Positions 1 through 64,000 of a stretch of DNA of 64,000 nucleotides are shown piece by piece. The notes beneath the pieces are model-generated. The model saw nothing but the letters and a program-made list of their open reading frames with translations. It did no database searches and was not told the origin of the DNA. Position numbers and translations under genes: made by a program. Source of the stretch: Nitrosarchaeum koreense MY1 (lineage in GTDB: Archaea > Thermoproteota > Nitrososphaeria > Nitrososphaerales > Nitrosopumilaceae); assembly GCF_000220175.1 (NCBI RefSeq), contig NZ_AFPU01000001.1, forward strand, positions 372,001 through 436,000, read 5' to 3'. Positions within the stretch are counted from its first letter, which is position 1. Every line of letters begins with the position of its first letter.

Positions 1-239
1 GGTGCATTTGATACTGTGAAAACTATTTTTTCAATTACCTAGAATTTCCTGAAATTTTGATCACATCTGTATGATTTACTGATTGTTGACTTTGTTATTT
101 TCGAAATAATTCTGAATCTGGCTAAATACCAAACTTTCATTTTGTATTCCCCAACTTTGACCTTTCTTTTTTCCGATCAACTTGCCAAAGACAAGTCATA
201 TGTATAGTTAATATATATCCGATATTTTATAATAAATCA

Positions 240-2360
240 GTGAATTCGCATATTATCTTACTATCTGTAGTTTTTAGTCTATTTTTAGCTGGCACAGTAT
301 CAACTTACTCTTTTGCTCAAACCAATACCGTAGAAGTTGTTGAAAATAGAATCGTTACACTAGTCGGCGAAGGAGTTGATCCTGATGACGACACTCTAAC
401 ATTTGAATGGGTGCAAGTTGACGGTGAACCAGTCAAACTATCTTCAAATAATGTTGCAATGCCAACATTCATGGCACCAGAGGTTGTAAACGGTCAAATC
501 AAAGTCTTGACATTCACATTAACCGTAACTGACCCATTTGGTGCAGCAAGTTCTGATACCGTTGAAGTCATTGTAAACCCGGTTAATCATGCTCCAATTG
601 TCAGTGCAGGCAGAGACCAAGTCACATTTAAAACAATTAACGTAGTTACTTTAGTCAGCAGCGTTGTCGATCCTGACGGTGATTCATTGACCTATAACTG
701 GAAACAAATTGCAGGTCAAACAATTCCATTATCTTCTACTACTGGAAAATATCTGACTATTCTTCCAATGCATATTGATTATTCTCAAACCAATCCTCTA
801 ACATTCGAACTTACTGTTGAAGATGGCTTTGGCGGTGTAGGAAGTGACACCGTAAGCGTTTATCCATTAACTGGTCTTTTATCAAATAGATTAATTTCAA
901 TTCAAGCAGGCCCAATGCAAACTGTACATGAAGGAGACACCGTTACACTTAGTGCAACTGGTCAAACTGCAAATGGACAACCAATCAGTTACTCTTGGGT
1001 ACAACTAATTGGAACAGGAGTATCATTGAATTCATACACTGGTCCAACAGTAACATTTACAGCTCCTGAACTTCCAGATGAAACCGAAATGATTCTATCG
1101 TTCCAAGTAACTGGATATTCAGCTGGAAATGGATGGGCAAATGCATTAGCATTAGTTAAAGTAATTCCATCTAACGCTGGCCCATTAGCTGATGCAGGTC
1201 CAGATCAAAGTGTAGGTGAAAAAGCACTAGTAAAATTAATTGGAACAGCTACTGATCCTGATGATGCTGAAAGCAAATTACGATATTCTTGGAAACAAAC
1301 ATCTGGAATGAATATAGAATTATACGAGCAGGCTTCATTCTCTGTGTATTTCTTCTCACCAATGATTAATACTAGTTCTGAAACTCTGACTTTCGAACTA
1401 ACTGTAACTGATCCTTCTGGCAATTCTGACAAAGATGATGTATCTGTAGTTGTTAGTACTGTAAACTTGCCACCAAGAGCAAATGCAGGTCCAGATAGAA
1501 AGATTATTGGAGAATCTCAAGTAACTGTAACTGGTTCAGGCTTTGATCCTGAAGGTCTACCAATCACATATGAATGGAAACAACTAGCAGGAGAGACAGT
1601 TACAATTGATCCTACAAAGCCAACATTCTCATTTAAAGCACCATCAGTAGTTTCTGGTGAAACTAAACGAATGGTATTCCAATTAACAGTAACTGACTCT
1701 GAAAACCAAAAGGGAAGTGACCAATTGATTCTCCTTGTAGTTCCAGAAAACAGTGCACCAATCGTAGATGCTGGTGTTGATCAAATTGCTGATGAGAGAA
1801 CCATGGTTAATCTAGTTTGTTCAGCATATGACCCAGATGGTGATGCAGTAACATCCACATGGACTTCATCAAACAGTGATATTGTAATTGATATGCCTTC
1901 ATCTCTAAGTACATCTGTAACACTTCCAGCAGTAACTACAGACCAAACCATCAGCATGACATGTACTGCATCCGATGGTATCTTATCTTCATCTGATAGC
2001 ATGACCATTAAAGTTGTAAATACATTGAATCTACCAATCGTAGCAGATGCAGGTCCTGATCAAATTGTAAATGAGAATGTCAAGATTTCATTAGATGGTA
2101 GCAAGAGCAATGATCCAGAAGAACAAAAACTATCATACATGTGGAGCCAAATATCTGGTGAAACAGTAACCCTGTCTTCAACATCTTCAGTAACTCCATC
2201 ATTTACATCTCCAATTGTTGCAAATAATGAAATCAAAGTACTAGTCTTTGAACTCAAAGTCTTTGATGACAATGGCCGTTCATCAACTGATACTGTGACA
2301 ATTACAGTTGACCCAGTTAACGCTGCACCAACAGCAACTGCAACTGCCAAACAATCTTAA
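240..2360 (+). CDS. Secreted PKD/Ig-like repeat protein
   Basis: This 706-residue protein has an N-terminal signal peptide (residues 1-27, hydrophobic core ending in SFAQ) followed by about seven tandem beta-sandwich modules of some 90 residues. Each module has the pattern ADAGPDQ, then DPDGD or DPDD, a Y/F-x-W-x-Q strand, and a closing LTVTDxxG stretch. These are PKD/cadherin-like extracellular domains. It probably acts in cell-surface adhesion or the S-layer environment; the ligand is unknown. The start is GTG, and a TATA-like stretch near 208-218 lies about 27 bases upstream, fitting a leaderless mRNA. No C-terminal membrane anchor is visible. Confidence 0.85.
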   Translation: MNSHIILLSVVFSLFLAGTVSTYSFAQTNTVEVVENRIVTLVGEGVDPDDDTLTFEWVQVDGEPVKLSSNNVAMPTFMAPEVVNGQIKVLTFTLTVTDPFGAASSDTVEVIVNPVNHAPIVSAGRDQVTFKTINVVTLVSSVVDPDGDSLTYNWKQIAGQTIPLSSTTGKYLTILPMHIDYSQTNPLTFELTVEDGFGGVGSDTVSVYPLTGLLSNRLISIQAGPMQTVHEGDTVTLSATGQTANGQPISYSWVQLIGTGVSLNSYTGPTVTFTAPELPDETEMILSFQVTGYSAGNGWANALALVKVIPSNAGPLADAGPDQSVGEKALVKLIGTATDPDDAESKLRYSWKQTSGMNIELYEQASFSVYFFSPMINTSSETLTFELTVTDPSGNSDKDDVSVVVSTVNLPPRANAGPDRKIIGESQVTVTGSGFDPEGLPITYEWKQLAGETVTIDPTKPTFSFKAPSVVSGETKRMVFQLTVTDSENQKGSDQLILLVVPENSAPIVDAGVDQIADERTMVNLVCSAYDPDGDAVTSTWTSSNSDIVIDMPSSLSTSVTLPAVTTDQTISMTCTASDGILSSSDSMTIKVVNTLNLPIVADAGPDQIVNENVKISLDGSKSNDPEEQKLSYMWSQISGETVTLSSTSSVTPSFTSPIVANNEIKVLVFELKVFDDNGRSSTDTVTITVDPVNAAPTATATAKQS

Positions 2361-2567
2361 TTTTAAATCTGAATTATTTTATCTAATAACATGTATTATC
2401 TTTGATTTTGACATTACAAATGATACAGAAAACCAAAGAATGAATTATTGCATCAGTTATAGATGGACTAATAGATTGAGCACACCTATCTGACTGTCTC
2501 TTGTTAATAGCCATTCCTGATTATTGATCCGTTATTCTTTATATGGATAGTTCATCAAAATCTGATA

Positions 2568-3752
2568 ATGAAAAAGACACAACTTCTAAGTATTGTTTTT
2601 TCACTGATCATGGTTACTGGCGTTGCTGCTGGAAATGTGGTATATGCTGAATCAGATGAAAAACAAAACGACCTCAAAGAAAGACTTGCAAACTTTTGCA
2701 ACATGACTGATACTGAAAAAGAGCAGTTCTTTTTGGATCATCCAAGAATAGCCCAATTCAAAGACAGACTGGCAAGTATTTGTGAGCAAAGCGAAGATGA
2801 ACGCAAAATTTCTATTGAATCTTTCATCAAAGAAATTAAACAAAAATCTGATTATGACATGACAGACAAACTAGAAAAATATTGTTTAATGTCTGATGCT
2901 GACAAGGAATCATTTTTGACAGATTTTGATAAAACAGATCTAAAAGATAGACTGGATGCATATTGTGTATTAGATGAATCTGGAAGAGATGCTTACATTG
3001 ATGAGCATCAAATGTTAGTAGATGAGATGCAAAAAAGACACACAGAAATGAGTAATCATAAAGCAGAATATCAAAGATTTTGTGAAATGACTGCTGATGA
3101 ACGTGCTACAGAAATCACTGACGCTGAAAAATTAGCCAAAGTTTCTGAATGGTGTGAAATGACACCTGAACAAAGAGAAGCATACAAAAAAGAAAATCAT
3201 GATGCTGCAATGGATTTCAAAGAAAAACACTTTGATGCACTGGAGAGAATGAAAGAAAATCATGATATATCTCAAAGATTGCGAGCCATGATAATGTCTT
3301 CTGATATTTCTCAAGAGAAAATGTATGATCTTAGAGCAAAGTACCAAGAAAAGCATGGTGATTTAGATGAGAAAAGATCTGAACTACAAACAAAATTCAA
3401 AGATCATGCATCTGCAATGTTAGGTAAACTCACTGATGAGAAAAAAGCTGATATTTTAGCAAGACATGCAGAGATGAAGGCACTAAAATCTGAATTGCGA
3501 GAAAAATCGTCTATCTTAACTGATGAGGAAAAACAAGAACTTAGAGCAGAATTCATTGAAAAGGCAAAATCTGCGCAATTAGCGTGGATTTCACCACGAC
3601 AGCAAGTAGCTGCAGGAATTGATGCTGGAGAAATTGAATGTCGTGAAGGATACAGTCTTGTAATGAAATCATCAAACGGATTGCCAATGTGCTTAAAATC
3701 TGATTCGGCGCTTCGAATGATTGAAAATGGTTTCGCAGTTCCTGTCAACTAA
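2568..3752 (+). CDS. Secreted helical, charged protein
   Basis: The 394-residue product has a clear signal peptide (residues 1-27, ending VVYA) and then a highly charged, Lys/Glu-rich, helix-forming body with repeated motifs such as FCNMTDTEK, YCLMSDADK and WCEMTPEQ, each with a conserved Cys spaced about 30-40 residues apart. The last 55 residues form a separate small domain (SPRQQVAAGI, then IECREGY and LPMCLKS) that I recognise as a recurring tail on thaumarchaeal secreted proteins. Function is unknown; it is presumably extracellular or bound to the cell envelope. Monocistronic. Confidence 0.75.
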   Translation: MKKTQLLSIVFSLIMVTGVAAGNVVYAESDEKQNDLKERLANFCNMTDTEKEQFFLDHPRIAQFKDRLASICEQSEDERKISIESFIKEIKQKSDYDMTDKLEKYCLMSDADKESFLTDFDKTDLKDRLDAYCVLDESGRDAYIDEHQMLVDEMQKRHTEMSNHKAEYQRFCEMTADERATEITDAEKLAKVSEWCEMTPEQREAYKKENHDAAMDFKEKHFDALERMKENHDISQRLRAMIMSSDISQEKMYDLRAKYQEKHGDLDEKRSELQTKFKDHASAMLGKLTDEKKADILARHAEMKALKSELREKSSILTDEEKQELRAEFIEKAKSAQLAWISPRQQVAAGIDAGEIECREGYSLVMKSSNGLPMCLKSDSALRMIENGFAVPVN

Positions 3753-4001
3753 TCTCTTTTTTTATTTTTATGGATTTGACTTGATGAACTTTGAGAGCAT
3801 CAAATTTATCTAATGTCAATTAAATCAATTTGAAAATGTTCTGAATATTTTTTATCATTAAAATATTCTATTATGCGTACATCTGTGCATAATATTGATT
3901 TTCAAATCGATATTTTGTTTAAACTCTCAAGTTTAGCTTAAGCTATTTAGCTGTGCCTATTTTTCCTCATGTATTTATAATATAACGATGTTATGCTATG
4001 C

Positions 4002-5402
4002 ATGGCTACAGAAAATCTAAACATGGATTATACAAAATATGATTTTAAAGACTCTACTGACTTGTATGTACATCTCAGTAAAAAAGGACTCTCAAAAGAG
4101 ACTGTTATTGCAATTAGCAAAATGAAAGATGAACCACAATGGATGCTTGACTTTAGATTGAGATCTTTTGAAATTTTCATGAAAAAACCAATGCCAACTT
4201 GGGGTGGAGATCTTAGTGTTATTGATTTTCAAAATATTTACTATTATGCAAAAGCAACTGAGAAAACTGAAAAGAATTGGGACGATGTTCCAGCTGAAGT
4301 AAAAGCTACTTTTGATAAATTAGGAATTCCAGAAGCTGAAAAAAAGTTCTTGGCAGGTGTTGGTGCACAATACGAATCAGAAGTTGTTTACCACAGTCTA
4401 AGAGAAGACTTGGCAAAACAAGGTGTCTTGTTTTTGGATACTGACTCTGCACTAAAACAATATCCTGAAATTTTCAAAAAATATTTCGGTAAAATTATTC
4501 CTCCGGAGGACAACAAGTTTGCAGCATTAAACAGTGCAGTATGGAGTGGTGGCTCATTTATCTATATTCCACCAGGAGTCAAAGTTGACATGCCATTACA
4601 AGCATATTTCAGAATTAACGCTGAAAACATTGGACAATTTGAGAGAACCCTTATCATAGCTGACGAAGGCTCTGAGGTTCACTATATCGAAGGATGCACT
4701 GCACCTGTTTACTCTTCTGAATCATTACATTCAGCAGTAGTTGAACTAGTAGCTCACAAAGATGCAAAGTTACGTTACACCACAATCCAAAACTGGAGTA
4801 GTGATGTGTATAATCTAGTTACCAAACGTGCTTATGCATATGAAGGTGCAACTGTAGAATGGATTGACGGAAACATTGGAAGTAAACTCACAATGAAATA
4901 TCCTGGAATCTATCTGTTAGGTGAGCGAGCATACGGTGAAACACTATCAATTGCTTTTGCAGGAAAAGGACAACACCAAGATACTGGAGCTAAAATGGTT
5001 CACCTTGCACCAAACACAACATCAAAAATTACATCAAAATCTGTCAGCAGACTAGATGGAAGATCAACTTACAGAGGATTACTCAATGTTGCAAAGGGCG
5101 CAACCAATGTAAAATCAACTGTAAGATGTGACGCATTACTATTAGATGATACATCAAAAACTGATACATATCCTTACATGGAAATTAATCAAGAAGACGC
5201 AACAATTACCCATGAAGCAACTGTAGGAAAAATTGGAGATGAACAAATTTTCTATCTGATGACTAGAGGTTTTACAGAAGAAGAAGCACTATCTCTAATT
5301 GTCAATGGATTCATGGAACCATTCACAAAAGAATTACCAATGGAATATGCCGTAGAATTAAATCGCCTCATCAAATTAGAGATGGACGACTCAGTGGGTT
5401 AA
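4002..5402 (+). CDS. sufB: SufB, Fe-S cluster assembly scaffold
   Basis: SufB is the core of the SufBCD complex on which cytosolic Fe-S clusters are assembled. The 466-residue protein shows the N-terminal EPQWMLDFR motif, the beta-helix core, and the C-terminal [13 protein letters not shown] segment of the family. An in-frame ATG exists at 3993, but a TATA-like TTTATAATAT near 3974-3983 is about 26 bases before 4002, so I place the start there. It heads an operon with sufD, a Rieske ferredoxin, sufS and sufU. The ATPase partner sufC is not here but at 28.1-28.8 kb. Confidence 0.95.
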
Positions 5403-5429
5403 ACCACTCACTTTCAATTTCGATTAATC

Positions 5430-6827
5430 ATGTCTCAAACACTATCGCAAATTAACTCTCGACATGTTGAAGAAATCTCTTCATCACGAAATGAACCTGA
5501 TTGGTTAAAGAAATACCGACAGAGTTCATTATCCATTTATGATGCATTACCAATTGAGACGTCTCCATTATACAACAAATACACTGACGCAAAAAAAATG
5601 GATCCTCAACAAGTTTCATTTTCTGCAACTACGACTAGTAATGTTCCATCATTTCTTCAAAAAAGATTATCTGAATTAGAAAAAGAGACTAGCATAATCC
5701 AAATAGGAAGTAATACACACAAAATTCACATCCCTGATGATCTAAAATCAAAAGGATTGGTAATCACTTCCATTGATGATGCAATAAAAAATAATTCTGA
5801 ACTAGTAAAAAAAGCATTAGAGGCATCAAATTCAAAAGAAGATAAGTTTACTGCACTAAACAATGCTGCATTTAATTCCGGAATCTTTATCCACATACCA
5901 CGTAATTTGATACTTGAAAAACCAATTCATATCTTGTCTTGCTTATCCGATGATGGAATTTCTACCATTGCAAGAAATGTTATCTTTGCAGATGAAAGCA
6001 GTAAGGCGGTAATCATTCAGGAATTATATTCTTTTAAGGCACAAAAACAACAAGCATACCTTGAATTATTAAACACAAACATTGCCGCAAATGCACAACT
6101 TGATGTTACAACATTGCAAATGATGGATCAAACAACTGTAAACTTTTCTACTAGAAGAACCGACTTGGGACAAGATGCCAAAGTAAATTGGTACTCTGGA
6201 TTGTTTGGATCAATGCTATCTAGATACAAAATAGAATATTTTCTTAATGGAACTGGTGCATCCTCAAATGACTCTGAAGTGATATTTGGAAACAATGAAC
6301 AATCTTTTGATATTCAAACAAACGTGAATCATGAAAGTCCATCTACTGATGCCCGAGTAGTTGAAAAATCAATTTTAAGAAATAAATCAAAATCACTTTT
6401 CAAAGGAATGATTAGAATTAAAGAAAAAGCAACAAAATCAAATTCATTTTTGTCTGGTCGCTCTATCCTACTTGATAAGGATGCAAAATCTGATGCCATT
6501 CCAGGACTGGAGATTTTTACAAATGACGTTAAAGCAACACACTCTGCATCTGTTGCCCAAATTGATGAGGAACAGATTTTCTATTTAAAAACAAGGTGTC
6601 TTACCGAAGCTGAGGCTGAAAGAACAATTATTGAAGGATTCTTGGAGCCATTATCTCGAAAAATGTCATACCAAGTTAGAGCATGGATTGCATACTTGAT
6701 TGAATCTAAATGGGAATCACGCGAATTAACAATTAACACTGATGAAGAGCTCACAAAGTTTGTTGAAATTGAAGAAACACGTTACAACGAAGATTCTGAA
6801 ATTGAGCAGCACTACAAGTATCGGTGA
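5430..6827 (+). CDS. sufD: SufD, Fe-S cluster assembly protein
   Basis: SufD is the SufB paralogue that completes the SufBC2D complex and helps iron entry. The 465-residue protein carries the family C-terminal signature (EEQIFYLKTRCLTEAEAE, then a GFLEP turn). The N-terminal EPDWLKKYRQSSL motif matches that of SufB. It follows sufB by 27 bases and overlaps the Rieske gene by four bases (GTGA), indicating translational coupling. The N-terminal third is more diverged than in SufB, as is usual. Confidence 0.93.
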   Translation: MSQTLSQINSRHVEEISSSRNEPDWLKKYRQSSLSIYDALPIETSPLYNKYTDAKKMDPQQVSFSATTTSNVPSFLQKRLSELEKETSIIQIGSNTHKIHIPDDLKSKGLVITSIDDAIKNNSELVKKALEASNSKEDKFTALNNAAFNSGIFIHIPRNLILEKPIHILSCLSDDGISTIARNVIFADESSKAVIIQELYSFKAQKQQAYLELLNTNIAANAQLDVTTLQMMDQTTVNFSTRRTDLGQDAKVNWYSGLFGSMLSRYKIEYFLNGTGASSNDSEVIFGNNEQSFDIQTNVNHESPSTDARVVEKSILRNKSKSLFKGMIRIKEKATKSNSFLSGRSILLDKDAKSDAIPGLEIFTNDVKATHSASVAQIDEEQIFYLKTRCLTEAEAERTIIEGFLEPLSRKMSYQVRAWIAYLIESKWESRELTINTDEELTKFVEIEETRYNEDSEIEQHYKYR

Positions 6828-7141
6828 TTAACCTGGCCCAGTGGATTAAAGCGTGTAAATTAGACCAAGTAAAGACAGGTCAGCTTTTTGGATTTACACA
6901 TGACGATAAAAAAATTCTTTTAGCAAATCAAAAAGGAAAAATTTTTGCAACTGATCTAATATGTACTCATGCAGATGCGGATCTTTCTACAGGATTTCTT
7001 ACTGATGAAGGTGTGCGATGTCCGTTACATCTCTCTGTTTTTAATTTGCAAAATGGTAAACCTGAGAATCTTCCTGCTGAAATACCATTAAACACATACA
7101 ATGTTAAAATAGATCAAAACGAGATCTATGTGGAGGTTTAG
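6824..7141 (+). CDS. Rieske-type [2Fe-2S] ferredoxin
   Basis: This 105-residue soluble protein has the Rieske cluster ligands CTH (box 1, about residue 46) and CPLH (box 2, about residue 66). It resembles the ferredoxin components of non-haem oxygenases and nitrite reductase small subunits. It begins at a GTG that overlaps the end of sufD and ends two bases before sufS. This position inside the suf operon suggests an electron-transfer or cluster-carrier role in Fe-S assembly; that role is inferred from context only. Confidence 0.9.
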   Translation: MINLAQWIKACKLDQVKTGQLFGFTHDDKKILLANQKGKIFATDLICTHADADLSTGFLTDEGVRCPLHLSVFNLQNGKPENLPAEIPLNTYNVKIDQNEIYVEV

Positions 7142-7143
7142 AA

Positions 7144-8388
7144 ATGCAAAGCGCACAAACTACTTTTGCGAATTTACGAAAAGATTTTCCTATCTTACAA
7201 CGTATAGTTAGAGATAACAAAACACTTGTGTATCTGGATAATGCATCTACAACACAAAAACCAAACCAAGTAATTGATGCCATTACTGATTATTATAGAA
7301 ATCATAACGCAAACATTCACAGGGCAGTTTATGCTTTGGCAGAAGAGGCAACCGAACTTTATGAATCTACTAGGGATAAGATTGCAAATTTTATTCATAT
7401 ATCAAATAGAGAAGAGATTATTTTTGTTAGGGGAACAACTGAAGCAATTAATTTAGTTGCATATGCATGGGGTCGAAATCATATACAAAAAGATGATATC
7501 ATAGTTACCACTGAATATGAACATCACAGCAATATCGTACCTTGGCAGCTTTTGACACAGGAAAAGGGAGCCAAGTTAGTATACATTGGAATGGATGATA
7601 ATGGAGAATTAATTTTAGATGATCTTGATAAATACCTTGCAACAGGTAAAGTAAAACTTGTAACATTTAGTTTAATGTCTAATGTTCTTGGTACAATTAC
7701 TGATGCAGAAAAAATAATCTCAAAATGTAAAGAACATGGTGTTCTTACTTTAGTTGATGGTGCACAAGCTGTACCTCATATGCCTGTAAACATTGAGAAA
7801 TTAGGTTGTGACTTTTTTGCATTTTCTGGTCATAAAATGCTAGGACCTACGGGAATTGGAGTTTTATGGGTACGAAAATCTGTATTGGAAACTATGAATC
7901 CGTTTCATGGTGGTGGTGATATGATAAGAGAAGTGCACAAGTATGAAACCACTTGGAATGATCTGCCTTACAAATTTGAAGCTGGCACTCCAAACATCGC
8001 TGATGTTATTGGGTTAGGCACTGCAATTGACTATCTTACAAAACTTGGAATGGAAAATATACGAGAACATGAAATTGAACTGACTAAATATGCTATTGAA
8101 AAACTATCCCAAGTAAAGGGACTTACGATTTATGGCACAAAAGACATTTCTAAAAGAGGAGGTGTAATATCATTTAATTTTTCAGATGTTCATCCTCATG
8201 ATGTAGCTCAAATAATAGATGAGGAAGGAATTGCAGTTCGTTCAGGACATCATTGCGCTCAAGTATTGATGGAAAGACTAAATGTTGCAGCTACATCTCG
8301 AGCTAGTTTTTACATTTACAATACTAAAGAAGAAGTTGACTCTTTAATTACAGCATTAACTAAAGTTGCGAGGATTTTCAAATTATGA
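7144..8388 (+). CDS. sufS: SufS, group II cysteine desulfurase
   Basis: A pyridoxal-phosphate enzyme that takes sulfur from L-cysteine as a persulfide for Fe-S assembly. At 414 residues it is of normal length. The PLP lysine lies in FSGHKMLGPTG and the catalytic cysteine in RSGHHCAQVLM, the short-loop arrangement typical of SufS. The N-terminus has the family motif VYLDNASTTQKP. The gene sits two bases after the Rieske gene and overlaps sufU by four bases (ATGA). Confidence 0.96.
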   Translation: MQSAQTTFANLRKDFPILQRIVRDNKTLVYLDNASTTQKPNQVIDAITDYYRNHNANIHRAVYALAEEATELYESTRDKIANFIHISNREEIIFVRGTTEAINLVAYAWGRNHIQKDDIIVTTEYEHHSNIVPWQLLTQEKGAKLVYIGMDDNGELILDDLDKYLATGKVKLVTFSLMSNVLGTITDAEKIISKCKEHGVLTLVDGAQAVPHMPVNIEKLGCDFFAFSGHKMLGPTGIGVLWVRKSVLETMNPFHGGGDMIREVHKYETTWNDLPYKFEAGTPNIADVIGLGTAIDYLTKLGMENIREHEIELTKYAIEKLSQVKGLTIYGTKDISKRGGVISFNFSDVHPHDVAQIIDEEGIAVRSGHHCAQVLMERLNVAATSRASFYIYNTKEEVDSLITALTKVARIFKL

Positions 8389-8828
8389 GCGGCAATGCAG
8401 ACATTTATCATGAGATGATAATTGATTATTCAAGAAATCCAATTAATTTTGGAAAAATAGAAAATCCTGATGTTACTTTTCATGACTCAAATCCATTATG
8501 TGGTGATAGTATTGACATTGATATGAAAATTACCGATAACAAGGTATCTGATATCAAATTTCATGGTAAAGGCTGTGCCATCTGTATGGCCTGCTCTTCA
8601 GTACTAACTGAGATTACAAAAGGTAAGGGAATTGATGAAGTTCGAAATATTACTAAACATGATGTATTAAGTGAGCTTGGGTTAGAACATTTGCAGGCAG
8701 TTCGAATAAAATGTGCATTGCTTTCGCTTAAGGTATTGAAATCTGCTCTCTACTCTTATCTTGGAACTCATATGAAAGATTCGCAAGATGTCGATAAGTT
8801 AAAAGAAGAGGCAGCAAGCCTGTACTAA
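8385..8828 (+). CDS. sufU: SufU/IscU-like sulfur acceptor or scaffold
   Basis: The 147-residue protein belongs to the SufU/IscU fold. Conserved ligands are visible: NPLCGDSI (first Cys), GKGCAICMAC (second Cys plus two extra Cys) and RIKCALL (third Cys). In bacteria SufU receives persulfide from SufS in a zinc-dependent way. The additional cysteines in CAICMAC, where many homologues have Ala or Ser, are slightly unusual. Translation is coupled to sufS through a four-base overlap. Confidence 0.92.
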   Translation: MSGNADIYHEMIIDYSRNPINFGKIENPDVTFHDSNPLCGDSIDIDMKITDNKVSDIKFHGKGCAICMACSSVLTEITKGKGIDEVRNITKHDVLSELGLEHLQAVRIKCALLSLKVLKSALYSYLGTHMKDSQDVDKLKEEAASLY

Positions 8829-8829
8829 C

Positions 8830-9177
8830 ATGGATAGCTTTGTTCCTGTAACTCCTATTCAACTTCAAATCAGAAAAATAATTTTTGAAAACCATAATGA
8901 TGTTGATGAAAAATTTACTAATGATGAAATTTTTGAAAAGATAAAACAGAATGGCGATCTGGATCCTTCCTGGATTATAGATGACATTGAATCGTATTTT
9001 ATGGATATTTGCAATTCTGGTCTTGCAAGAAATATTGCACAAAACTTTACAACGATTTGGATGAAGTTGTTTGAACCTATGAAAAAACAACACTGCAATA
9101 CATGTAATTTCGATGTGTATCTTGGAATGAATGAAAAACCGATTTGCCCTAACCCTTTGTGTAATTCAACTATTTGA
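8830..9177 (+). CDS. Small protein with C-terminal zinc ribbon
   Basis: This 115-residue protein follows sufU by one base and is the last gene of the suf operon. The first 80 residues look helical and winged-helix-like. The C-terminus has a zinc-ribbon-like HCNTC...CPNPLC arrangement. I recognise no characterised family; its place suggests an accessory or regulatory role in Fe-S metabolism. Its end overlaps the convergent pgk gene by 12 bases. Confidence 0.7.
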   Translation: MDSFVPVTPIQLQIRKIIFENHNDVDEKFTNDEIFEKIKQNGDLDPSWIIDDIESYFMDICNSGLARNIAQNFTTIWMKLFEPMKKQHCNTCNFDVYLGMNEKPICPNPLCNSTI

Positions 9178-10377
9178 TCTGTATTTTGTAGCTGCTTCTT
9201 CTAGTGCTTTTATCATTGGTAGTCTTTCACCTGTTAGATAAAGAACCAGTGCTCCACCTGCAGTGCTGATATGATCTATTTGTTCTGCAAGTCCATATTT
9301 TTTTAATGCCGATGTCAAATGACCTCCGCTAACTATTGTTGTTGCCATGGAATTTGCAACCGATGTGAGCAGCCCCTTTGTTCCAAAACTAAAGTTTTCT
9401 TTCTCAAAGAACCCTGCAGGCCCGCTTATGAAAACAGTTCCTGCACCAGCAATTAATTTTGAATAGTGTTCTACAGTTTTTGGTCCCAAATCATAAATTT
9501 TGTCTCCAACCTCAAGTTCTCGTACATCCATCTCTACTCTATCTCCATCTTTGTCAATTGCAATGTCTACTGGTGTTGAAAAAACATCTGGATACTCACC
9601 AATAAGAGCATGGGCTTTAGATACCACTTCATCTTCTCTTTTTATCCCCAATGGGTAACGAATTCTTCCCTGTGCACGCATGAATACATTTCCAATTAAT
9701 CCTGTTAACAATACATGGTCTGCGCGGCCATTTTGAATCAGTAATTTTATTGCCTCTAATCTGTCAGGAACCTTGGAACCTCCCAACACTATCACATGCG
9801 GTGCTTTTGCAACTGTCATTATCTCGTCGAGGTTTCTTACCTCTCTTTCTACGATTCTTCCTGCACATGCTGGAAGAACATAAGGAAATCCAACTATGGA
9901 TGGATGTGATCTATGTGCACTAGGAAATGAATCCAACACACAAAGATCAAACAACTTTGATAACCTGCTGACCATAATCGTGTTTGCAGCTTCTTGTTGT
10001 GTGAACTCGTAATTTTCTTCAGCACATAAACGTAAATTATCTAAAAGTAATATTTCACCATTTTTCAAATTCTTTATTTCATTTTGTGCAGCAATGCCAA
10101 TGACATCCTCCACGTATTTGATTTTCTTACCCATTAATTTTTCAAGAACTTTGGCATGATTGTCCATTCCTGTATAGTCTTTGTTTCCAACTCTCCCTTG
10201 ATGAGATGCAACAACAACTTTTGCTTCTTCTAGAGATTTTAAGGTCTCAATAGCTTCTTCAATACGTTTAGTTCCAGAGATCTCCATAGTATCCGGATCT
10301 ATGGGGCAATTCATGTCAACTCGCAAAAAAACGGTTTTACCTTTTAGGTCAAAATCATCTAATGTGAGTACCTTCAC
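9166..10377 (-). CDS. pgk: Phosphoglycerate kinase
   Basis: Catalyses 1,3-bisphosphoglycerate + ADP to 3-phosphoglycerate + ATP; in these autotrophs it works in the gluconeogenic direction after the 3-hydroxypropionate/4-hydroxybutyrate cycle. The 403-residue protein has the substrate-binding FLRVDMNCPID segment, SHQGR, the basic patch SAHRSHPS, and the nucleotide-binding C-terminal region with GGHL. Length is normal for archaeal PGK. It is convergent with the suf operon and divergent from the PAP2 gene. Confidence 0.96.
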   Translation of the reverse strand: MKVLTLDDFDLKGKTVFLRVDMNCPIDPDTMEISGTKRIEEAIETLKSLEEAKVVVASHQGRVGNKDYTGMDNHAKVLEKLMGKKIKYVEDVIGIAAQNEIKNLKNGEILLLDNLRLCAEENYEFTQQEAANTIMVSRLSKLFDLCVLDSFPSAHRSHPSIVGFPYVLPACAGRIVEREVRNLDEIMTVAKAPHVIVLGGSKVPDRLEAIKLLIQNGRADHVLLTGLIGNVFMRAQGRIRYPLGIKREDEVVSKAHALIGEYPDVFSTPVDIAIDKDGDRVEMDVRELEVGDKIYDLGPKTVEHYSKLIAGAGTVFISGPAGFFEKENFSFGTKGLLTSVANSMATTIVSGGHLTSALKKYGLAEQIDHISTAGGALVLYLTGERLPMIKALEEAATKYRSNS

Positions 10378-10509
10378 GCCTCTTCTATTATCCCCTTGGT
10401 TAAATTCTTTAGCCGATCTTTTTTGTTATGGTTTGATAAATTTTGAAAATATTTTCAATGCTTATCTACTTGAGAAAAATTAAAAATAACATACTTGAGG
10501 TTTAATTGA

Positions 10510-11178
10510 TTGCAAAATTGGATTTTTGATATACGGTCTAGATCATTTGTTTTACTGGTATTTTTATTTGTAATTTTATCTATGTTGGTTTATTTTCAAA
10601 TTACAGAAGGCTTTGATCAGTCTGTAATTTCTTTTGTTGCAAATAATGATGATAATCCTGCATTAGATATTACGATGCAAATCATTACTGAAAGCGGTGA
10701 TACCATTTGGATGCTGGGTTTTGGCATATTGATGCTTTTGGTAAAAAAGACTAGAAGAATTGGAATTACTTTGATGATTTTAATCGTTTTATCCACATTG
10801 CTTACTGGATACATAAAATGTGGAGTGGACAGAGATAGGCCAGATTTTGAATATGTTGGTACTCCGTTTCCAGTTGAAATAAGTCATGATACATTTGCTT
10901 TGTTTTGTGAAGGTGGGTACAATGCTTCTTATCCCTCTGGGCATGCAGCCAGGGCAATAATATTTGGAATAGTGCTTGGCTATGCCTTATCTGAACGATT
11001 TCCTAGGGGATGTTACTTGTTGTTACTTTACCCATTATTGGTGTCGATAAGCAGGGTGTATGTTCTTCAGCATTTCCCAATGGATGTGATAGGAGGTACA
11101 GTTCTTGGAATAATGTTAGCTGGTGTAATGGCAAAAAGAACAAAATTATACAAAATATTTGAAAAATCAAAAACCTAA
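10510..11178 (+). CDS. PAP2-superfamily membrane phosphatase
   Basis: The 222-residue membrane protein has about five or six transmembrane helices and all three PAP2 motifs: KCGVDRDRP (motif 1), PSGHAARA (motif 2) and SRVYVLQHFPMD (motif 3). Enzymes of this class hydrolyse lipid phosphates such as phosphatidic acid or polyprenyl pyrophosphate. The start is TTG. It overlaps the convergent next gene by 12 bases at its 3' end. Substrate cannot be told from sequence. Confidence 0.88.
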   Translation: MQNWIFDIRSRSFVLLVFLFVILSMLVYFQITEGFDQSVISFVANNDDNPALDITMQIITESGDTIWMLGFGILMLLVKKTRRIGITLMILIVLSTLLTGYIKCGVDRDRPDFEYVGTPFPVEISHDTFALFCEGGYNASYPSGHAARAIIFGIVLGYALSERFPRGCYLLLLYPLLVSISRVYVLQHFPMDVIGGTVLGIMLAGVMAKRTKLYKIFEKSKT

Positions 11179-11478
11179 TTCTGTTAATATTTTATTGCTA
11201 ATCAAGACTATGGCATAATGATCTTTGTCGTGATGATATGTCCAATATTTTATATCTCTGATTTCATTTTTTTGTCTAAGCCCATGTGTGACACCTGTTG
11301 TCACGGTGTATCCAATTCTTTTTGCAATCTTTGCTTCCTTTGGCATTAGAACTTTGAAGCCTTCTTTTTGATTATTGAACCCAATTTTTACCATATCATC
11401 AACAGCATCTGATGCATCTTTGACATCTTTGAGATCATACGTCTTAGCTATTGGCAAGTCTTTTGGATGAAAATCCAT
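11167..11478 (-). CDS. Conserved hypothetical protein, 103 aa
   Basis: A soluble alpha/beta protein with no motif I can name. It begins MDFHPKDLPIAKTYDL and has a charged middle and a YHHDKDHYAIVLISNK strand near the end. No signal peptide or membrane segment. It converges on the PAP2 gene (12-base overlap) and diverges from the H1-like gene. Function unknown. Confidence 0.65.
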   Translation of the reverse strand: MDFHPKDLPIAKTYDLKDVKDASDAVDDMVKIGFNNQKEGFKVLMPKEAKIAKRIGYTVTTGVTHGLRQKNEIRDIKYWTYHHDKDHYAIVLISNKILTELGF

Positions 11479-11604
11479 TCTTTTTTAATAATTCTTTATA
11501 CTAATATTTTTTTAAAAATCTATTTCTGCGATCAATGTATGTTAATTTTCTTAACTGGTAAGTCAAATCATGATTATATTCATAACTTAACCGACGGATT
11601 TGTC

Positions 11605-12537
11605 TTGAATCAAATATTGGCATCACTAGAAAAATTAGTAGTTAAACTAAGACAAAAGAAACAACAAGCAACTAATTTAAGAAAACAGTCTGAAAGACAA
11701 CTCCAACAGTTGCGATCACTTGAAAGAAGATCGTCATCAGGTTTACACTCTATTGATAGAAAAATTGAATCTGAAAAGGAAGATGTAACCGATGTCTCTG
11801 GAGTACTTAATCAAAAAACATCCCAATTAGAAAGTATTGAAAGATTAATTGCGTCTGCAAACGAGCGTTTAAACAGTGAAAAAGAATCTTTAACTAATTT
11901 TGAACAAGAACTGGAATTTGCTAAAAATCCCGAAGAGGAACAAAATGCAAAATTTAGAATTAATACAATTCAAGATCATATTCAGGAACTGGAATCTGAG
12001 ATAAAAATCAGGGAAAAAATGGCAAAAAAGATCACCGATGAGGTCGCACAAATCAATGATGTTAAATCAAAAATAAGCACAAAAATCCAAAAACAGGCCA
12101 AATCTAAACCCTCTTTGCGAGAAAAAATGAGTGCCAGTCGTAAGGCTGCTGAAAAACTGACTAAGGATTTAGAGAAAAAAACTAAAGCTGAGGCAGCGGC
12201 TGCAAAAGCACTTGAAAAAGCGTCTTCTACTCTTCAGGCAATATTGGCTAAAAAACGAAAATTATCAAAACTAAAAGCTGCAAAGAAAGCATCAAAGAAA
12301 AAGTCCAAAGCTCCAGCAAAGAAAGCATCAAAGAAAAAGTCCAAAGCTCCAGCAAAGAAAGCATCAAAGAAAAAGTCCAAAGCTCCAGCAAAGAAAGCAT
12401 CAAAGAAAAAGTCCAAAGCTCCAGCAAAGAAGGCATCAAAGAAAAAGTCCAAAGCTCCAGCAAAGAAGGCATCAAAGAAAAAGTCCAAAGCTCCAGCAAA
12501 GAAGGCATCAAAGAAAAAGTCAAAATCTAGAAAGTAA
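11605..12537 (+). CDS. Coiled-coil protein with histone H1-like Lys-rich tail
   Basis: From about residue 10 to 225 this is a long coiled coil rich in Lys, Glu and Gln. The last 85 residues are seven copies of a KKASKKKSKAPA unit, closely resembling the lysine/alanine tails of histone H1 and bacterial H1-like proteins. It probably binds DNA or RNA through the tail and oligomerises through the coil. The frame is open from 11467, but that stretch overlaps the divergent gene's start and encodes a hydrophobic non-coil segment. I chose the TTG at 11605, which has a TATA-like ATTATATT about 26-30 bases upstream; ATG 11539 is the alternative. Confidence 0.75.
   Translation: MNQILASLEKLVVKLRQKKQQATNLRKQSERQLQQLRSLERRSSSGLHSIDRKIESEKEDVTDVSGVLNQKTSQLESIERLIASANERLNSEKESLTNFEQELEFAKNPEEEQNAKFRINTIQDHIQELESEIKIREKMAKKITDEVAQINDVKSKISTKIQKQAKSKPSLREKMSASRKAAEKLTKDLEKKTKAEAAAAKALEKASSTLQAILAKKRKLSKLKAAKKASKKKSKAPAKKASKKKSKAPAKKASKKKSKAPAKKASKKKSKAPAKKASKKKSKAPAKKASKKKSKAPAKKASKKKSKSRK
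12280..12531 (+). repeat. Seven tandem 36-bp repeats coding a Lys/Ala tail
   Basis: Seven contiguous 36-bp units encode the 12-residue repeat of the H1-like protein. Units 1-4 carry GCAAAGAAAGC at their start and units 5-7 carry GCAAAGAAGGC, so the array has two sub-blocks, consistent with recent unequal duplication. The last unit has diverged (AAATCTAGA instead of AAAGCTCCA). Confidence 0.95.
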
Positions 12538-12615
12538 TTTTATCTCATTTAGATAACATCTCTCAGAAATATCGTTAGTGTTAAAGTAGGCCTTATCTTT
12601 AGAATTTTAATTAAA

Positions 12616-13221
12616 ATGAAAAAACGTGGTCCTATAATTGGTATTTCTGGTTTAGTGCTAGTGATTGTATCTCTTTTGATTATCGTATCTGTTTTTCCAA
12701 CTTCTAGTTTTACTGATGGAGATTTTTATGCTCCTTCTATGTTTGAAGGAATGTTTAATCAAATATCTGAAAAAATCTCAATTTATCCAGGTGGGTTAGG
12801 ATATTATTCTTACAGTCCAAAATCTTATGACATTCCTTTGTTATGGGGAGTTCAGATACTTGACTATGATAATGGGGATAATCTTTCAATATCAATTTCT
12901 AATATTTATGGAGATGATTTCGGTGTATTTCCACAAGATGGTCCAATAATTTTTGAGATGCTAGAAATTACTAAATCTGACACATTAAACTTTGAAATTC
13001 AAAATCATGGTTCTAGAATGGTTGATGTTGTAGTGATGATTTCTGAAGATCCTGATAATTCTAATGGGTTATCAAATCCAAATTCTCCATTTATAAATAA
13101 AATTTTACCTTTAGCAATATCTGGTATTTTATTGATTTTTGGTATTTTTATGTTAATTATAGGGATTATTTTATACTTTATAGACTGGAAAAATATCCAA
13201 AACAATAAACGAAGTTTCTGA
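12616..13221 (+). CDS. Membrane protein with N- and C-terminal TM helices
   Basis: The 201-residue product has a transmembrane helix at about residues 8-28 and another at about 165-190, with a roughly 130-residue extracytoplasmic domain between them, predicted beta-rich. The C-terminal tail is basic (DWKNIQNNKR). No known enzymatic motif. Family-level function is unknown. Confidence 0.7.
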   Translation: MKKRGPIIGISGLVLVIVSLLIIVSVFPTSSFTDGDFYAPSMFEGMFNQISEKISIYPGGLGYYSYSPKSYDIPLLWGVQILDYDNGDNLSISISNIYGDDFGVFPQDGPIIFEMLEITKSDTLNFEIQNHGSRMVDVVVMISEDPDNSNGLSNPNSPFINKILPLAISGILLIFGIFMLIIGIILYFIDWKNIQNNKRSF

Positions 13222-13286
13222 ATGATTATTTTGCTTAAATTATAATTTTTGAAACTAGTTGATGAGTAAAAAATCTACATTAAAAA

Positions 13287-13592
13287 TTACTGTGGATTAA
13301 TTTCCATCTTGCCGAATTTGCCTTTTGTTAAGGAAACTTCTCCTTTGAATTCATTTGTGTATCCATTTGTAATTACTACTGTATCTCCTACATTTACTGC
13401 TTTAATATCATCTCCCCATAATGTTAGTTTCATGTCATCTGCACCGTCAGATATTACTGCATCGCATACATCAACAGTACCACCTGTCTTGAGATTCACT
13501 GTTCTTGGTTCTCCTTTACTTTTTACTTCAGCTTTAAGATTAATACCGCTTCGCATTTTTTTTACTTCTGCTACTGATTGAAATTCTGCCAT
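13287..13592 (-). CDS. OB-fold nucleic-acid-binding protein (RPA-like)
   Basis: About 101 residues forming a single OB-fold: AEVKSKGEPRTVNLKTGG, then VCDAVISDGADDMKLTLWGDD and VNVGDTVVITNGY. This is the pattern of archaeal RPA/SSB-type OB domains that bind single-stranded DNA. The frame opens at 13616, but the internal ATG at 13592 (MAEFQSV) is the more likely start. It stands alone facing the phasin-like gene. Confidence 0.8.
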   Translation of the reverse strand: MAEFQSVAEVKKMRSGINLKAEVKSKGEPRTVNLKTGGTVDVCDAVISDGADDMKLTLWGDDIKAVNVGDTVVITNGYTNEFKGEVSLTKGKFGKMEINPQ

Positions 13593-13812
13593 GTGTTTTG
13601 ACTCTAGTTTGGACAATTATAAGCTTTTTTAAATATTTTTGATTGATTAAAAAAGTTCAATTTAATCTCAAAAAATATCTTGAGATTTTCTAAACCCATT
13701 GATTTGGTAGCATGAACAATAAAAATATGTGAAAATTATGTTAATTTTAGCATTTTATGTTCGATCTGGGATAATTTCGTATTTTTGTTATAAATGACGA
13801 TTATACCCAACT

Positions 13813-13851
13813 ATTACCATTGATTACCATTTATTACCAATAATATATATA
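13813..13851 (+). promoter_or_regulatory. Triple ATTACCA operator plus TATA box
   Basis: ATTACCA occurs at 13813, 13823 and 13833, exactly 10 bp apart, so all three copies face the same side of the helix. They abut a TATA-like run (TAATATATATAT, 13840-13851) that lies about 25 bases before the ATG at 13873. This looks like a cooperative activator or repressor site for the phasin-like gene. Confidence 0.7.
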
Positions 13852-13872
13852 TCCCAATATGAAATCAATGGC

Positions 13873-14301
13873 ATGAATACACAAAACCCACAATCAAATC
13901 AGTCGGGTAATGCATATTCAATGTACAAGCAAAATGTTCAAAAATACTTTGAAAACGTTACAAAAAATGTACCACAGTATTTTCAATCAATGACCCATTT
14001 GCAAGAAGAATGTGTCAAAGCTTGCGAAAAAACAATCGATGCTTCACTCTCAATGCAGCAAGAATTTGCAAAAAAGAATGGTCTTTCAACTGAAATTCCA
14101 GATGCAATGAAAACTACATTTGTAGATATTAACAAGCAAGTTGTTCAAGCAAATACTGTCCAAAATCAAATTGTAAAAACCACAATTGATGCAACAGTAC
14201 AAAATATCAAAACATTCAATGATAACGTAAGTGCTTTTGCTGACTTGAATAGAAACATTGTCCAATCTTGGATAACCCCATTCACACAAGTAAAAAACTA
14301 G
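13873..14301 (+). CDS. Phasin-like protein
   Basis: The 142-residue helical protein has the phasin_2-like pattern: MYKQNVQKYFENV, then a long amphipathic coil low in charge and rich in Gln, Asn, Thr and Val. Phasins coat polyhydroxyalkanoate granules. No PHA synthase gene is next to it in this window, so the granule role is inferred from resemblance only. It is a single-gene unit preceded by three phased ATTACCA boxes and a TATA box; the ATG appears leaderless. Confidence 0.65.
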   Translation: MNTQNPQSNQSGNAYSMYKQNVQKYFENVTKNVPQYFQSMTHLQEECVKACEKTIDASLSMQQEFAKKNGLSTEIPDAMKTTFVDINKQVVQANTVQNQIVKTTIDATVQNIKTFNDNVSAFADLNRNIVQSWITPFTQVKN

Positions 14302-14559
14302 TGTGAGTGATTTTTCTTTTTTATTTTTTACATCTTATTTTATGATCTTTTACCCTTATAATCACTAATTACCAAGTGAGATTTTGGGTTTATCCTATTT
14401 TATTTTTTCACAAAACGTATTATCTTTATTTTTTAAACTATTTTTGTAATGTTTCATACTTGGAAAATATATTCTAAAAAACTCTTGACATTTTACGATC
14501 TTTTCTCAAATTTTAATCCAATAGCAATCGAAAAATATCGGTCATTATTGAGTCTCATT

Positions 14560-14661
14560 GCAGAGGTATCGAAGCCCGGTCAACCGAGAAGGACTCAAGA
14601 TCCTCAAAAATAGGAAATCCTTTCTCTCAGGAGTTCGTGGGTTCAAATCCCACCCTCTGCA
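14560..14661 (+). tRNA. tRNA-Leu(CAA) with 17-nt intron
   Basis: The acceptor arm GCAGAGG pairs with CCTCTGC, and GTGGG-TTCAAAT-CCCAC forms the T arm. A long variable arm (CTC-TCAG-GAG) marks a class II tRNA. The anticodon stem AAGGA (14589-14593) pairs with TCCTT (14618-14622) once a 17-base insert at about 14600-14616 is removed, leaving loop CTCAAGA with anticodon CAA at 14596-14598. The intron is at the canonical 37/38 site. CCA is not encoded; the discriminator A is at 14661. Confidence 0.95.
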
Positions 14662-14706
14662 CTATCCTCTTAAAATTCTGAAAATATTCGATATTTTTTG
14701 AAAAAT

Positions 14707-14829
14707 TTAGGCTACGATTTGTTTTACTTTGGTAATGGAATGTTTTGAAATTTTTTTGTGCATCATTGCAATATTTTCATCTTTGAATGTAAGATTGCAT
14801 CTAAAACATTTCCATCTTCCTTCTGCCAT
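14707..14829 (-). CDS. Small C2H2-type zinc-finger protein, 40 aa
   Basis: The protein begins MAEGRWKCFRCNLTF and continues to MHKKISKH, giving a C-x2-C...H-x5-H single zinc finger of a type common in thaumarchaea. The frame is open further upstream, but a TATA-like CTTATAA near 14851-14857 lies about 26 bases before this ATG, supporting the short form. Possible DNA-binding or protein-binding regulator. Confidence 0.7.
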   Translation of the reverse strand: MAEGRWKCFRCNLTFKDENIAMMHKKISKHSITKVKQIVA

Positions 14830-15016
14830 GTGTTGTATATGCGTAATTTGCTTATAAGTATATTGAACGATTGATGCAATTTCTTCCAATTTCTGATCAT
14901 TGATCTGTTTTTTTTGTAATTTTTTGTCTTTTTACGATCATTTTGTTGTATTTTCATGCTTAAAGTTCAATCCAAGGGTTTAGAAATAAAAAAATCGTGA
15001 TTATATCGAAGATAAG

Positions 15017-15634
15017 TTGGATATTTTAGAAATTATTACCGAGTTTTCTTATTTTGGAATTTTTCTTATTCTCATTGGAGTAAATGCTTCTCCAATACTA
15101 GTGCCCCCGACATGGATTATTCTATCATCATTTTATGCATTAGACCCAAGTTTGAATTTGATGACCCTTTCAATAATTGGAGCAACTGGAGCAACAATTG
15201 GAAGATTCATTTTAAAAAACATAAGTAGTTATTTTAGAAAATTTGTAGGTTCTGAACAACAATCCAATCTTGATATAATCGGTGATTTTCTTAATAGAAA
15301 AAAACATGGATACTTTATTGCATCTTTTCTATTTGGAGCTACCCCACTTCCTAGTAACATGTTGTTTATTACATATGGCTTGATGAGGGCAAAAAGTTTT
15401 GGATTGTATGTTGGATTTTGGTTTGGAAGGGCTTTATCTTATTATGTAATGTTGTCTATCAGTAATATTGTTTTAACCCCTCTTCTTGAAATTTTTGAAG
15501 AACGCTATATTGGAATTTTATTATTAGATGGAATAAGTATTGGTACTGTTATATTTTTTACCTCAATTAATTGGGCCCATTTAATTACATACAAAAAATT
15601 AAAATTTGTAAGGCCAAGGCTGTGGAGATTTTAA
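15017..15634 (+). CDS. VTT/DedA-like membrane protein
   Basis: The 205-residue integral membrane protein has about five hydrophobic segments and the re-entrant motif region GATGATIGRFI together with FLFGATPLPSNMLF, resembling VTT/DedA (SNARE-associated) proteins linked to lipid scrambling or transport. The start is TTG. It ends one base before the HD hydrolase gene, so the two are probably co-transcribed. Confidence 0.7.
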   Translation: MDILEIITEFSYFGIFLILIGVNASPILVPPTWIILSSFYALDPSLNLMTLSIIGATGATIGRFILKNISSYFRKFVGSEQQSNLDIIGDFLNRKKHGYFIASFLFGATPLPSNMLFITYGLMRAKSFGLYVGFWFGRALSYYVMLSISNIVLTPLLEIFEERYIGILLLDGISIGTVIFFTSINWAHLITYKKLKFVRPRLWRF

Positions 15635-15635
15635 T

Positions 15636-16259
15636 ATGGACGTTGTAAATTTGTTAAAAAAGGAAGTACGAGGGTTAATAGATAATGATTCTGCACACGA
15701 CTTTGCTCATATAATGCGTGTGTATAAAAATGCCCAAATGATATGTAAAAAAGAACGAGTAAACAAAAAACTTGTTCTCTGCGCAGTTTTACTTCACGAT
15801 ATAGTCTCATATCCAAAGTCTGACAAACGCTCAAAACTTTCTTCAATACAAAGTGCTGCAAAATCAAAAAAAATTTTAAAAAAATTTAATTTTGATAATG
15901 AAGAAATTCAAATAATTTCTGATGCCATACATGATCATAGTTTCTCTCAAAATAAAATTCCTTCAACAATAGTTGGTAAAATTCTTCAGGATGCCGATAG
16001 ATTGGATGCCATTGGAGCGATAGGAATTGCTCGAGTTTTTGCAGTTGGTGGTTCTGAAAAAAGACCATTTTATAATGTAAAAGATCCATTTTGTAAAAAT
16101 AGACTTCCAGACGATAAAATTTGGACCCTGGATCATTTTTATCAAAAACTGCTCCAATTGGAATCCCTCATGAATACACAATCTGGTAAAATTGAGGCTA
16201 AAAAAAGAACCAAAATTTTGAATAATTTTTTGAATCAACTAAAAAATGAAATTCAATAG
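15636..16259 (+). CDS. HD-domain phosphohydrolase (YpgQ-like)
   Basis: The 207-residue protein carries the metal-dependent HD-domain signature: HDFAHIMRV (first His), LLHDIVSYP (HD pair), AIHDHSF, and QDADRLDAIGAIGIAR (late Asp and helix). This resembles the YpgQ/YedJ subfamily, which hydrolyses nucleoside triphosphates or related substrates. It follows the VTT-like gene directly. The natural substrate is not evident. Confidence 0.85.
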   Translation: MDVVNLLKKEVRGLIDNDSAHDFAHIMRVYKNAQMICKKERVNKKLVLCAVLLHDIVSYPKSDKRSKLSSIQSAAKSKKILKKFNFDNEEIQIISDAIHDHSFSQNKIPSTIVGKILQDADRLDAIGAIGIARVFAVGGSEKRPFYNVKDPFCKNRLPDDKIWTLDHFYQKLLQLESLMNTQSGKIEAKKRTKILNNFLNQLKNEIQ

Positions 16260-16264
16260 TTGAT

Positions 16265-16447
16265 TCAATTTTTCTTGCCTCTGGCTCTTGTTCTCAAAAC
16301 CGCTTTACAACAAATACATCGAGTATCGTCCAGTGACAAAAATATACCACAAAAAGTACACCTTTTTTGTCCAATTTCATATCTGATCTTATTTGGAACT
16401 GGTTCTGCTTTATGCATCTGGCAAATTCCTTTACATGTTCTACCCAT
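16265..16447 (-). CDS. Small double zinc-knuckle protein, 60 aa
   Basis: The protein starts MGRTCKGICQMHKAEP and continues with RYEIGQKRCTFCGIFLSLDD and CICCKAVLRTR, two C-x2-C knuckles followed by a basic tail. This is a recurrent thaumarchaeal family of unknown function, probably nucleic-acid or protein binding. Its ATG overlaps the stop of a 16-codon upstream ORF (TAATG), and a GCACTAGT box lies about 90 bases upstream. Confidence 0.75.
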   Translation of the reverse strand: MGRTCKGICQMHKAEPVPNKIRYEIGQKRCTFCGIFLSLDDTRCICCKAVLRTRARGKKN

Positions 16448-16497
16448 TAAATTTCACCACAAGGATTCGTAATTGGTTCTTTTTTTGCATATTTCAT
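16447..16497 (-). CDS. Possible 16-aa leader ORF coupled to zinc protein
   Basis: A short reading frame (MKYAKKEPITNPCGEI) ends in TAA that overlaps the ATG of the next gene. A TATA-like TTTATATC near 16512-16520 sits about 20-25 bases upstream of its ATG, so the transcript may begin with it. It could be a leader peptide or a chance frame. Confidence 0.3.
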   Translation of the reverse strand: MKYAKKEPITNPCGEI

Positions 16498-16536
16498 TTA
16501 CGTGTTATATTGATATAAACTGAAATTGAATATGAG

Positions 16537-16544
16537 ACTAGTGC
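16537..16544 (-). promoter_or_regulatory. GCACTAGT box, site 1
   Basis: ACTAGTGC on the plus strand (TTAGCACTAGTC read on the minus strand). It lies between the 3' end of the CarH-like gene and the minus-strand zinc-protein unit, just upstream of that unit's TATA-like element. Same core as the sites near 17.4, 17.5 and 19.8 kb. Confidence 0.6.
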
Positions 16545-16566
16545 TAATTTTTAATTATGTTGTTTT

Positions 16567-17409
16567 TTATGTCGTTCTGATAATCTTTGGAATTTCATCC
16601 AAATTTACATCCGGAATAACGTTGGCATTAAATTTATGAGTTTTTTCAGATTGAAATGCAAATCCGCCTACTAATATTGGAATGCTATATTGATCTTTTA
16701 TTTTTTTGACTAATCTTTGACCTGCTGATATGTTGTCTTCCAAAGTTATTGAAACCAATACTATGTCTGGTTTGTTATATTCAATAAAACTAAGTATTGA
16801 TTCTGTGGGTATTGATGTTCCTATGTTGTATACTTTAAATCCCTTTATTGAAAGATAAGTCTCTAACACATCACATCCTAAATGATGCTCTTCTCCAAGT
16901 GGAACACATACTAGAATTTTCTTTTTGTTTGTATTACTTGATACTTTATCCATTATGATTTTAACTAGTGTTTGTGCAACATTACTTGCAACATGTTCTG
17001 TTGCAATGCTGATTGTATTGTTTGCCCAATCTTCTCCTATTTTATACATCACTGGTCTTAAAATCTTATCAAAAAAGTCAGCTGGATCAAAAATCTTCAT
17101 ATATTCTTCATAAATTTTTACAGATGATTGAATATCTCCCTCAGTTAATTTTTTGTAAAGTGCTTGCTTTGATTTTTTTGTTGATTCCTCTCTTTTTGTT
17201 ATATCTTTTGGATTATGTGATGCCAAAACCGCTAAAATCTTTGGATCATTTCTATAGTCTAGTGGTATGTCATCTTTAACTACTTCTGATGCTTTTCCTA
17301 AATATTTTACAATTTCTTGTTTTGATGTATTTTTTTTAGAATCCCAGACACTTTTTACTAAATATAGATAATTATCTGATTTTACTTTTTTAGCCCTAAT
17401 GTATACCAT
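16567..17409 (-). CDS. CarH/LitR-like cobalamin-binding (photo)receptor
   Basis: The 280-residue protein (from the ATG at 17409; the frame opens at 17430) has a C-terminal B12-binding Rossmann domain with E-x-H-x-x-G (EEHHLG, residues 173-178) and a helical cap domain containing W128 and, after nine residues, E138-H139 (W-x9-EH). That pair is the signature of adenosylcobalamin photoreceptors of the CarH/LitR group. The usual MerR domain is absent; instead residues 1-85 form a basic domain (YIRAKKVK, YLYLVKSVW, IVKYLGK) resembling N-terminal parts of some transposases, possibly DNA-binding. Boxes with core TAGCACTAG lie in its own promoter. A corrinoid methyltransferase subunit is a less likely alternative because of the W-x9-EH pair and the neighbours. 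Confidence 0.82.
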   Translation of the reverse strand: MVYIRAKKVKSDNYLYLVKSVWDSKKNTSKQEIVKYLGKASEVVKDDIPLDYRNDPKILAVLASHNPKDITKREESTKKSKQALYKKLTEGDIQSSVKIYEEYMKIFDPADFFDKILRPVMYKIGEDWANNTISIATEHVASNVAQTLVKIIMDKVSSNTNKKKILVCVPLGEEHHLGCDVLETYLSIKGFKVYNIGTSIPTESILSFIEYNKPDIVLVSITLEDNISAGQRLVKKIKDQYSIPILVGGFAFQSEKTHKFNANVIPDVNLDEIPKIIRTT

Positions 17410-17426
17410 GTAAATTTTTATTATAT

Positions 17427-17466
17427 GCACTATTTAATTAATGCTAACTTTTACATCTAGTGCTAA
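17427..17466 (-). promoter_or_regulatory. Autoregulatory box cluster of the CarH-like gene
   Basis: On the minus strand: TTAGCACTAG (17457-17466), TTAGCA (17442-17447) and an inverted TAGTGC (17427-17432). They lie just downstream of a TATA-like GGTATAAAAA (about 17469-17478) and before the ATG at 17409, so a bound protein would block transcription start. This suggests autorepression. Confidence 0.6.
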
Positions 17467-17532
17467 ATTTTTTATACCTTAAATGAAATTAGCCTTGTTT
17501 TGAAACATATTTTCGATTTTTATTAGTATTTG

Positions 17533-17559
17533 GCACTAGTCATTTACTGTAGCACTAGT
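17533..17559 (+). promoter_or_regulatory. Two direct GCACTAGT boxes before the SDR gene
   Basis: GCACTAGT at 17533-17540 and again at 17552-17559, start to start 19 bp, about two helical turns. The second runs directly into TTTAAATAAT, a possible TATA element for the SDR gene at 17663. Each half is part of the self-complementary core ACTAGT. Confidence 0.65.
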
Positions 17560-17662
17560 TTAAATAATTAATTTGATTAAGCGTTTTTATGCACTTTTTC
17601 TATGATTTGCAGTTATCTTATTTGAAAATAGGTGTATCAAGTAATCTCAAATTAAATAAATC

Positions 17663-19042
17663 ATGAATCAAAAAATAGGTCATCCTACATCTTCTGGATT
17701 CGCTTCTTATTCCATATTAGTTACGGGTGCTACTGGATTTATTGGTTCTAGGTTAATCTCGACATTAGCTTCTTCTGGTTTTACTATTAAGGGGATGAGT
17801 AGGAGAAAGCTTTCTGATACACATAATGTAAAGTACGTCCAGGCTGATGTTTTTGATGTTGAGCAATTAGAAAAAGCAATGATTGGAATTGATATTGTCT
17901 ATTACCTTCTCCATTCAATGGAAGGAGATAAGGAACATTGGAGGGAATTTGCAGCAAGAGAGCGAATTCAAGCTCAAAATTTTCTCAAAGCTGCTACCAA
18001 AGCTAATGTGAAAAGAATAATCTATCTTGGTGGGTTAGTAAATGACAGTTTGGAATTATCCCCTCACATGCAGAGCAGAAAAGAAGTTGGTGAAATACTT
18101 GCTTCTGGTGGTATTCCTGTAACTCAATTACGAGCATCTTTGATCATAGGTGCCCAAGGAGGTTCATATGCAATGCTTCGATATCTTGTAGAACGATTAC
18201 GAATTATGGTTACACCGTCATGGGTAAAATCACTTGCACAACCTATTGCGGTTGATGATGTTATAAAATATCTTGTAGGTTGTATGAGTCATCTTGAAAC
18301 AAGTGGTAAAATCTATGAAATTGGAGGACCAGATAAAATGACGTATGAAGAATTAATGCGTGTTTACTCTGCTTATCTAAATAAAAATCTCTTTGTAATC
18401 CAAATTCCTTTTCTAACAACTAGGCTTTCATCGTATTGGGTGGATCTAATTACTCCTGTAAAGGCTTCTCTAGCACGCCCATTGATAGATAGTTTAGTTC
18501 ATGATACAGTCGTAAATGACGATTCGATTACTAAGATTATCCCAATTCAATTAAAATCAGTTAGAGAATCCATTGATATTGCAACAAAAGAGATGAGAGA
18601 AAATCCTCCCGAAATAAATCATAGAGAAGAAAAAACTGGCTTTAAAATAAATCAAAAACTCTTACTTGGTTCCCTAACTGTGATGGCAATAATTGGAACT
18701 ACGCATTATTGGCTTGATGATCGGCCTGAAGTTTATACGCCAATTTGGCTTTTAGCTGGAATTATTTGGTATGCTGGAATTGTATCTGCAATTATTTTTG
18801 TTAATAGTAAAACTAGATTGGGATTTATGATCAGCGGTGTTTTATCTTGGATAACTCTGATTTTTTGGTCACTTGATAACTTCAATCTTGTTTTTAATAC
18901 TTCTATATTGGCTTCACCTCCAAATGAAATGTTCGCTTTAAGGAATTTTATAGGACTTGCTGTTGTATCGATTGCAATAATTGCATCTCATAATACTTTT
19001 CACAAGGTCATTGATTATCAAAACAAAGGGAAACCTGTTTAG
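17663..19042 (+). CDS. SDR (YbjT/NmrA-like) protein with C-terminal membrane domain
   Basis: The 459-residue protein has an N-terminal NAD(P)-binding Rossmann domain (ILVTGATGFIGSRL, residues about 19-32), a YYLLHSMEG active-site region and SDR core to about residue 310. The last 125 residues contain four predicted transmembrane helices. SDR proteins of this COG0702 type occur in bacterial LitR/CarH light-regulated clusters. Two GCACTAGT boxes precede it. Its substrate is unknown; a role in membrane-lipid or quinone redox chemistry is possible. Confidence 0.8.
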   Translation: MNQKIGHPTSSGFASYSILVTGATGFIGSRLISTLASSGFTIKGMSRRKLSDTHNVKYVQADVFDVEQLEKAMIGIDIVYYLLHSMEGDKEHWREFAARERIQAQNFLKAATKANVKRIIYLGGLVNDSLELSPHMQSRKEVGEILASGGIPVTQLRASLIIGAQGGSYAMLRYLVERLRIMVTPSWVKSLAQPIAVDDVIKYLVGCMSHLETSGKIYEIGGPDKMTYEELMRVYSAYLNKNLFVIQIPFLTTRLSSYWVDLITPVKASLARPLIDSLVHDTVVNDDSITKIIPIQLKSVRESIDIATKEMRENPPEINHREEKTGFKINQKLLLGSLTVMAIIGTTHYWLDDRPEVYTPIWLLAGIIWYAGIVSAIIFVNSKTRLGFMISGVLSWITLIFWSLDNFNLVFNTSILASPPNEMFALRNFIGLAVVSIAIIASHNTFHKVIDYQNKGKPV

Positions 19043-19208
19043 ATTTTTTAATTATTAATAATCTCCGTATCTATAATAAAACATGGAATAACTTGATTAG
19101 AGTTTTTTAATGCATAAATTAATCCTGTATTGTCTTCTAATCTTAAATCTCGACAAAATACAAATAGAAATTTATTATATTTTGACATTTGATATTATCT
19201 TAATTACG

Positions 19209-19754
19209 TTATTCATCCTCTTTGATATTTGTTGGTTGAAATATTGATCTATGTTCAATATCTGAATATAACAAAAAATATGTTTGACTTGCAAGATATG
19301 TATCATCACAACGATAAGTAATAGGGCTTATCTCTAAGAGAATCTGACCTATGGTTTTTTTACCCTCCCTAAATTGATCTAAATTATTCAAAAATGTTCT
19401 TTTTTCATTTTGATCTAAATGTTTTAAAAAATAACCAAAAATATGCATGATTACATTAGAATGTGTTCTTACTGTTGGTTTTTTATCCATTGCGAGTTTT
19501 AGATGATTCTCATACTCTTGTAATAATTCTGAAAATGGTATTTTTCTATGACTTGCAACAATATTTCCTAATTTTTTTAACTCTACTTGATCATGTGCCA
19601 TTATCATGAATTTGTTGGCAGTGTGAAACGCTAACATGTTTTTGAATTTATTTGAACTTTTTACATCTTCAAATCTTTGTATCACATAATCTGATATGTC
19701 TTTTTCAGATATTTTGCAATCTTTATCATTAAAGTATGGATTTAGTTTATTCAC
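19209..19754 (-). CDS. DUF1722 (YbgA-like) protein
   Basis: The 181-residue protein matches the DUF1722 pattern: FHTANKFMIMAHDQ near the start, then LGNIVA, an EYENHLKLAM helix, THSNVIMHIFGYF (the conserved N-V-x-x-H-x-x-G-Y-F) and the ITYRCDDTYLASQTYF tail. In bacteria this family is often adjacent to or fused with DNA photolyase, as with ybgA next to phr in E. coli, and is found in light-induced regulons. The start is GTG, about 25 bases after TATTTAAGC, so leaderless. It is divergent from the secreted-protein gene, with GCACTAGT-type boxes between them. Confidence 0.8.
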   Translation of the reverse strand: MNKLNPYFNDKDCKISEKDISDYVIQRFEDVKSSNKFKNMLAFHTANKFMIMAHDQVELKKLGNIVASHRKIPFSELLQEYENHLKLAMDKKPTVRTHSNVIMHIFGYFLKHLDQNEKRTFLNNLDQFREGKKTIGQILLEISPITYRCDDTYLASQTYFLLYSDIEHRSIFQPTNIKEDE

Positions 19755-19808
19755 TTTTTTTATTTTTGTTTCATTGCTTAAATAACCAATTTCATTTTTT
19801 TCCTATTG

Positions 19809-19867
19809 GCACTAGTCTAAATTTCTCTTTTCTTAGGAGTTAGCACTATATGGAAATTTAGCACCAT
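19809..19867 (+). promoter_or_regulatory. Box cluster between DUF1722 and secreted-protein genes
   Basis: GCACTAGT at 19809-19816, TTAGCACTAT around 19841-19849 and TTTAGCACCA around 19857-19866. The last one directly precedes a TATA-like CTTAAATAT. The cluster sits in the divergent promoter region and could control both genes. Confidence 0.6.
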
Positions 19868-19898
19868 CTTAAATATGATAACTGCTAAAAAATCAATA

Positions 19899-20795
19899 AT
19901 GAAAACAACAATTACCATCATAACTGCAATTATTTTGGTTGGTTCAACTACATTTGCTAGTGCAGAAGGAGTTCCAGCATGGATAAAAAATAATGCAGGA
20001 TGGTGGGCAGATGGTACAATATCTGAATCTGAATTCATTCAAGGAATACAATTTTTGATAAAAGAAAATGTAATTGTAATTCCTCCAACTACTATGTCTG
20101 CAGAAAAATCTCAATCAGTTCCTGAATGGATAAAAAATAATGCAGGATGGTGGGCAGATGGAACAATTACAGATAAAGAATTTGTCAATGGTATTCAGCA
20201 TTTGATAAAAACCGGAGTGATTTCAGTTTCTGCTGAAATTAAATCTCCTGAATCTCTACCTGTTTCATCCGATGATTCAAAACTTGCATCACTTGAAGCA
20301 GAATTAGAAAAATGCGCCGAAATCAAACAGGCATATCCTAGATTAAATTGTGAAAGAACCGCAAAACATGCAATCGAAGCTTACACAATAATTGCAAATG
20401 GACAATCATACCATGTAGGTCCTCTAGTTTATTATTGGACAGGTCTAGACACTGAAGGAAATTCATTTGAAATATCTGAAAGTGGGCAAGCTATTTTATC
20501 CATAAGAATTTTAGCTGTAAACACTAGTAATGACAATGTTTCTATGATGTGTACTGGTCCTGCAGTTTGTAACTATGATGTTTGGAATGGCGATAAAGCA
20601 TTCAAGTATTCTGGAATGGATTTTACAAATGGACAAATTGTCGTAAAACCTGGTACCTCTGAAATATTCAACATGTTATTTGGACCAAACATTGGATATG
20701 GTGGAACTACATTTGAATATGATTCATCTAAGGAATATTTCTTTAGAATATCTGAACCATATGGCAAGATGTCTATTCCTTTAGGACTACCATAG
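19899..20795 (+). CDS. Secreted protein with WIKNNAGWWADG repeats
   Basis: From the second ATG the protein has a typical signal peptide (MKTTITIITAIILVGSTTF, cleaved after ASA). Two near-identical modules with WIKNNAGWWADGTI follow, a repeat recurrent in thaumarchaeal secreted proteins. A short coil and a C-terminal beta-sandwich domain (about residues 170-298, with C-x4-C in MMCTGPAVC) complete it. An upstream in-frame ATG at 19875 gives eight more residues, but the TATA-like CTTAAATAT near 19868 fits the 19899 start. Function is unknown; its operators link it to the CarH-like gene. Confidence 0.75.
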   Translation: MKTTITIITAIILVGSTTFASAEGVPAWIKNNAGWWADGTISESEFIQGIQFLIKENVIVIPPTTMSAEKSQSVPEWIKNNAGWWADGTITDKEFVNGIQHLIKTGVISVSAEIKSPESLPVSSDDSKLASLEAELEKCAEIKQAYPRLNCERTAKHAIEAYTIIANGQSYHVGPLVYYWTGLDTEGNSFEISESGQAILSIRILAVNTSNDNVSMMCTGPAVCNYDVWNGDKAFKYSGMDFTNGQIVVKPGTSEIFNMLFGPNIGYGGTTFEYDSSKEYFFRISEPYGKMSIPLGLP

Positions 20796-20823
20796 GCTTT
20801 TTTCATAACTCTTTTTTATTTTT

Positions 20824-21135
20824 TTATCCATAGTCAATATATCGATTATATCTCTTCTCAACTTCTACGTTTGTCCCAGAAATAATTTTATGATATTCTT
20901 CTTGTTTTCTTGATTCAATGTATTTTGCTATCTCTGTAAGACCTTTGTCTGTTTTGTATGATTCAAAGACAGGTTCCATCATTTTTAGGTATTCTAAAAC
21001 TTTTTTCCTATACTCTTCACGAGTAGGATTTTTAATTTTGTTTAATCTAAACCAAATTACTGCCCAGCTTGAGCCTACTATGTGTGGTAATAAATCAAAA
21101 GCCCTTTCTATCTCAAAACGTTCATCGTTTCTCAT
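20824..21135 (-). CDS. Conserved hypothetical protein after hemB, 103 aa
   Basis: A helical, charged protein (MRNDERFEIERAFDLLPHIV at its start) with no motif I can name. Its start overlaps the hemB stop by four bases, so it is the last gene of the haem operon. A role connected to tetrapyrrole synthesis is suggested by position only. Confidence 0.7.
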   Translation of the reverse strand: MRNDERFEIERAFDLLPHIVGSSWAVIWFRLNKIKNPTREEYRKKVLEYLKMMEPVFESYKTDKGLTEIAKYIESRKQEEYHKIISGTNVEVEKRYNRYIDYG

Positions 21136-22115
21136 GCTTTTTGAAGAAACTTTGCTGCAGATTTTGCAAAATATGTTACAATCATGTCTGCACCAGCTCG
21201 TTTAATTGAATAAAGTATCTCTTCTGTAATGTCTTTTTCATTTATCCAGCCTTGTTTTGATGCGCCTTTAACTAATGCATATTCTCCAGATACACTATAT
21301 GCTGCAACTGGAACATTGAATCTTCTACGAGTTTCTGCTATCAAATCAAGATATGCTAAAGCTGGCTTAATCATTACAATATCTACTCCTTCGTTGATGT
21401 CCATTTCAACTTCCATCATTGCTTCACGTGCATTTGTAAATGGAACTTGGTACGTCTTTCTATCTCCAAACTTTGGTGCACATTCTGCTGCATCTCTAAA
21501 TGGTGAATAAAATGATGAACGGTGTTTTGCAGAATGCGACATTATGGACACATCTTTGAAACCTTCTTCGTCTAATGCTTTTCTAATGGCAGATACTTGT
21601 CCGTCCATCATTGCAGATGGTGAAACAGTATCAACACCAGCTTTTGCTTGACTGACTGCAATTTTTGCTAGTGTTTCTAGACTAGAGTCGTTATCTACTT
21701 TATCTCCCTTGATTATTCCACAATGACCTGTTGATGTAAATTGACATAAGCATACATCTGCCATGATTACTATTTTATCCCCAAAATTTTCTCTAATCTG
21801 AGAAATCGCCTTTTGAACAATTCCTTTATCATCAAATGCCGAAGTACCTGCATCATCTTTCTTTGTAGGAATTCCAAACAGCATGATAGATGGGATGTTT
21901 AGATCAGAGATTGTTCCAATTTCGTCATTGATGTCTTCTAAAGGTAATCTCTCAATTTCTGACATTGATTCAACTTTTATTCGAGATTTGAGGTCTTCTT
22001 GAACAAATACTGGACAAATTAGATCTCTTGGTGTTAAAGTGGTTTCCTGAATTAATTCTCGCATTTTTTCTGATGTTCTTAATCTACGAAGTCGTCTGGT
22101 TGGAAATGACATCAT
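21132..22115 (-). CDS. hemB: Porphobilinogen synthase (ALA dehydratase)
   Basis: Condenses two 5-aminolevulinate molecules to porphobilinogen. Typical features: RRLRRLRTS at the N-terminus, the metal-site segment MADVCLCQFTSTGHCG, the first Schiff-base lysine region SHSAKHRSSFYSPFRDA, and the second in VMIKPALAYLD. Length is normal. TTG at 22118 and ATGs at 22115 and 22112 are possible starts. It is in an operon after hemA. Confidence 0.96.
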   Translation of the reverse strand: MMSFPTRRLRRLRTSEKMRELIQETTLTPRDLICPVFVQEDLKSRIKVESMSEIERLPLEDINDEIGTISDLNIPSIMLFGIPTKKDDAGTSAFDDKGIVQKAISQIRENFGDKIVIMADVCLCQFTSTGHCGIIKGDKVDNDSSLETLAKIAVSQAKAGVDTVSPSAMMDGQVSAIRKALDEEGFKDVSIMSHSAKHRSSFYSPFRDAAECAPKFGDRKTYQVPFTNAREAMMEVEMDINEGVDIVMIKPALAYLDLIAETRRRFNVPVAAYSVSGEYALVKGASKQGWINEKDITEEILYSIKRAGADMIVTYFAKSAAKFLQKA

Positions 22116-22143
22116 CAAAATTTATTCTGGGTCAGATATAATT

Positions 22144-23409
22144 CTAGTCTAATTCTTTTTGTTTTTTATAGTCAAATAATTTACTTGCCATTTCGATAAT
22201 ATCTGGCTCACCTTGTTCTGATGCCTTGCGGATATTATTCATAGGTGTTGATACGATACTTTCTACTACAGCCTTTGTCAATTCTTCAATAATTTTGATT
22301 TTTTTCTCATCTTTTTCATTAAGCATTTGAAGTGCTTTTTGTAATTCTTTTACTCTTAGAGAATCTATATTTTTGAAGACATCTTTTACCAATGGTTCTG
22401 CATCTAATCTTTTCATTGAGGCCTCTAGTACAGATACTTCCTCACTAATTATATTTTCAACACTTTTTACCTTGTTTAATCGTGATTTCATATTTTTTTC
22501 AACCATCTCGGCAATTTGATCTAAATTCATTAATTTCACTGCACCTATAGTTGCAACTTTCTCATCAACTGTTCTAGGGTTTGATAAATCTAGAATCATC
22601 ATTCCACTTTTCTTTATTTTCATTGCTTTTACTATTCTTTCTTGAGTAACTAAAAAGTAAGGAGCAGTTGTTGCGACAAATAATACATCATAATTTTCAA
22701 ATCCAGATAAGACATCTTCGAATTTTACAGGTTTTCCTCCCATGGTTTCACAAAATGCCTGGGATCTATCCATTGTCCTGCTAGTTACAACAAAATCATA
22801 TCCTCTTCGTGCAAGTGATTTTGCAACAAGCGTTGATACCTCGCCAGTTCCAATTAGCAAAATTTTCTTTAGTTTTAACTCGTCTACGTTTTCTTCAGCT
22901 AATTTTACTGCCATTGATCCAACTGAGATGCCTCCACGATTAATTCCTGAGGAATTCCTAATTCTTGTTCCTATTCTGATTGCTTTATCAAATAAATTAT
23001 TTAGGTGCTGACCAGACGCCTTTGCATTTCTAGCCGATGTTATGGAGTTTTTTATCTGTCCTAGAATCTGCTCTTCTCCTATGACCATTGAATCTAATCC
23101 TGATGTGAGTTTTAGTAGGTGATGAATAGCTTCCAGGTTTTCAACAACTTCTATGTTTTCTTCAAATGCTTCTTCTTCCAGTCCAGTTAATGAGGCCCAT
23201 GTTTTTTTAATTTTGTCAATGTTGTAATTTTTTGCTTTACCAAACAGTTCTATTCTATTACATGTTTGAATAATTACACATTCCTCTAACCCTGAATGTT
23301 TTTTGAAGTGAACATATGCATTTTCTAAGTCCCTTATGGTAAATCTTTCAAGAATATGAATAGGTGCGTTACGAAAAGTAATCCTTGCATTGATTATGTT
23401 TTGGTTCAT
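22144..23409 (-). CDS. hemA: Glutamyl-tRNA reductase
   Basis: Reduces glutamyl-tRNA to glutamate-1-semialdehyde, the committed step of the C5 tetrapyrrole route. The 421-residue protein has the catalytic cysteine region IIQTCNRIELFG, the SGLDSMVIGEEQILGQ segment, the NADPH-binding LLIGTGEVSTLVAKSL and a C-terminal dimerisation coil. It overlaps the siroheme-synthase-like gene upstream by four bases. Confidence 0.96.
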   Translation of the reverse strand: MNQNIINARITFRNAPIHILERFTIRDLENAYVHFKKHSGLEECVIIQTCNRIELFGKAKNYNIDKIKKTWASLTGLEEEAFEENIEVVENLEAIHHLLKLTSGLDSMVIGEEQILGQIKNSITSARNAKASGQHLNNLFDKAIRIGTRIRNSSGINRGGISVGSMAVKLAEENVDELKLKKILLIGTGEVSTLVAKSLARRGYDFVVTSRTMDRSQAFCETMGGKPVKFEDVLSGFENYDVLFVATTAPYFLVTQERIVKAMKIKKSGMMILDLSNPRTVDEKVATIGAVKLMNLDQIAEMVEKNMKSRLNKVKSVENIISEEVSVLEASMKRLDAEPLVKDVFKNIDSLRVKELQKALQMLNEKDEKKIKIIEELTKAVVESIVSTPMNNIRKASEQGEPDIIEMASKLFDYKKQKELD

Positions 23410-24059
23410 TTCCAGTTCCTCAATATTGATCTAGCTTGATTTTCTGCTTTTTTCAGCTGACCTTCTTTTATTAACTGTTTGATCTCTTTGTTACTCATTA
23501 TGCTATTGAGGTAGTTTTTTCTTTCATTTTGTTTGGCGATCTTATTTTTTGCAATTTCTCTTACAATATTCTGAATTTTCATTTGACTGATTTCTTCTTT
23601 TGTAATTAACTTCTTGAATACTCTCTCTGATTCAATTCTCAATTTTTTAGCCATTGCTGGACTTTTTCCACCTGTAAATATTGCAATTTGAATTAAATTT
23701 TCAAAATCTATAATTGCAGGATTCGAAAAATCACTTAATTCTGGATTATCAGAACTATATGCTATGATTTTTTTACTTTTGGCATCATTAATTATTTTTT
23801 GATTTAGTTTTTTATCATTTGTTGTTGTGATTACCATGTATGGTTTATGGATTGAAAGAATAGATGTATCTTGGACATTTTGTTTTTTAAATTTAATTTT
23901 TTTATTTTTTATTAGGTTTTTTATCTGATTGTTTATCGTATTGCTAATTACTATGATCTGACACTCTTCTTTTAATAATGAATTAATTCGTTTTAGTGCT
24001 TCGTTTCCTCCTCCGATGACGATAACTACTTTGCCCTGAAGATTTAGATTAACTATCAC
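23406..24059 (-). CDS. Siroheme synthase-like precorrin-2 dehydrogenase
   Basis: The 217-residue protein corresponds to the CysG-N/Met8/SirC module: an NAD-binding Rossmann fold (KVVIVIGGGNEALKRI), then FTGGKSPAMAKKLR, which binds the tetrapyrrole and resembles the S-x-P-x-x-A/K-x-L motif. It oxidises precorrin-2 to sirohydrochlorin, possibly also inserting iron. It is the first gene of the hem operon and is divergent from ahbAB, matching the siroheme-based haem pathway. Confidence 0.88.
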   Translation of the reverse strand: MIVNLNLQGKVVIVIGGGNEALKRINSLLKEECQIIVISNTINNQIKNLIKNKKIKFKKQNVQDTSILSIHKPYMVITTTNDKKLNQKIINDAKSKKIIAYSSDNPELSDFSNPAIIDFENLIQIAIFTGGKSPAMAKKLRIESERVFKKLITKEEISQMKIQNIVREIAKNKIAKQNERKNYLNSIMSNKEIKQLIKEGQLKKAENQARSILRNWK

Positions 24060-24129
24060 CGATCAAAACAATAATTGTTTCTATTTATACATTAAACACT
24101 AATGCGTAATGCCCTAGCTACATTTTTAA

Positions 24130-25182
24130 TTGAATGATGAGATTGGTGTTATATTGACTCAATCCATGGATGATCTGGATAAGGAAATTCTTAATGAGAT
24201 TCAATGGACTTTTCCACTCACCCCAATGCCTTTTGACGACATTGCAAAAAAATTTGAAACTACTCCTGAAATAATAAAAGAACGACTAGTGAATCTAAAA
24301 AAAATTGGAGTACTGCGACAGCTTAGTGCCATATTTGATACAAGACGACTTGGTTACAAAAGCTCATTGGTGGCAATGGAGATTGAATCTAATAAATTAG
24401 AATATGTGGCAAATCAAATTAATCGTCATCCTGGTGTAAGTCATAACTATGAACGGGATCATCAGTTTAATCTATGGTTTACTTTAGCTGTGCCACCTGG
24501 TTCAGATTTGAAATCTGAGGTTGACAAATTTTCTGTTTTAAAAGGGATTAAAAAAGTTAGAATGCTTCCAACAATCCAATTGTTCAAAATTGGAGTAAAA
24601 CTGGATATGGTTGATGAAAAAAAACATGATATTGCACCAACTGAAGCAAAAAAAGAAATTAAAAATATAAAATTTGTTCCTACTGAAGAAGACAAAGAAT
24701 TCATCCGTGAATTGCAAAAAGATATGGATATTGTTGATAGACCATTTTTAATTCCTGCAAAAAAACTCGGACTCACTGAAAGTGAATTATTTGATAAACT
24801 AAAGTATTATGAGGAAATTGGAGTTATGAGAAGATTTGCCGCAATTTTGCGACATAGGGAAGTTGGTTTTACAGCTAATGGCATGATTGTTTGGAATGTA
24901 CCTGATGATAAAATTTCAGAAGTTGGTTCGAAATTAGGTGCTTTCCCTCAAGTCAGTCATTGTTACCAAAGACCAACATATCCTGATTGGCCATATAGTG
25001 TATTTTCTATGATTCATTGTAAATCTGAAAGTGAAGCAGGAGAGGTTGCAAAAACTATTCAAAATCAAATTAATGTGGATGATTACAAAATATTGTTTAG
25101 TACACGTGAATTTAAAAAGACCCGTGTTGAATATTTTGTTGAAAATAATTTTACTTTAGAAGAAACAATCTCAGCATCTTAG
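24130..25182 (+). CDS. ahbAB: Fused siroheme decarboxylase AhbA-AhbB
   Basis: The 350-residue protein has two Lrp/AsnC-like halves, each with a winged-helix part and a ligand domain. Half 1 has GVSHNYERDHQFNLWFTL; half 2 has VSHCYQRPTYPDWPYSVF. These are the AhbA/AhbB (NirDLGH-type) siroheme decarboxylase motifs, in which His and Tyr/Arg act on the acetate side chains to give 12,18-didecarboxysiroheme. In many organisms the halves are separate genes. It is divergent from the hem operon. The start is TTG; an ATG at 24166 is an alternative. Confidence 0.9.
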   Translation: MNDEIGVILTQSMDDLDKEILNEIQWTFPLTPMPFDDIAKKFETTPEIIKERLVNLKKIGVLRQLSAIFDTRRLGYKSSLVAMEIESNKLEYVANQINRHPGVSHNYERDHQFNLWFTLAVPPGSDLKSEVDKFSVLKGIKKVRMLPTIQLFKIGVKLDMVDEKKHDIAPTEAKKEIKNIKFVPTEEDKEFIRELQKDMDIVDRPFLIPAKKLGLTESELFDKLKYYEEIGVMRRFAAILRHREVGFTANGMIVWNVPDDKISEVGSKLGAFPQVSHCYQRPTYPDWPYSVFSMIHCKSESEAGEVAKTIQNQINVDDYKILFSTREFKKTRVEYFVENNFTLEETISAS

Positions 25183-25517
25183 AATTCGTTTTCATCGTGT
25201 CCTACTACATGAATCATACAAAAGTATTGATCATTCATGTTGCAATAATACTCTGAATTATTCCTACAAATCTTACATGGTGGTTTTTCATCCTGTTTTG
25301 ATAGTTTTGTGTGGTATGCTTTACTTCTCACAGTTTTGTTTGAATTTTTGTAAATTCTTGTCATGCTTGAAAAATATTTTAAATCTAAAGGACTTAGTTC
25401 CGCATTATTTTTAATTTTTTTAACTATGGCATTCCATTTTTTATATTCTCCAATCTTTGCAAATTTCATTCTGTCTATAATCTCTAATGTCTTTATGACA
25501 TCTAATGATTTGTCCAT
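25179..25517 (-). CDS. Small protein with C-terminal zinc-binding motif
   Basis: The 112-residue protein has a basic helical N-terminal part and a Cys/His-rich end: PPCKICRNNSEYYCN, then QYFCMIHVVGHDENEF, resembling a B-box-like zinc site. Convergent with ahbAB (four-base overlap). It lies eight bases downstream of the aldo/keto reductase gene, so it is probably in the same transcript. No function known. Confidence 0.65.
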   Translation of the reverse strand: MDKSLDVIKTLEIIDRMKFAKIGEYKKWNAIVKKIKNNAELSPLDLKYFSSMTRIYKNSNKTVRSKAYHTKLSKQDEKPPCKICRNNSEYYCNMNDQYFCMIHVVGHDENEF

Positions 25518-25524
25518 TTGAAAA

Positions 25525-26520
25525 CTAATTTGCTTGAGTTGCTTTTAATTCGTATGTAGGCCATGTATTATACAAGTCATCAATCTCTTTCATATCTGAG
25601 GAATTCAGATATTTACCGTCTGATATTGCTGCAAATGATTCAATTTCTTCAACACTTACAACTGTGGGTAAGACAGATCCGATTGATTTTTTTGATAAAA
25701 TGAATTTAATTGCAAATTCTGTTATGTTTAATCCGTTTCGTTCAGCAATTGGTCTGAACTGTTCTACTTTTTTTAGTGCCTCTTGCCTCCATTCTTGTTT
25801 TCTGTCTTTTCTATGATCATTGCTTGGAATTACCGTCTCTGCTTTTACTTTGCCTGTGAGAATTCCTGATGCATCAGGTACCCTGACTAAAATTCCAACA
25901 TTTTGTTTCTCTGCTTTTTCAATTAATTCATTTCCTGGTGTTTGTTCTAAAATATTATACACTGTTTGAACTGCTGTGACACTTTTTCTTTCCATAGCTT
26001 CTAGTCCTTCCTGTGCCCATCCTATTGCTGGACCAAGTGCAACTTGTGACGCTTTTATTTTTCCTTCCTGGATTAAATTATCAAATAAATTAAAAGTGGT
26101 GTTATCTCTAATGTGATTTAATTTTGGATTATGTAATCCATAAACATCTACATAATTTGTTTGTAGTCTTTCAAGTGATGCACTAAGTGCCTTTCTTGTA
26201 AACTCTGGTTCAAAACTTTGAGGTAGTTCTGCATGTCCTATTTGCTCTGCATTTGCAAAATCATATCCGTATTTTGTCGAAATTACTACTTCATTTCTCA
26301 TTCCTTTGAAAACTTGTCCAATTAGTTTCTCGGTTATTCCTTTACCATACATATCAGCTGTTTCAAAGAAATTAATTCCTAAATCGTATGCTTTTTTGAG
26401 CATTCGTTTTCCTTCATCTTCTTCTATTTTCTTACCCCACCAATCGAGACCTAGTGTCCATGCCCCAAATCCAATTTCAGATACTTTGATTCCGCTTCTC
26501 CCTAATGTCTTATACTTCAA
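25525..26520 (-). CDS. Aldo/keto reductase
   Basis: A 331-residue NADPH-dependent oxidoreductase of the AKR superfamily. It has the GxGAWTLG strand, the catalytic tetrad members D and Y (FFETADMYGKG), K (VISTKYGYD) and H (VDVYGLHNPK), and the C-terminal cofactor part. It overlaps the DUF1802 gene by four bases. The substrate is not predictable. Confidence 0.92.
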   Translation of the reverse strand: MKYKTLGRSGIKVSEIGFGAWTLGLDWWGKKIEEDEGKRMLKKAYDLGINFFETADMYGKGITEKLIGQVFKGMRNEVVISTKYGYDFANAEQIGHAELPQSFEPEFTRKALSASLERLQTNYVDVYGLHNPKLNHIRDNTTFNLFDNLIQEGKIKASQVALGPAIGWAQEGLEAMERKSVTAVQTVYNILEQTPGNELIEKAEKQNVGILVRVPDASGILTGKVKAETVIPSNDHRKDRKQEWRQEALKKVEQFRPIAERNGLNITEFAIKFILSKKSIGSVLPTVVSVEEIESFAAISDGKYLNSSDMKEIDDLYNTWPTYELKATQAN

Positions 26521-27062
26521 TTTACTATCTCCTTGAACTCATCTAGTTTTGATTCAATTTCTGTATTACTCAAAACAGTTTTCCCCTCTGTAATTTCTTC
26601 ATTTATGTTTATCCAAGATTTGCAACCCTGGTATTCAGATTTTAATGGTATACTTAATTCCGGAATCTTGTAGACTTTTAAAAACATGACTTTCATAGGA
26701 TTTTCTGGTTTCCAATTTCTTCTTTCATTGATGTAGGAATCACTCCAAATATGAAATGAGGATAATTTTTTTATTGTCTCTTCTACTGAAATGTCTATTT
26801 CTGCCAATATTTCAGCATACGATGTAATTCTGTTAAATCCGTTTTTTGGTGGGTTTGATTTTACTTGTTCGAGATATTTATGAAATTGTGGTTTTATGTG
26901 ATTGTATTCTTGATGCTCTTGTGTGGGAAACAATAGAAACTTTTTTGATTCAATCCTAAATCCTGATGTGACATCTAATATCCCACCTTTTCTTAAAAGA
27001 ACTGTTTGATCACCGTTTTCTAGTGCACTAACAATAGTTGCCCATTCTTTTAGAGATTCCAC
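26517..27062 (-). CDS. DUF1802 family protein
   Basis: The 181-residue protein has the DUF1802 pattern: EWATIVSALENGDQTVLLRKGGI near the start, FLLFPTQEHQ in the middle and a helical C-terminal half with a W-x-x-E repeat. The biochemical role is unknown. It starts at the last base of the chlorite-dismutase-like gene and is coupled to the aldo/keto reductase. Confidence 0.75.
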   Translation of the reverse strand: MESLKEWATIVSALENGDQTVLLRKGGILDVTSGFRIESKKFLLFPTQEHQEYNHIKPQFHKYLEQVKSNPPKNGFNRITSYAEILAEIDISVEETIKKLSSFHIWSDSYINERRNWKPENPMKVMFLKVYKIPELSIPLKSEYQGCKSWININEEITEGKTVLSNTEIESKLDEFKEIVN

Positions 27063-27739
27063 TATCCAAGACTTCCTATCAAAGGAACAATGTCTTTTTT
27101 AACACATACGATCATTGGAGTATCTTTTTGTACATATTTTGAAACTCTTGTTTCTCTCAAATCCATTATCAAATCTTGAAAATCTCTGATTTCGTCCACT
27201 TCAAATGCTAACATGAAGTCTTCATCATGAATGCCAAAAGAATATGTTGTATTAAGTATGATCTGTGGGTATTTCCTGCTAACTTCAATATGCTCATCCA
27301 TTATTGATTGTCTTTCTTCTTTTGGTAATAGATACCATTCTCTGGTTTTTGTAAATGGATAAACTATTACATGTTTTTTCATTTCTTCATCTACGATAAA
27401 CCCTAACGGTTTTCCAGATTTTATGTAGATTGAAGGTCTAGTGCAAGACAAATACGTTTTTGCTGGTATGATATATTTTCCAAAAACCGTCGTGTATAGT
27501 TTTTCAATTACCTTTTGAATCTCATCTACAGTTTTTGCTGCAAACCAAAACAAAAAGTCTGCATCATCTCTTAATCCTAATGTTGAATATGTTCTAAATT
27601 TTATCCCTGAATTTTTAATTACATTTTCTACTTCTTTTGCAGATTCAGCTTTAGCTAAATCTGCCATCCATCTCCATTTGGGATCTACCTTGAAAAACGA
27701 GAAATTAAAAAAATACTGCTCTTCGTTATTTGATTCCAT
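27062..27739 (-). CDS. Chlorite dismutase-like (HemQ-family) haem protein
   Basis: The 225-residue protein shows the family hallmarks: RTYSTLGLRDDADFLFW, YPFTKTREWYLLPKEER, MDEHIEVSRKYP (His as likely proximal ligand) and TTYSFGIHDEDFMLAFE. Bacterial relatives are coproheme decarboxylases or chlorite dismutases. In an archaeon with AhbAB the coproheme route is not expected, so an Ahb-linked role or haem-peroxidase role is more likely. It lies close to the haem gene cluster. Confidence 0.88.
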   Translation of the reverse strand: MESNNEEQYFFNFSFFKVDPKWRWMADLAKAESAKEVENVIKNSGIKFRTYSTLGLRDDADFLFWFAAKTVDEIQKVIEKLYTTVFGKYIIPAKTYLSCTRPSIYIKSGKPLGFIVDEEMKKHVIVYPFTKTREWYLLPKEERQSIMDEHIEVSRKYPQIILNTTYSFGIHDEDFMLAFEVDEIRDFQDLIMDLRETRVSKYVQKDTPMIVCVKKDIVPLIGSLG

Positions 27740-27783
27740 GCTTTTCCATTTTTAAAACCCTATTTAAACAAAAACTAGATTCT

Positions 27784-28008
27784 CTAATCTTGTATTTGTA
27801 TGATTTTTTGACTTGACTTATGTCCTGATTTTATTTGAATCATTGATGTTGAAACTTTGAAATGTTTTGCAATTTTTTTAATAATTTCTTTATTAGCTTT
27901 CCCTTTGATGGGTTTTGTTTTTATTCCTATGGTGATTTGGTCTTTCTCAATACTGAAAAATTCTTTGTTAAACTCTACATTAACTTTGAATAGCGACAAT
28001 GATATCAA
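27784..28008 (-). CDS. DUF167 (YggU-like) protein
   Basis: A 74-residue protein with the DUF167 core: TIGIKTKPIKGKANKEIIKKIAKHF, then a VSTSMIQIKSGHKSSQKII strand. Function unknown across the family. Alone between the HemQ-like and sufC genes. Confidence 0.8.
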   Translation of the reverse strand: MISLSLFKVNVEFNKEFFSIEKDQITIGIKTKPIKGKANKEIIKKIAKHFKVSTSMIQIKSGHKSSQKIIQIQD

Positions 28009-28051
28009 AAATCATTTACGCTTATTCTTTTTAAAAATATATTAAAATTGA

Positions 28052-28822
28052 TTATGCTTTTTGTTCTAAAACCCAATCATATCCTTCGCTTTCTAATTTG
28101 TCTGCAAGGGATGCGTCACCAGTCTTTAAAACTTGACCTCTTGCAAATACGTGGACATAATCTAGTTTATCTAAAAATTTCAAAATTCTTGCATAATGTG
28201 TAATTACAATTATTGTAGAATCTTTTCCAGCAACCTTGCTAATTGCTTGTGCAACTGCTTGAACTGCATCGATATCTAACCCAGAGTCTGGTTCATCTAA
28301 AATTGAAATCTTTGGTTTTAAAACTGCCATTTGCAATACTTCAGCACGTTTCTTTTCTCCACCTGAAAACCCTTCGTTTAGATATCTTGAAAGAAATTCT
28401 TCTTTTAATCCAACCTTGTTTAAATTATCTTTGAGGTATTTCTGAAATTCTCTTACTGTGATGAATACTTCTCTGTCATCACCTTGAAGTGCTTTACTTA
28501 GTGAATTGTAAGCTGTTCTAAGAAAATGTGAAAAACCAACACCTGAAACTTCGGTAGGATATTGAAATCCTAAGAATAATCCTTTTTTTGCACGCTCATC
28601 AGCTGATAATTCTAAAATGCTTTCTCCATCTAACAAAATATCTCCTTTAGTAACCTCATATTTTGGATGTGCAAGTAATGTATATGCTAAAGTACTTTTT
28701 CCAGAACCGTTTGGCCCCATGATTGCATGTACTTCTCCTGGGCCTGTTTTCAGATTTACTCCTTTGAGAATTTCTTTACCCTCACGAGTAACATGAAGAT
28801 CTTTAATCTCAAGCACTGCCAT
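28052..28822 (-). CDS. sufC: SufC, ATPase of the Fe-S assembly complex
   Basis: A 256-residue ABC-type ATPase with Walker A GPNGSGKST, signature LSGGEKK-type motif (GFSGGEKKRAEVLQM), Walker B ISILDEPDSGLD and a switch His in VITHYA. It drives the SufBCD scaffold. Separation from the suf operon by about 19 kb is unusual compared with the common sufCBD order. Confidence 0.96.
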   Translation of the reverse strand: MAVLEIKDLHVTREGKEILKGVNLKTGPGEVHAIMGPNGSGKSTLAYTLLAHPKYEVTKGDILLDGESILELSADERAKKGLFLGFQYPTEVSGVGFSHFLRTAYNSLSKALQGDDREVFITVREFQKYLKDNLNKVGLKEEFLSRYLNEGFSGGEKKRAEVLQMAVLKPKISILDEPDSGLDIDAVQAVAQAISKVAGKDSTIIVITHYARILKFLDKLDYVHVFARGQVLKTGDASLADKLESEGYDWVLEQKA

Positions 28823-28921
28823 AATTCAATTTTGATTCTTTCTATATATAATACCGACGAAATTTAGCTAATCCTAATAGAATTTTCTAAAATAAATAAT
28901 AAAATGAAAAGAGGGGGGGGA

Positions 28922-29878
28922 TTAAAATTTGGCCAGAGACGGTCTCAAAGTAATTTTGAGTTTATAGCATGTTAGAATCTCTTTACATCTGTTTCTGATT
29001 GTTACTTCTGTGACACCTGCAATACTTGAGACGTCTCTTTGAAGGACATTTTGTCCTAACAAAACTGAGGCTACATACAGATACGCGGCTGCAATTCCGT
29101 TTGGTGCTTTTCCGTCTGCAATATTACTGTCTTTAGTTTTTTCTGCTATTTCTAAGGCTAGTCTTTCAACTCTAACTTCAGTTTGTGTCATGTTTGCAAT
29201 CTTTGAGATGTATTTGTTCATAGTAACAACTGGGGCGCTTATTTGACCCATTTCCATTACCATGGTTCTATAGTATTTTGCTGCAAGTTTTGTTTTTGAC
29301 TTGACATCTTTTGGTGCACATATTCCTCTACAAATTTCTTCTAATGATCTTACAACGTCACATTGTTTACATGCCATGTAGATTGTAGCAGCTGTAATGC
29401 TTGATACAGATTTTCCTTTTACCTCTACATGTCCATCCAAGTTTCTGTAAATCATAGAAGCTGTTTCCAAGACATTTTTTGAAAGATTTAGACCATCACA
29501 TGTCTCACCCATTTTTGATAAAACATTTGCCAATCTTCTTTCTCTTGGTGAAGAAACGCGTACTCTTTGTTGCCATTTTCTGAGATTGTGCATTTGATTA
29601 GCAACTTGATGGTTGATTGTTTTTCCACTAAAGTCCTTTGTGCTAATTGATATCTCAGTTGTTATTCCCAAATCATGTTGAGAATAAGTTGTTTGTCCTG
29701 TTGCTCTTGCTAGCTTCATCTTGTCTTCGAGATTTGAGCTCTTTGTTTCTGGACCATAATCTACCATCTGATCTGCAACAACTACGCCGCAACCAGAGCA
29801 GATTATTTCACCATTCTGAATGTCATCTACTAATGATGATTTACATTCAGGACAGCTTTGGGTTTGTAATATGTTCAT
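28922..29878 (-). CDS. tfb: Transcription factor B (TFIIB homologue)
   Basis: A 318-residue archaeal TFB with an N-terminal zinc ribbon (CPEC...CSGC), a B-finger/linker and two cyclin repeats ending with the recognition helix VTEVTIRNRCKEI that reads the BRE. It recruits RNA polymerase to TATA-bound TBP. It overlaps gar1 by four bases, a gene pair common in archaea. Confidence 0.96.
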   Translation of the reverse strand: MNILQTQSCPECKSSLVDDIQNGEIICSGCGVVVADQMVDYGPETKSSNLEDKMKLARATGQTTYSQHDLGITTEISISTKDFSGKTINHQVANQMHNLRKWQQRVRVSSPRERRLANVLSKMGETCDGLNLSKNVLETASMIYRNLDGHVEVKGKSVSSITAATIYMACKQCDVVRSLEEICRGICAPKDVKSKTKLAAKYYRTMVMEMGQISAPVVTMNKYISKIANMTQTEVRVERLALEIAEKTKDSNIADGKAPNGIAAAYLYVASVLLGQNVLQRDVSSIAGVTEVTIRNRCKEILTCYKLKITLRPSLAKF

Positions 29879-30120
29879 TTTCTTCTTCTCCTAAATTTTT
29901 GTGTGTTTGCAGGAGAATGTTCAAATGCAAAAACGCTTTTGCCAATGTATTTTTTGATATTATTTGTTAATGGAGTTGCTGACGCAAACGGTCTTTTTAT
30001 TGGACCGATTAGTTCCATTACTTTTGCTACTTTAGTTCCTGTCTCGTCACAGAGTATTGCTCCTTCATCTAACTTTTCAGTCAGCTGAATGATCACTCTG
30101 CCGCTACCGGCTAAGTGCAT
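29875..30120 (-). CDS. gar1: Gar1-like H/ACA RNP subunit
   Basis: About 81 residues forming the Gar1 beta-barrel (GSGRVIIQLTEKLDEGA, then VMELIGPIKRPFASATP) with a short basic tail. It assists Cbf5 in guide-RNA-directed pseudouridylation. An in-frame TTG lies upstream at 30141, but the ATG at 30120 is preceded by GGAGGT-like sequence and matches the family start. Confidence 0.9.
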   Translation of the reverse strand: MHLAGSGRVIIQLTEKLDEGAILCDETGTKVAKVMELIGPIKRPFASATPLTNNIKKYIGKSVFAFEHSPANTQKFRRRRK

Positions 30121-30215
30121 TATTTCACCTACCTCCTGCAATTAGAAACTGTAATCATGATATTGTTATCATAGACTTCTGTCAACTTTACTTTAGCTAA
30201 GAGCTAGATTTGATT

Positions 30216-30515
30216 TTATTTTGTTTGCTTGGCTCTTTTTGAAACTAATTTTTCTGAAATCTTGTTAAGAATATTTGTCTTAGTAGTTCCTTTTGGTAAA
30301 ATTATGTAACCTGACCTGACATATGGTCTTCTTGGAAATCTTACTTTTTCATCAGTCTCTGTGATTTCAAATCCTGCTGCTTGTGCAGCTTCTGTTAATT
30401 CTTTTAGTGAAGGATCAAAAACACATTTCTCTTTTTCTAATTTCCTTCCTTTAGCTCTTGGTAATGTCTTGTTAAAATAATCTAGCCAGATTACGACATG
30501 TTCGTAATCTTTCAT
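30216..30515 (-). CDS. srp19: SRP19, signal recognition particle subunit
   Basis: The 99-residue protein shows VVIWLDYFNKTLPRAKGRKL, the RNA-binding loop, and the PRRPYVRSGYIILP segment of SRP19. It binds helices 6 and 8 of 7S RNA and primes SRP54 loading. It follows rps8e by four bases in an operon. Confidence 0.95.
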   Translation of the reverse strand: MKDYEHVVIWLDYFNKTLPRAKGRKLEKEKCVFDPSLKELTEAAQAAGFEITETDEKVRFPRRPYVRSGYIILPKGTTKTNILNKISEKLVSKRAKQTK

Positions 30516-30519
30516 TTTA

Positions 30520-30900
30520 TCACTTTATTAAAACTGCGTTAACTATTCCTGTTTGTCCTGGTTTAGAAACAACTCTACATTTTCCTGCATCTGTTTCTAA
30601 TATTGCACCTTTTGTAATGATGCCTCTTCTTTGATAATCATTGTTTGTAGCATTTTCTAATACTTTGAGAATTTTAATTTTCTTAACTTTGGAATCTCCT
30701 GTTGCTAAGTTTACAAAATCAATTGTTTTCAAAGCTGTTTTTTTATTATTTCCTCTTACTCTTCTGGTCACTGTTATTTGTGCACCTGTGACTGATTCAT
30801 TTGGATATCTATCAATTTCGTATTTTCTTCTAATTCTTGCTGGCTTTCTTCTACCTCCAGTTATTTTGCTGGTTGCAAGATTTTCTACTGATTTTCGCAC
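30520..30900 (-). CDS. rps8e: 30S ribosomal protein S8e
   Basis: The 126-residue protein has the S8e features: KSVENLATSKITGGRRKPARIRR, a central beta-barrel and the end segment RRGIITKGAILET...RPGQTG-like VVSKPGQTGIVNAVLI. It is an archaeal/eukaryotic-specific small-subunit protein. Cotranscribed with srp19. Confidence 0.95.
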   Translation of the reverse strand: MRKSVENLATSKITGGRRKPARIRRKYEIDRYPNESVTGAQITVTRRVRGNNKKTALKTIDFVNLATGDSKVKKIKILKVLENATNNDYQRRGIITKGAILETDAGKCRVVSKPGQTGIVNAVLIK

Positions 30901-30961
30901 GAATGCTCTTTTAATTACTCTAATTTATACAAAACGCAAAAAATAGGCTTAGATAATTTGT

Positions 30962-31540
30962 TTAGTTTAGTTTTGTGATTATTTCAGCAGAGGGGTTTGT
31001 TTCTGACATCTTTGCTGTTTTTCTCACTTTGGAAAACAGTCTCTGTTTGAGATTTTCTACATCTCCTTGTATGCCAAAATATTTTTGGAATTTTTCTGTT
31101 GTATTGTAAATTTTTAATCTACCTACATTTTGATGAGTGATAAAGTCTAACTGCCTTAATTCTTTAAGATGTTCGTATACTCCAGAACCTCTAGTTTCAA
31201 CAAGTTGCTTTGATGAAATTGGTTGCATATATGCAATGTATGATAATGTCTTTAGGGTTGCATTTGGAAGAATGGGTTTTGACGCATATCTTTTGATTGT
31301 TGAACTGTATTCTGGTTTTAATTGAAATACATATGAACCGTCAGGGAGTGTGACTATCTCCAATGCCTTAAATGCTGATTTTGTCTTTTTCATTAACTCG
31401 TTGAGAATTTCGTATGTTTTTGTTCGTGATTCTGTGCCTGAAGCTCTGATCAGATCCTCTATTTTTAAGGGTCTTCCTGCAGAATAAAGCGCTGCTTCGA
31501 TTCTAGCTATTGCTTCATCATTTAAATCGTTTTTTACCAA
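30962..31540 (-). CDS. scpB: ScpB, condensin-type segregation protein
   Basis: A 192-residue protein with two winged-helix domains: EAALYSAGRPLKIEDLIRASG, then LKTLSYIAYMQPISSKQLVETRG and the YEHLKELRQLDFI helix. ScpB works with ScpA and an SMC ATPase in chromosome condensation. It lies about 50 bases after scpA on the same strand. Confidence 0.9.
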   Translation of the reverse strand: MVKNDLNDEAIARIEAALYSAGRPLKIEDLIRASGTESRTKTYEILNELMKKTKSAFKALEIVTLPDGSYVFQLKPEYSSTIKRYASKPILPNATLKTLSYIAYMQPISSKQLVETRGSGVYEHLKELRQLDFITHQNVGRLKIYNTTEKFQKYFGIQGDVENLKQRLFSKVRKTAKMSETNPSAEIITKLN

Positions 31541-31593
31541 TTATCTATTTTTCCTACAAAATCTACTTAAAGAAATCCTTTCTTCATTTTTGA

Positions 31594-32268
31594 TCAGTTT
31601 GTTAACTTCTCCTTTATCAGAATGATTTTGATGTCGTCTTCTATTTGCTCCAAGTCTATTTTTTCATCTCTTGCCAAAAACAGAATTGCAAAAAAACATC
31701 TAATCGAATCAACTCCATCAAGATCTTTTATTATGTCTTGAAGCATACCGTATCCCAAATCTGTAATTTTTTTAATAATCAAATCTTCATATTTTCCAAT
31801 AATGTTTTCAAGAGAAATAAAATACTCTTGAAAATCTGGAGCTTCTATTGGTTCTATATTCAACTTGTTTCTTCTGGATTGCGGATTGGCTATCGTACCA
31901 ATCAAATTTTGTAATAATCCTAACAAATCATCTAATGAAACAGGATAGGTTGATTCGTGTCTATATGGTATGTCGATTAACTCTATGTCTACATCTGTTC
32001 TTTGTCTGATTGGTTTTTTCTCCATTGCAGCACGTTGTAATGCAAAAATACTTTCTACCTTCATTCTATAAATCAAAGAAGATGATAATGCAGCCATTCC
32101 TGCAACTCTAAGATCTTTTTTCCCACTTTTTTCAAGGATTTTAATTAATAAATCAAGAATTTGAATAAGATCAATATCCCACACATCTTTTTTAGCAACA
32201 GATGATGGATTAAACAAAATATTTACAGGTGCTTGGGAAATGCCGTTAGGAGTCTGTTCTTCGCTCAC
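31594..32268 (-). CDS. scpA: ScpA, kleisin-type segregation protein
   Basis: The 224-residue kleisin has the N-terminal SMC-neck contact (VWDIDLIQILDLLIKILEKSG) with DLRVAGMAALSSSLIYRMK, and the C-terminal winged helix (FFAILFLARDEKIDLEQ). It closes the SMC ring together with ScpB. No SMC gene is in the window. Confidence 0.9.
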   Translation of the reverse strand: MSEEQTPNGISQAPVNILFNPSSVAKKDVWDIDLIQILDLLIKILEKSGKKDLRVAGMAALSSSLIYRMKVESIFALQRAAMEKKPIRQRTDVDIELIDIPYRHESTYPVSLDDLLGLLQNLIGTIANPQSRRNKLNIEPIEAPDFQEYFISLENIIGKYEDLIIKKITDLGYGMLQDIIKDLDGVDSIRCFFAILFLARDEKIDLEQIEDDIKIILIKEKLTN

Positions 32269-32363
32269 ATACTTTGTCTATTTTTATTCAATAATATCTA
32301 AGGGCTCTATTTTTTTCTTTTATCCAGTCAACTCTTATATTGTTAAGACCGAATTATATCATT

Positions 32364-33416
32364 ATGAAATCTGCTAGGATTACTGGTCCTAATGAGCCTT
32401 TAGTGCTTGTTGAAACAGAAACCCCTCATCCTAAAGATAATCAAGTTCTAGTCAAAGTTAAAGCCGTAGGCGTATGTCATAGTGATCTGCACCTTTGGGA
32501 GGGTGGATATGATTTAGGTGATGGTAAATTTATGAAAGTGACTGATAGAGGAGTGAAATATCCTGTAACTCCTGGACATGAAATTGTTGGAACTGTAGAA
32601 GAATTAGGTAATAATGTAAAGGGTTATTCAAAAGGCGATGAAGTTTTAGTTTATCCTTGGATCGGATGTGGTGTATGTCCTGCTTGTAAAGTAGAAAATG
32701 AAAATTTATGTGATGCGCCAAAGTCTCTTGGTGTTTTTCAAGATGGTGGATATTCTCAATACTCGCTTGTTCCTGATTTCAAATATTTGGCAAAACTAAA
32801 TGGCGTGGATCCAGAATCTGCAACTTCACTTGCATGTTCCGGTTTAACAGCTTATAATGCAATTAAAAAATCAAATCAAAATTCACCTGAGTTTTTGGTC
32901 ATAATTGGTGCAGGTGGATTGGGTTTGATGGGTGTACAAATTGCACACTCTATTACAAAATCTAAAATTATTTGTGTAGATTTAGATGATCAAAAATTAG
33001 AAATAGCAAAAAAAATGGGTGCTGATTTTGTTTTCAATTCCAAAGATCCTGATACCACTCAAAAAATAATTTCAACTTGTAATGGAAAAGGTGCTGATAG
33101 TGTTGTTGATTTTGTAAATGCTCCTCCCACTGCAAAAATGGGGCTAGCAGTTCTAAGAAAGAGAGGAAATCTTGTTTTAGTTGGTTTGTTTGGGGGCTCT
33201 ATGGAGTTATCTCTAGTTACAATTCCTCTAAAATCTATTATAATCCAAGGAGCTTATACTGGAAATTATACTGATATGGTTGAACTGTTAGATTTAGCTC
33301 GAAAAGGAACAATTAATCCAATGATTTCAAAGAGATACTCTCTTGATGCTGCAAACACTGCTTTAGAGGATCTTAAAGCACGTAAGATTGTCGGCCGTGC
33401 AGTGATTAATCCTTGA
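32364..33416 (+). CDS. Zinc-dependent alcohol dehydrogenase
   Basis: The medium-chain dehydrogenase has the catalytic zinc site (GVCHSDLHLWE, GHEIVG), structural zinc site (CGVCPACKVENENLC) and NAD site (GAGGLGLMG). It oxidises alcohols or reduces aldehydes; the substrate is not predictable. The frame opens at 32340, but a TATA-like CTTATATTG near 32333-32341 puts the leaderless start at the ATG at 32364. Confidence 0.94.
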   Translation: MKSARITGPNEPLVLVETETPHPKDNQVLVKVKAVGVCHSDLHLWEGGYDLGDGKFMKVTDRGVKYPVTPGHEIVGTVEELGNNVKGYSKGDEVLVYPWIGCGVCPACKVENENLCDAPKSLGVFQDGGYSQYSLVPDFKYLAKLNGVDPESATSLACSGLTAYNAIKKSNQNSPEFLVIIGAGGLGLMGVQIAHSITKSKIICVDLDDQKLEIAKKMGADFVFNSKDPDTTQKIISTCNGKGADSVVDFVNAPPTAKMGLAVLRKRGNLVLVGLFGGSMELSLVTIPLKSIIIQGAYTGNYTDMVELLDLARKGTINPMISKRYSLDAANTALEDLKARKIVGRAVINP

Positions 33417-33462
33417 TCAGATACTACAAAATGTTATAACATAAAAAAATTATACCGTGATT

Positions 33463-34215
33463 ATGACTTCCAAGGTGAATTATGAAGTAGCATTAACTCA
33501 TTTGAAAAATAAACAATTCATCACCGCTCATAATTTATTTCTAAATCAAGCTGAATCTATAAAAAAAACTGAACATCTAAAATCTGCTTTCTTGTACATG
33601 TTAGCTGCAGAATGTAAAACTAGGCAAAGTAAAGAATCCAAAGAAGAAATTGAAAAAGCTTGTAATTTATTTTTAGAATACTCTCAAAATAAAACGTCAA
33701 AAAATGTTCAAGGTTCATTATTATGTGCTGCAAAATGCCTGTTAATTCTTGGTGAATACGATAAAGCAAAAATTTCATATCAAAAAGCAAAATCGGTGAT
33801 TTCTTCAACCATTGAAGTTTTTAGACCTGTTGTAATTATTGACGATAGTAAAGCTGTATCGATGAAACTAAAAAATTATGTAGAAAAATTAGGATATGGT
33901 GAAATTTTACTTTATGAAAATGGAAAAGATGGAATAAAAGGATGTCAAAAACTATTTTCTACAAATAAAAATCCAATCGTGCTTTTGGATATGGGGCTTC
34001 CTGATTTAGAAGGGGACGTGGTTGCTACAAAATTATTAAAAGAAAATCTCGATCTACAAATTATTGTAATTACAGCTGATGAAAAAACTACCCAGCGAGT
34101 AAATAAGACAATTAGTTCTGGGGTATCTGCATTTATTCAAAAACCATTCACTCTTGATGAAATAAAAAATGCAATTAGTATTGCTGAATCTGAATATTCC
34201 TTATTACAACAATAA
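33463..34215 (+). CDS. TPR-like domain fused to response-regulator receiver
   Basis: Residues 1-120 are helical repeats of TPR/SNAP type (YEVALTHLKNKQFITAHNLF). Residues 125-250 form a CheY-like receiver with acidic pocket VVIIDDS, phospho-acceptor Asp in VLLDMGLPDLEG, Thr in VITADEK and Lys in IQKPFT. No DNA-binding or enzyme output domain exists, so it may act by protein contact. No histidine kinase is nearby. The ATG at 33463 follows a TATA-like GTTATAACA by about 26 bases. Confidence 0.85.
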   Translation: MTSKVNYEVALTHLKNKQFITAHNLFLNQAESIKKTEHLKSAFLYMLAAECKTRQSKESKEEIEKACNLFLEYSQNKTSKNVQGSLLCAAKCLLILGEYDKAKISYQKAKSVISSTIEVFRPVVIIDDSKAVSMKLKNYVEKLGYGEILLYENGKDGIKGCQKLFSTNKNPIVLLDMGLPDLEGDVVATKLLKENLDLQIIVITADEKTTQRVNKTISSGVSAFIQKPFTLDEIKNAISIAESEYSLLQQ

Positions 34216-34704
34216 TAAAGACATGTTTAAAATATTCACATCTTTGATATCTACTACGTTTATTCTGTAATCGATTAATTCGTCAGAAAATTTCTCAACG
34301 ATTTTTTGTGCGGTGTTTGATTTTCCAGAATCTACTTGTATCATCACCAACATATTCCACTCTCCATCCATGTTTGCAATAAGAAGATAATTGTCTAATT
34401 TTGTAATAAATTCTTTAATTGAATCTTTAATCGAGTCTAGTGATTTTGATGGTTTTAATTTCATTAAGATGGTTTGATATTCGTTAATTCCAGATACGTC
34501 TGTTAGTACAGCTTTGTATCCTTTGATGATCCCACTTTTTTCTAGTCTTTCTATTCTCTTTCTAATTGTTCTATCTGATACATCGTGACCAGATTTTTTT
34601 AATTCTGATGCAATTTCTTTAGATGGTGTTCTTGCATTGTTGTTAAGAATTTCAATGATTTTTTGGTCTACTTTATCTAAATCTGACCACATGTCATCAC
34701 TCAT
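34204..34704 (-). CDS. Lrp/AsnC-family transcription regulator
   Basis: The 166-residue protein has an N-terminal winged helix (LDKVDQKIIEILNNNARTPSKEIA, with RTIRKRIERLEKSGIIKGY) and a C-terminal RAM-like ligand/dimerisation domain. Effector and targets are unknown. Its 3' end overlaps the receiver protein by 12 bases in convergent orientation. Confidence 0.88.
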   Translation of the reverse strand: MSDDMWSDLDKVDQKIIEILNNNARTPSKEIASELKKSGHDVSDRTIRKRIERLEKSGIIKGYKAVLTDVSGINEYQTILMKLKPSKSLDSIKDSIKEFITKLDNYLLIANMDGEWNMLVMIQVDSGKSNTAQKIVEKFSDELIDYRINVVDIKDVNILNMSLLLL

Positions 34705-34775
34705 AGAAGAATGATCTTTTACATGCTTTTGAATTTTTGCTTAAAACATCACTAACATGTCTGATTTCTCTATAA

Positions 34776-35339
34776 CTATTCTTCTAGAATCCAGCCTGTT
34801 TTTATTTGACTTGTATCTGATTCTTCTCCGATCCCAGTAGCATATCTCCATATGAGAGGAGCGTCTGTTGTCATTTTTGTTTTGATTTTTAATAATGATT
34901 CTATTTCTGAATTCAAATTTTTATCTGCGGTACCATGTTCTTTACAAAATTTACATTTTTGATCTAGTGTTATTGGTTCTGATTCTATTAATGGGTAAGT
35001 CATACATGCAAGAGGTCGTTTATTGTATATTTTGCATGGAAATCCCCCATGAGGTGATCTATCTGATGTTTTAGTATCTAAAAACGGACATGTGTTCCCA
35101 TTTGATTCTATTCCCATTAATTGATATGCTAATATCTTTGTTGGACTAGATTCTCCATTTTCTGATATCCCTATTCTTGGTAAAACTGATATTTCTAATC
35201 CATTTATTTTTGCAAGATCTTCTATCTTTTCTTTTTCTTCTGGTAGTATTAACACTCCAATCTTTCCAAATTTTTTATTAGGATAATATTCTCTTTCGAT
35301 ACAACACTGAGAACAATCCTTAATACAACTAAATTCCAT
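34776..35339 (-). CDS. YkgJ-family cysteine-cluster protein
   Basis: A 187-residue protein with the YkgJ zinc/iron-chelating pattern: CIKDCSQCCIE at the N-terminus, TCPFLDTK and FPCKIYNKRPLACMTYP, plus CKFCKEHG. The cluster probably binds Fe-S or zinc. Role unknown. It diverges from aIF1A. Confidence 0.85.
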   Translation of the reverse strand: MEFSCIKDCSQCCIEREYYPNKKFGKIGVLILPEEKEKIEDLAKINGLEISVLPRIGISENGESSPTKILAYQLMGIESNGNTCPFLDTKTSDRSPHGGFPCKIYNKRPLACMTYPLIESEPITLDQKCKFCKEHGTADKNLNSEIESLLKIKTKMTTDAPLIWRYATGIGEESDTSQIKTGWILEE

Positions 35340-35457
35340 GAGATATTTTTATTCTATACGAATAAAATTCCTTGTAAGTGTCAAATTTATAAAAAACTTC
35401 TGATATTTTTGTTCAAATAATCCCCACAGTTATATGCTCATAACTGTAGTGTATGCT

Positions 35458-35769
35458 ATGGGTAAGCGCCAAGTCAAAAATGAAAGTGCATTAAAAGAAA
35501 TACGTTTGCCTGAAGAAGGTGAGATGTTTGGCCGTGTTCTTAAAATGCTTGGAGGCGAAAACGTCATGGTAAAATGTACCGATGGTGTTACCCGAAGAGG
35601 TAGAATTCGAGGTAAACTGAAGCGTAGAGTTTGGATACGTGATAATGACATTGTCATAATTGCACCTTGGGATTTCAATGAGGCTGAACGAGGTGACATT
35701 GTTTGGAGATTTACCTTGCCACAAGTTGAATGGTTAAAAGATAACAATCACATTGCCAAAGACTTCTAA
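35458..35769 (+). CDS. Translation initiation factor aIF-1A
   Basis: A 103-residue OB-fold protein with the eIF1A motifs: LPEEGEMFGRVLKMLGGENV, CTDGVTRRGRIRGKLKRRVW and GDIVWRF. It helps place initiator tRNA on the small subunit. The frame opens at 35434, but GTTATATGC near 35428-35436 sets a leaderless start at the ATG at 35458. Confidence 0.96.
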   Translation: MGKRQVKNESALKEIRLPEEGEMFGRVLKMLGGENVMVKCTDGVTRRGRIRGKLKRRVWIRDNDIVIIAPWDFNEAERGDIVWRFTLPQVEWLKDNNHIAKDF

Positions 35770-35877
35770 ATTCATTTATTCGTATTTATGCTAACTTTGG
35801 TTTGAATATCGTTGTCTTTTGTCAGATCTATTTTGATAACTTATCTTAATATACGGAATAATTCTGTAACTAATCAA

Positions 35878-36069
35878 ATGGAACAAGGCACCGTAAAGTG
35901 GTTCAACCGCACAAAAGGCTTTGGTTTTATCGAAAGAGAATCTGGTGACGATCTATTCGTTCACAAATCAGATGTTGATGGATTCATCAATGAAGGCGAT
36001 AAAGTCGAGTTTGTAGTCGGCGAAGGTCAAAAAGGACCAGCTGCTCAAAAAGTCAAAAAAACAGCATAG
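35878..36069 (+). CDS. Cold-shock domain protein
   Basis: A 63-residue CspA-type OB-fold with RNP1 KGFGFIER and RNP2 DLFVHKSD. It binds single-stranded RNA or DNA. The in-frame region upstream of the ATG at 35878 does not resemble the family, and TAATATACG near 35849 fits this start. It is the last core gene before the accessory island. Confidence 0.95.
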
Positions 36070-36198
36070 ACAATAGATATTTTTATTAATTTAAGAGTTC
36101 ATCATTGTTTTCTTAAATTAGTCTATTTTTTTATTATTTTTAAAATACATTCAAGTGTAAGGTATGGAGGCTAGATCATACTGTTCATCTGACACTTT

Positions 36199-36223
36199 CA
36201 TATCTGAAAAAAATTTCAGTATG
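36199..36223. promoter_or_regulatory. Inverted repeat upstream of integrase
   Basis: CTGAAA-AAAA-TTTCAG at 36204-36219, extended outward by CATA and TATG. It sits 27 bases before the integrase ATG and may be an operator or hairpin controlling the integrase. Confidence 0.5.
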
Positions 36224-36249
36224 ACCTTCTTTTTGGAGGGTATCATTTC

Positions 36250-37464
36250 ATGAGATGTGTCATCAGGCTTTACGGACACAAATCAACAGAAGAAAAAATC
36301 ACAAATGAGATCTATGATTTAATTACAGGTAAGGGCTCAAAGCCGTATCCACTTTCCATAACTGAGACTGCCAAGACATTACAAGTCTCACGAGATACAG
36401 TATACAGATACATCAGAAAGATGAAAGGAGTAAAGTCAATACCAATATCCTCAGGCAAACTTGTCTTACCAAAGGAGAATTCTGAATCAAAGTTTTACAG
36501 GTTCAGCTCATCTAATCCAATCATTAGCGATCCTCTGGTGTCTGAATGGATTGATGATCTTCTTACAAGAAAGAGCGGAGAGCAAATAAAGACATGGAGG
36601 ACAAGACTGAGATCAGTTGAATCTGTCTGCAACACATGCAAGATACTACCAAAGAAACTGCTCATATCAGAAAAAAACACAGAGATAATTCTTCGCCAGT
36701 ATGTCAAGATGTACCGTCATGGAAATGCATTACGTGATAATCGCGGTACAAAACCGTCCTCAAACATTCGAAATGTCACATACTATCGTGTTCAGGGAGT
36801 AAGGGATTTTTGCAGATACCATGGCATGAGTTGGCCACGCGGTACAAATGGGATCATGTCGCAAAAGGTGCAAAACCATGGAAAGTACAGCGACATTCGA
36901 CTGACAGATGAAGAGATAAACAAGGCAGATTATTTCATAAAAGAAAGGTTTGGAATTGATTCAGACATTTACCGCTGGTTCTGGATTGGCATTGAAAGCT
37001 GTGCAAGGCTTGGCGCACTATACAACATGAGTCTTGATTATACAAAACATGTCAGTCCATCTAATAAAACAACATACATCATGACTGCATTTGAGACAAA
37101 AACAAGACACATCAAGGGAGGCAAATGGATAAAGTACATCACAAGAAAAGACACTCAGAAAAGCATTGATTTGCTAAAGAGCAGAGGACATGGTAAAATT
37201 TACGAGTCTACTTTACCAAAGTACAGATTTAACAATATGATTTCAAATCAGCTAAAACAGATTTACTCTCATCTTGGAAAAAATTCATATTTTCAAGACA
37301 GACCAAATCATGCTTTACGTCACATCGGCGCGCATTACTGGCTCTCAAAGACTGATTACAATTTTGGTTTGATTGCAGAGGTTGGTGGATGGAACACAAT
37401 TGATGAACTAAAGAAAAGTTATGGTCAGATTCCTCCTGAGAAGATACTTGAAATAATTGGCTAA
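36250..37464 (+). CDS. Tyrosine recombinase (integrase) with N-terminal HTH
   Basis: The 404-residue protein has an HTH (residues about 36-60, LSITETAKTLQVSRDTVYRYI), a core-binding domain and a catalytic domain with R253 (CARLGAL), K284 (FETKTR), H354-x-x-R357 (HALRHIG), W381 (GGWN) and Y391 (KKSYGQ). All catalytic residues are present, so it should be active. Its base composition is visibly richer in G and C than its neighbours, and it has a GGAGGG sequence 10 bases before the ATG, unusual for this genome. Both point to a mobile-element origin. It marks the left edge of the island. Confidence 0.9.
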   Translation: MRCVIRLYGHKSTEEKITNEIYDLITGKGSKPYPLSITETAKTLQVSRDTVYRYIRKMKGVKSIPISSGKLVLPKENSESKFYRFSSSNPIISDPLVSEWIDDLLTRKSGEQIKTWRTRLRSVESVCNTCKILPKKLLISEKNTEIILRQYVKMYRHGNALRDNRGTKPSSNIRNVTYYRVQGVRDFCRYHGMSWPRGTNGIMSQKVQNHGKYSDIRLTDEEINKADYFIKERFGIDSDIYRWFWIGIESCARLGALYNMSLDYTKHVSPSNKTTYIMTAFETKTRHIKGGKWIKYITRKDTQKSIDLLKSRGHGKIYESTLPKYRFNNMISNQLKQIYSHLGKNSYFQDRPNHALRHIGAHYWLSKTDYNFGLIAEVGGWNTIDELKKSYGQIPPEKILEIIG

Positions 37465-37790
37465 ATCGTAGTAGTTTGAACGAATTATGGATTCTATCAA
37501 AGTTGGGTTCAAATTTGATTGCCAGCGTCTTTTCAATGGGGTATAGACAGAGAGGTGTCATTTGACCTTTTTTTGATGATTTTAAGAAGATATGAAAAAA
37601 CAATATTACAAAGTGTAAAGGAATTTATCGACTGTGTGTAAAAAGGCAATCCCTCCCTCTTTAAGCACAATTTTTTCAGATGGACTAAGTAATGATTAGT
37701 TATGATTTGTTGGATATGAATGAGAGAGTAAGTTTATCATAAAGTAATGATCTACATTATATTCATCACATAATATTAACAAATCAACTT
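37465..37790. other. Non-coding stretch after the integrase
   Basis: About 326 bases without a convincing gene. It contains an inverted repeat ATCAAA (37496-37501) and TTTGAT (37514-37519) around GTTGGGTTCAAA, which looks like a tRNA T-loop fragment but has no further tRNA structure. A minus-strand frame crossing into the integrase is a shadow. TATA-like ATATTC and AATATT elements near 37758-37776 may serve the next gene. Confidence 0.5.
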
Positions 37791-38690
37791 ATGGGAAAAA
37801 CATGTTTTATTATTTCTAGTATTGGTGAAAAAGGAAGTGAAACGAGAGAACTCGCAAATGAAAAATTCGATTTAGTTTTTGAACCCATTCTAAAAGAAGT
37901 AGGTTTTGATGAAGTTATACGTGCTGATAAAATTGGCACGCCTGGATCAATTTCTTATGATATTGTAACTCATATAATTAATTCAGAATTAGTAATTGCA
38001 GATGTTTCAGATTTAAATCCTAATGTATTCTATGAATTAGCAATTAGAAATGCAATTCAAAAACCAGTAATTGTAATAAAAGCAGAAGGACAAAAGATGC
38101 CATTTGATATTTATGATAAACGAGCAATTTCATTAGATATGAGTTTGGCAAGACAATGGACGGATGCTAAGAAAGAATTAAAAAAACAAATTGAAAATGT
38201 TGAAAAAGATCCAGAATCCGCCTCAAAATCAATACTTACTGATTTTTCTGGATTTCAAATTAATACAAATGGAATGGAATCGGACATAAATTTGGAATTG
38301 AAAGATTTGAAATCAGAAATTCGACGGATATATGATGAAGTTCGAAGGCCAAGAACGTCATTTGATTTTGGTGGAGGTATAGGTGGTGGTGGAGCTGGTG
38401 GGGGTGGAGGTTCTGGCGGGGTGGTAGGCTCAGGTAGTTCCAGAGGATATACAACTCTAAACGATGAAGCAGCTGTGATAAGACGGGAAAAACGAAAAAA
38501 TATGATTTTAGATATAATGCGAGATGAATTCAACAAAGGGGAGAAATTTATAGATAAAGATAGACTAATGATAAAAATTTCCAAAATAACTCATCTACCT
38601 AGAGTATCCTGTTTGCGATATCTCGATATGTTGAATCGAGAAGGCAAAATAATTGAAAGTGAAACTGGGTTTTCACTTGCAGATGTATAA
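37791..38690 (+). CDS. Nucleoside deoxyribosyltransferase/TIR-like protein with wHTH
   Basis: Residues 1-130 form a Rossmann-like domain of the nucleoside 2-deoxyribosyltransferase/TIR-like superfamily: CFIISSIGEKGSETRE, IRADKIGTPGSIS, LVIADVSDLNPNVFYELAIR (Glu likely catalytic) and KPVIVIK. A coiled region and a glycine-rich linker (about residues 194-218) join it to a C-terminal winged helix (240-295). The N-terminal family occurs as effector in prokaryotic defence systems, where it cleaves or senses nucleotides. Its first residues follow the genome's leaderless pattern. Confidence 0.75.
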   Translation: MGKTCFIISSIGEKGSETRELANEKFDLVFEPILKEVGFDEVIRADKIGTPGSISYDIVTHIINSELVIADVSDLNPNVFYELAIRNAIQKPVIVIKAEGQKMPFDIYDKRAISLDMSLARQWTDAKKELKKQIENVEKDPESASKSILTDFSGFQINTNGMESDINLELKDLKSEIRRIYDEVRRPRTSFDFGGGIGGGGAGGGGGSGGVVGSGSSRGYTTLNDEAAVIRREKRKNMILDIMRDEFNKGEKFIDKDRLMIKISKITHLPRVSCLRYLDMLNREGKIIESETGFSLADV

Positions 38691-38694
38691 AAGA

Positions 38695-38844
38695 TTATTT
38701 TAGATGATTTAACGAAATTTGTATAGAATCTATATCTTTCCACCATTTAACATCACTCAATTTCTCAAACCATATCTTCTTCCTATCAGCAATCAGATTT
38801 ACTTTTATGTTTAGACAGAGACTGTCAATTTGATCTTTTTTGGA
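38695..38844 (-). pseudogene. Possible 3' gene remnant
   Basis: A 49-codon stop-bounded open frame on the minus strand without a plausible start reads like real protein (ADRKKIWFEKLSDVKWW, then DIDSIQISLNHLK). It may be the tail of a deleted gene. No family recognised. Confidence 0.3.
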
Positions 38845-38901
38845 TTAATTTGATGATAATATTACCAAAACATTACATAGTAAAAAGCCGTAATAGTTGA
38901 C

Positions 38902-39156
38902 ATGGGTTATGGAGGAAGTTATCCATTTTGGGAAAAGAACAGAGCAGATAGTGCAAGCATGGATGCTATGAGTGCAAGAAGCGATGTAATGAAAGAAAGA
39001 GCAGAGAAAGAAAAATATCAAAAGCAGTTAGAAAATGTAGAAAAAGTGATACTGGAATTAAAATTACTTCTTGACAAGGAACATGATAAGGGAAACATTC
39101 AATCCAATCTGTTTGAATTAATTAAAGAGAAAATAGAGCAAGCTAAAGTAAAGTAA
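38902..39156 (+). CDS. Small coiled-coil protein, 84 aa
   Basis: MGYGGSYPFWEKNRADSAS, then a continuous charged helix (KERAEKEKYQKQLENVEKVI). No known motif. It is two bases upstream of the next gene, so the two form a unit with the following gene and probably the cyclase-like gene. Confidence 0.6.
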   Translation: MGYGGSYPFWEKNRADSASMDAMSARSDVMKERAEKEKYQKQLENVEKVILELKLLLDKEHDKGNIQSNLFELIKEKIEQAKVK

Positions 39157-39158
39157 CT

Positions 39159-39977
39159 ATGGAAAAGAAGCCTTTTGAACAATTTCTAGAATTTAGACAT
39201 TTGTTTAATCCAGAATCTGAAGATTTTGGTCTTAATCACAATTCAGAAAATCTACATGATGAAACAAATTCAGAATCTAAAGCCAAAGTACCGTTTGTAT
39301 TATTTTCATCATGTCCAACTGATCTAATGGAAATCAATGTTAAAGATTCAAGTCACATTCAATGGATTAAAGAGAATTCCAACATTACAATTCAAGAATA
39401 TGAAATTAACTATCTTAGAGTATCTAAAACGCATTTTGATATCGATTCATTGATTTTAAATGATGATTTTAACGATCGTGTTAGACAGTATGTTGAATTT
39501 TATGAAAATGGATTCATAGAACAAGGATTTGCATTTCCAATGATATATGGAAATAGAAAAGATGATCCTTATGGAGTTAGTTTGGGAAGAATAACTATTG
39601 CTTTTTGGTGTTTTTTGTATTTTTTAAAAAAATATTATACAAAACTAGGCTTTTCTGGAAACATAGACTTGCGAATAATTGTTAGAAATAGTGATGTCCT
39701 TAGTCTTACTGGATTCAAAGGTAAAATTAATGAGAATAGAATATGGGGAGGAATTTATGATGACAGTAGTAATCATAACGTCACAAAAACATATCACCGA
39801 AATATCTTAATAAAAAAGGAAGTCAGTTTGAATGGATTAACTGATTATAAAATAGAAGAGATTGTAAAATTATTCTCAAATAAAATTGCTAATGCTTATG
39901 ATTTAGATTTTGCAAGATGTTATAATTTTGATGGGACATTTAGCTTTGAAAACTACGTTGATTATAATAATCATTGA
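39159..39977 (+). CDS. Hypothetical protein, 272 aa
   Basis: An alpha/beta protein with an acidic N-terminal 45 residues, a core with YLRVSKTHFDID, a hydrophobic helix (ISLGRITIAFWCFLYFLKKYY-like region about 145-165) and a strand LRIIVRNSDVLSLTGF. The last part loosely resembles the C-terminal region of AlbA_2/Schlafen-like proteins, but I cannot assign it. It lies between the NDT-like and cyclase-like genes on the same strand, so it may be part of that system. Confidence 0.6.
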   Translation: MEKKPFEQFLEFRHLFNPESEDFGLNHNSENLHDETNSESKAKVPFVLFSSCPTDLMEINVKDSSHIQWIKENSNITIQEYEINYLRVSKTHFDIDSLILNDDFNDRVRQYVEFYENGFIEQGFAFPMIYGNRKDDPYGVSLGRITIAFWCFLYFLKKYYTKLGFSGNIDLRIIVRNSDVLSLTGFKGKINENRIWGGIYDDSSNHNVTKTYHRNILIKKEVSLNGLTDYKIEEIVKLFSNKIANAYDLDFARCYNFDGTFSFENYVDYNNH

Positions 39978-40022
39978 CGTATCATAGAATAACACGTTGG
40001 ATAATGTTGAATAACGTGAATC

Positions 40023-41807
40023 ATGTCAAATTATAACATGTATCGTGGGGTTCCTTTAACCTATTTCATGTGGGCACATCAACATTCCACACGAGATAGT
40101 ATCCAGAATTACGCTGAAGAATTATTTCAAGAAATTTCTCCTAAATTAAAACCACAAGTATTTTTGATAGGAATTTTACGAGAGAAGAAAGAGGGGGCAG
40201 AATATGTTCAATTTCCCATATGCATACAGCCTGAAGAATGTGGAATTAATCTCGAATTATTTAATGATGTAGATAGTGTAGCTAATTCAATTTGGGAGAA
40301 AGATGGAAGACGAAATATGTTATATGGAATGCCCTATATTCATGAGAATCATCATGCTAAAGTAAAAAGAGATTCTATACGTAGTGCTGTTCAACAATTA
40401 GTTGATAAAAATTTTGAAGGAAAAAAAGTAATGTCATTTGTTTCTCAATCCGTACATCTTGAAGGTTATGAGATTTTTGTCGTATTACAATTTGATGAGG
40501 ATGACTACAATTCTTTTTATGGATTAGAAGGAACAAGTAAGTTTTCCCGCATATCTCTTCTTGATTCTTTGATATGGGTCTTTTTAGGCGAGTCATTAGA
40601 TACAATGTATAGACCAAGAGCTGCTACAGCACCGCAGAATATTTTAACAGATGAAAAAGAAGTCATGCGGATAGCTGCTTCAGATTTTGTCAGCTCTATA
40701 ATTTTTACAGTATGTGAATCAAGAGGGTCATGGAATTTTTTGAACACTTGTAATTATGTATCCTCACTAAAATATGAGGGTGATGCTAGTAATGGAAAAT
40801 TAATTGTATGTAAAGAAGAGGAACATCCAAATTTGGAAGTTGTTTTAAAATTAGCATCGCCTGTTCAATTAACAGAGTACAGAAAAATTAGAAAACTTTT
40901 AGAAATTGCTTCAAGAGATTTGTCATTATACAGTGATGGATTACAAATTTTAGGATTAGGAAAAATCAAAGGAAAATATGATGAAAAAAATAAAAATCTA
41001 CTGACAATTAATTTTAGTGGTGCACAGAAATGGGAATTGATTCATGGTTCTCATACGATGTTATCTGTTGAAAATACTAATCCAAAGATACCGAAATTAA
41101 AGATCAATAAAGATATTTTTAACGACTTGTTAGAGAGAACATTTCAAGAAATATCTTCTGAAGACATTGAAAGGTTATGGAGTATTGTAGATATTGCAAC
41201 AACTCAAAAACATGGCACGCTTTTGATTATTTCAAGTGAGGCAGAAAAAGAGGCCATTAGACTAAAAAATCAATCTACCATGGTAAATCCAACTCTGTTA
41301 AACGAGTCATTGATAAGAAATGTTACATCAATTGATGGGGCCACGCTGTTGGATAGTAAAGGAATTTGTCATTCTATTGGTGCTATACTTGATGGAATGT
41401 CAACAAATAAAGGAACTTCCGAAAGAGGTGCAAGATATAATTCAGCAATCAGATATGTAGAGAATAATAAGAAAAAATGTATCGCAGTAATAATATCTGA
41501 AGACGGGATGGTAGATTTGTATCCCGATTTATTATCTAGGATCAAGAAAAACGATATTGAAGAATATTTAAACAGATTAAGAATTCAATTTGAAAAAGAT
41601 GTTCTGGATAGTGAAGAATATCATGATATAATGCGTTGGTTTGATGTACACAAATTTTATCTATCTCAAGAACAATGTGACGAGATAAACAAAATCAAAG
41701 CAATATGTAACAATAAAGAGAAAAGTGATCCCTATAGGATATTTATCATGTGGAATGATTTGAAACCTAACCCCGATATGGATGACTCATATTTTATTGA
41801 TGAGTAA
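40023..41807 (+). CDS. DisA-like diadenylate cyclase (DAC) homologue
   Basis: The 594-residue protein has an N-terminal part (1-360) that I cannot assign and a C-terminal DAC-type domain (about 365-505). The latter shows HGTLLIISS, the DGA nucleotide-binding motif at 438-440 (TSIDGATLLD), a GTSERGARYNSAIRY segment (463-477) in place of the DisA GTRHRAA loop, and the AVIISEDG strand. DAC enzymes join two ATP into cyclic di-AMP. The altered RHR motif (ARYNSA) leaves activity uncertain, but similar variants are known in conflict-associated DAC proteins. Context with an NDT/TIR-like protein supports a signalling-defence role. Confidence 0.72.
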   Translation: MSNYNMYRGVPLTYFMWAHQHSTRDSIQNYAEELFQEISPKLKPQVFLIGILREKKEGAEYVQFPICIQPEECGINLELFNDVDSVANSIWEKDGRRNMLYGMPYIHENHHAKVKRDSIRSAVQQLVDKNFEGKKVMSFVSQSVHLEGYEIFVVLQFDEDDYNSFYGLEGTSKFSRISLLDSLIWVFLGESLDTMYRPRAATAPQNILTDEKEVMRIAASDFVSSIIFTVCESRGSWNFLNTCNYVSSLKYEGDASNGKLIVCKEEEHPNLEVVLKLASPVQLTEYRKIRKLLEIASRDLSLYSDGLQILGLGKIKGKYDEKNKNLLTINFSGAQKWELIHGSHTMLSVENTNPKIPKLKINKDIFNDLLERTFQEISSEDIERLWSIVDIATTQKHGTLLIISSEAEKEAIRLKNQSTMVNPTLLNESLIRNVTSIDGATLLDSKGICHSIGAILDGMSTNKGTSERGARYNSAIRYVENNKKKCIAVIISEDGMVDLYPDLLSRIKKNDIEEYLNRLRIQFEKDVLDSEEYHDIMRWFDVHKFYLSQEQCDEINKIKAICNNKEKSDPYRIFIMWNDLKPNPDMDDSYFIDE

Positions 41808-41810
41808 GAA

Positions 41811-42119
41811 TCAGAAATACATAATTAATCTAATCTTGATTTTTAAAGAAATTCTATCGATTTGATTGAAAATGATGTAATTTTTTACATTCAATAAAGT
41901 TTGCTTTGAAATTCCAAACTTCTTGACATCCTTTGGCTTTAACTCCAATATCTTGGGAGCCAATTCTCAGAATTTCTCATCAATGTTTGATTCATCATGA
42001 TATATCTCATAACTTGAATCATCTGATCCAAACAATTCTGATTCATCTAGTCTGTTGCTCTCTTTTCCTATGTGAATGATACCAGTTACAACAATATGCT
42101 TTCTCTGTAAAACCTCTAG
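41811..42119 (-). pseudogene. Decayed gene remnant with internal stop
   Basis: The minus strand codes a protein-like stretch (LEVLQRKHIVVTGIIHIG, later DESNIDEKF), then TGA, then ELAPKILELKPKDVKKFGI and SKQTLLNVKNYIIF. The second part resembles a C-terminal helix-turn-helix found at the ends of some archaeal mobile-element and Cas1-like proteins. No start and one in-frame stop; its upstream part seems replaced by the HEPN gene. Confidence 0.5.
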
Positions 42120-43324
42120 ATGTTTTTTACTACAGATGCAGTTAATTTTGTAGTTTTTGTTGCATTTGCATATGTAATTTTGAGTTCGTCTTTCTCAGAT
42201 ACTTCGATAAACCCATCATCTACTTGGTGTCCTTGAGTAATTGTATACATATTCCCATCTAATTCATATGGTTTCTTTGTACCGTCTTTGTTTACCCCTA
42301 TAAAACCAATAATGCCTTGAAAAATTCCAGTACTGTCACCAGTTTCTCTCAGTCTGAAATTTTCTAACTGTCCTTTACTGCTTTGAATAGTCAATTTTGC
42401 ATCTTTTTTATCACCTACATATTCTGCAATTTGATTATCCTTGTCTGCATCAGGATCAATTACTGTCAAAATCATATCTGATCCCCACAGATAGACAGTT
42501 TTGTCTGACTGAATGATGGGTTCACGTACAGCAATAATGGCATCATCAAATGCTTCTGATGAGACATATGTGCCTTTGAGGACATATTTCTTTCCTACTT
42601 TCCATTGTTCATTCATAGTAAATGATGTTTCATAGATTCTCGCATCTGATGCTATTTCAATTTCAGATAATTTATCACTAGTTATTTCTCTTTCAAAAAT
42701 GATTTTATTTTCATCATTAAAAATTTGAAAAAATACCGATTCGCTAGGAATTAATTCTGGGATATTAGCCCGTAAATGAACAGTGCTATTAATTGGATAA
42801 GTTGTTCTATCAAAAGATACTGAAATCGGCACTAATGAAATTTGTTCTGTGGGTTGAATTTGTTCAAATTTAATTTCTTCTTTGCTATTATCATAATAGG
42901 AAATAGCACGTAAAATCTCTTCAGAATAAAATCTGATTTGTTTTATTTCATATGAATCTAAATCTCTTGTATGAGATATTGCATTTCTGATAGGATCAAT
43001 TTCTTTGAGTTTTCCAGAAATTGCAGTTTTATCATGAAAAACATATTGAAATACGTCATTCCAGTTATTTTTTTGAGTAATAATTTTTTCATAGTCTGTA
43101 AAATCAATATAAAATATCAGAGGTTGTTTTTTGTAATCCCAGTTTTTTCTTCGTTCGTCTTTTTGTTTTCTTTCTTCTGCATTTTGCTTTACATCAACTG
43201 GAATTCGCTGTTTCCACCAGTTAGAGTTTATTTCAGAAAGTTCTTTTTCAATAAATTCCCTTATTTTTTCTTCAAGGTTTTTTAATAATAGATAACTGTC
43301 GGCACTTACATCATCACTCATCAA
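42116..43324 (-). CDS. Swt1-type HEPN domain fused to Ig-like domains
   Basis: Residues 10-140 match the Swt1-like HEPN domain: REFIEKELSEINSNWW, RIPVDVKQNAEERKQKDE and the catalytic R-N-x3-H motif at 113-118 (IRNAISHTR). HEPN domains with this motif are metal-independent RNases and often toxins or defence effectors. The remaining 250 residues form beta-sandwich modules (SFDRTTYPINSTVHLRA, VYLWGSDMILTVIDPDADKD) typical of thaumarchaeal surface proteins. No signal peptide or TM helix is present, so the protein seems cytoplasmic despite these modules. An odd fusion. Confidence 0.8.
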   Translation of the reverse strand: MMSDDVSADSYLLLKNLEEKIREFIEKELSEINSNWWKQRIPVDVKQNAEERKQKDERRKNWDYKKQPLIFYIDFTDYEKIITQKNNWNDVFQYVFHDKTAISGKLKEIDPIRNAISHTRDLDSYEIKQIRFYSEEILRAISYYDNSKEEIKFEQIQPTEQISLVPISVSFDRTTYPINSTVHLRANIPELIPSESVFFQIFNDENKIIFEREITSDKLSEIEIASDARIYETSFTMNEQWKVGKKYVLKGTYVSSEAFDDAIIAVREPIIQSDKTVYLWGSDMILTVIDPDADKDNQIAEYVGDKKDAKLTIQSSKGQLENFRLRETGDSTGIFQGIIGFIGVNKDGTKKPYELDGNMYTITQGHQVDDGFIEVSEKDELKITYANATKTTKLTASVVKNI

Positions 43325-43474
43325 TTATGAGCATTTTGAGCTAGATTTAGTTATTCTTCTCAAAATAGGCACAAAAATGAAAAATTTATTATATTTTCAT
43401 GGTTTTATTCACAACTTTGCTAAATTTTTTGTATTGTCTGCAAGTTATACTGTTAAAAATGTCTTGAATATCCT

Positions 43475-44635
43475 CTAGCCATTCATTGTTTTATAACTTC
43501 GTCCCGTTTCAATTAATGAGATAATTCTATCTAGTGTTATTGGAGTATAATCAATCAACTCAGACGAGACATTAACTGTTTTGTTTTTCTGATGAAGAAA
43601 TGGATGATCTTTCATACTTGTGTTATGTGTATGTCCATGAATAATCCATCCATCATATCCATGTGGCCTCCATGGATGATGCATTAACAAAAATTTGTAG
43701 TCATGGTATTTGATTCCATATCTATCATGAATTACCGGAGCATTTTGAATAATATCACTGTCATGATTTCCTCTTAGACAGTATATCTGCCCGTTAAGTT
43801 TTCCTAACCAATAATCTATTGGCCTTCTCCTTCTACCAAATGACATATCTCCCAAAAAATATACAATATCGTTGTTTACAGTATTATTCCACCTAGAGAT
43901 TAGTTGTTGATTCATGTGTCTTGTTGAAGCAAACGGTCTATCAGAGAATCTAATGACATTTGTGTGATCAAAATGAGTGTCGCTAATCACAAAAATCTTT
44001 TTCTTTTCTGTTATATCCTCGAATTCTATTTCAGGGGTTTCTTGCTTTTTTTCTAATTTTGAGATTGATTTTTGAAGTGTCTTTTTGTCCAGTGCTTTGG
44101 AACGATCCAGAATTTTTCTTTGCATCAGATCATATTCGGCCAATATTTTGTAGTCTTTTATTATTGCAATTCTTAAAACATATTGATCCATTTTCGGTAT
44201 CTTCCAAGTTTGAAGAAAATCCCAGATGCTGTCAAATTTTCTCTGAATGTCTTTGAAAACAAGCGTTGCATGAAATGTGAAGTTTTTATCAAAATCATGC
44301 TCTGAGAGTTCGCAGAATTTTTCTAGTCTTTCCTTTAATTCCAATCGAAGTTTTTGGAGTTCTTCTGATGGTCTTATTCTCACATAAATTACACGATTCT
44401 CAAAACTATCAAAACCATCTATGCTAAATTTTACTAAGTCGTACCTCTTTGCAATATTTTTTACTTCTTCGACTAGCTGTTTTTCATTGCGTGTGTATAA
44501 TGGCCCTACAAGTGTAATATGTGGAACTATTTTTCTTCTGTTAACATGATAGTTTCTTGATATGTTGTCTTTTAATTCTCTTATTGCCCCTTTTACATAA
44601 CCTGAAAATCTAAACTCTATAAGATAATGGGTCAT
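43475..44635 (-). CDS. 2H phosphodiesterase fused to metallophosphoesterase
   Basis: Residues 1-170 form a LigT/2H phosphoesterase with two H-x-T motifs, H39-I-T41 (PHITLVGP) and H122-A-T124 (FHATLVF). Residues 212-386 form a calcineurin-like phosphoesterase with SDTHFDHTN, LGDMSFG, RGNHDSD, MHHPWR and HGHTHN. All catalytic residues of both are present. 2H enzymes cleave 2',3'-cyclic or 2'-5' phosphates and MPEs cleave phosphodiesters or monoesters, so the pair could turn an RNA end or cyclic nucleotide fully to monophosphate. Near the cyclase homologue it may act as the off-switch, or it may be an RNA repair enzyme. Confidence 0.85.
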   Translation of the reverse strand: MTHYLIEFRFSGYVKGAIRELKDNISRNYHVNRRKIVPHITLVGPLYTRNEKQLVEEVKNIAKRYDLVKFSIDGFDSFENRVIYVRIRPSEELQKLRLELKERLEKFCELSEHDFDKNFTFHATLVFKDIQRKFDSIWDFLQTWKIPKMDQYVLRIAIIKDYKILAEYDLMQRKILDRSKALDKKTLQKSISKLEKKQETPEIEFEDITEKKKIFVISDTHFDHTNVIRFSDRPFASTRHMNQQLISRWNNTVNNDIVYFLGDMSFGRRRRPIDYWLGKLNGQIYCLRGNHDSDIIQNAPVIHDRYGIKYHDYKFLLMHHPWRPHGYDGWIIHGHTHNTSMKDHPFLHQKNKTVNVSSELIDYTPITLDRIISLIETGRSYKTMNG

Positions 44636-44729
44636 TTTTGATATTGCACCAGATTACATCGGCTTGAGGTGTAGATTAATTTTTCATGAGGATGATTTTA
44701 GAGTAGAGTTCATAACATAATTCGAAAAA

Positions 44730-45107
44730 TCAATAAGCACCAGAACCATGGTATTCAGTTCTAGGCATCCATGATAAAATCACTATCACAAAGACAAGTA
44801 TTACAAAGAAAATGACGGCAATTCCAATAAGGGTATCTTGATATTCATGTAGAGTTCCAATAATCAAAACATTAAATGAATCCACAGTTTCTGTTGCTTG
44901 CATGACCATTTGCTTACCAGTGTATCCTATTACAAATAAGGATACAAAGATTAGAACAAGTGCAATCATACATGCAAGCAATATTTTGATTTTCTTTCTC
45001 TGTTTTTGTAATTCTATTTTCTTTTGGTGAAATTTTTGTTTCCAATGATTGTCATAATTTCTTTTTCTGTGTTCTCTTGATCGTTTAGATCTTTTACCAA
45101 ATCCCAA
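44730..45107 (-). CDS. Basic membrane protein with two TM helices
   Basis: The 125-residue protein starts with a very basic segment (GKRSKRSREHRKRNYDNHW), then TM helix 1 (about 42-66), a short extracytoplasmic part and TM helix 2 (about 90-112). No known function. Adjacent to another two-TM protein on the opposite strand. Confidence 0.65.
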   Translation of the reverse strand: MGFGKRSKRSREHRKRNYDNHWKQKFHQKKIELQKQRKKIKILLACMIALVLIFVSLFVIGYTGKQMVMQATETVDSFNVLIIGTLHEYQDTLIGIAVIFFVILVFVIVILSWMPRTEYHGSGAY

Positions 45108-45179
45108 TGAACAACAGTAAAAGATTATGAACTTAAGGATTTACAGAGAGTTTAATAGAAAATTACAATCATAATGATC

Positions 45180-45434
45180 ATGTCTGATGACAGGCGTTTT
45201 CAGAAAAAACTAGCAAAATTACAGATTGAAGCAACAATGATGGCAGTAATGTTAGGCATCATTATTTCACTAGGAGTTATTCTTATTTCATTTTCGATGA
45301 GCATGACAATAAAAGAAGTAATTGAAATATACAGAAATTCAGGAATAGTGATAATTTTTATTGGAATTGGAATGTTGATTTTAGTTTTAAAATCATATTA
45401 TCGAAGTATTGATAGAATTGATAAAGGCAGTTAG
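45180..45434 (+). CDS. Small membrane protein with two TM helices
   Basis: About 84 residues: a basic start (MSDDRRFQKKLAKLQIEAT), TM helix 1 and TM helix 2 with a short loop (KEVIEIYRNSG) and a basic tail. The ATG at 45180 fits TTTAATAG near 45151 as TATA element; ATG 45174 is two codons longer. Unknown function. Confidence 0.65.
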   Translation: MSDDRRFQKKLAKLQIEATMMAVMLGIIISLGVILISFSMSMTIKEVIEIYRNSGIVIIFIGIGMLILVLKSYYRSIDRIDKGS

Positions 45435-45479
45435 CACTATTCATAAACTCGAATATTGTAGTTATAAAAAGAGATGAAT

Positions 45480-45644
45480 CTAATGTTTGGGCTTTGCTTT
45501 ATGTTTAGATAGTTCTTCTTTTAACGCATCAATTCTTTTTTCTAATTTCTCTACTCTTCTGTCATCTGCATCTGCTCTTTTTTCCAACTTTGTCAATCTT
45601 CGATCTTGTTGTTGCTCGTGTTGTTTATTGGTTAATTTTGTCAT
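45480..45644 (-). CDS. Small coiled-coil protein, 54 aa
   Basis: MTKLTNKQHEQQQDRRLTKL, then EKRADADDRRVEKLEKRIDA and a Lys-rich tail. Clear heptads of Leu indicate a coiled coil. Its opposite strand is also open but lacks such regularity. It resembles small coiled-coil proteins common in thaumarchaea. Confidence 0.6.
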   Translation of the reverse strand: MTKLTNKQHEQQQDRRLTKLEKRADADDRRVEKLEKRIDALKEELSKHKAKPKH

Positions 45645-45730
45645 ACCCTTTCTAAATTGTCTAAAAACTTAAGGATTTATGAAAATAATACCACGATAAA
45701 GCAAATAAGCCATACAAATATGGATTTAAT

Positions 45731-46732
45731 ATGAAACTGATTATTTTGCTATTACTTTTAGGTATGATTATGCCTGTTTTTGCTCAAGAATCACCATTAG
45801 AAAATATCTCTAATCAATTAGAAAATCAAATCACACAAGACAATCTAAAAAAATTGGAAAGTAGAATTTCAGATATTGAAAATAAAATTAATACAAATCA
45901 AAGTAATACAAATCAAAACAATTTTCAAGTAAACGCGAATGTAACAATTGAGGATTTAGCAAAATTTGAATTTAATCTTAATTCGTGTAAACAAAATGTT
46001 ACGGATAATTGTAAAGAAGTGGGAACAAAATTAGATAAAATTTCTGACGAATTAGATAAAATAAATCAGGCTCTTAAGACATCTGATGATGATTCTAAGA
46101 TACAAAAGATTTACGATCTAAATTATCTACTTATTGGAATAATTGTCGCGTTGGCTATAGCTAACATAGTTAGCATTGGAACCAACAGAGATAGAAAAAA
46201 ATTAGAAACAAAAATGAAAGAGTATTTTGAGAAAACCACCTCGCTAATCGAATCCAAATCTTCTGTTAATACAAATATCGACAAAACAATTGAAGATTTC
46301 AAAGAATTCATAGATAATACTAATTTCTATAAAAATAATGTTCAGAGTATTATTACTGAATTAAGTAAAGTATTAAAAAACACAAAAGTCATTTTAGATA
46401 ATTCCGATTATCCTGTAGGAATAACCTCTGACGATATACAAATGATGGTTAAAGTGGAGGAAGATAAAATCAATACTGCGTTGAAATTATTAGAAAAGAA
46501 AAAGTATTCAGAGTTTATTGATGAATACAAACAAGTAGAATCAATAGACGAAATATTCAAACTACATATTGATGCAAACATATTACAAGATTTGATCAAT
46601 AAGCATTTCCAAGTTGTATTTACTTGTCTTAAACAGATGCCTAAAAAATCAAAGAATGAAAACTGGAACACAATTCTTAATTTGATATTATTAAAAATAG
46701 GAATAGGCGAGACTGCGAATACTCGTAAATGA
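45731..46732 (+). CDS. Secreted/membrane coiled-coil protein
   Basis: The 333-residue protein has a signal peptide (MKLIILLLLLGMIMPVFA), an Asn/Gln-rich extracytoplasmic coil (about 20-125, with two Cys), a TM helix at about 134-156 and a cytoplasmic helical domain. Type I membrane orientation follows from this. No family recognised. It may act as a sensor in the island. Confidence 0.65.
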   Translation: MKLIILLLLLGMIMPVFAQESPLENISNQLENQITQDNLKKLESRISDIENKINTNQSNTNQNNFQVNANVTIEDLAKFEFNLNSCKQNVTDNCKEVGTKLDKISDELDKINQALKTSDDDSKIQKIYDLNYLLIGIIVALAIANIVSIGTNRDRKKLETKMKEYFEKTTSLIESKSSVNTNIDKTIEDFKEFIDNTNFYKNNVQSIITELSKVLKNTKVILDNSDYPVGITSDDIQMMVKVEEDKINTALKLLEKKKYSEFIDEYKQVESIDEIFKLHIDANILQDLINKHFQVVFTCLKQMPKKSKNENWNTILNLILLKIGIGETANTRK

Positions 46733-46901
46733 TTGAAAAGTTTTAGATCTTAACCTTTACGAGAAGCGTCATATTTCTGGGAGTAAAACGAGGGCTTTCT
46801 ATTTTTTTACTCTTAATCCCTAAACTCGTTTATCCATTCTAAAATCTGTAGTACGAAAAAAACAACACATGACTAAAGTAGAATAAATTATTTCATCTCA
46901 C

Positions 46902-47414
46902 ATGGGCAATCTTGAGGTAACTCCAAGATTAGTGGGTTCGCTAGGGGAAGTCTATTACAAGGAATACTGTGAACAGTTTGGAGGATGGGCATATGTCTCA
47001 CTTGAGCAAATCCATAAAAACGGATTCAAAGATGACTATCTAGAGTTCAAACTGGGCTTTCAGCGTTTTCAAATTAAAATTCCTAAAGATATTCAAAATG
47101 AAATTATCGAAATTACACAACCATTCTACATACAGGATAACAATCCGTCATACGTCTTTGATTTTCTTGCTTGCAGATTATGCGATGGGGAGGAGATTCT
47201 ATCGGAGATAAATAACAAAGGATCGCGTGATTTTCGTTGGATTGAAGTCAAGACTTTTGGAGGCAAGGTTAGCAAAAACCAACTAAATACTGCCAACCGT
47301 GTATCTATTCCAGTTGCTTTTTGTGTTGTGTACAAAGTAAAAGAGATGCCCTATAATGTAGAAGTTCAATTCTATTATGACTATCTGCCATCACATTTGT
47401 TAGAAGAAAATTAA
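46902..47414 (+). CDS. PD-(D/E)XK nuclease-like protein
   Basis: The 170-residue protein has E16 (GSLGEVYYKEY), D87 (YVFDFLACR) and E115-V-K117 (RWIEVKTFG), with a following SKNQLNTA helix. This is the E...D...E-x-K layout of PD-(D/E)XK nucleases such as restriction or resolvase-like enzymes. Stand-alone, so either a nuclease of the island or a viral-type protein. It is followed by the TGTTATGCCTAACA repeat field. Confidence 0.65.
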   Translation: MGNLEVTPRLVGSLGEVYYKEYCEQFGGWAYVSLEQIHKNGFKDDYLEFKLGFQRFQIKIPKDIQNEIIEITQPFYIQDNNPSYVFDFLACRLCDGEEILSEINNKGSRDFRWIEVKTFGGKVSKNQLNTANRVSIPVAFCVVYKVKEMPYNVEVQFYYDYLPSHLLEEN

Positions 47415-47465
47415 CACTACATGTTATTTGTCTATTCTCTACGCTAGTTTAACAGACTTCTTCTC

Positions 47466-47721
47466 TGTTAACAATGTAGGCATAACAAAAAACGACATGT
47501 AGGCATAACAGATTTTGTGTTAATCATGTTGTTATGCCTAACAAATCAAAGTGTAGTGATTGTTAATTTTTGTTATGACTAACACATTGCATACAAACGT
47601 TAACAATTATGATTCCTAACAAGTGTCAAGTGTTAACAAATTTTTCTAGTTGTTATGCCTAACAGGTAAAATCATGTAGTAATTTGTTAAATCTGACACT
47701 ATACCTGACACTATCTGTCAG
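47466..47721. repeat. Iteron-like palindrome field
   Basis: TGTTATGCCTAACA occurs at 47530 and 47651, with the variant TGTTATGACTAACA at 47571; ATGTAGGCATAACA occurs at 47474 and 47497 on the other orientation, 23 bp apart. TGTTAACA is found at 47466 and 47631, and CGTTAACAA near 47598. CTGACACTAT is repeated at 47693 and 47705, followed by CTGTCAG. The field spans a 359-base gap with no gene. It looks like a protein-binding array such as an origin, partition site or recombination site. Confidence 0.75.
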
Positions 47722-47773
47722 AGTTTAGGAACAAAAGGAACCGAAATCCTTATTTTAAAATTTAAAAAAACTA

Positions 47774-47900
47774 TGGTCCCAAGCGACGGAGTTGAACCAT
47801 CGACAACCCGGTTTCTGTATGCCTGATATGCTGTTATTCAGTCAGCCATCTAAAGCCAACAACTACAGCCGGGAGCTCTACCAGGCTGAGCTAGCTTGGG
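47774..47900 (-). tRNA. tRNA-Tyr(GTA) with 50-nt intron
   Basis: On the minus strand CCCAAGC pairs with GCTTGGG, giving the C1-G72 pair typical of archaeal tRNA-Tyr. TA-GCTC begins the D arm. The anticodon stem CCCGG (47869-47873) pairs with CCGGG (47807-47811), leaving loop CTGTAG-A with anticodon GTA (47864-47866) after removal of an intron at about 47813-47862. The T arm has TTCAACT. CCA is encoded at 47774-47776. Confidence 0.93.
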
Positions 47901-48015
47901 ACAAAAACAACGAAGTATTCTAGTATTAAAAAACTATCGAAGCCAAACTATTCTGATTAGAGATCATATGTGTTTTGTATAGGCATAAATACCATCTTTT
48001 AAGAAAAGAAGTTCG

Positions 48016-48627
48016 TTGACAGAACAGCAACTATCTTACTCTGGTTACGTCTGTGCTCCTTATTTGCACAATCATGAGTCTGTTAAATTAAAAGACATAT
48101 GGATGTCTTCAAGCAATATTGAGGCATTATACTTTGTAACTGGAACATTTTCAGATGAGAGCAAACCCTACTTTTCTGAATCATCGAATCATTATATTTT
48201 GGGAAAATTCAAAGATAGCCAATTTATCGTAGATGATTTAATCAAACATAATCAAGAAAAAACATCTTTTATTTTTAATGTGCAAAACGAATTATTTCAA
48301 AGAATTGTATCTGGGGAGACAAATTTTGTTACTGTTTACTATTTAGAATATGGGGAATCTCATGATGATTTTCAAGAAGTTGCAGATATTTTATTAAAAC
48401 GAGAAAAAATCTGTGTTGGTGGATTAGGTCACATGAATACATATTGTAAATTGCCTCAAAAATTCACTTTTCCATATTCCAACAATGTTGTAATAATTGA
48501 GGTTGCTAGTGAAAAAGGTCATCAAAGCGTAAAAAAGTACTGCGACCAAACTAAACGCGATGTGAATCGAAAAGGGTTAACGATGACTAATTTGTTGAGT
48601 CTCTCAATTCTTGAAAAATTAAAGTAA
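48016..48627 (+). CDS. Hypothetical protein, 203 aa
   Basis: A soluble alpha/beta protein, start TTG. Segments include SGYVCAPYLHNHES, SNHYILGKFKDSQFIVDDLI and KICVGGLGHMNTYCKLPQ. No family recognised. It sits between tRNA-Tyr and aIF5A, probably outside the island. Confidence 0.65.
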   Translation: MTEQQLSYSGYVCAPYLHNHESVKLKDIWMSSSNIEALYFVTGTFSDESKPYFSESSNHYILGKFKDSQFIVDDLIKHNQEKTSFIFNVQNELFQRIVSGETNFVTVYYLEYGESHDDFQEVADILLKREKICVGGLGHMNTYCKLPQKFTFPYSNNVVIIEVASEKGHQSVKKYCDQTKRDVNRKGLTMTNLLSLSILEKLK

Positions 48628-48736
48628 AAACTATCTATTTAAATTACTGATGGATCATTTTAGTAATTTTTTATCAATTTTTGTAATTGCTTGAAAAAGT
48701 GTAAATGTTAAATATTCGACTAAAATCAGCTTCATC

Positions 48737-49147
48737 ATGAGTAAGCCTGCTGATCTTGGTTCATTGAAAATAGGTTCTTACATTTTACTTCCAGTATCTG
48801 ATCAACCTGATGGTGAACCTTGTAGAATTGTAGAATATGATACATCTAAACCTGGAAAACATGGTGCCGCAAAGGCCAGAATCGTAGGAGTGGGTGTATT
48901 TGATGGTCAAAAAAGACCCCATGTCGGACCAGTTAGCATGCAAGTTCACATTCCGTTAATTGACAAAAGAGTAGGTCAAGTAATTTCAATAATTGGAGAA
49001 ACTATCCAAATTATGGACTCGGAAACTTTTGAAACAATTGACGTCACGTTAATCGATGAGGAAATTAACGGAACTGTTGCAAATGGTCAAAATGTAGAAT
49101 ACTGGAATGTTATGGGCCGAATTAAAATCATGCGTATCAAAAGTTAA
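48737..49147 (+). CDS. Translation factor aIF-5A
   Basis: The 136-residue protein has the hypusine loop SKPGKHGAAKAR (the Lys before His is the modified residue) and the C-terminal OB-fold (VDVTLIDEEINGTVANGQNVEY). It relieves ribosome stalling. Length is normal. Confidence 0.97.
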   Translation: MSKPADLGSLKIGSYILLPVSDQPDGEPCRIVEYDTSKPGKHGAAKARIVGVGVFDGQKRPHVGPVSMQVHIPLIDKRVGQVISIIGETIQIMDSETFETIDVTLIDEEINGTVANGQNVEYWNVMGRIKIMRIKS

Positions 49148-49208
49148 TTCTCAATTAATTTTCATTGTATTCTTTTAGTTTTTTCTATGTTTGTTTTATC
49201 TGGTTGAT

Positions 49209-49586
49209 TTATGATTCAATACTGTCCTGAAAATATCTATCTCTCCAAGACATGATCTTATTGAAAATTTCCAAATAATTATTTTCTTTAGTAGTAATAT
49301 GTATGTGACCATACACATCTTTAAAATAGCCTTCAAAAACCAACGTACATTGTTTTTTAAATAAAGGTATGGTTACTCCTACTTTTTTAATTTTCTTAAA
49401 CTCATATTTATCAATCCTGATAGTTTTTTCTCTGATTACTAACTGTTTTTTTAAATTATTTTTGTTGATGTTTTTATCCACATGACTATTAATTACATCA
49501 GGCCATTTTTGAGTATCAAGTGGCCAATGATGAATATGTACTTTATCTGCCAAGAAATTAATTTCTGAAAATTCATTTTTAGACAA
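49209..49586 (-). CDS. Hypothetical protein, 125 aa
   Basis: A soluble, basic alpha/beta protein with VHIHHWPLDTQKWPDV and LVFEGYFKDVYGHIHIT. No named motif. Isolated gene between aIF5A and a small membrane protein. Confidence 0.6.
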   Translation of the reverse strand: MSKNEFSEINFLADKVHIHHWPLDTQKWPDVINSHVDKNINKNNLKKQLVIREKTIRIDKYEFKKIKKVGVTIPLFKKQCTLVFEGYFKDVYGHIHITTKENNYLEIFNKIMSWRDRYFQDSIES

Positions 49587-49663
49587 TAACTGATTTTGAT
49601 ATTAATTCAACTTAAAGATATACACAACTAGTTTACTAAATACTACTATGTTCTTAAAATCAC

Positions 49664-49966
49664 ATGGTTTCTTTTTATCATGCTTTATTTCTCCCATCTA
49701 TCTTTAATGGATTGTTTTTAGCAATTGCAACTAAAACAAGTATTGATTTTTCTCCCAGTGGAATAGGTTTGATAATTTTTGATATTTTTCAGCCACTTGT
49801 AAATGAGCATAATGTTTCTCTTTTTCGATCTGTTGAAATTATGTTGTTACTGCTTCCGTGGATCTCATATGTGCTTGTTGTAATAAAATTTGGAATAAAG
49901 GGATTGGTGATTTTTGGAATTATTCTTTTAGTTAGTTATGTTATCTTTAATTATTTTTTAAATTAG
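49664..49966 (+). CDS. Small membrane protein, 100 aa
   Basis: About three hydrophobic helices (around residues 5-22, 55-73 and 78-98). No motif. Single gene. Confidence 0.55.
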   Translation: MVSFYHALFLPSIFNGLFLAIATKTSIDFSPSGIGLIIFDIFQPLVNEHNVSLFRSVEIMLLLLPWISYVLVVIKFGIKGLVIFGIILLVSYVIFNYFLN

Positions 49967-50049
49967 TGTATATAAAAAATCTGACACCGATAAATCATCA
50001 GTAAGAAAGCTTCGAAATTACTTAATACAATTTAACAAATTATGTTGTA

Positions 50050-50763
50050 ATGAAATACGTAAAATTGTTTTCAGCACTGGCAATTATTATGGCAGTCACA
50101 ATATCTCCTATGACTGGGGCATTTGCACAAACAGATGTTAATGCCGATGTTAGTGTAACTGCTGAAAAATCTGACAAACAAATCTACAAAGAAAAACAAC
50201 AACAAGTTCGTGAACAAATCAAAGAACAAAGACAGGATCTAAAGTTACAGTTAACTGATTTGCAAAACTTGCGAAATGACAGATTATCTGCACATGCTGA
50301 GATTGATGTAATTCCATCATTGGAATTTACAGGTAAAGTATCTGGTTGGGCAGTTATTAGTGGTCAGGCAGTTCCTGCAACCTTTGATCTTTCTGGTGAA
50401 GCCGGAAAAATTGGTCCACGTGGTTGGAAAATAATTGGAACCGCAACTGCTGAAATTGGAGATCGAGATGTAACATTTGATCTTCAAGGTCATGCAAGAG
50501 GAAATCATGTTTCTCTTAAAGGAACAACTAACGAATTTGACAATGTATTGATTCATCTCAATGGCTATTTTGCACCAGTAGCTGATGATGCTGGTTCATT
50601 TGCACTTGCATTTCACAGATCTGCAATTATCAATGAACAAGCACAAATCAGAATCCCATTGATACTAGTTGGTCAAGTAAATACTACTCCAATTGGTGAT
50701 ACACTTCCATCAGTAGTCGAATCCATAGATATATCCTCAGAATTGACGGCTCTTTTTAATTAA
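50050..50763 (+). CDS. Secreted beta-rich protein
   Basis: The 237-residue protein has a signal peptide (KLFSALAIIMAVTISPM, cleavage after AFA), a Gln/Lys-rich coil (about 45-75) and a beta-barrel-like domain of repeated strands (LEFTGKVSGWAVISGQAV, ATFDLSGEAG, VTFDLQGHARGNHVSLKG). Probably extracellular; function unknown. Confidence 0.75.
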   Translation: MKYVKLFSALAIIMAVTISPMTGAFAQTDVNADVSVTAEKSDKQIYKEKQQQVREQIKEQRQDLKLQLTDLQNLRNDRLSAHAEIDVIPSLEFTGKVSGWAVISGQAVPATFDLSGEAGKIGPRGWKIIGTATAEIGDRDVTFDLQGHARGNHVSLKGTTNEFDNVLIHLNGYFAPVADDAGSFALAFHRSAIINEQAQIRIPLILVGQVNTTPIGDTLPSVVESIDISSELTALFN

Positions 50764-50910
50764 GGGCTATCTCTTTTTATTTTTTTGACTATTTTCCATT
50801 ATGGGATATATTTGTCTCTTCATTAGTAATGCCAATCACATGTTTGCTGAGAATTCAAGTAATAATTTGGAATATCCACAACTAAAATACTTCATCGCAA
50901 AAATTAATAC

Positions 50911-50975
50911 GGATGCTGATGATGAGCGGAAAAGCCGTCTGATGTATGATGAGGATTATGAGTAATGAAGCATCC
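50911..50975 (+). ncRNA. Candidate C/D box sRNA
   Basis: The 65-base stretch has the complete archaeal layout: terminal stem GGATGCT/AGCATCC, C box ATGATGA (50919-50925), 13-base guide, D' box CTGA (50939-50942), three-base spacer, C' box ATGATGA (50946-50952), 12-base guide and a D box variant ATGA (50965-50968). Guide-to-box spacing matches archaeal 2'-O-methylation guides. The targets cannot be given from this window. Confidence 0.7.
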
Positions 50976-51016
50976 CACATATCTTTTTCAATGGTTTGTT
51001 GATTTTTTATATTGAA

Positions 51017-51706
51017 ATGAAACTTGCATCTCTTTTTTCAGGTGGAAAAGACAGCCTTTATTCTATATTCTTGGCAAAAAAACAAGGCTATGAAATAAAT
51101 TGTCTATTAAGCATATTTCCTAAATCTGCTGAAAGTCATTTACTACATCATCCTAATTTACAATGGACTAAACTCCAATCCCAATCCATGCAAATTCCTC
51201 AATTAATAATCGAATCAAACTCAGATGAGACTAACAATGAAATAATTTTGCTAGAAGAAGTTTTGATACAATCTATTGCTCAATATGGAATTGAAGGAAT
51301 AGTACACGGTGGTATACAAAGCCAATTTCAAAAAGAAAAATTTGAAAATTTATGTAATAAACTAAATCTCGAATCTGTTACTCCCTTGTGGAATAGTAAT
51401 CCATTTGAATACATGAATGAATTAATCTCTTCAAATTTCCGATTCATTATTTCCAGTGTCTCGTCTGGAGGATTAGATGATTCATGGCTTGGAAAGATAA
51501 TTACAAAAAATGACATATCTGTTTTATATGATCTCTCTAAAAAATTTGGTTTTAATTTAAATTTTGAAGGTGGTGAAGCAGAAACGTTTGTTGTTGACTG
51601 TCCACTTTTTTCACATTCAATTGATATTATTAAATCTGAAAAAATTTGGGATGGATATAGAGGAAGGTTTGAAATAGTGGATGCGAGGCTAAATTATAAT
51701 GCTTGA
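51017..51706 (+). CDS. dph6: Diphthine-ammonia ligase (Dph6-like ATP-PPase)
   Basis: The protein starts MKLASLFSGGKDSLYS, with the PP-loop SGGKDS, and has the family motifs IVHGGIQSQFQ and FNLNFEGGEAETFVVDCP. It amidates diphthine on elongation factor 2. A TTG-based extension to 50996 is possible, but the ATG matches the family start. It overlaps srp54 by eight bases. Confidence 0.92.
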   Translation: MKLASLFSGGKDSLYSIFLAKKQGYEINCLLSIFPKSAESHLLHHPNLQWTKLQSQSMQIPQLIIESNSDETNNEIILLEEVLIQSIAQYGIEGIVHGGIQSQFQKEKFENLCNKLNLESVTPLWNSNPFEYMNELISSNFRFIISSVSSGGLDDSWLGKIITKNDISVLYDLSKKFGFNLNFEGGEAETFVVDCPLFSHSIDIIKSEKIWDGYRGRFEIVDARLNYNA

Positions 51707-53024
51707 TGGTCTTAAGAATAACCTTCGTGATGCAATTAAGAAAATTGTAAAATCTTCTGGTATAGATGAAGAACTTATCAAAGAACTATCAAAAAATGTT
51801 CAGAGAGCATTATTGCAATCAGATGTTAATGTTAGATTGGTTCTTGAAATTACAAAGCAAATCGAAATACGATCATTAAATGAAACGCCTCCTCCCGGAC
51901 TCTCTAGAAAAGATCATATTGTAAAAATTCTATATGATGAACTTGCAAAACTACTAGGAAAAGAATCTGATTTTGATTTTAAATCTGGTAAACAAAACAA
52001 GTTAATCATGCTTGGAATCCAAGGTAGTGGAAAAACAACTGTAACTGCTAAACTTGCTAAATTTTTAACCAAACAAGGATATTCTGTTGGTGTTATCGGG
52101 GCTGATACGTACAGACCTGGAGCTTTAGTGCAATTAAGAACCATGTGTGAAAAATCTAATGTTGAGGTATATGGTGAACCGAATAACAAAAATTCTCCAG
52201 ATATTGTGAAAAATGGATTAAAGTATTTTGAATCATTGCCTTTAGATGTGATATTAATTGATACAGCTGGACGACATAAAGAAGAAAAAGATCTTTTGTC
52301 TGAAATGGAACAAATTAACAAGGTGGCAGAACCTGACCTCGCAATACTTGTAATTGACGGAACTATCGGTCAACAGTGTTTTAATCAAGCAGAAGCATTT
52401 CATAAAACAATTCCAGTAGGTGGAATTATTATTACAAAATTAGATAGCTCTGCAAAAGGCGGCGGTGCAATAGCTGCATCTGCAGCTACTGGTGCTCAAA
52501 TCATGTATATTGGAACTGGTGAAAGAATTGATGATTTAGAAAAGTTTTCACCAACACGATTTGTTGGCAGATTGCTTGGAATGGGCGATATTCAAGCAGT
52601 TTTAGATTTAGCAAAAAGATTAGAAAATGAGGGTGATGACGTTAGACTAAAAAGAATTTCAAGTGGAAAAATGAACATGGATGATTTCTTCTATCAATTG
52701 GAAGAAGTTACTAAAGTAGGATCATTGAAAGGATTTCTTGATAATATGCCAGGACTTTCAGGTATGGTTAAAGATGATCAATTAGATCAAATGGAAGGAC
52801 GAGTTTCTAAATGGAGATTTATTATTCAAAGTATGACAAAGGAAGAAAAAGCAGATCCTGATCTAATGAATTCATCTAGAATTAAAAGAATTTCAAGGGG
52901 ATCTGGTTGGCCAGAACACGAAGTGAAAGAATTACTAAAAAATTATAAAAATTCAAAAAGTATGATGAAAGCATCAAAAGGAAGACAGATGCAGGGTACT
53001 CTTCGTCGCATGGGATTCGGTTAG
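51699..53024 (+). CDS. srp54: SRP54 (Ffh), signal recognition particle GTPase
   Basis: A 441-residue protein with N domain, G domain ([19 protein letters not shown]) and Met-rich M domain (RRISRGSG-like [16 protein letters not shown]). It binds signal sequences and 7S RNA to target proteins to the membrane. It is cotranscribed with dph6 and pus10. Confidence 0.97.
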
Positions 53025-53055
53025 AATTTTTATTTCTTAAATATTGGAAATTAAA

Positions 53056-54216
53056 ATGACTACTCTTAAAGAAATTATCCCTATCTCAAATGAATTAATG
53101 AAAAATTATGGTCTATGCGATAGTTGTCTAGGTAGGCTTTTTTCTAAACAGCTAAATTTATCTTCAAATAAATTACTTGGAAAAAAATTAAAGGCACATG
53201 TAAAAAAATCAACAAAAAAATGTTTTATTTGTAAAAATTTATTGGATAATCTTTCTATGTATTTAAAATTGATGTTAGATGCTTCTTCAAAATATAATTA
53301 TTCTTCAATAGTTATTGGAGCCTTAATCAAACCATCCATTATAGATAGAGATGATTATATAAAATCAAAATACAAACTACGTGGAATTGATAGTGTTAAA
53401 ACTGATATTACAAAAGAACTTGGAAAACAATTTATAAAAAAAACAAAAAAAATTATTGATTTTTTAAATCCTGATCTTACATTTACAATTAACTTTAAAG
53501 ATGAATCATGTCAAATACGCTCAAAATCCATTGTATTATACGGACGATATACAAAGTCTGAGCGAGGATTGCCCCAAAAACAAAAGTCTTGTGCTAACTG
53601 TTATGGAAAAGGTTGTAAGAGTTGTAACCTTCATGGCATTTCTGAGTATGATAGTGTTGAGGGTAAAATATCTGAATTTCTTTTTACTACATTTGGCGGT
53701 ACTACTACAAAATTTACTTGGGTTGGAGGTGAAGATCAATCAAGTCTAGTTTTAGGCTCAGGTCGTCCATTTTTTGTCAAACTTCAAAATCCATTTAAAA
53801 GAAATATTTCACTCCCCAAAAAAATAATTTCTGATAAAGTTGCTATTCATAATTTAAAAATTATATCTGACCCTCCAAAAACTCCTATTAAATTCAACTC
53901 ACTAATAGAATTAAAAATATCTACGGAGCATGAAATCATTCCTGAGAATCTGAAGAAATTAAAGAATATGCTTTCAAATTCTGTTGTGGTTTATGAAAAA
54001 TCTGGAAAACGTTCTGAAAAGACTGTTTCTATTTTAAAATATAAAAAAATATCCAAAAATCTCTTTAATCTCATTATTAAAGCTGAAGGTGGGTTACCTG
54101 TAAAACGATTTGTTGATGGCGATGATGTAACACCTGGAATCACTCAAATGATGAGTGATGGGTGCACTTGTGTGGCATTTGATTTTCTTGAAATTAACCT
54201 AAATGATAACAATTAA
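53056..54216 (+). CDS. pus10: tRNA pseudouridine synthase Pus10
   Basis: The protein has the N-terminal zinc/THUMP region (YGLCDSCLGRLF, KKCFICKNLL), a second zinc knuckle (CANCYGKGCKSC) and the catalytic core. It makes pseudouridine at tRNA positions 54/55. The usual GRED-x-D motif reads GGEDQSSLVLGSGRPFF here: the Asp is kept but Arg is replaced by Gly. Whether this is typical of the phylum I cannot tell. An in-frame TTG lies at 53044; ATG 53056 is preferred. Confidence 0.9.
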   Translation: MTTLKEIIPISNELMKNYGLCDSCLGRLFSKQLNLSSNKLLGKKLKAHVKKSTKKCFICKNLLDNLSMYLKLMLDASSKYNYSSIVIGALIKPSIIDRDDYIKSKYKLRGIDSVKTDITKELGKQFIKKTKKIIDFLNPDLTFTINFKDESCQIRSKSIVLYGRYTKSERGLPQKQKSCANCYGKGCKSCNLHGISEYDSVEGKISEFLFTTFGGTTTKFTWVGGEDQSSLVLGSGRPFFVKLQNPFKRNISLPKKIISDKVAIHNLKIISDPPKTPIKFNSLIELKISTEHEIIPENLKKLKNMLSNSVVVYEKSGKRSEKTVSILKYKKISKNLFNLIIKAEGGLPVKRFVDGDDVTPGITQMMSDGCTCVAFDFLEINLNDNN

Positions 54217-54241
54217 CTAATCCCTGTTTTTCAGATTATTC

Positions 54242-54343
54242 ATGCCCATGAGAAAAAAAGGTAAACATGCAAGACGTGCCGATCAACGAGCTGATAGACG
54301 TAGAAAAAAGACTGCAAAATCTGGAAAGCCAAAATCTAGATAG
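54242..54343 (+). CDS. Tiny Arg/Lys-rich protein, 33 aa
   Basis: MPMRKKGKHARRADQRADRR, then RKKTAKSGKPKSR. Extremely basic, probably binds nucleic acid or the ribosome. It lies 25 bases after pus10 in the same direction. An internal ATG at 54248 may be the true start. Confidence 0.55.
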   Translation: MPMRKKGKHARRADQRADRRRKKTAKSGKPKSR

Positions 54344-54382
54344 AATCAACCTTTTTACATTCTAATTCCGCGAAGTGATACA

Positions 54383-55090
54383 TTGGATCCGTTAGTACGA
54401 CTAAAAGAAGCCCGTCTTAAAGGACTAATCCCAGATGATGTTTATGATCTTATTGTAAAACGATTTCCTATAACTGTGGAGGGAATTAATAGAATTGAAA
54501 AAGCATCTGGGATTCGTTACCCAACTGCTTACGTAGAACCCTCAATTGTTATTTCATCTCCAAATCCTAATTCCTATGAGTTTGGAATATTATTTGCTAG
54601 AACAATCCCTATATTTTTTGATGAAAAATTTCATGTAGTGATTCAAATTTCTGCACCTCTGGTTGCATATGGTCTAAAAGGTACAATTCATGCAATTTTG
54701 GCACACGAGTTTTTACATTTTCTTGAATTGACTAGAAAAATTTCTAAAATGGATTTACTTTCCGATGAAATTACTGGAAATCTCTTTGAAAGTGTTTATG
54801 CTGATGAGGGAAGATTGTTTGAGCCTAAGGCTGTCTTTAAAGATAGAACTCTGTTAGATCACATTACTAAACGATTTCCAGCTGGTTTTAGGGATTACAA
54901 ATTAGAAGATAAGGTGATGAAATTTTGGATAGAGAAAAATCTCCCAAAAATCAATATTTCACTTGATTCTAACACCGTTAAATTATCTGCTGAATCAATA
55001 GCAAAAATAAAACTGGATCCTTTGTTTTTAGATAAAATAGCACAACTTGAACAAAAAAGTGCAAAAATTAGAACAAAAAAACTTTATTGA
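54383..55090 (+). CDS. Putative zinc metalloprotease-like protein (HEXXH)
   Basis: The 235-residue protein has an H-E-x-x-H motif (ILAHEFLHFLEL, about residues 115-126) in a helix, with later acidic residues (DEITGN, YADEGRLFEP) that might supply the third ligand. The N-terminal and C-terminal parts are helical. Start TTG. It may be a peptidase; the family is not recognised. Downstream of the pus10 operon. Confidence 0.65.
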   Translation: MDPLVRLKEARLKGLIPDDVYDLIVKRFPITVEGINRIEKASGIRYPTAYVEPSIVISSPNPNSYEFGILFARTIPIFFDEKFHVVIQISAPLVAYGLKGTIHAILAHEFLHFLELTRKISKMDLLSDEITGNLFESVYADEGRLFEPKAVFKDRTLLDHITKRFPAGFRDYKLEDKVMKFWIEKNLPKINISLDSNTVKLSAESIAKIKLDPLFLDKIAQLEQKSAKIRTKKLY

Positions 55091-55143
55091 TATTCTTTTA
55101 TTCTTGCATTTTTGATATTAATGTATAATTATTATGTCTCGAA

Positions 55144-55500
55144 TTAATTTTGTAATTCTGCGATAATTGTTTTAGTTTTAGAAATTATATTCATATAATC
55201 AATATTAGGATCTGTGCTTAGTAAAAAGAGATTTTTACCGAATTGAATGCTAATTAAAATGACATTTTCATATTCTGTAACTGACAATTTTTCTTTACCA
55301 AATTTATAAGATAAATTTTGAAGACGAGTCCATCTTTCAAAAGTATAGTGAATTGACATTTTGACTTCTTGTTCATTTAGTAATGTTACGTTATCCCGAT
55401 TTTTTTCAATTACTAAATCACCTTTTGAATCTAAGACTCCTGTGAATCTAACATGTGGATCTACTTCTAATATTTTATTGCATAATTCTTCAAAATCCAT
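55144..55500 (-). CDS. Thaumarchaeal DUF6659-like protein
   Basis: The 118-residue protein has FEELCNKILEVDPHVRFTGV, LDSKGDLVIE and a final strand/helix with LFLLSTDPNIDY. This resembles a roadblock/longin-like fold abundant in thaumarchaea. A regulatory or protein-binding role is plausible but not shown. Confidence 0.65.
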   Translation of the reverse strand: MDFEELCNKILEVDPHVRFTGVLDSKGDLVIEKNRDNVTLLNEQEVKMSIHYTFERWTRLQNLSYKFGKEKLSVTEYENVILISIQFGKNLFLLSTDPNIDYMNIISKTKTIIAELQN

Positions 55501-55618
55501 TTTTCATCAATCCTTTTAACTCCCACCTGTCTTCTTATTATGTTTTTTTTAAAATATTTTGATATGAAGATTTTTGTGAAAATTAAAACCAATTTTTAAT
55601 TTAAATTAGACTGATGCT

Positions 55619-55810
55619 TTATTGATTAAATTCAGTTAATCCACATTTTCCACAAGTGTTTCTGTCTTTATGTTTAGACATGAAAACTCCTTTTCCGCAT
55701 CTAGAACAATTTTTTCTACCTCTTGTTATTTTGTCCTTGTCTACTTTGAAATATTTATAGACATTTGGACTAGAGCCTTTTTTTCCCGCAGATGCTTTTT
55801 TTGCTGCCAT
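55619..55810 (-). CDS. rps27ae: 30S ribosomal protein S27ae
   Basis: A 63-residue zinc-ribbon protein with [20 protein letters not shown] and CGLTEF. Start overlaps the S24e stop by one base, the usual archaeal S24e-S27ae pair. Confidence 0.95.
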
Positions 55811-56151
55811 TATTCGGTTTTCTCCGCGGTTGCTTCAGCATTTGCATTATCTGCTTCTGCTTGTTTGGCTTTTGTCTTCTCAATTCTTTTGAAGATTATT
55901 GGATTAACATGTTTTTTTGCCAATCCTTCATCGTCATAGATGAAGAAAGTTCCTGTAACCAATGCTTTTCCAACATGAGTTTGCAATCTCATAGGAATCA
56001 CAATTTTTCCAGAAAGTTTGAATTCTTTTGTAATCATATCTACTGCCTCAAGTTTTTTGAGTTTACCGCCTAATCCTGTAAAATTACAGATCAGTTCTCT
56101 TCTTGATAGGAAGGCGTTATTTACGTCAGTTACGGTCTGAATAATAGACAT
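55810..56151 (-). CDS. rps24e: 30S ribosomal protein S24e
   Basis: The protein has [34 protein letters not shown] and [14 protein letters not shown], with an Ala/Lys/Glu-rich tail. The frame opens at 56178, but TTTATATG near 56176-56183 favours the ATG at 56151. Operon with S27ae. Confidence 0.93.
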
Positions 56152-56189
56152 GTATCCAAAATCCTTAAGATATTTCATATAAACCTTGA

Positions 56190-56795
56190 TTGATAATAGA
56201 GAACAAATTTAAGAAAATTCAGTCTAATCCCCACATGGAACGATATATGATTCATTTAAAAAATAATGGTTACAGTCCTAAAGATTCCTCTTATCTTGTA
56301 AATCATGCAAGAAAAATATGTTCCACCATTCCAGCTTCAGTAAGAGTTGCTCGAGTTGCACGTAAATTTTTGGAATTTGACGTCTCTGTAAATCCTGACG
56401 ATTTAGATCTTGTAATTGAAAAATTATCTCCAATCGGACCTTTGGATAATGCAAGACATATTTTTGAAGAAAAGATTGGGAAGGAAGATGGAACTCGTGA
56501 TGGTGTCTTTTATTTTAATAATGAACGATTTTGGGAGAGTCATGAATCTTTAGAAGGTGTATGGAAGCAATGCTATGGCAGAGAAAAAGAACTTGTTCAG
56601 GGAATTATTCTTCTTGCAGTTGCATTTGCTCATGCACAAAAAAATGAATCTCGTATAGGTATTGGAATGTTGCAGCGAGCATTAGAAAAATTGGGTGACT
56701 CTCCTGGAACTTATGGTGAAATAGATGTCGATAGGATTAGAAATAAAATCAAAGAAATGCAAAAAACTGAAGAATTAACTATATTTGAGATTTGA
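56190..56795 (+). CDS. DUF309 family protein
   Basis: The C-terminal half has the DUF309 motif FNNERFWESHESLEGVW and LVQGIILLAVAFAHAQ, where His and Glu residues may bind metal. The N-terminal half is helical. TTG is the first start; an ATG exists at 56235. Divergent from S24e, convergent with apgM (17-base overlap). Confidence 0.82.
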   Translation: MIIENKFKKIQSNPHMERYMIHLKNNGYSPKDSSYLVNHARKICSTIPASVRVARVARKFLEFDVSVNPDDLDLVIEKLSPIGPLDNARHIFEEKIGKEDGTRDGVFYFNNERFWESHESLEGVWKQCYGREKELVQGIILLAVAFAHAQKNESRIGIGMLQRALEKLGDSPGTYGEIDVDRIRNKIKEMQKTEELTIFEI

Positions 56796-58044
56796 TTAAA
56801 TTAAGAGCTGTTGTCACAACATCTGCTCCTTGAATTAAGCCAATGCTTCCTTTTTTAGCTTGATCTTCAGTAACTCTAGTTGTTCCATCGTTTTTGATAA
56901 AATTCCCAGATACTAAAATTGGGACAGGATCATCACTGTGTCCTTTATTGATACACGGTGTCGAATGATCTGCTGAAATAACTATTGCAACTTTATCAAA
57001 ATCAATATTTTCAAGTAGTGTTTTGAAAAATCTACGGTCAATCTCTTCAATGTTTTTCATTTTTCCAATAGCATCTCCATCATGACCAAATTCATCTGGT
57101 CCTTTTAGATGAACGTAAATTGCATTTTGAGTCTCCATTGCTTTTGCAGCTACTCTTGCTTTTTCCTCATAATCTGTTAATCCCCCTGCTTCAAACGCTT
57201 TCATCTTTAACACTTCTGAAATTCCAAGTTCTACTGGCATATCTACAATACATGAAAAATTCATAGAATACATTTCATTGATGGGCTTTACGTCTGGATA
57301 TTTGTTTCCTGCATCTCTTAGTAAAATACAACTCAAACTTTTCTTTTTTTCATTAATTCTTTTTTTATTGATCTGACTTTCTTTCATAATTTGAAGTGAT
57401 TGTGTCGTAAATTCATTAACTAATTTAGCAGTTTTTTTAGCACTCTCAGTTTCATCTAACGGTAAACATTTTTCAATTCGTAAAAAATCTCCAACTGCTT
57501 TTGCTATTCCCATGCCTTCTACTCTGGCATATGCAGGATCAGTGTTAGTGATTTGAGATGATAATTTTTCGTTATCAGTTCTAATTCTTACTGTTACTCT
57601 ATGACCTATGGTAGGCGATACTACTACCGATGTATTTGGAAACGAAAATTTAATTTTATTTTCGATTTCTTTTGCAACTCCCTCTGCGTCATTTTTTTCA
57701 ATATGTCTTCCTGCACGTCTATCGATAATAATTCCTTCATCATTTAATGTTGCATAATTTCCTCTTAGCGCTAAATCTCCGTCTTTAAAATCAATTCCTA
57801 CTCCTATTGCTTCTATTACTCCTCTTCCTGCGTAATCAACATGGTGAAATCTATATCCTAGCATGTTGAAAACTGCAATGTCTGATTCTGGTGCAATTCC
57901 TTTTCCTACCGAGATGACTTCTCCTATTACGCCCTTTTGTGCTAATTTATCTAGAGTAGGGGTGGTTGCCGCTTCGAGTGGAGTTTTACCGTCTAGATCT
58001 GGATGTGGAAGATCACCTACCCCATCTAAAAGAACATAAATCAT
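56779..58044 (-). CDS. apgM: Archaeal cofactor-independent phosphoglycerate mutase
   Basis: A 421-residue alkaline-phosphatase-superfamily enzyme interconverting 3- and 2-phosphoglycerate. It has YVLLDGVGDLPHPDLDGKTP, TPTLDKLAQKGV, HLKGPDEFGHDGD and VISADHSTPC (metal ligands). Works with PGK in gluconeogenesis. Confidence 0.95.
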   Translation of the reverse strand: MIYVLLDGVGDLPHPDLDGKTPLEAATTPTLDKLAQKGVIGEVISVGKGIAPESDIAVFNMLGYRFHHVDYAGRGVIEAIGVGIDFKDGDLALRGNYATLNDEGIIIDRRAGRHIEKNDAEGVAKEIENKIKFSFPNTSVVVSPTIGHRVTVRIRTDNEKLSSQITNTDPAYARVEGMGIAKAVGDFLRIEKCLPLDETESAKKTAKLVNEFTTQSLQIMKESQINKKRINEKKKSLSCILLRDAGNKYPDVKPINEMYSMNFSCIVDMPVELGISEVLKMKAFEAGGLTDYEEKARVAAKAMETQNAIYVHLKGPDEFGHDGDAIGKMKNIEEIDRRFFKTLLENIDFDKVAIVISADHSTPCINKGHSDDPVPILVSGNFIKNDGTTRVTEDQAKKGSIGLIQGADVVTTALNLIKSQI

Positions 58045-58291
58045 ATGAATGTCTGAATTATTGATTCTATCCGTATTTCCAAATTTTTTGCTGCTCTCCT
58101 TTAAATCTTACATAAAAATATGCGATCATGAAATTTTTAGTTTTGATTTGAGGGATGTTGTTTCTGTTTGCTGTTAGTGTTTATAGAATATGAAAAATCT
58201 CAAAATGATATTCTATCATCATTTGTTTTTTATTTTTAATTTCTTGTATATTGGAAAACGTTTTAACATACTTAAACTTCAATTATGAATT

Positions 58292-59308
58292 ATGGGGGAC
58301 ATGCGTAAAGATTATGTTTCTGAACGCTTTATGATCGTCTCTAAAAAAGATGACAAAGTTGTAGATCCAAAAAAATCTCCTTATGCTCCTGGAAATGAAT
58401 CAATGACAAATCCTTCTGTTCTATCACTAGTTGCAAAAGACGGTATGTTGCAACGTCTTCAGGATAATGAAGATGAATATGTTGAAGGCTGGTCGATTAG
58501 AGTATTTGAGAGTAAAAATCCTATAGTTTCTATTGAAACTGAAAATTCATACAGTGACAGACCTCATTATAGTGAACCAGCTTACGGTTATCATTACATT
58601 GTGGTTGCATCTCCTAAAGAAAAAGACACTCTTGCTACTATTGATTCTGAACAATGGTCCAACATTCTTGTGGTTGTTCAGGATAGATTACGATGGCTCT
58701 ATACCCAAAAAGGTGTGACATACGTTTCAATTTATGCTGATCAGGGAGAATCTGCAGGCAGTAAAAACCCACATCCGCATTTGAATATTTTGACCTTTTC
58801 AACAATCCCTCCTGTTATTGAAGAAGAAGCAGAAGCTTCCTACAAAATCCTTAACGAAAAAGGTGTATGCCCAATGTGCCAAATTGTCAATGAAGAAATG
58901 GGTGGGCCAAGACAAGTTCTTCAAACTGAAGGATTTATTGCATTTTGTCCTTGGTCTCCATCATATCCATACGAATTTTGCATTTCTCCAAAAAAACACA
59001 CGACTAGTTTTTCTAAAATAACTCAAAAAGAAATTAATGATCTTTCGCTTATTTTACGAGCTACACTTGGTGGTTTGTCGAAAACTGTTAAAGATGTTTC
59101 ATATAATATGGTATTCCATTTATCTCCTGAAAAGAAAAATAGCAGACAAATTCATTGGCATATTGAAGTTTATCCCATAACTAAACCCTGGTCTGGTCTT
59201 GAACGCGGTTATGGTATTTTTCTTAATGACATATCTCCAGAACAGGCAGCTGAGAAACTCGGTGCGTCCTGTAGAAAAGAATTAGCCAATTTGGTTGGTA
59301 TTGTTTGA
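58292..59308 (+). CDS. GalT-like / HIT-superfamily nucleotidyltransferase
   Basis: The 338-residue protein resembles galactose-1-phosphate uridylyltransferase: N-terminal half with NPHPHLNILTF (H-x-H), zinc-site Cys pair CPMCQI, and C-terminal IHWHIEVYP. Such enzymes transfer nucleoside monophosphate through a phosphohistidine or act as phosphorylases. Exact substrate uncertain. An ATG at 58301 is an alternative start. Confidence 0.85.
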   Translation: MGDMRKDYVSERFMIVSKKDDKVVDPKKSPYAPGNESMTNPSVLSLVAKDGMLQRLQDNEDEYVEGWSIRVFESKNPIVSIETENSYSDRPHYSEPAYGYHYIVVASPKEKDTLATIDSEQWSNILVVVQDRLRWLYTQKGVTYVSIYADQGESAGSKNPHPHLNILTFSTIPPVIEEEAEASYKILNEKGVCPMCQIVNEEMGGPRQVLQTEGFIAFCPWSPSYPYEFCISPKKHTTSFSKITQKEINDLSLILRATLGGLSKTVKDVSYNMVFHLSPEKKNSRQIHWHIEVYPITKPWSGLERGYGIFLNDISPEQAAEKLGASCRKELANLVGIV

Positions 59309-59342
59309 ATAGTTTAATTATTAACTTGATTTTGTTATTGTA

Positions 59343-59783
59343 ATGGCACTAGAAAAATGGGTAGCAATTGCAAGTATTGGATTGTATGTGATGTTTGTTG
59401 GAGAAATTATTTCTGTATTTAATTTTATAATTAACATGCCTGCTAATTTTGAATTTGGAACTTCATTTGAACCAAGTCCAAAAATATTGCAATTCATCTC
59501 AATCGGTGTGGCTCCTGCATGTGTTTTATCCGGACTTGCGTTTTTACTATCAAAACGTTATGGTTCTAAGCAAATTGGTTCTATGATTCTTAGTGGTGGA
59601 ATTATTTTGTTAATTGGAATGGCATATTGTTATTCTCTTTTAGATAAAATTCCTGATTCTTACATGGTTGATGCTGTTGTCATAACTCCGCCTTTGTTCA
59701 TGGGCGTTTCTATACCTGTGATAATAGTTGGATTGATTTTAATTAAAACAAACAAGAAACGTCCAAAAAAAGAATATTTCTAA
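59343..59783 (+). CDS. Membrane protein with four TM helices
   Basis: The 146-residue protein has hydrophobic stretches at about 8-28, 50-68, 78-96 and 115-135 and a basic C-terminus. No known motif. Four-base overlap with the convergent acetyltransferase gene. Confidence 0.65.
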   Translation: MALEKWVAIASIGLYVMFVGEIISVFNFIINMPANFEFGTSFEPSPKILQFISIGVAPACVLSGLAFLLSKRYGSKQIGSMILSGGIILLIGMAYCYSLLDKIPDSYMVDAVVITPPLFMGVSIPVIIVGLILIKTNKKRPKKEYF

Positions 59784-60217
59784 GTATGATCAAATCTTAG
59801 TGCATTTGCATTATGTTTGAAGCCTAATTTTTCATAAAATGGCTTGACATCATCTACACAATCTAAAATTGTTTTATAACATCCTTGTTCCTTTGCATAT
59901 CTTAAAAGATATTTTATCATTTTTTCTCCAATCCCTTTCTTTTGATATTTTTTATTTACTACGACATCTTCAATATGCCCAACTTTGCCACCATTGTGGA
60001 TAAATTTAGTTTCAATCAACAATGTAGTTGCACCTACCACTTTTCCCTCTAATAATGCTACTATGGTTAATTGATCTTGATTCGAATTTATTTTTTCAAA
60101 TGTTTTTTCTATAGTTTTTTTATCCGTGTTGCTGGTTTGCCGTAATGAATCTAATGTTTGTAAAAATCCATTTGTTAAATCCTCTTTTTGTAATTTTCTA
60201 ATTGTTAAATCGTTCAT
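59780..60217 (-). CDS. GNAT-family N-acetyltransferase
   Basis: The 145-residue protein has the acetyl-CoA loop (VVNKKYQKKGIGEKMIKYLL) and FYEKLGFKHN. It resembles glucosamine-6-phosphate acetyltransferases. It follows the sugar nucleotidyltransferase by ten bases, so a role in amino-sugar nucleotide synthesis is plausible. Confidence 0.88.
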   Translation of the reverse strand: MNDLTIRKLQKEDLTNGFLQTLDSLRQTSNTDKKTIEKTFEKINSNQDQLTIVALLEGKVVGATTLLIETKFIHNGGKVGHIEDVVVNKKYQKKGIGEKMIKYLLRYAKEQGCYKTILDCVDDVKPFYEKLGFKHNANALRFDHT

Positions 60218-60227
60218 TTTTATTATT

Positions 60228-60929
60228 TTAAATTTTTCCTAGTTTTTGAAGATATTCTTGATTTGCTTTTCTATATGTTGTTTTGTTTCCAATATCCAAA
60301 AACCCTTTTTTAGACACAACACTGCTAACTAGTTTATTTTTTGCCATTGCTTTTCTAATCACATCATCCATTCCATAAGGAACATTTTTTGGAATCAACT
60401 CCATTATCTCTGGCTCCATCACATAGCATCCAGTATTTACATTTGCAGTGATTTCTGGTTTTTCATTCCATGCAACTACCTTTCCTGTTTTGGTGGTTTC
60501 TATTACTCCATATGGTAAATTTGTTTTGTATTCATACAAATTCATTGTTACAAATGATTTTTTTTGTTTATGATGTTTTATCATATTTCGTAAATTGAAA
60601 TCAAATATGGAATCTCCATACATGCAAACAAAAGTATCGTCAATGAATTCTTCTGCTGTTTTAAGTTGACCTGCGGTTGCTAATGGTTTGTTAGATACCG
60701 CATATTCAATATTTACTCCGAAACGTTTGCCATCTTCAAAATAATCTTCAATCGTTTTTCTTAGGTAACTTACACATAACACTATTGATTTTACACCGTT
60801 TTTTTGTGTCCATTCTATTAGGTGCTCTAAAATAGGTTTTTCACCCAAAGGAAGCATCGGCTTTGGTAGAAAAGTTGTGTATGGTTGCAATCTTGTACCT
60901 AAACCCCCTGCAAGTATTACGGCTTTCAT
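60228..60929 (-). CDS. Sugar-phosphate nucleotidyltransferase
   Basis: The 233-residue protein has AGGLGTRLQPYTTFLPKPML, the YGDSIFDF metal/nucleotide motif and VAWNEKPEI. It activates a sugar-1-phosphate to an NDP-sugar (glucose-1-P thymidylyl- or mannose-1-P guanylyltransferase type). Operon with the acetyltransferase. Confidence 0.92.
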   Translation of the reverse strand: MKAVILAGGLGTRLQPYTTFLPKPMLPLGEKPILEHLIEWTQKNGVKSIVLCVSYLRKTIEDYFEDGKRFGVNIEYAVSNKPLATAGQLKTAEEFIDDTFVCMYGDSIFDFNLRNMIKHHKQKKSFVTMNLYEYKTNLPYGVIETTKTGKVVAWNEKPEITANVNTGCYVMEPEIMELIPKNVPYGMDDVIRKAMAKNKLVSSVVSKKGFLDIGNKTTYRKANQEYLQKLGKI

Positions 60930-60990
60930 GAATCTATAATTGAGATATGACTATTTATGTTCAAGTATGTATTTCTCTTATAGTTTAAAA

Positions 60991-62295
60991 TTAATTAAAT
61001 GATCTTGAAACTTTTTCAATAATAGATGCTGGAGTTTTGGCAAAAATAATGATCATTGGTTCTTTACCGAAATCTCCTTTATGATAAATCACATCTGGAG
61101 CTGTTTCCAATTTTTTTATTGCGGACCTTATTCCCCACTCTATGGATAATCCTTCTTTAGTCTTAATTTTATTTGGTTCTGAATTTCTATCATAGCTAGA
61201 AATAATTAATTTTGTTTTTTTTAATTTTGAAATATTTTCTTCATTATATTTTAAATTAATTGCTGAACGTATTTCTGGAAATTTCTTATTCATAGCAATC
61301 AATGCTGTAGCAACATGTTTTGAACCTCCATATTCCAAATCTCCTGCAATCATGACCTTATTCCCAGTTTTAACTATTCTCCCTGCAATTCCTACTACAT
61401 CTTTAATTGATTTTGGATTTATTTTTGAAAAGACAAAATTTGTTTGGCATTCCGGAATATTTTTATAAATATTTTTGATTCCAATGAATTTGTTAACCCC
61501 ATTTGATAATTCAATTTGAATATTATCTCTTTTTTTTATTTGTGTAATTTCTATCCCACGTCCAATATTTTTGGCATTTTTTATTGAATTGTACGTGAAT
61601 TGTTTTGAAAACTTGGCTGATTCTTTTAATAATTTTCCATCTGCTAATGAAACTAGTAGTGCAGATGAATAATTACAACCACTACCATGATTAGTTTTTG
61701 GAATTATGTTGCTCGATACAGTGTATTTTGTTTTTTCTTCTAATATGAAATCTGAGATTTTCTTATTTTTTGTTTCTATTCCTGTAATTATGACGCTTTT
61801 TGCACCCATCTTTTGAATTTTTAGAGCAGCCTTTAGAAGTGATTTTTTTGAATTTATTTTAATTTGAGATAAGAATTCTGCTTCGAATTTATTTGGTGTA
61901 ATAACTGTCGCTAATGGAATTAAATATTTTTTAAAATCTTTAATTGCATTTTTTTCTATTAGTAAGCCTCCTGTGGTTGATTTTATTACTGGATCTAATA
62001 CAATTGGAATCTTTAACTGTTTTAATTCATTATGTATTATTTTTATTATGTCTGAATTGTATACCATTCCAATTTTTATTCCGTCTATTTTAAAATCTGA
62101 AATCAATAATTCAAGTTGATTTTTTAATATTTTTTTTGACACCGGTTGAATCATTCCAAAATCAGATGTATTTTGTCCTGTTACTGCGGTAATGACAGTC
62201 AACCCATACTCATTTAACATATCGAATGTTTTAACATCGCTTTGTATGCCAGCTCCAGATGATGGATCAGAACCACCTATTGAAAGTAAATTCAT
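60991..62295 (-). CDS. thiDN: Bifunctional ThiD-ThiN
   Basis: Residues 1-250 are an HMP/HMP-P kinase (GGSDPSSGAGIQSDVKTF, AVTGQNT, VLDPVIKSTTGG, NHGSGCNYSSAL). Residues 260-434 are ThiN, the archaeal thiamine-phosphate synthase (PKSIKDVVGIAGRIVKTG, GGSKHVATAL, IEWGIRSAI). Together they turn HMP into thiamine phosphate with the thiazole. ThiC, which makes HMP-P, lies 0.7 kb away. Confidence 0.95.
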   Translation of the reverse strand: MNLLSIGGSDPSSGAGIQSDVKTFDMLNEYGLTVITAVTGQNTSDFGMIQPVSKKILKNQLELLISDFKIDGIKIGMVYNSDIIKIIHNELKQLKIPIVLDPVIKSTTGGLLIEKNAIKDFKKYLIPLATVITPNKFEAEFLSQIKINSKKSLLKAALKIQKMGAKSVIITGIETKNKKISDFILEEKTKYTVSSNIIPKTNHGSGCNYSSALLVSLADGKLLKESAKFSKQFTYNSIKNAKNIGRGIEITQIKKRDNIQIELSNGVNKFIGIKNIYKNIPECQTNFVFSKINPKSIKDVVGIAGRIVKTGNKVMIAGDLEYGGSKHVATALIAMNKKFPEIRSAINLKYNEENISKLKKTKLIISSYDRNSEPNKIKTKEGLSIEWGIRSAIKKLETAPDVIYHKGDFGKEPMIIIFAKTPASIIEKVSRSFN

Positions 62296-62439
62296 TTAGT
62301 ATTATCTAATTTGATTACACTAATCTGTTTTTCCATTTGATTTTTATTTTTTATATTTTTATGGGCTTGTATTTTTTGTTTAATTTTTTTCTATTATGAT
62401 AGAGCATTTATAGATCTAATACAATTCTTAATTGTTAAT

Positions 62440-62634
62440 TTGACTGAAAAAATTCCTTTGGTTGATGATACTCCGTCTGAATTGAGATGTACTGTATGTT
62501 TGTTACCGATGCAATATCAAAAGAAAATTAACAATGTCTTTCTTTGGCAATGTTTTAAATGTGGCAAAAAATATTTTGTTTCAAACTCTGTTGTTGAGTA
62601 TAGTATATCTGAAACTTGGAGTTCTGCTAAATGA
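62440..62634 (+). CDS. Small zinc-ribbon protein, 64 aa
   Basis: Start TTG. It has CTVCLLPMQYQ and CFKCGKKYF, a C-x2-C pair repeated once, forming a zinc ribbon. Function unknown; located between thiDN and thiC. Confidence 0.65.
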   Translation: MTEKIPLVDDTPSELRCTVCLLPMQYQKKINNVFLWQCFKCGKKYFVSNSVVEYSISETWSSAK

Positions 62635-62816
62635 AAATTGCTATTTGTAGAATTATCATGTAAATGAAAAACCATATGATATTTTTTATTTGAAATTAAT
62701 CTGTCAAATGGGATGAATGGTTTTACTCTGATGATATCGTGCCTAGTTCCTGTATTTTATCATAATTTTACATTTAACTATGCGATTTGATATTTTTAGA
62801 TGATATTGCTAATTCA

Positions 62817-62912
62817 TTATGATGTTTGATTAGCGCATTCAAATGAACAAAACTCATCTTTAAAACTTTGAAATTCTTTCCCACAATGTACACATTCTTT
62901 TGCCATTCTCAT
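62817..62912 (-). CDS. Tiny zinc-binding protein, 31 aa
   Basis: MRMAKECVHCGKEFQSFKDE, then FCSFECANQTS: four cysteines as C-x2-C and C-x3-C, a minimal zinc knuckle. A TATA-like CTTATATG near 62934-62941 is about 26 bases from the ATG at 62912 (a second ATG is at 62906). Divergent from thiC. Confidence 0.6.
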   Translation of the reverse strand: MRMAKECVHCGKEFQSFKDEFCSFECANQTS

Positions 62913-63037
62913 ACTATCTATTATCGGTTTAAGCATATAAGATCGATCAATTTTACGTTTATAGTGACAGTGTTATCGAATATTTTTATCGCTTGACACT
63001 CATGATTGTTTAAATCAGGCAAAAACGTAGATTATGC

Positions 63038-64000
63038 ATGGGTACTCAAATGACTGCAGCCAGAAGGGGTATTGCTACAGACGAAATGAAAACTGTGGCA
63101 AAAGATGAGGATGTCACATTAGAATGGCTTATCCCTAAAATTGCAAATGGTTCTATTATAATTCCTAGTAATAATGTCAGACCTCAAAAAATTCACAATG
63201 TTGGAATTGGAAAAGGTCTAAAAACTAAAGTGAATGTAAACATTGGAACTTCTACATTGAATGTCAACCTTGAAGAAGAGATTGAAAAAGCCAAGGTTGC
63301 TGTAAAATATCATGCAGACACATTGATGGATTTAAGCGATGGCGGTGATGTCAAAAAAATACGACGGACATTATTAGAAGTTACACCTATCACATTTGGA
63401 ACAGTACCAATCTATGAGGCATACAACTATGGTATTGAAGTTCATAAAAATCCTTTAAATTTAACTGAAGATGATTTTTTAAACGCATTTGAAAATAACG
63501 CAAAAGATGGTGTTGATTATACTACTATCCACTGTGGAATCACAAAAGATATTGCAAAAAAAATTCTAAAAGTCAAAAGATATGGTGGTGTGGTGAGCAA
63601 AGGTGGAACAATCACTGCTGCTTGGATGTTGCGACATGATAAAGAAAATCCGTATCTGACTCATTATGATTACCTCATTGAAATTGCTAAAAAATACGAT
63701 GTTACATTTAGCTTAGGTGATGCATTACGACCTGGCTCTATTCTTGATTCTCATGATGAACTTCAGGTTCAAGAGATGATACACATGTCTCAACTAACAA
63801 AACGTGCTCATGAACAAGATGTTCAAGTGATGGTTGAAGGACCAGGACATGTTCCATTAAATGAAGTTGCTACCAATGTCCGGTTAGCCAAATCTTTGAT
63901 AGGTGACGTTCCTTACTATGTATTAGGTCCTTTGGTAACGGATGTTGCTTCAGGGCATGATCATATTGCAAGTGCTATTGGTGCTGCAGTTTCTGCAAGT
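63038..64000 (+). CDS. thiC: ThiC, phosphomethylpyrimidine synthase (partial)
   Basis: The first 321 codons of ThiC, cut by the window end. Family segments: NVNIGTS, DLMDLSDGGD, HCGITKD, VSKGGTITAAWM, SLGDALRPGS and VMVEGPGHVPL. It is the radical-SAM enzyme that converts 5-aminoimidazole ribotide to HMP-P. The C-terminal Fe-S Cys motif lies beyond the window. A TTTAAATC TATA element near 63009 sets a leaderless ATG at 63038; no riboswitch is visible. Confidence 0.97.
   Translation, partial: MGTQMTAARRGIATDEMKTVAKDEDVTLEWLIPKIANGSIIIPSNNVRPQKIHNVGIGKGLKTKVNVNIGTSTLNVNLEEEIEKAKVAVKYHADTLMDLSDGGDVKKIRRTLLEVTPITFGTVPIYEAYNYGIEVHKNPLNLTEDDFLNAFENNAKDGVDYTTIHCGITKDIAKKILKVKRYGGVVSKGGTITAAWMLRHDKENPYLTHYDYLIEIAKKYDVTFSLGDALRPGSILDSHDELQVQEMIHMSQLTKRAHEQDVQVMVEGPGHVPLNEVATNVRLAKSLIGDVPYYVLGPLVTDVASGHDHIASAIGAAVSAS

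Follow-up and report, generated by a model that had tools for sequence, protein, structure and literature searches.

A candidate adenosylcobalamin photoreceptor-regulator with a new N-terminal domain in ammonia-oxidising archaea

Gene content and conservation of the locus

The window analysed here is a stretch of 64,000 nucleotides from the genome of Nitrosarchaeum koreense MY1, and all coordinates refer to it. An open reading frame on the reverse strand (16567-17409, with ATG at 17409 and a possible in-frame GTG start at 17430) encodes a putative B12-dependent light-responsive regulator of 280 residues. It is flanked by a divergent gene for an NAD(P)-binding SDR of the NmrA/epimerase type (17663-19042, forward strand). 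Beyond the SDR lie a photolyase remnant in the form of a 46-codon N-terminal stub (19048-19188, reverse strand), a DUF1722 gene related to YbgA/RudS (19209-19754, reverse strand; PMC11417400), and a gene for a predicted secreted protein of family F3 (19875-20795, forward strand). At the position of the stub several close relatives carry an intact photolyase gene, and in others (loci L031, L034 and L039) the gene is fully lost. Photolyases are known from surface and freshwater thaumarchaea (PMC9239080, PMC10232715).

From 104 relatives of the regulator in named genomes the best 80, which belong to Nitrosarchaeum, Nitrosopumilus, Nitrosotenuis, Nitrosopelagicus and further relatives, were used as a set of 80 loci (1.08 Mb). 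The SDR was the family most frequently co-located with the regulator gene (56 loci), followed by DUF1722 (49), the F3 secreted protein (48), TFB (45), SRPBCC (44), an FAD amine oxidase/CrtI-like family (42), a 120-aa family (38), a BtuF-like family (15), the Nre repair protein (14) and photolyase (12). In locus L041 the photolyase gene directly follows the regulator gene on the same strand, and in distant families (L253, L256, L268 and L269) the SDR gene adjoins the regulator gene directly upstream, also on the same strand. No methyltransferase family was found among the recurrent neighbours.

The same genes co-occur with the regulator at the genome level. Among 61 relatives, photolyase was present in 8/16 genomes with the regulator and 0/45 without it (p 4e-6), the SDR in 11/16 versus 3/45, and DUF1722 in 10/16 versus 1/45, where the tests ignore shared ancestry, so that p-values overstate independence, as does synteny among close relatives.

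Some further neighbours were observed. The TFB gene lies near the regulator in loci L147-L226, and also in L255, L256 and L265; it may possibly encode a dedicated initiation factor, by analogy with the sigma factor LitS beside LitR in Streptomyces. The BtuF-like gene (Peripla_BP_2, family F16), found about 1.8 kb from the regulator, is possibly cobalamin-related. In distant families (L257, L259, L262, L263, L264, L268 and L269) a small predicted membrane protein of about 155-160 aa, with a motif like SEIPSWRKWGLLGVFEWHEN, recurs beside the regulator.

The B12-binding domain

The regulator contains a helical cap (residues 81-156; 16942-17169, reverse strand) with G125xxW128 and E138-H139, and a Rossmann-like B12-binding fold (residues 160-258; 16636-16932, reverse strand) with G172xxH175 and G197xxxP201, in which H175 is the predicted lower cobalt ligand. 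Pfam placed B12-binding_2 at residues 82-152 (E 2e-12) and B12-binding at residues 164-255 (E 1e-13). A reading of the DNA from its letters alone had pointed out W-x9-EH (W128, E138-H139) and E173-x-H175-x-x-G178, all of which were found exactly as described, and had proposed a B12-photoreceptor-like protein with a CarH-type domain, in line with the searches reported here. The top NCBIfam model was CarH (E 1.1e-17), with a score of 64 bits over residues 77-268 only, which misses the curated cut-off of 400 bits; pyl_corrinoid and corrinoid methyltransferase models ranked behind it (2.9e-13). The CarH model also matched 15/15 aligned orthologs.

Structural comparisons gave the same picture. Photocobilins and CarH were the top matches when the PDB was searched with the protein sequence. 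The AlphaFold2 model (pLDDT 88) was closest to photocobilin and CarH structures in Foldseek (E 1e-13 to 1e-11), and against the B12 domain of TtCarH it gave an E-value of about 1e-12, a target TM-score of up to 0.86 and an rmsd of about 2.7 Å.

The published signature of light-responsive cobalamin-binding domains, as defined with SignatureFinder, consists of GxxW, EH, GxxH and GxxxP, and has been validated experimentally in CarH-like proteins and photocobilins (PMC11796333). All four elements are found in the regulator (G125/W128, E138/H139, G172/H175 and G197/P201). W128, E138, H139, G172, H175 and P201 are kept in 16/16 aligned orthologs, with G197 replaced by A or S in some. Furthermore, GxxW..EH..GxxH is kept in 78/78 complete close orthologs, drawn from the best 80 of the 104 relatives, and also in distant orthologs from other families. 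With W128, E138, H139 and H175 invariant in the first set and the three elements in the second, the motif lies far beyond chance.

Since B12-binding folds are held in common and the pyl_corrinoid profile also matches (E 3e-13), the protein might instead be a corrinoid methyltransferase subunit or part of another B12 enzyme. We regard this as very improbable. The CarH profile scores better, W and EH are present, and the neighbourhood is free of recurrent methyltransferase families. Archaeal corrinoid and MetH homologs retrieved in the same search have F or Y at the W column and VL, VM or LI at the EH columns, and in a tree of B12 domains they branch as a clade of their own (support 1.0), whereas the regulator family groups with CarH and AerR (0.96). 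An alignment of the cap motif with corrinoid methyltransferase subunits, named beforehand as the outcome that would speak against a CarH-type protein, was thus not what we found.

Another explanation is that AdoCbl is bound but that the protein senses B12 status, or redox or oxidative stress, light not being the physiological signal. Thaumarchaea both make and need AdoCbl, a PduO-type adenosyltransferase is encoded in the N. koreense MY1 genome (a search for CbiJ gave no match and is uninformative), a BtuF-like gene occurs near the regulator in the 15 loci counted above, and the regulator gene is also found in large-genome, probably soil, lineages. This explanation is nevertheless unlikely, as the invariant W and EH are a mark of light-responsive domains that is missing from B12 enzymes, and the strongest partners of the regulator are photolyase, SDR, DUF1722 and the FAD oxidoreductase.

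Two observations on related proteins were made in passing. Three paralogs, L266:5549-6415(-), L267:5402-6265(-) and L272:6157-7017(-), keep the N-terminal domain and GxxH and have lost W and EH; they carry another upstream motif, roughly ACTCATCNAGGTGNGTAAT, and in L267 and L272 they adjoin photolyase and F10 genes. In another archaeal family (G049), an ORF with a TrmB-like HTH precedes one for a CarH-type B12 domain (GDLWASNAISVGDEH; L250:5672-6784(+), and also L018), and a fasciclin-like gene and a homolog of the SDR lie no more than about 4 kb away. This may be another B12 light system of archaea, independent of the first.

The N-terminal domain and the direct-repeat operator

Residues 1-80 (17170-17409, reverse strand) constitute a new N-terminal domain that presumably binds DNA. 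In the AlphaFold2 model, from which strands and helices were assigned, strands at residues 2-9, 12-23 and 28-39 are followed by helices, such that the region of about residues 1-55 is made up of three beta strands and a loop region, and the helices then run into the cap. The residues Y3, R5, K7, Y14, Y16, L17, V18, S20, W22, Q31, Y36, L37, G38, D47 and P49 are invariant in the aligned orthologs. Pfam gave no match for residues 1-80, and a fold search of the domain against the PDB revealed nothing similar (best E 1.6). Together with the AlphaFold2 model these searches show that a MerR-type winged helix is absent from the N-terminus, as the sequence-only reading had stated. That reading was also right in assigning a different domain to this end of the protein, but its span of residues 1-85 is better drawn at about 1-55 with helices leading into the cap. 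The transposase-like look that it had ascribed to the N-terminus found no support; there was no transposase profile among Pfam matches up to E 10, and no structure match.

The N-terminal domain is present in 135/350 Nitrososphaeria genomes, which span several families and include large-genome lineages, and it is nearly always part of an ORF of 280-320 residues. This breadth indicates that the fusion of the N-terminal and B12 domains is old and no recent accident; judged from the genome sequences, the regulator family is ancient in Nitrososphaeria. The domain was also seen without a B12 domain in short proteins of 136-148 aa (L248:866-1312(-) and L260:5498-5908(+)).

The candidate operator is a direct repeat with the consensus TTRGCAYTA(G/T) and a spacing of 19 bp. 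In the regulator's own promoter it reads TTAGCACTAG-N9-TTAGCATTAA (17438-17466, reverse strand) and runs into the TATA-like ATTAAATA (to 17431). In the divergent SDR promoter it reads TTGGCACTAG-N9-GTAGCACTAG (17530-17558, forward strand), followed by TTTAAATA (17559-17566). An operator-like pair with 18-bp spacing, TTAGCACTAT-N8-TTAGCACCAT (19840-19867, forward strand), lies ahead of the TTAAATA of the secreted-protein gene. Lone half-sites were found between the DUF1722 and secreted-protein genes (TTGGCACTAG; 19806-19815, forward strand), and directly after the regulator stop codon (TTAGCACTAG; 16538-16547, reverse strand), where a small ORF at 16265-16447(-) follows.

The paired site is strongly enriched in the 80 loci, with 272 occurrences compared with 4 in a reversed-sequence control. 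GCAYTA pairs were spaced by 19 bp in 45 cases, by 18 bp in 13, by 20 bp in 11 and by any other distance in at most 7, and the reversed control contained no GCAYTA pair at 19-bp spacing. A paired site precedes the regulator gene in 73/80 loci, the F3 secreted-protein gene in 43/80, the FAD oxidoreductase gene in 26/80 and the SDR gene in 20/80. In most loci 28-31 bp separate the end of the second half-site from the regulator start codon, and the half-site merges into a TATA-like element; the same arrangement of paired site and TATA is found ahead of orthologs from further families within the order. In pattern searches of whole genomes, the strict paired pattern occurred in 15/15 family genomes that carry the gene and in 1/22 that lack it (p 2e-9), a test that is partly circular because the regulator's own promoter counts toward it.

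The half-sites of the repeat are the GCACTAGT boxes that had been singled out from the letters alone. They do belong to a conserved element, but this element is the paired direct repeat; the single box is not special genome-wide. Lone GCACTAGT words number 49 in the genome against 18 in the reversed control, and were rejected as a genome-wide regulon as the majority lie within coding sequence, so that the regulon looks mainly local. A paired site at G000:C1:1251360 was likewise discarded as a distant target; degraded copies exist in relatives both with and without the gene, a distribution that suggests an unrelated conserved sequence.

The direct repeats could in principle be bound by another factor, for instance the neighbouring TFB, and be unconnected with the regulator. 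TFB is indeed often close by, but the paired site follows the regulator gene (the 15/15 versus 1/22 above), and stands ahead of it across families even at loci without a nearby TFB. We find this alternative improbable.

The position of the repeat also bears on the direction of control. Archaeal activators also use the position just upstream of TATA. With paired sites located directly upstream of TATA, and a TFB gene near the regulator in more than half of the 80 loci, the protein might be a light-responsive activator that recruits TFB/TBP from a site upstream of BRE/TATA and is switched by light in one direction or the other. We consider such an activator rather unlikely, since the merging of the second half-site into the TATA-like element favours occlusion, the operator is shared with the regulator's own gene, as in autorepression, and most of the CarH/LitR proteins that have been characterised repress in the dark (PMC9758184, PMC9304148).

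Proposed mode of action and comparison with known systems

The reading that we favour, with a probability of roughly three in four, is that the protein is an archaeal AdoCbl photoreceptor-regulator that would act in the manner of CarH/LitR, as a dark repressor, through a different DNA-contacting domain. From the protein and promoter sequences we infer AdoCbl binding, the light response, binding of DNA through the N-terminal domain, the oligomeric state and repression rather than activation. Synteny, co-occurrence and the conserved operator lend independent support to a light-response regulator. Points that weigh against the favoured reading are the low identity to CarH in the B12 domain, an N-terminal domain that resembles no recognised DNA-binding fold or family, and the absence of an intact photolyase from the N. 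koreense MY1 genome and from half of the genomes that carry the regulator gene. It is also likely, to a slightly lesser degree, that the family, spread across the class, is one of archaeal B12 photoreceptor-regulators whose DNA-binding domain is of a new type and which govern a light-protection regulon via direct repeats overlapping TATA.

According to the proposed mechanism, AdoCbl would in the dark be held between the Rossmann fold, with H175 as lower ligand, and the cap, with W128, E138 and H139 surrounding the adenosyl group. As a dimer or tetramer, the holo-protein would use its N-terminal beta-sheet domains to occupy both half-sites (TTRGCAYTA, 19 bp corresponding to two helical turns) against BRE/TATA. 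Bound in this way the regulator would bar TBP/TFB from its own promoter and the divergent SDR promoter, and in addition the photolyase/DUF1722, FAD-oxidoreductase/SRPBCC and secreted-protein promoters may be blocked. Light absorbed by AdoCbl (UV to green) would cleave the Co-C bond, whereupon the oligomer would rearrange and the genes would be derepressed.

Ammonia-oxidising archaea are abundant nitrifiers, many of them light-inhibited, and whether and how they sense light is the question addressed here. The CarH-type domain, the UV-repair neighbours and the conserved control site together indicate that these organisms probably have a light-controlled switch. In the open-access literature searched we found no description of a B12 photoreceptor, or of any photoreceptor, for ammonia-oxidising archaea, earlier annotation elsewhere being possible, and the SignatureFinder paper (PMC11796333) does not mention archaea in its main text. 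The regulator family offers a concrete candidate that can be expressed and for which cofactor, DNA site and target genes are predicted, so that light sensing in ammonia-oxidising archaea can be put directly to the test. If the favoured reading is true, B12 photoreception extends from bacterial MerR-type regulators to archaeal TBP/TFB promoters, and the N-terminal domain may serve green-light optogenetics as a new DNA-binding module.

Among known systems, the regulator shares with photocobilins (SasPcob and AbDPcob) the light-response signature, and these are the top-scoring solved structures for its B12 domain. Unlike them it has neither a C-terminal biliverdin domain nor a diguanylate cyclase; identity as a photocobilin was rejected, given that the regulator ends at residue 280 and its PDB match reaches only to about residue 255. 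AerR proteins fall in the same group of the B12-domain tree, but they are without EH, whereas the regulator keeps the whole motif. AerR is not known to carry its own DNA-binding domain. The archaeal paralogs without W and EH resemble CarA, in which W is lost; W-x9-EH has been proposed as the mark that tells CarH from CarA in myxobacteria (PMC9304148).

In Pseudomonas, class II LitR clusters (PplR/PmlR) contain phrB, short-chain dehydrogenase and FAD-dependent oxidoreductase genes (PMC9758184), and DUF1722/RudS occurs in light operons (PMC11417400). The archaeal loci are similar in their photolyase, SDR and FAD-oxidoreductase neighbours and in DUF1722. In contrast to the archaeal regulator, class II LitR are MerR proteins, and in P. 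mendocina a LOV protein passes the light signal to PmlR2.

The comparison with CarH and class I LitR of Thermus, Myxococcus and Bacillus extends to protein, operator and neighbours alike. In common are a B12 domain made up of cap and Rossmann fold that carries W-x9-EH and E-x-H, a direct-repeat operator at the promoter, and photolyase and NAD(P)-binding SDR genes close by. On Thermus pTT27, carH is accompanied by phr, UvsE and an NDUFA9-family SDR that matches the SDR of the window (E 4e-13, 25% identity). The B12 domains of the regulator and CarH are about 21-25% identical, and His132 of TtCarH, the upper ligand after light, corresponds to Ala129 in the regulator, although other validated receptors lack this His too. 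The direct repeats that make up CarH operators are tandem 11-bp units in Thermus and Bacillus (PMC9304148), whereas the archaeal repeats are 19 bp apart and lie at TATA promoters, and a new beta-rich N-terminal domain takes the place of the MerR winged helix. The protein has not been filed as CarH since it has no MerR domain and scores below the curated CarH cut-off. Plausibly it works like CarH; sensor core and kinds of partner genes are shared between the archaeal and bacterial systems, which differ in the DNA-contacting domain and the promoter machinery.
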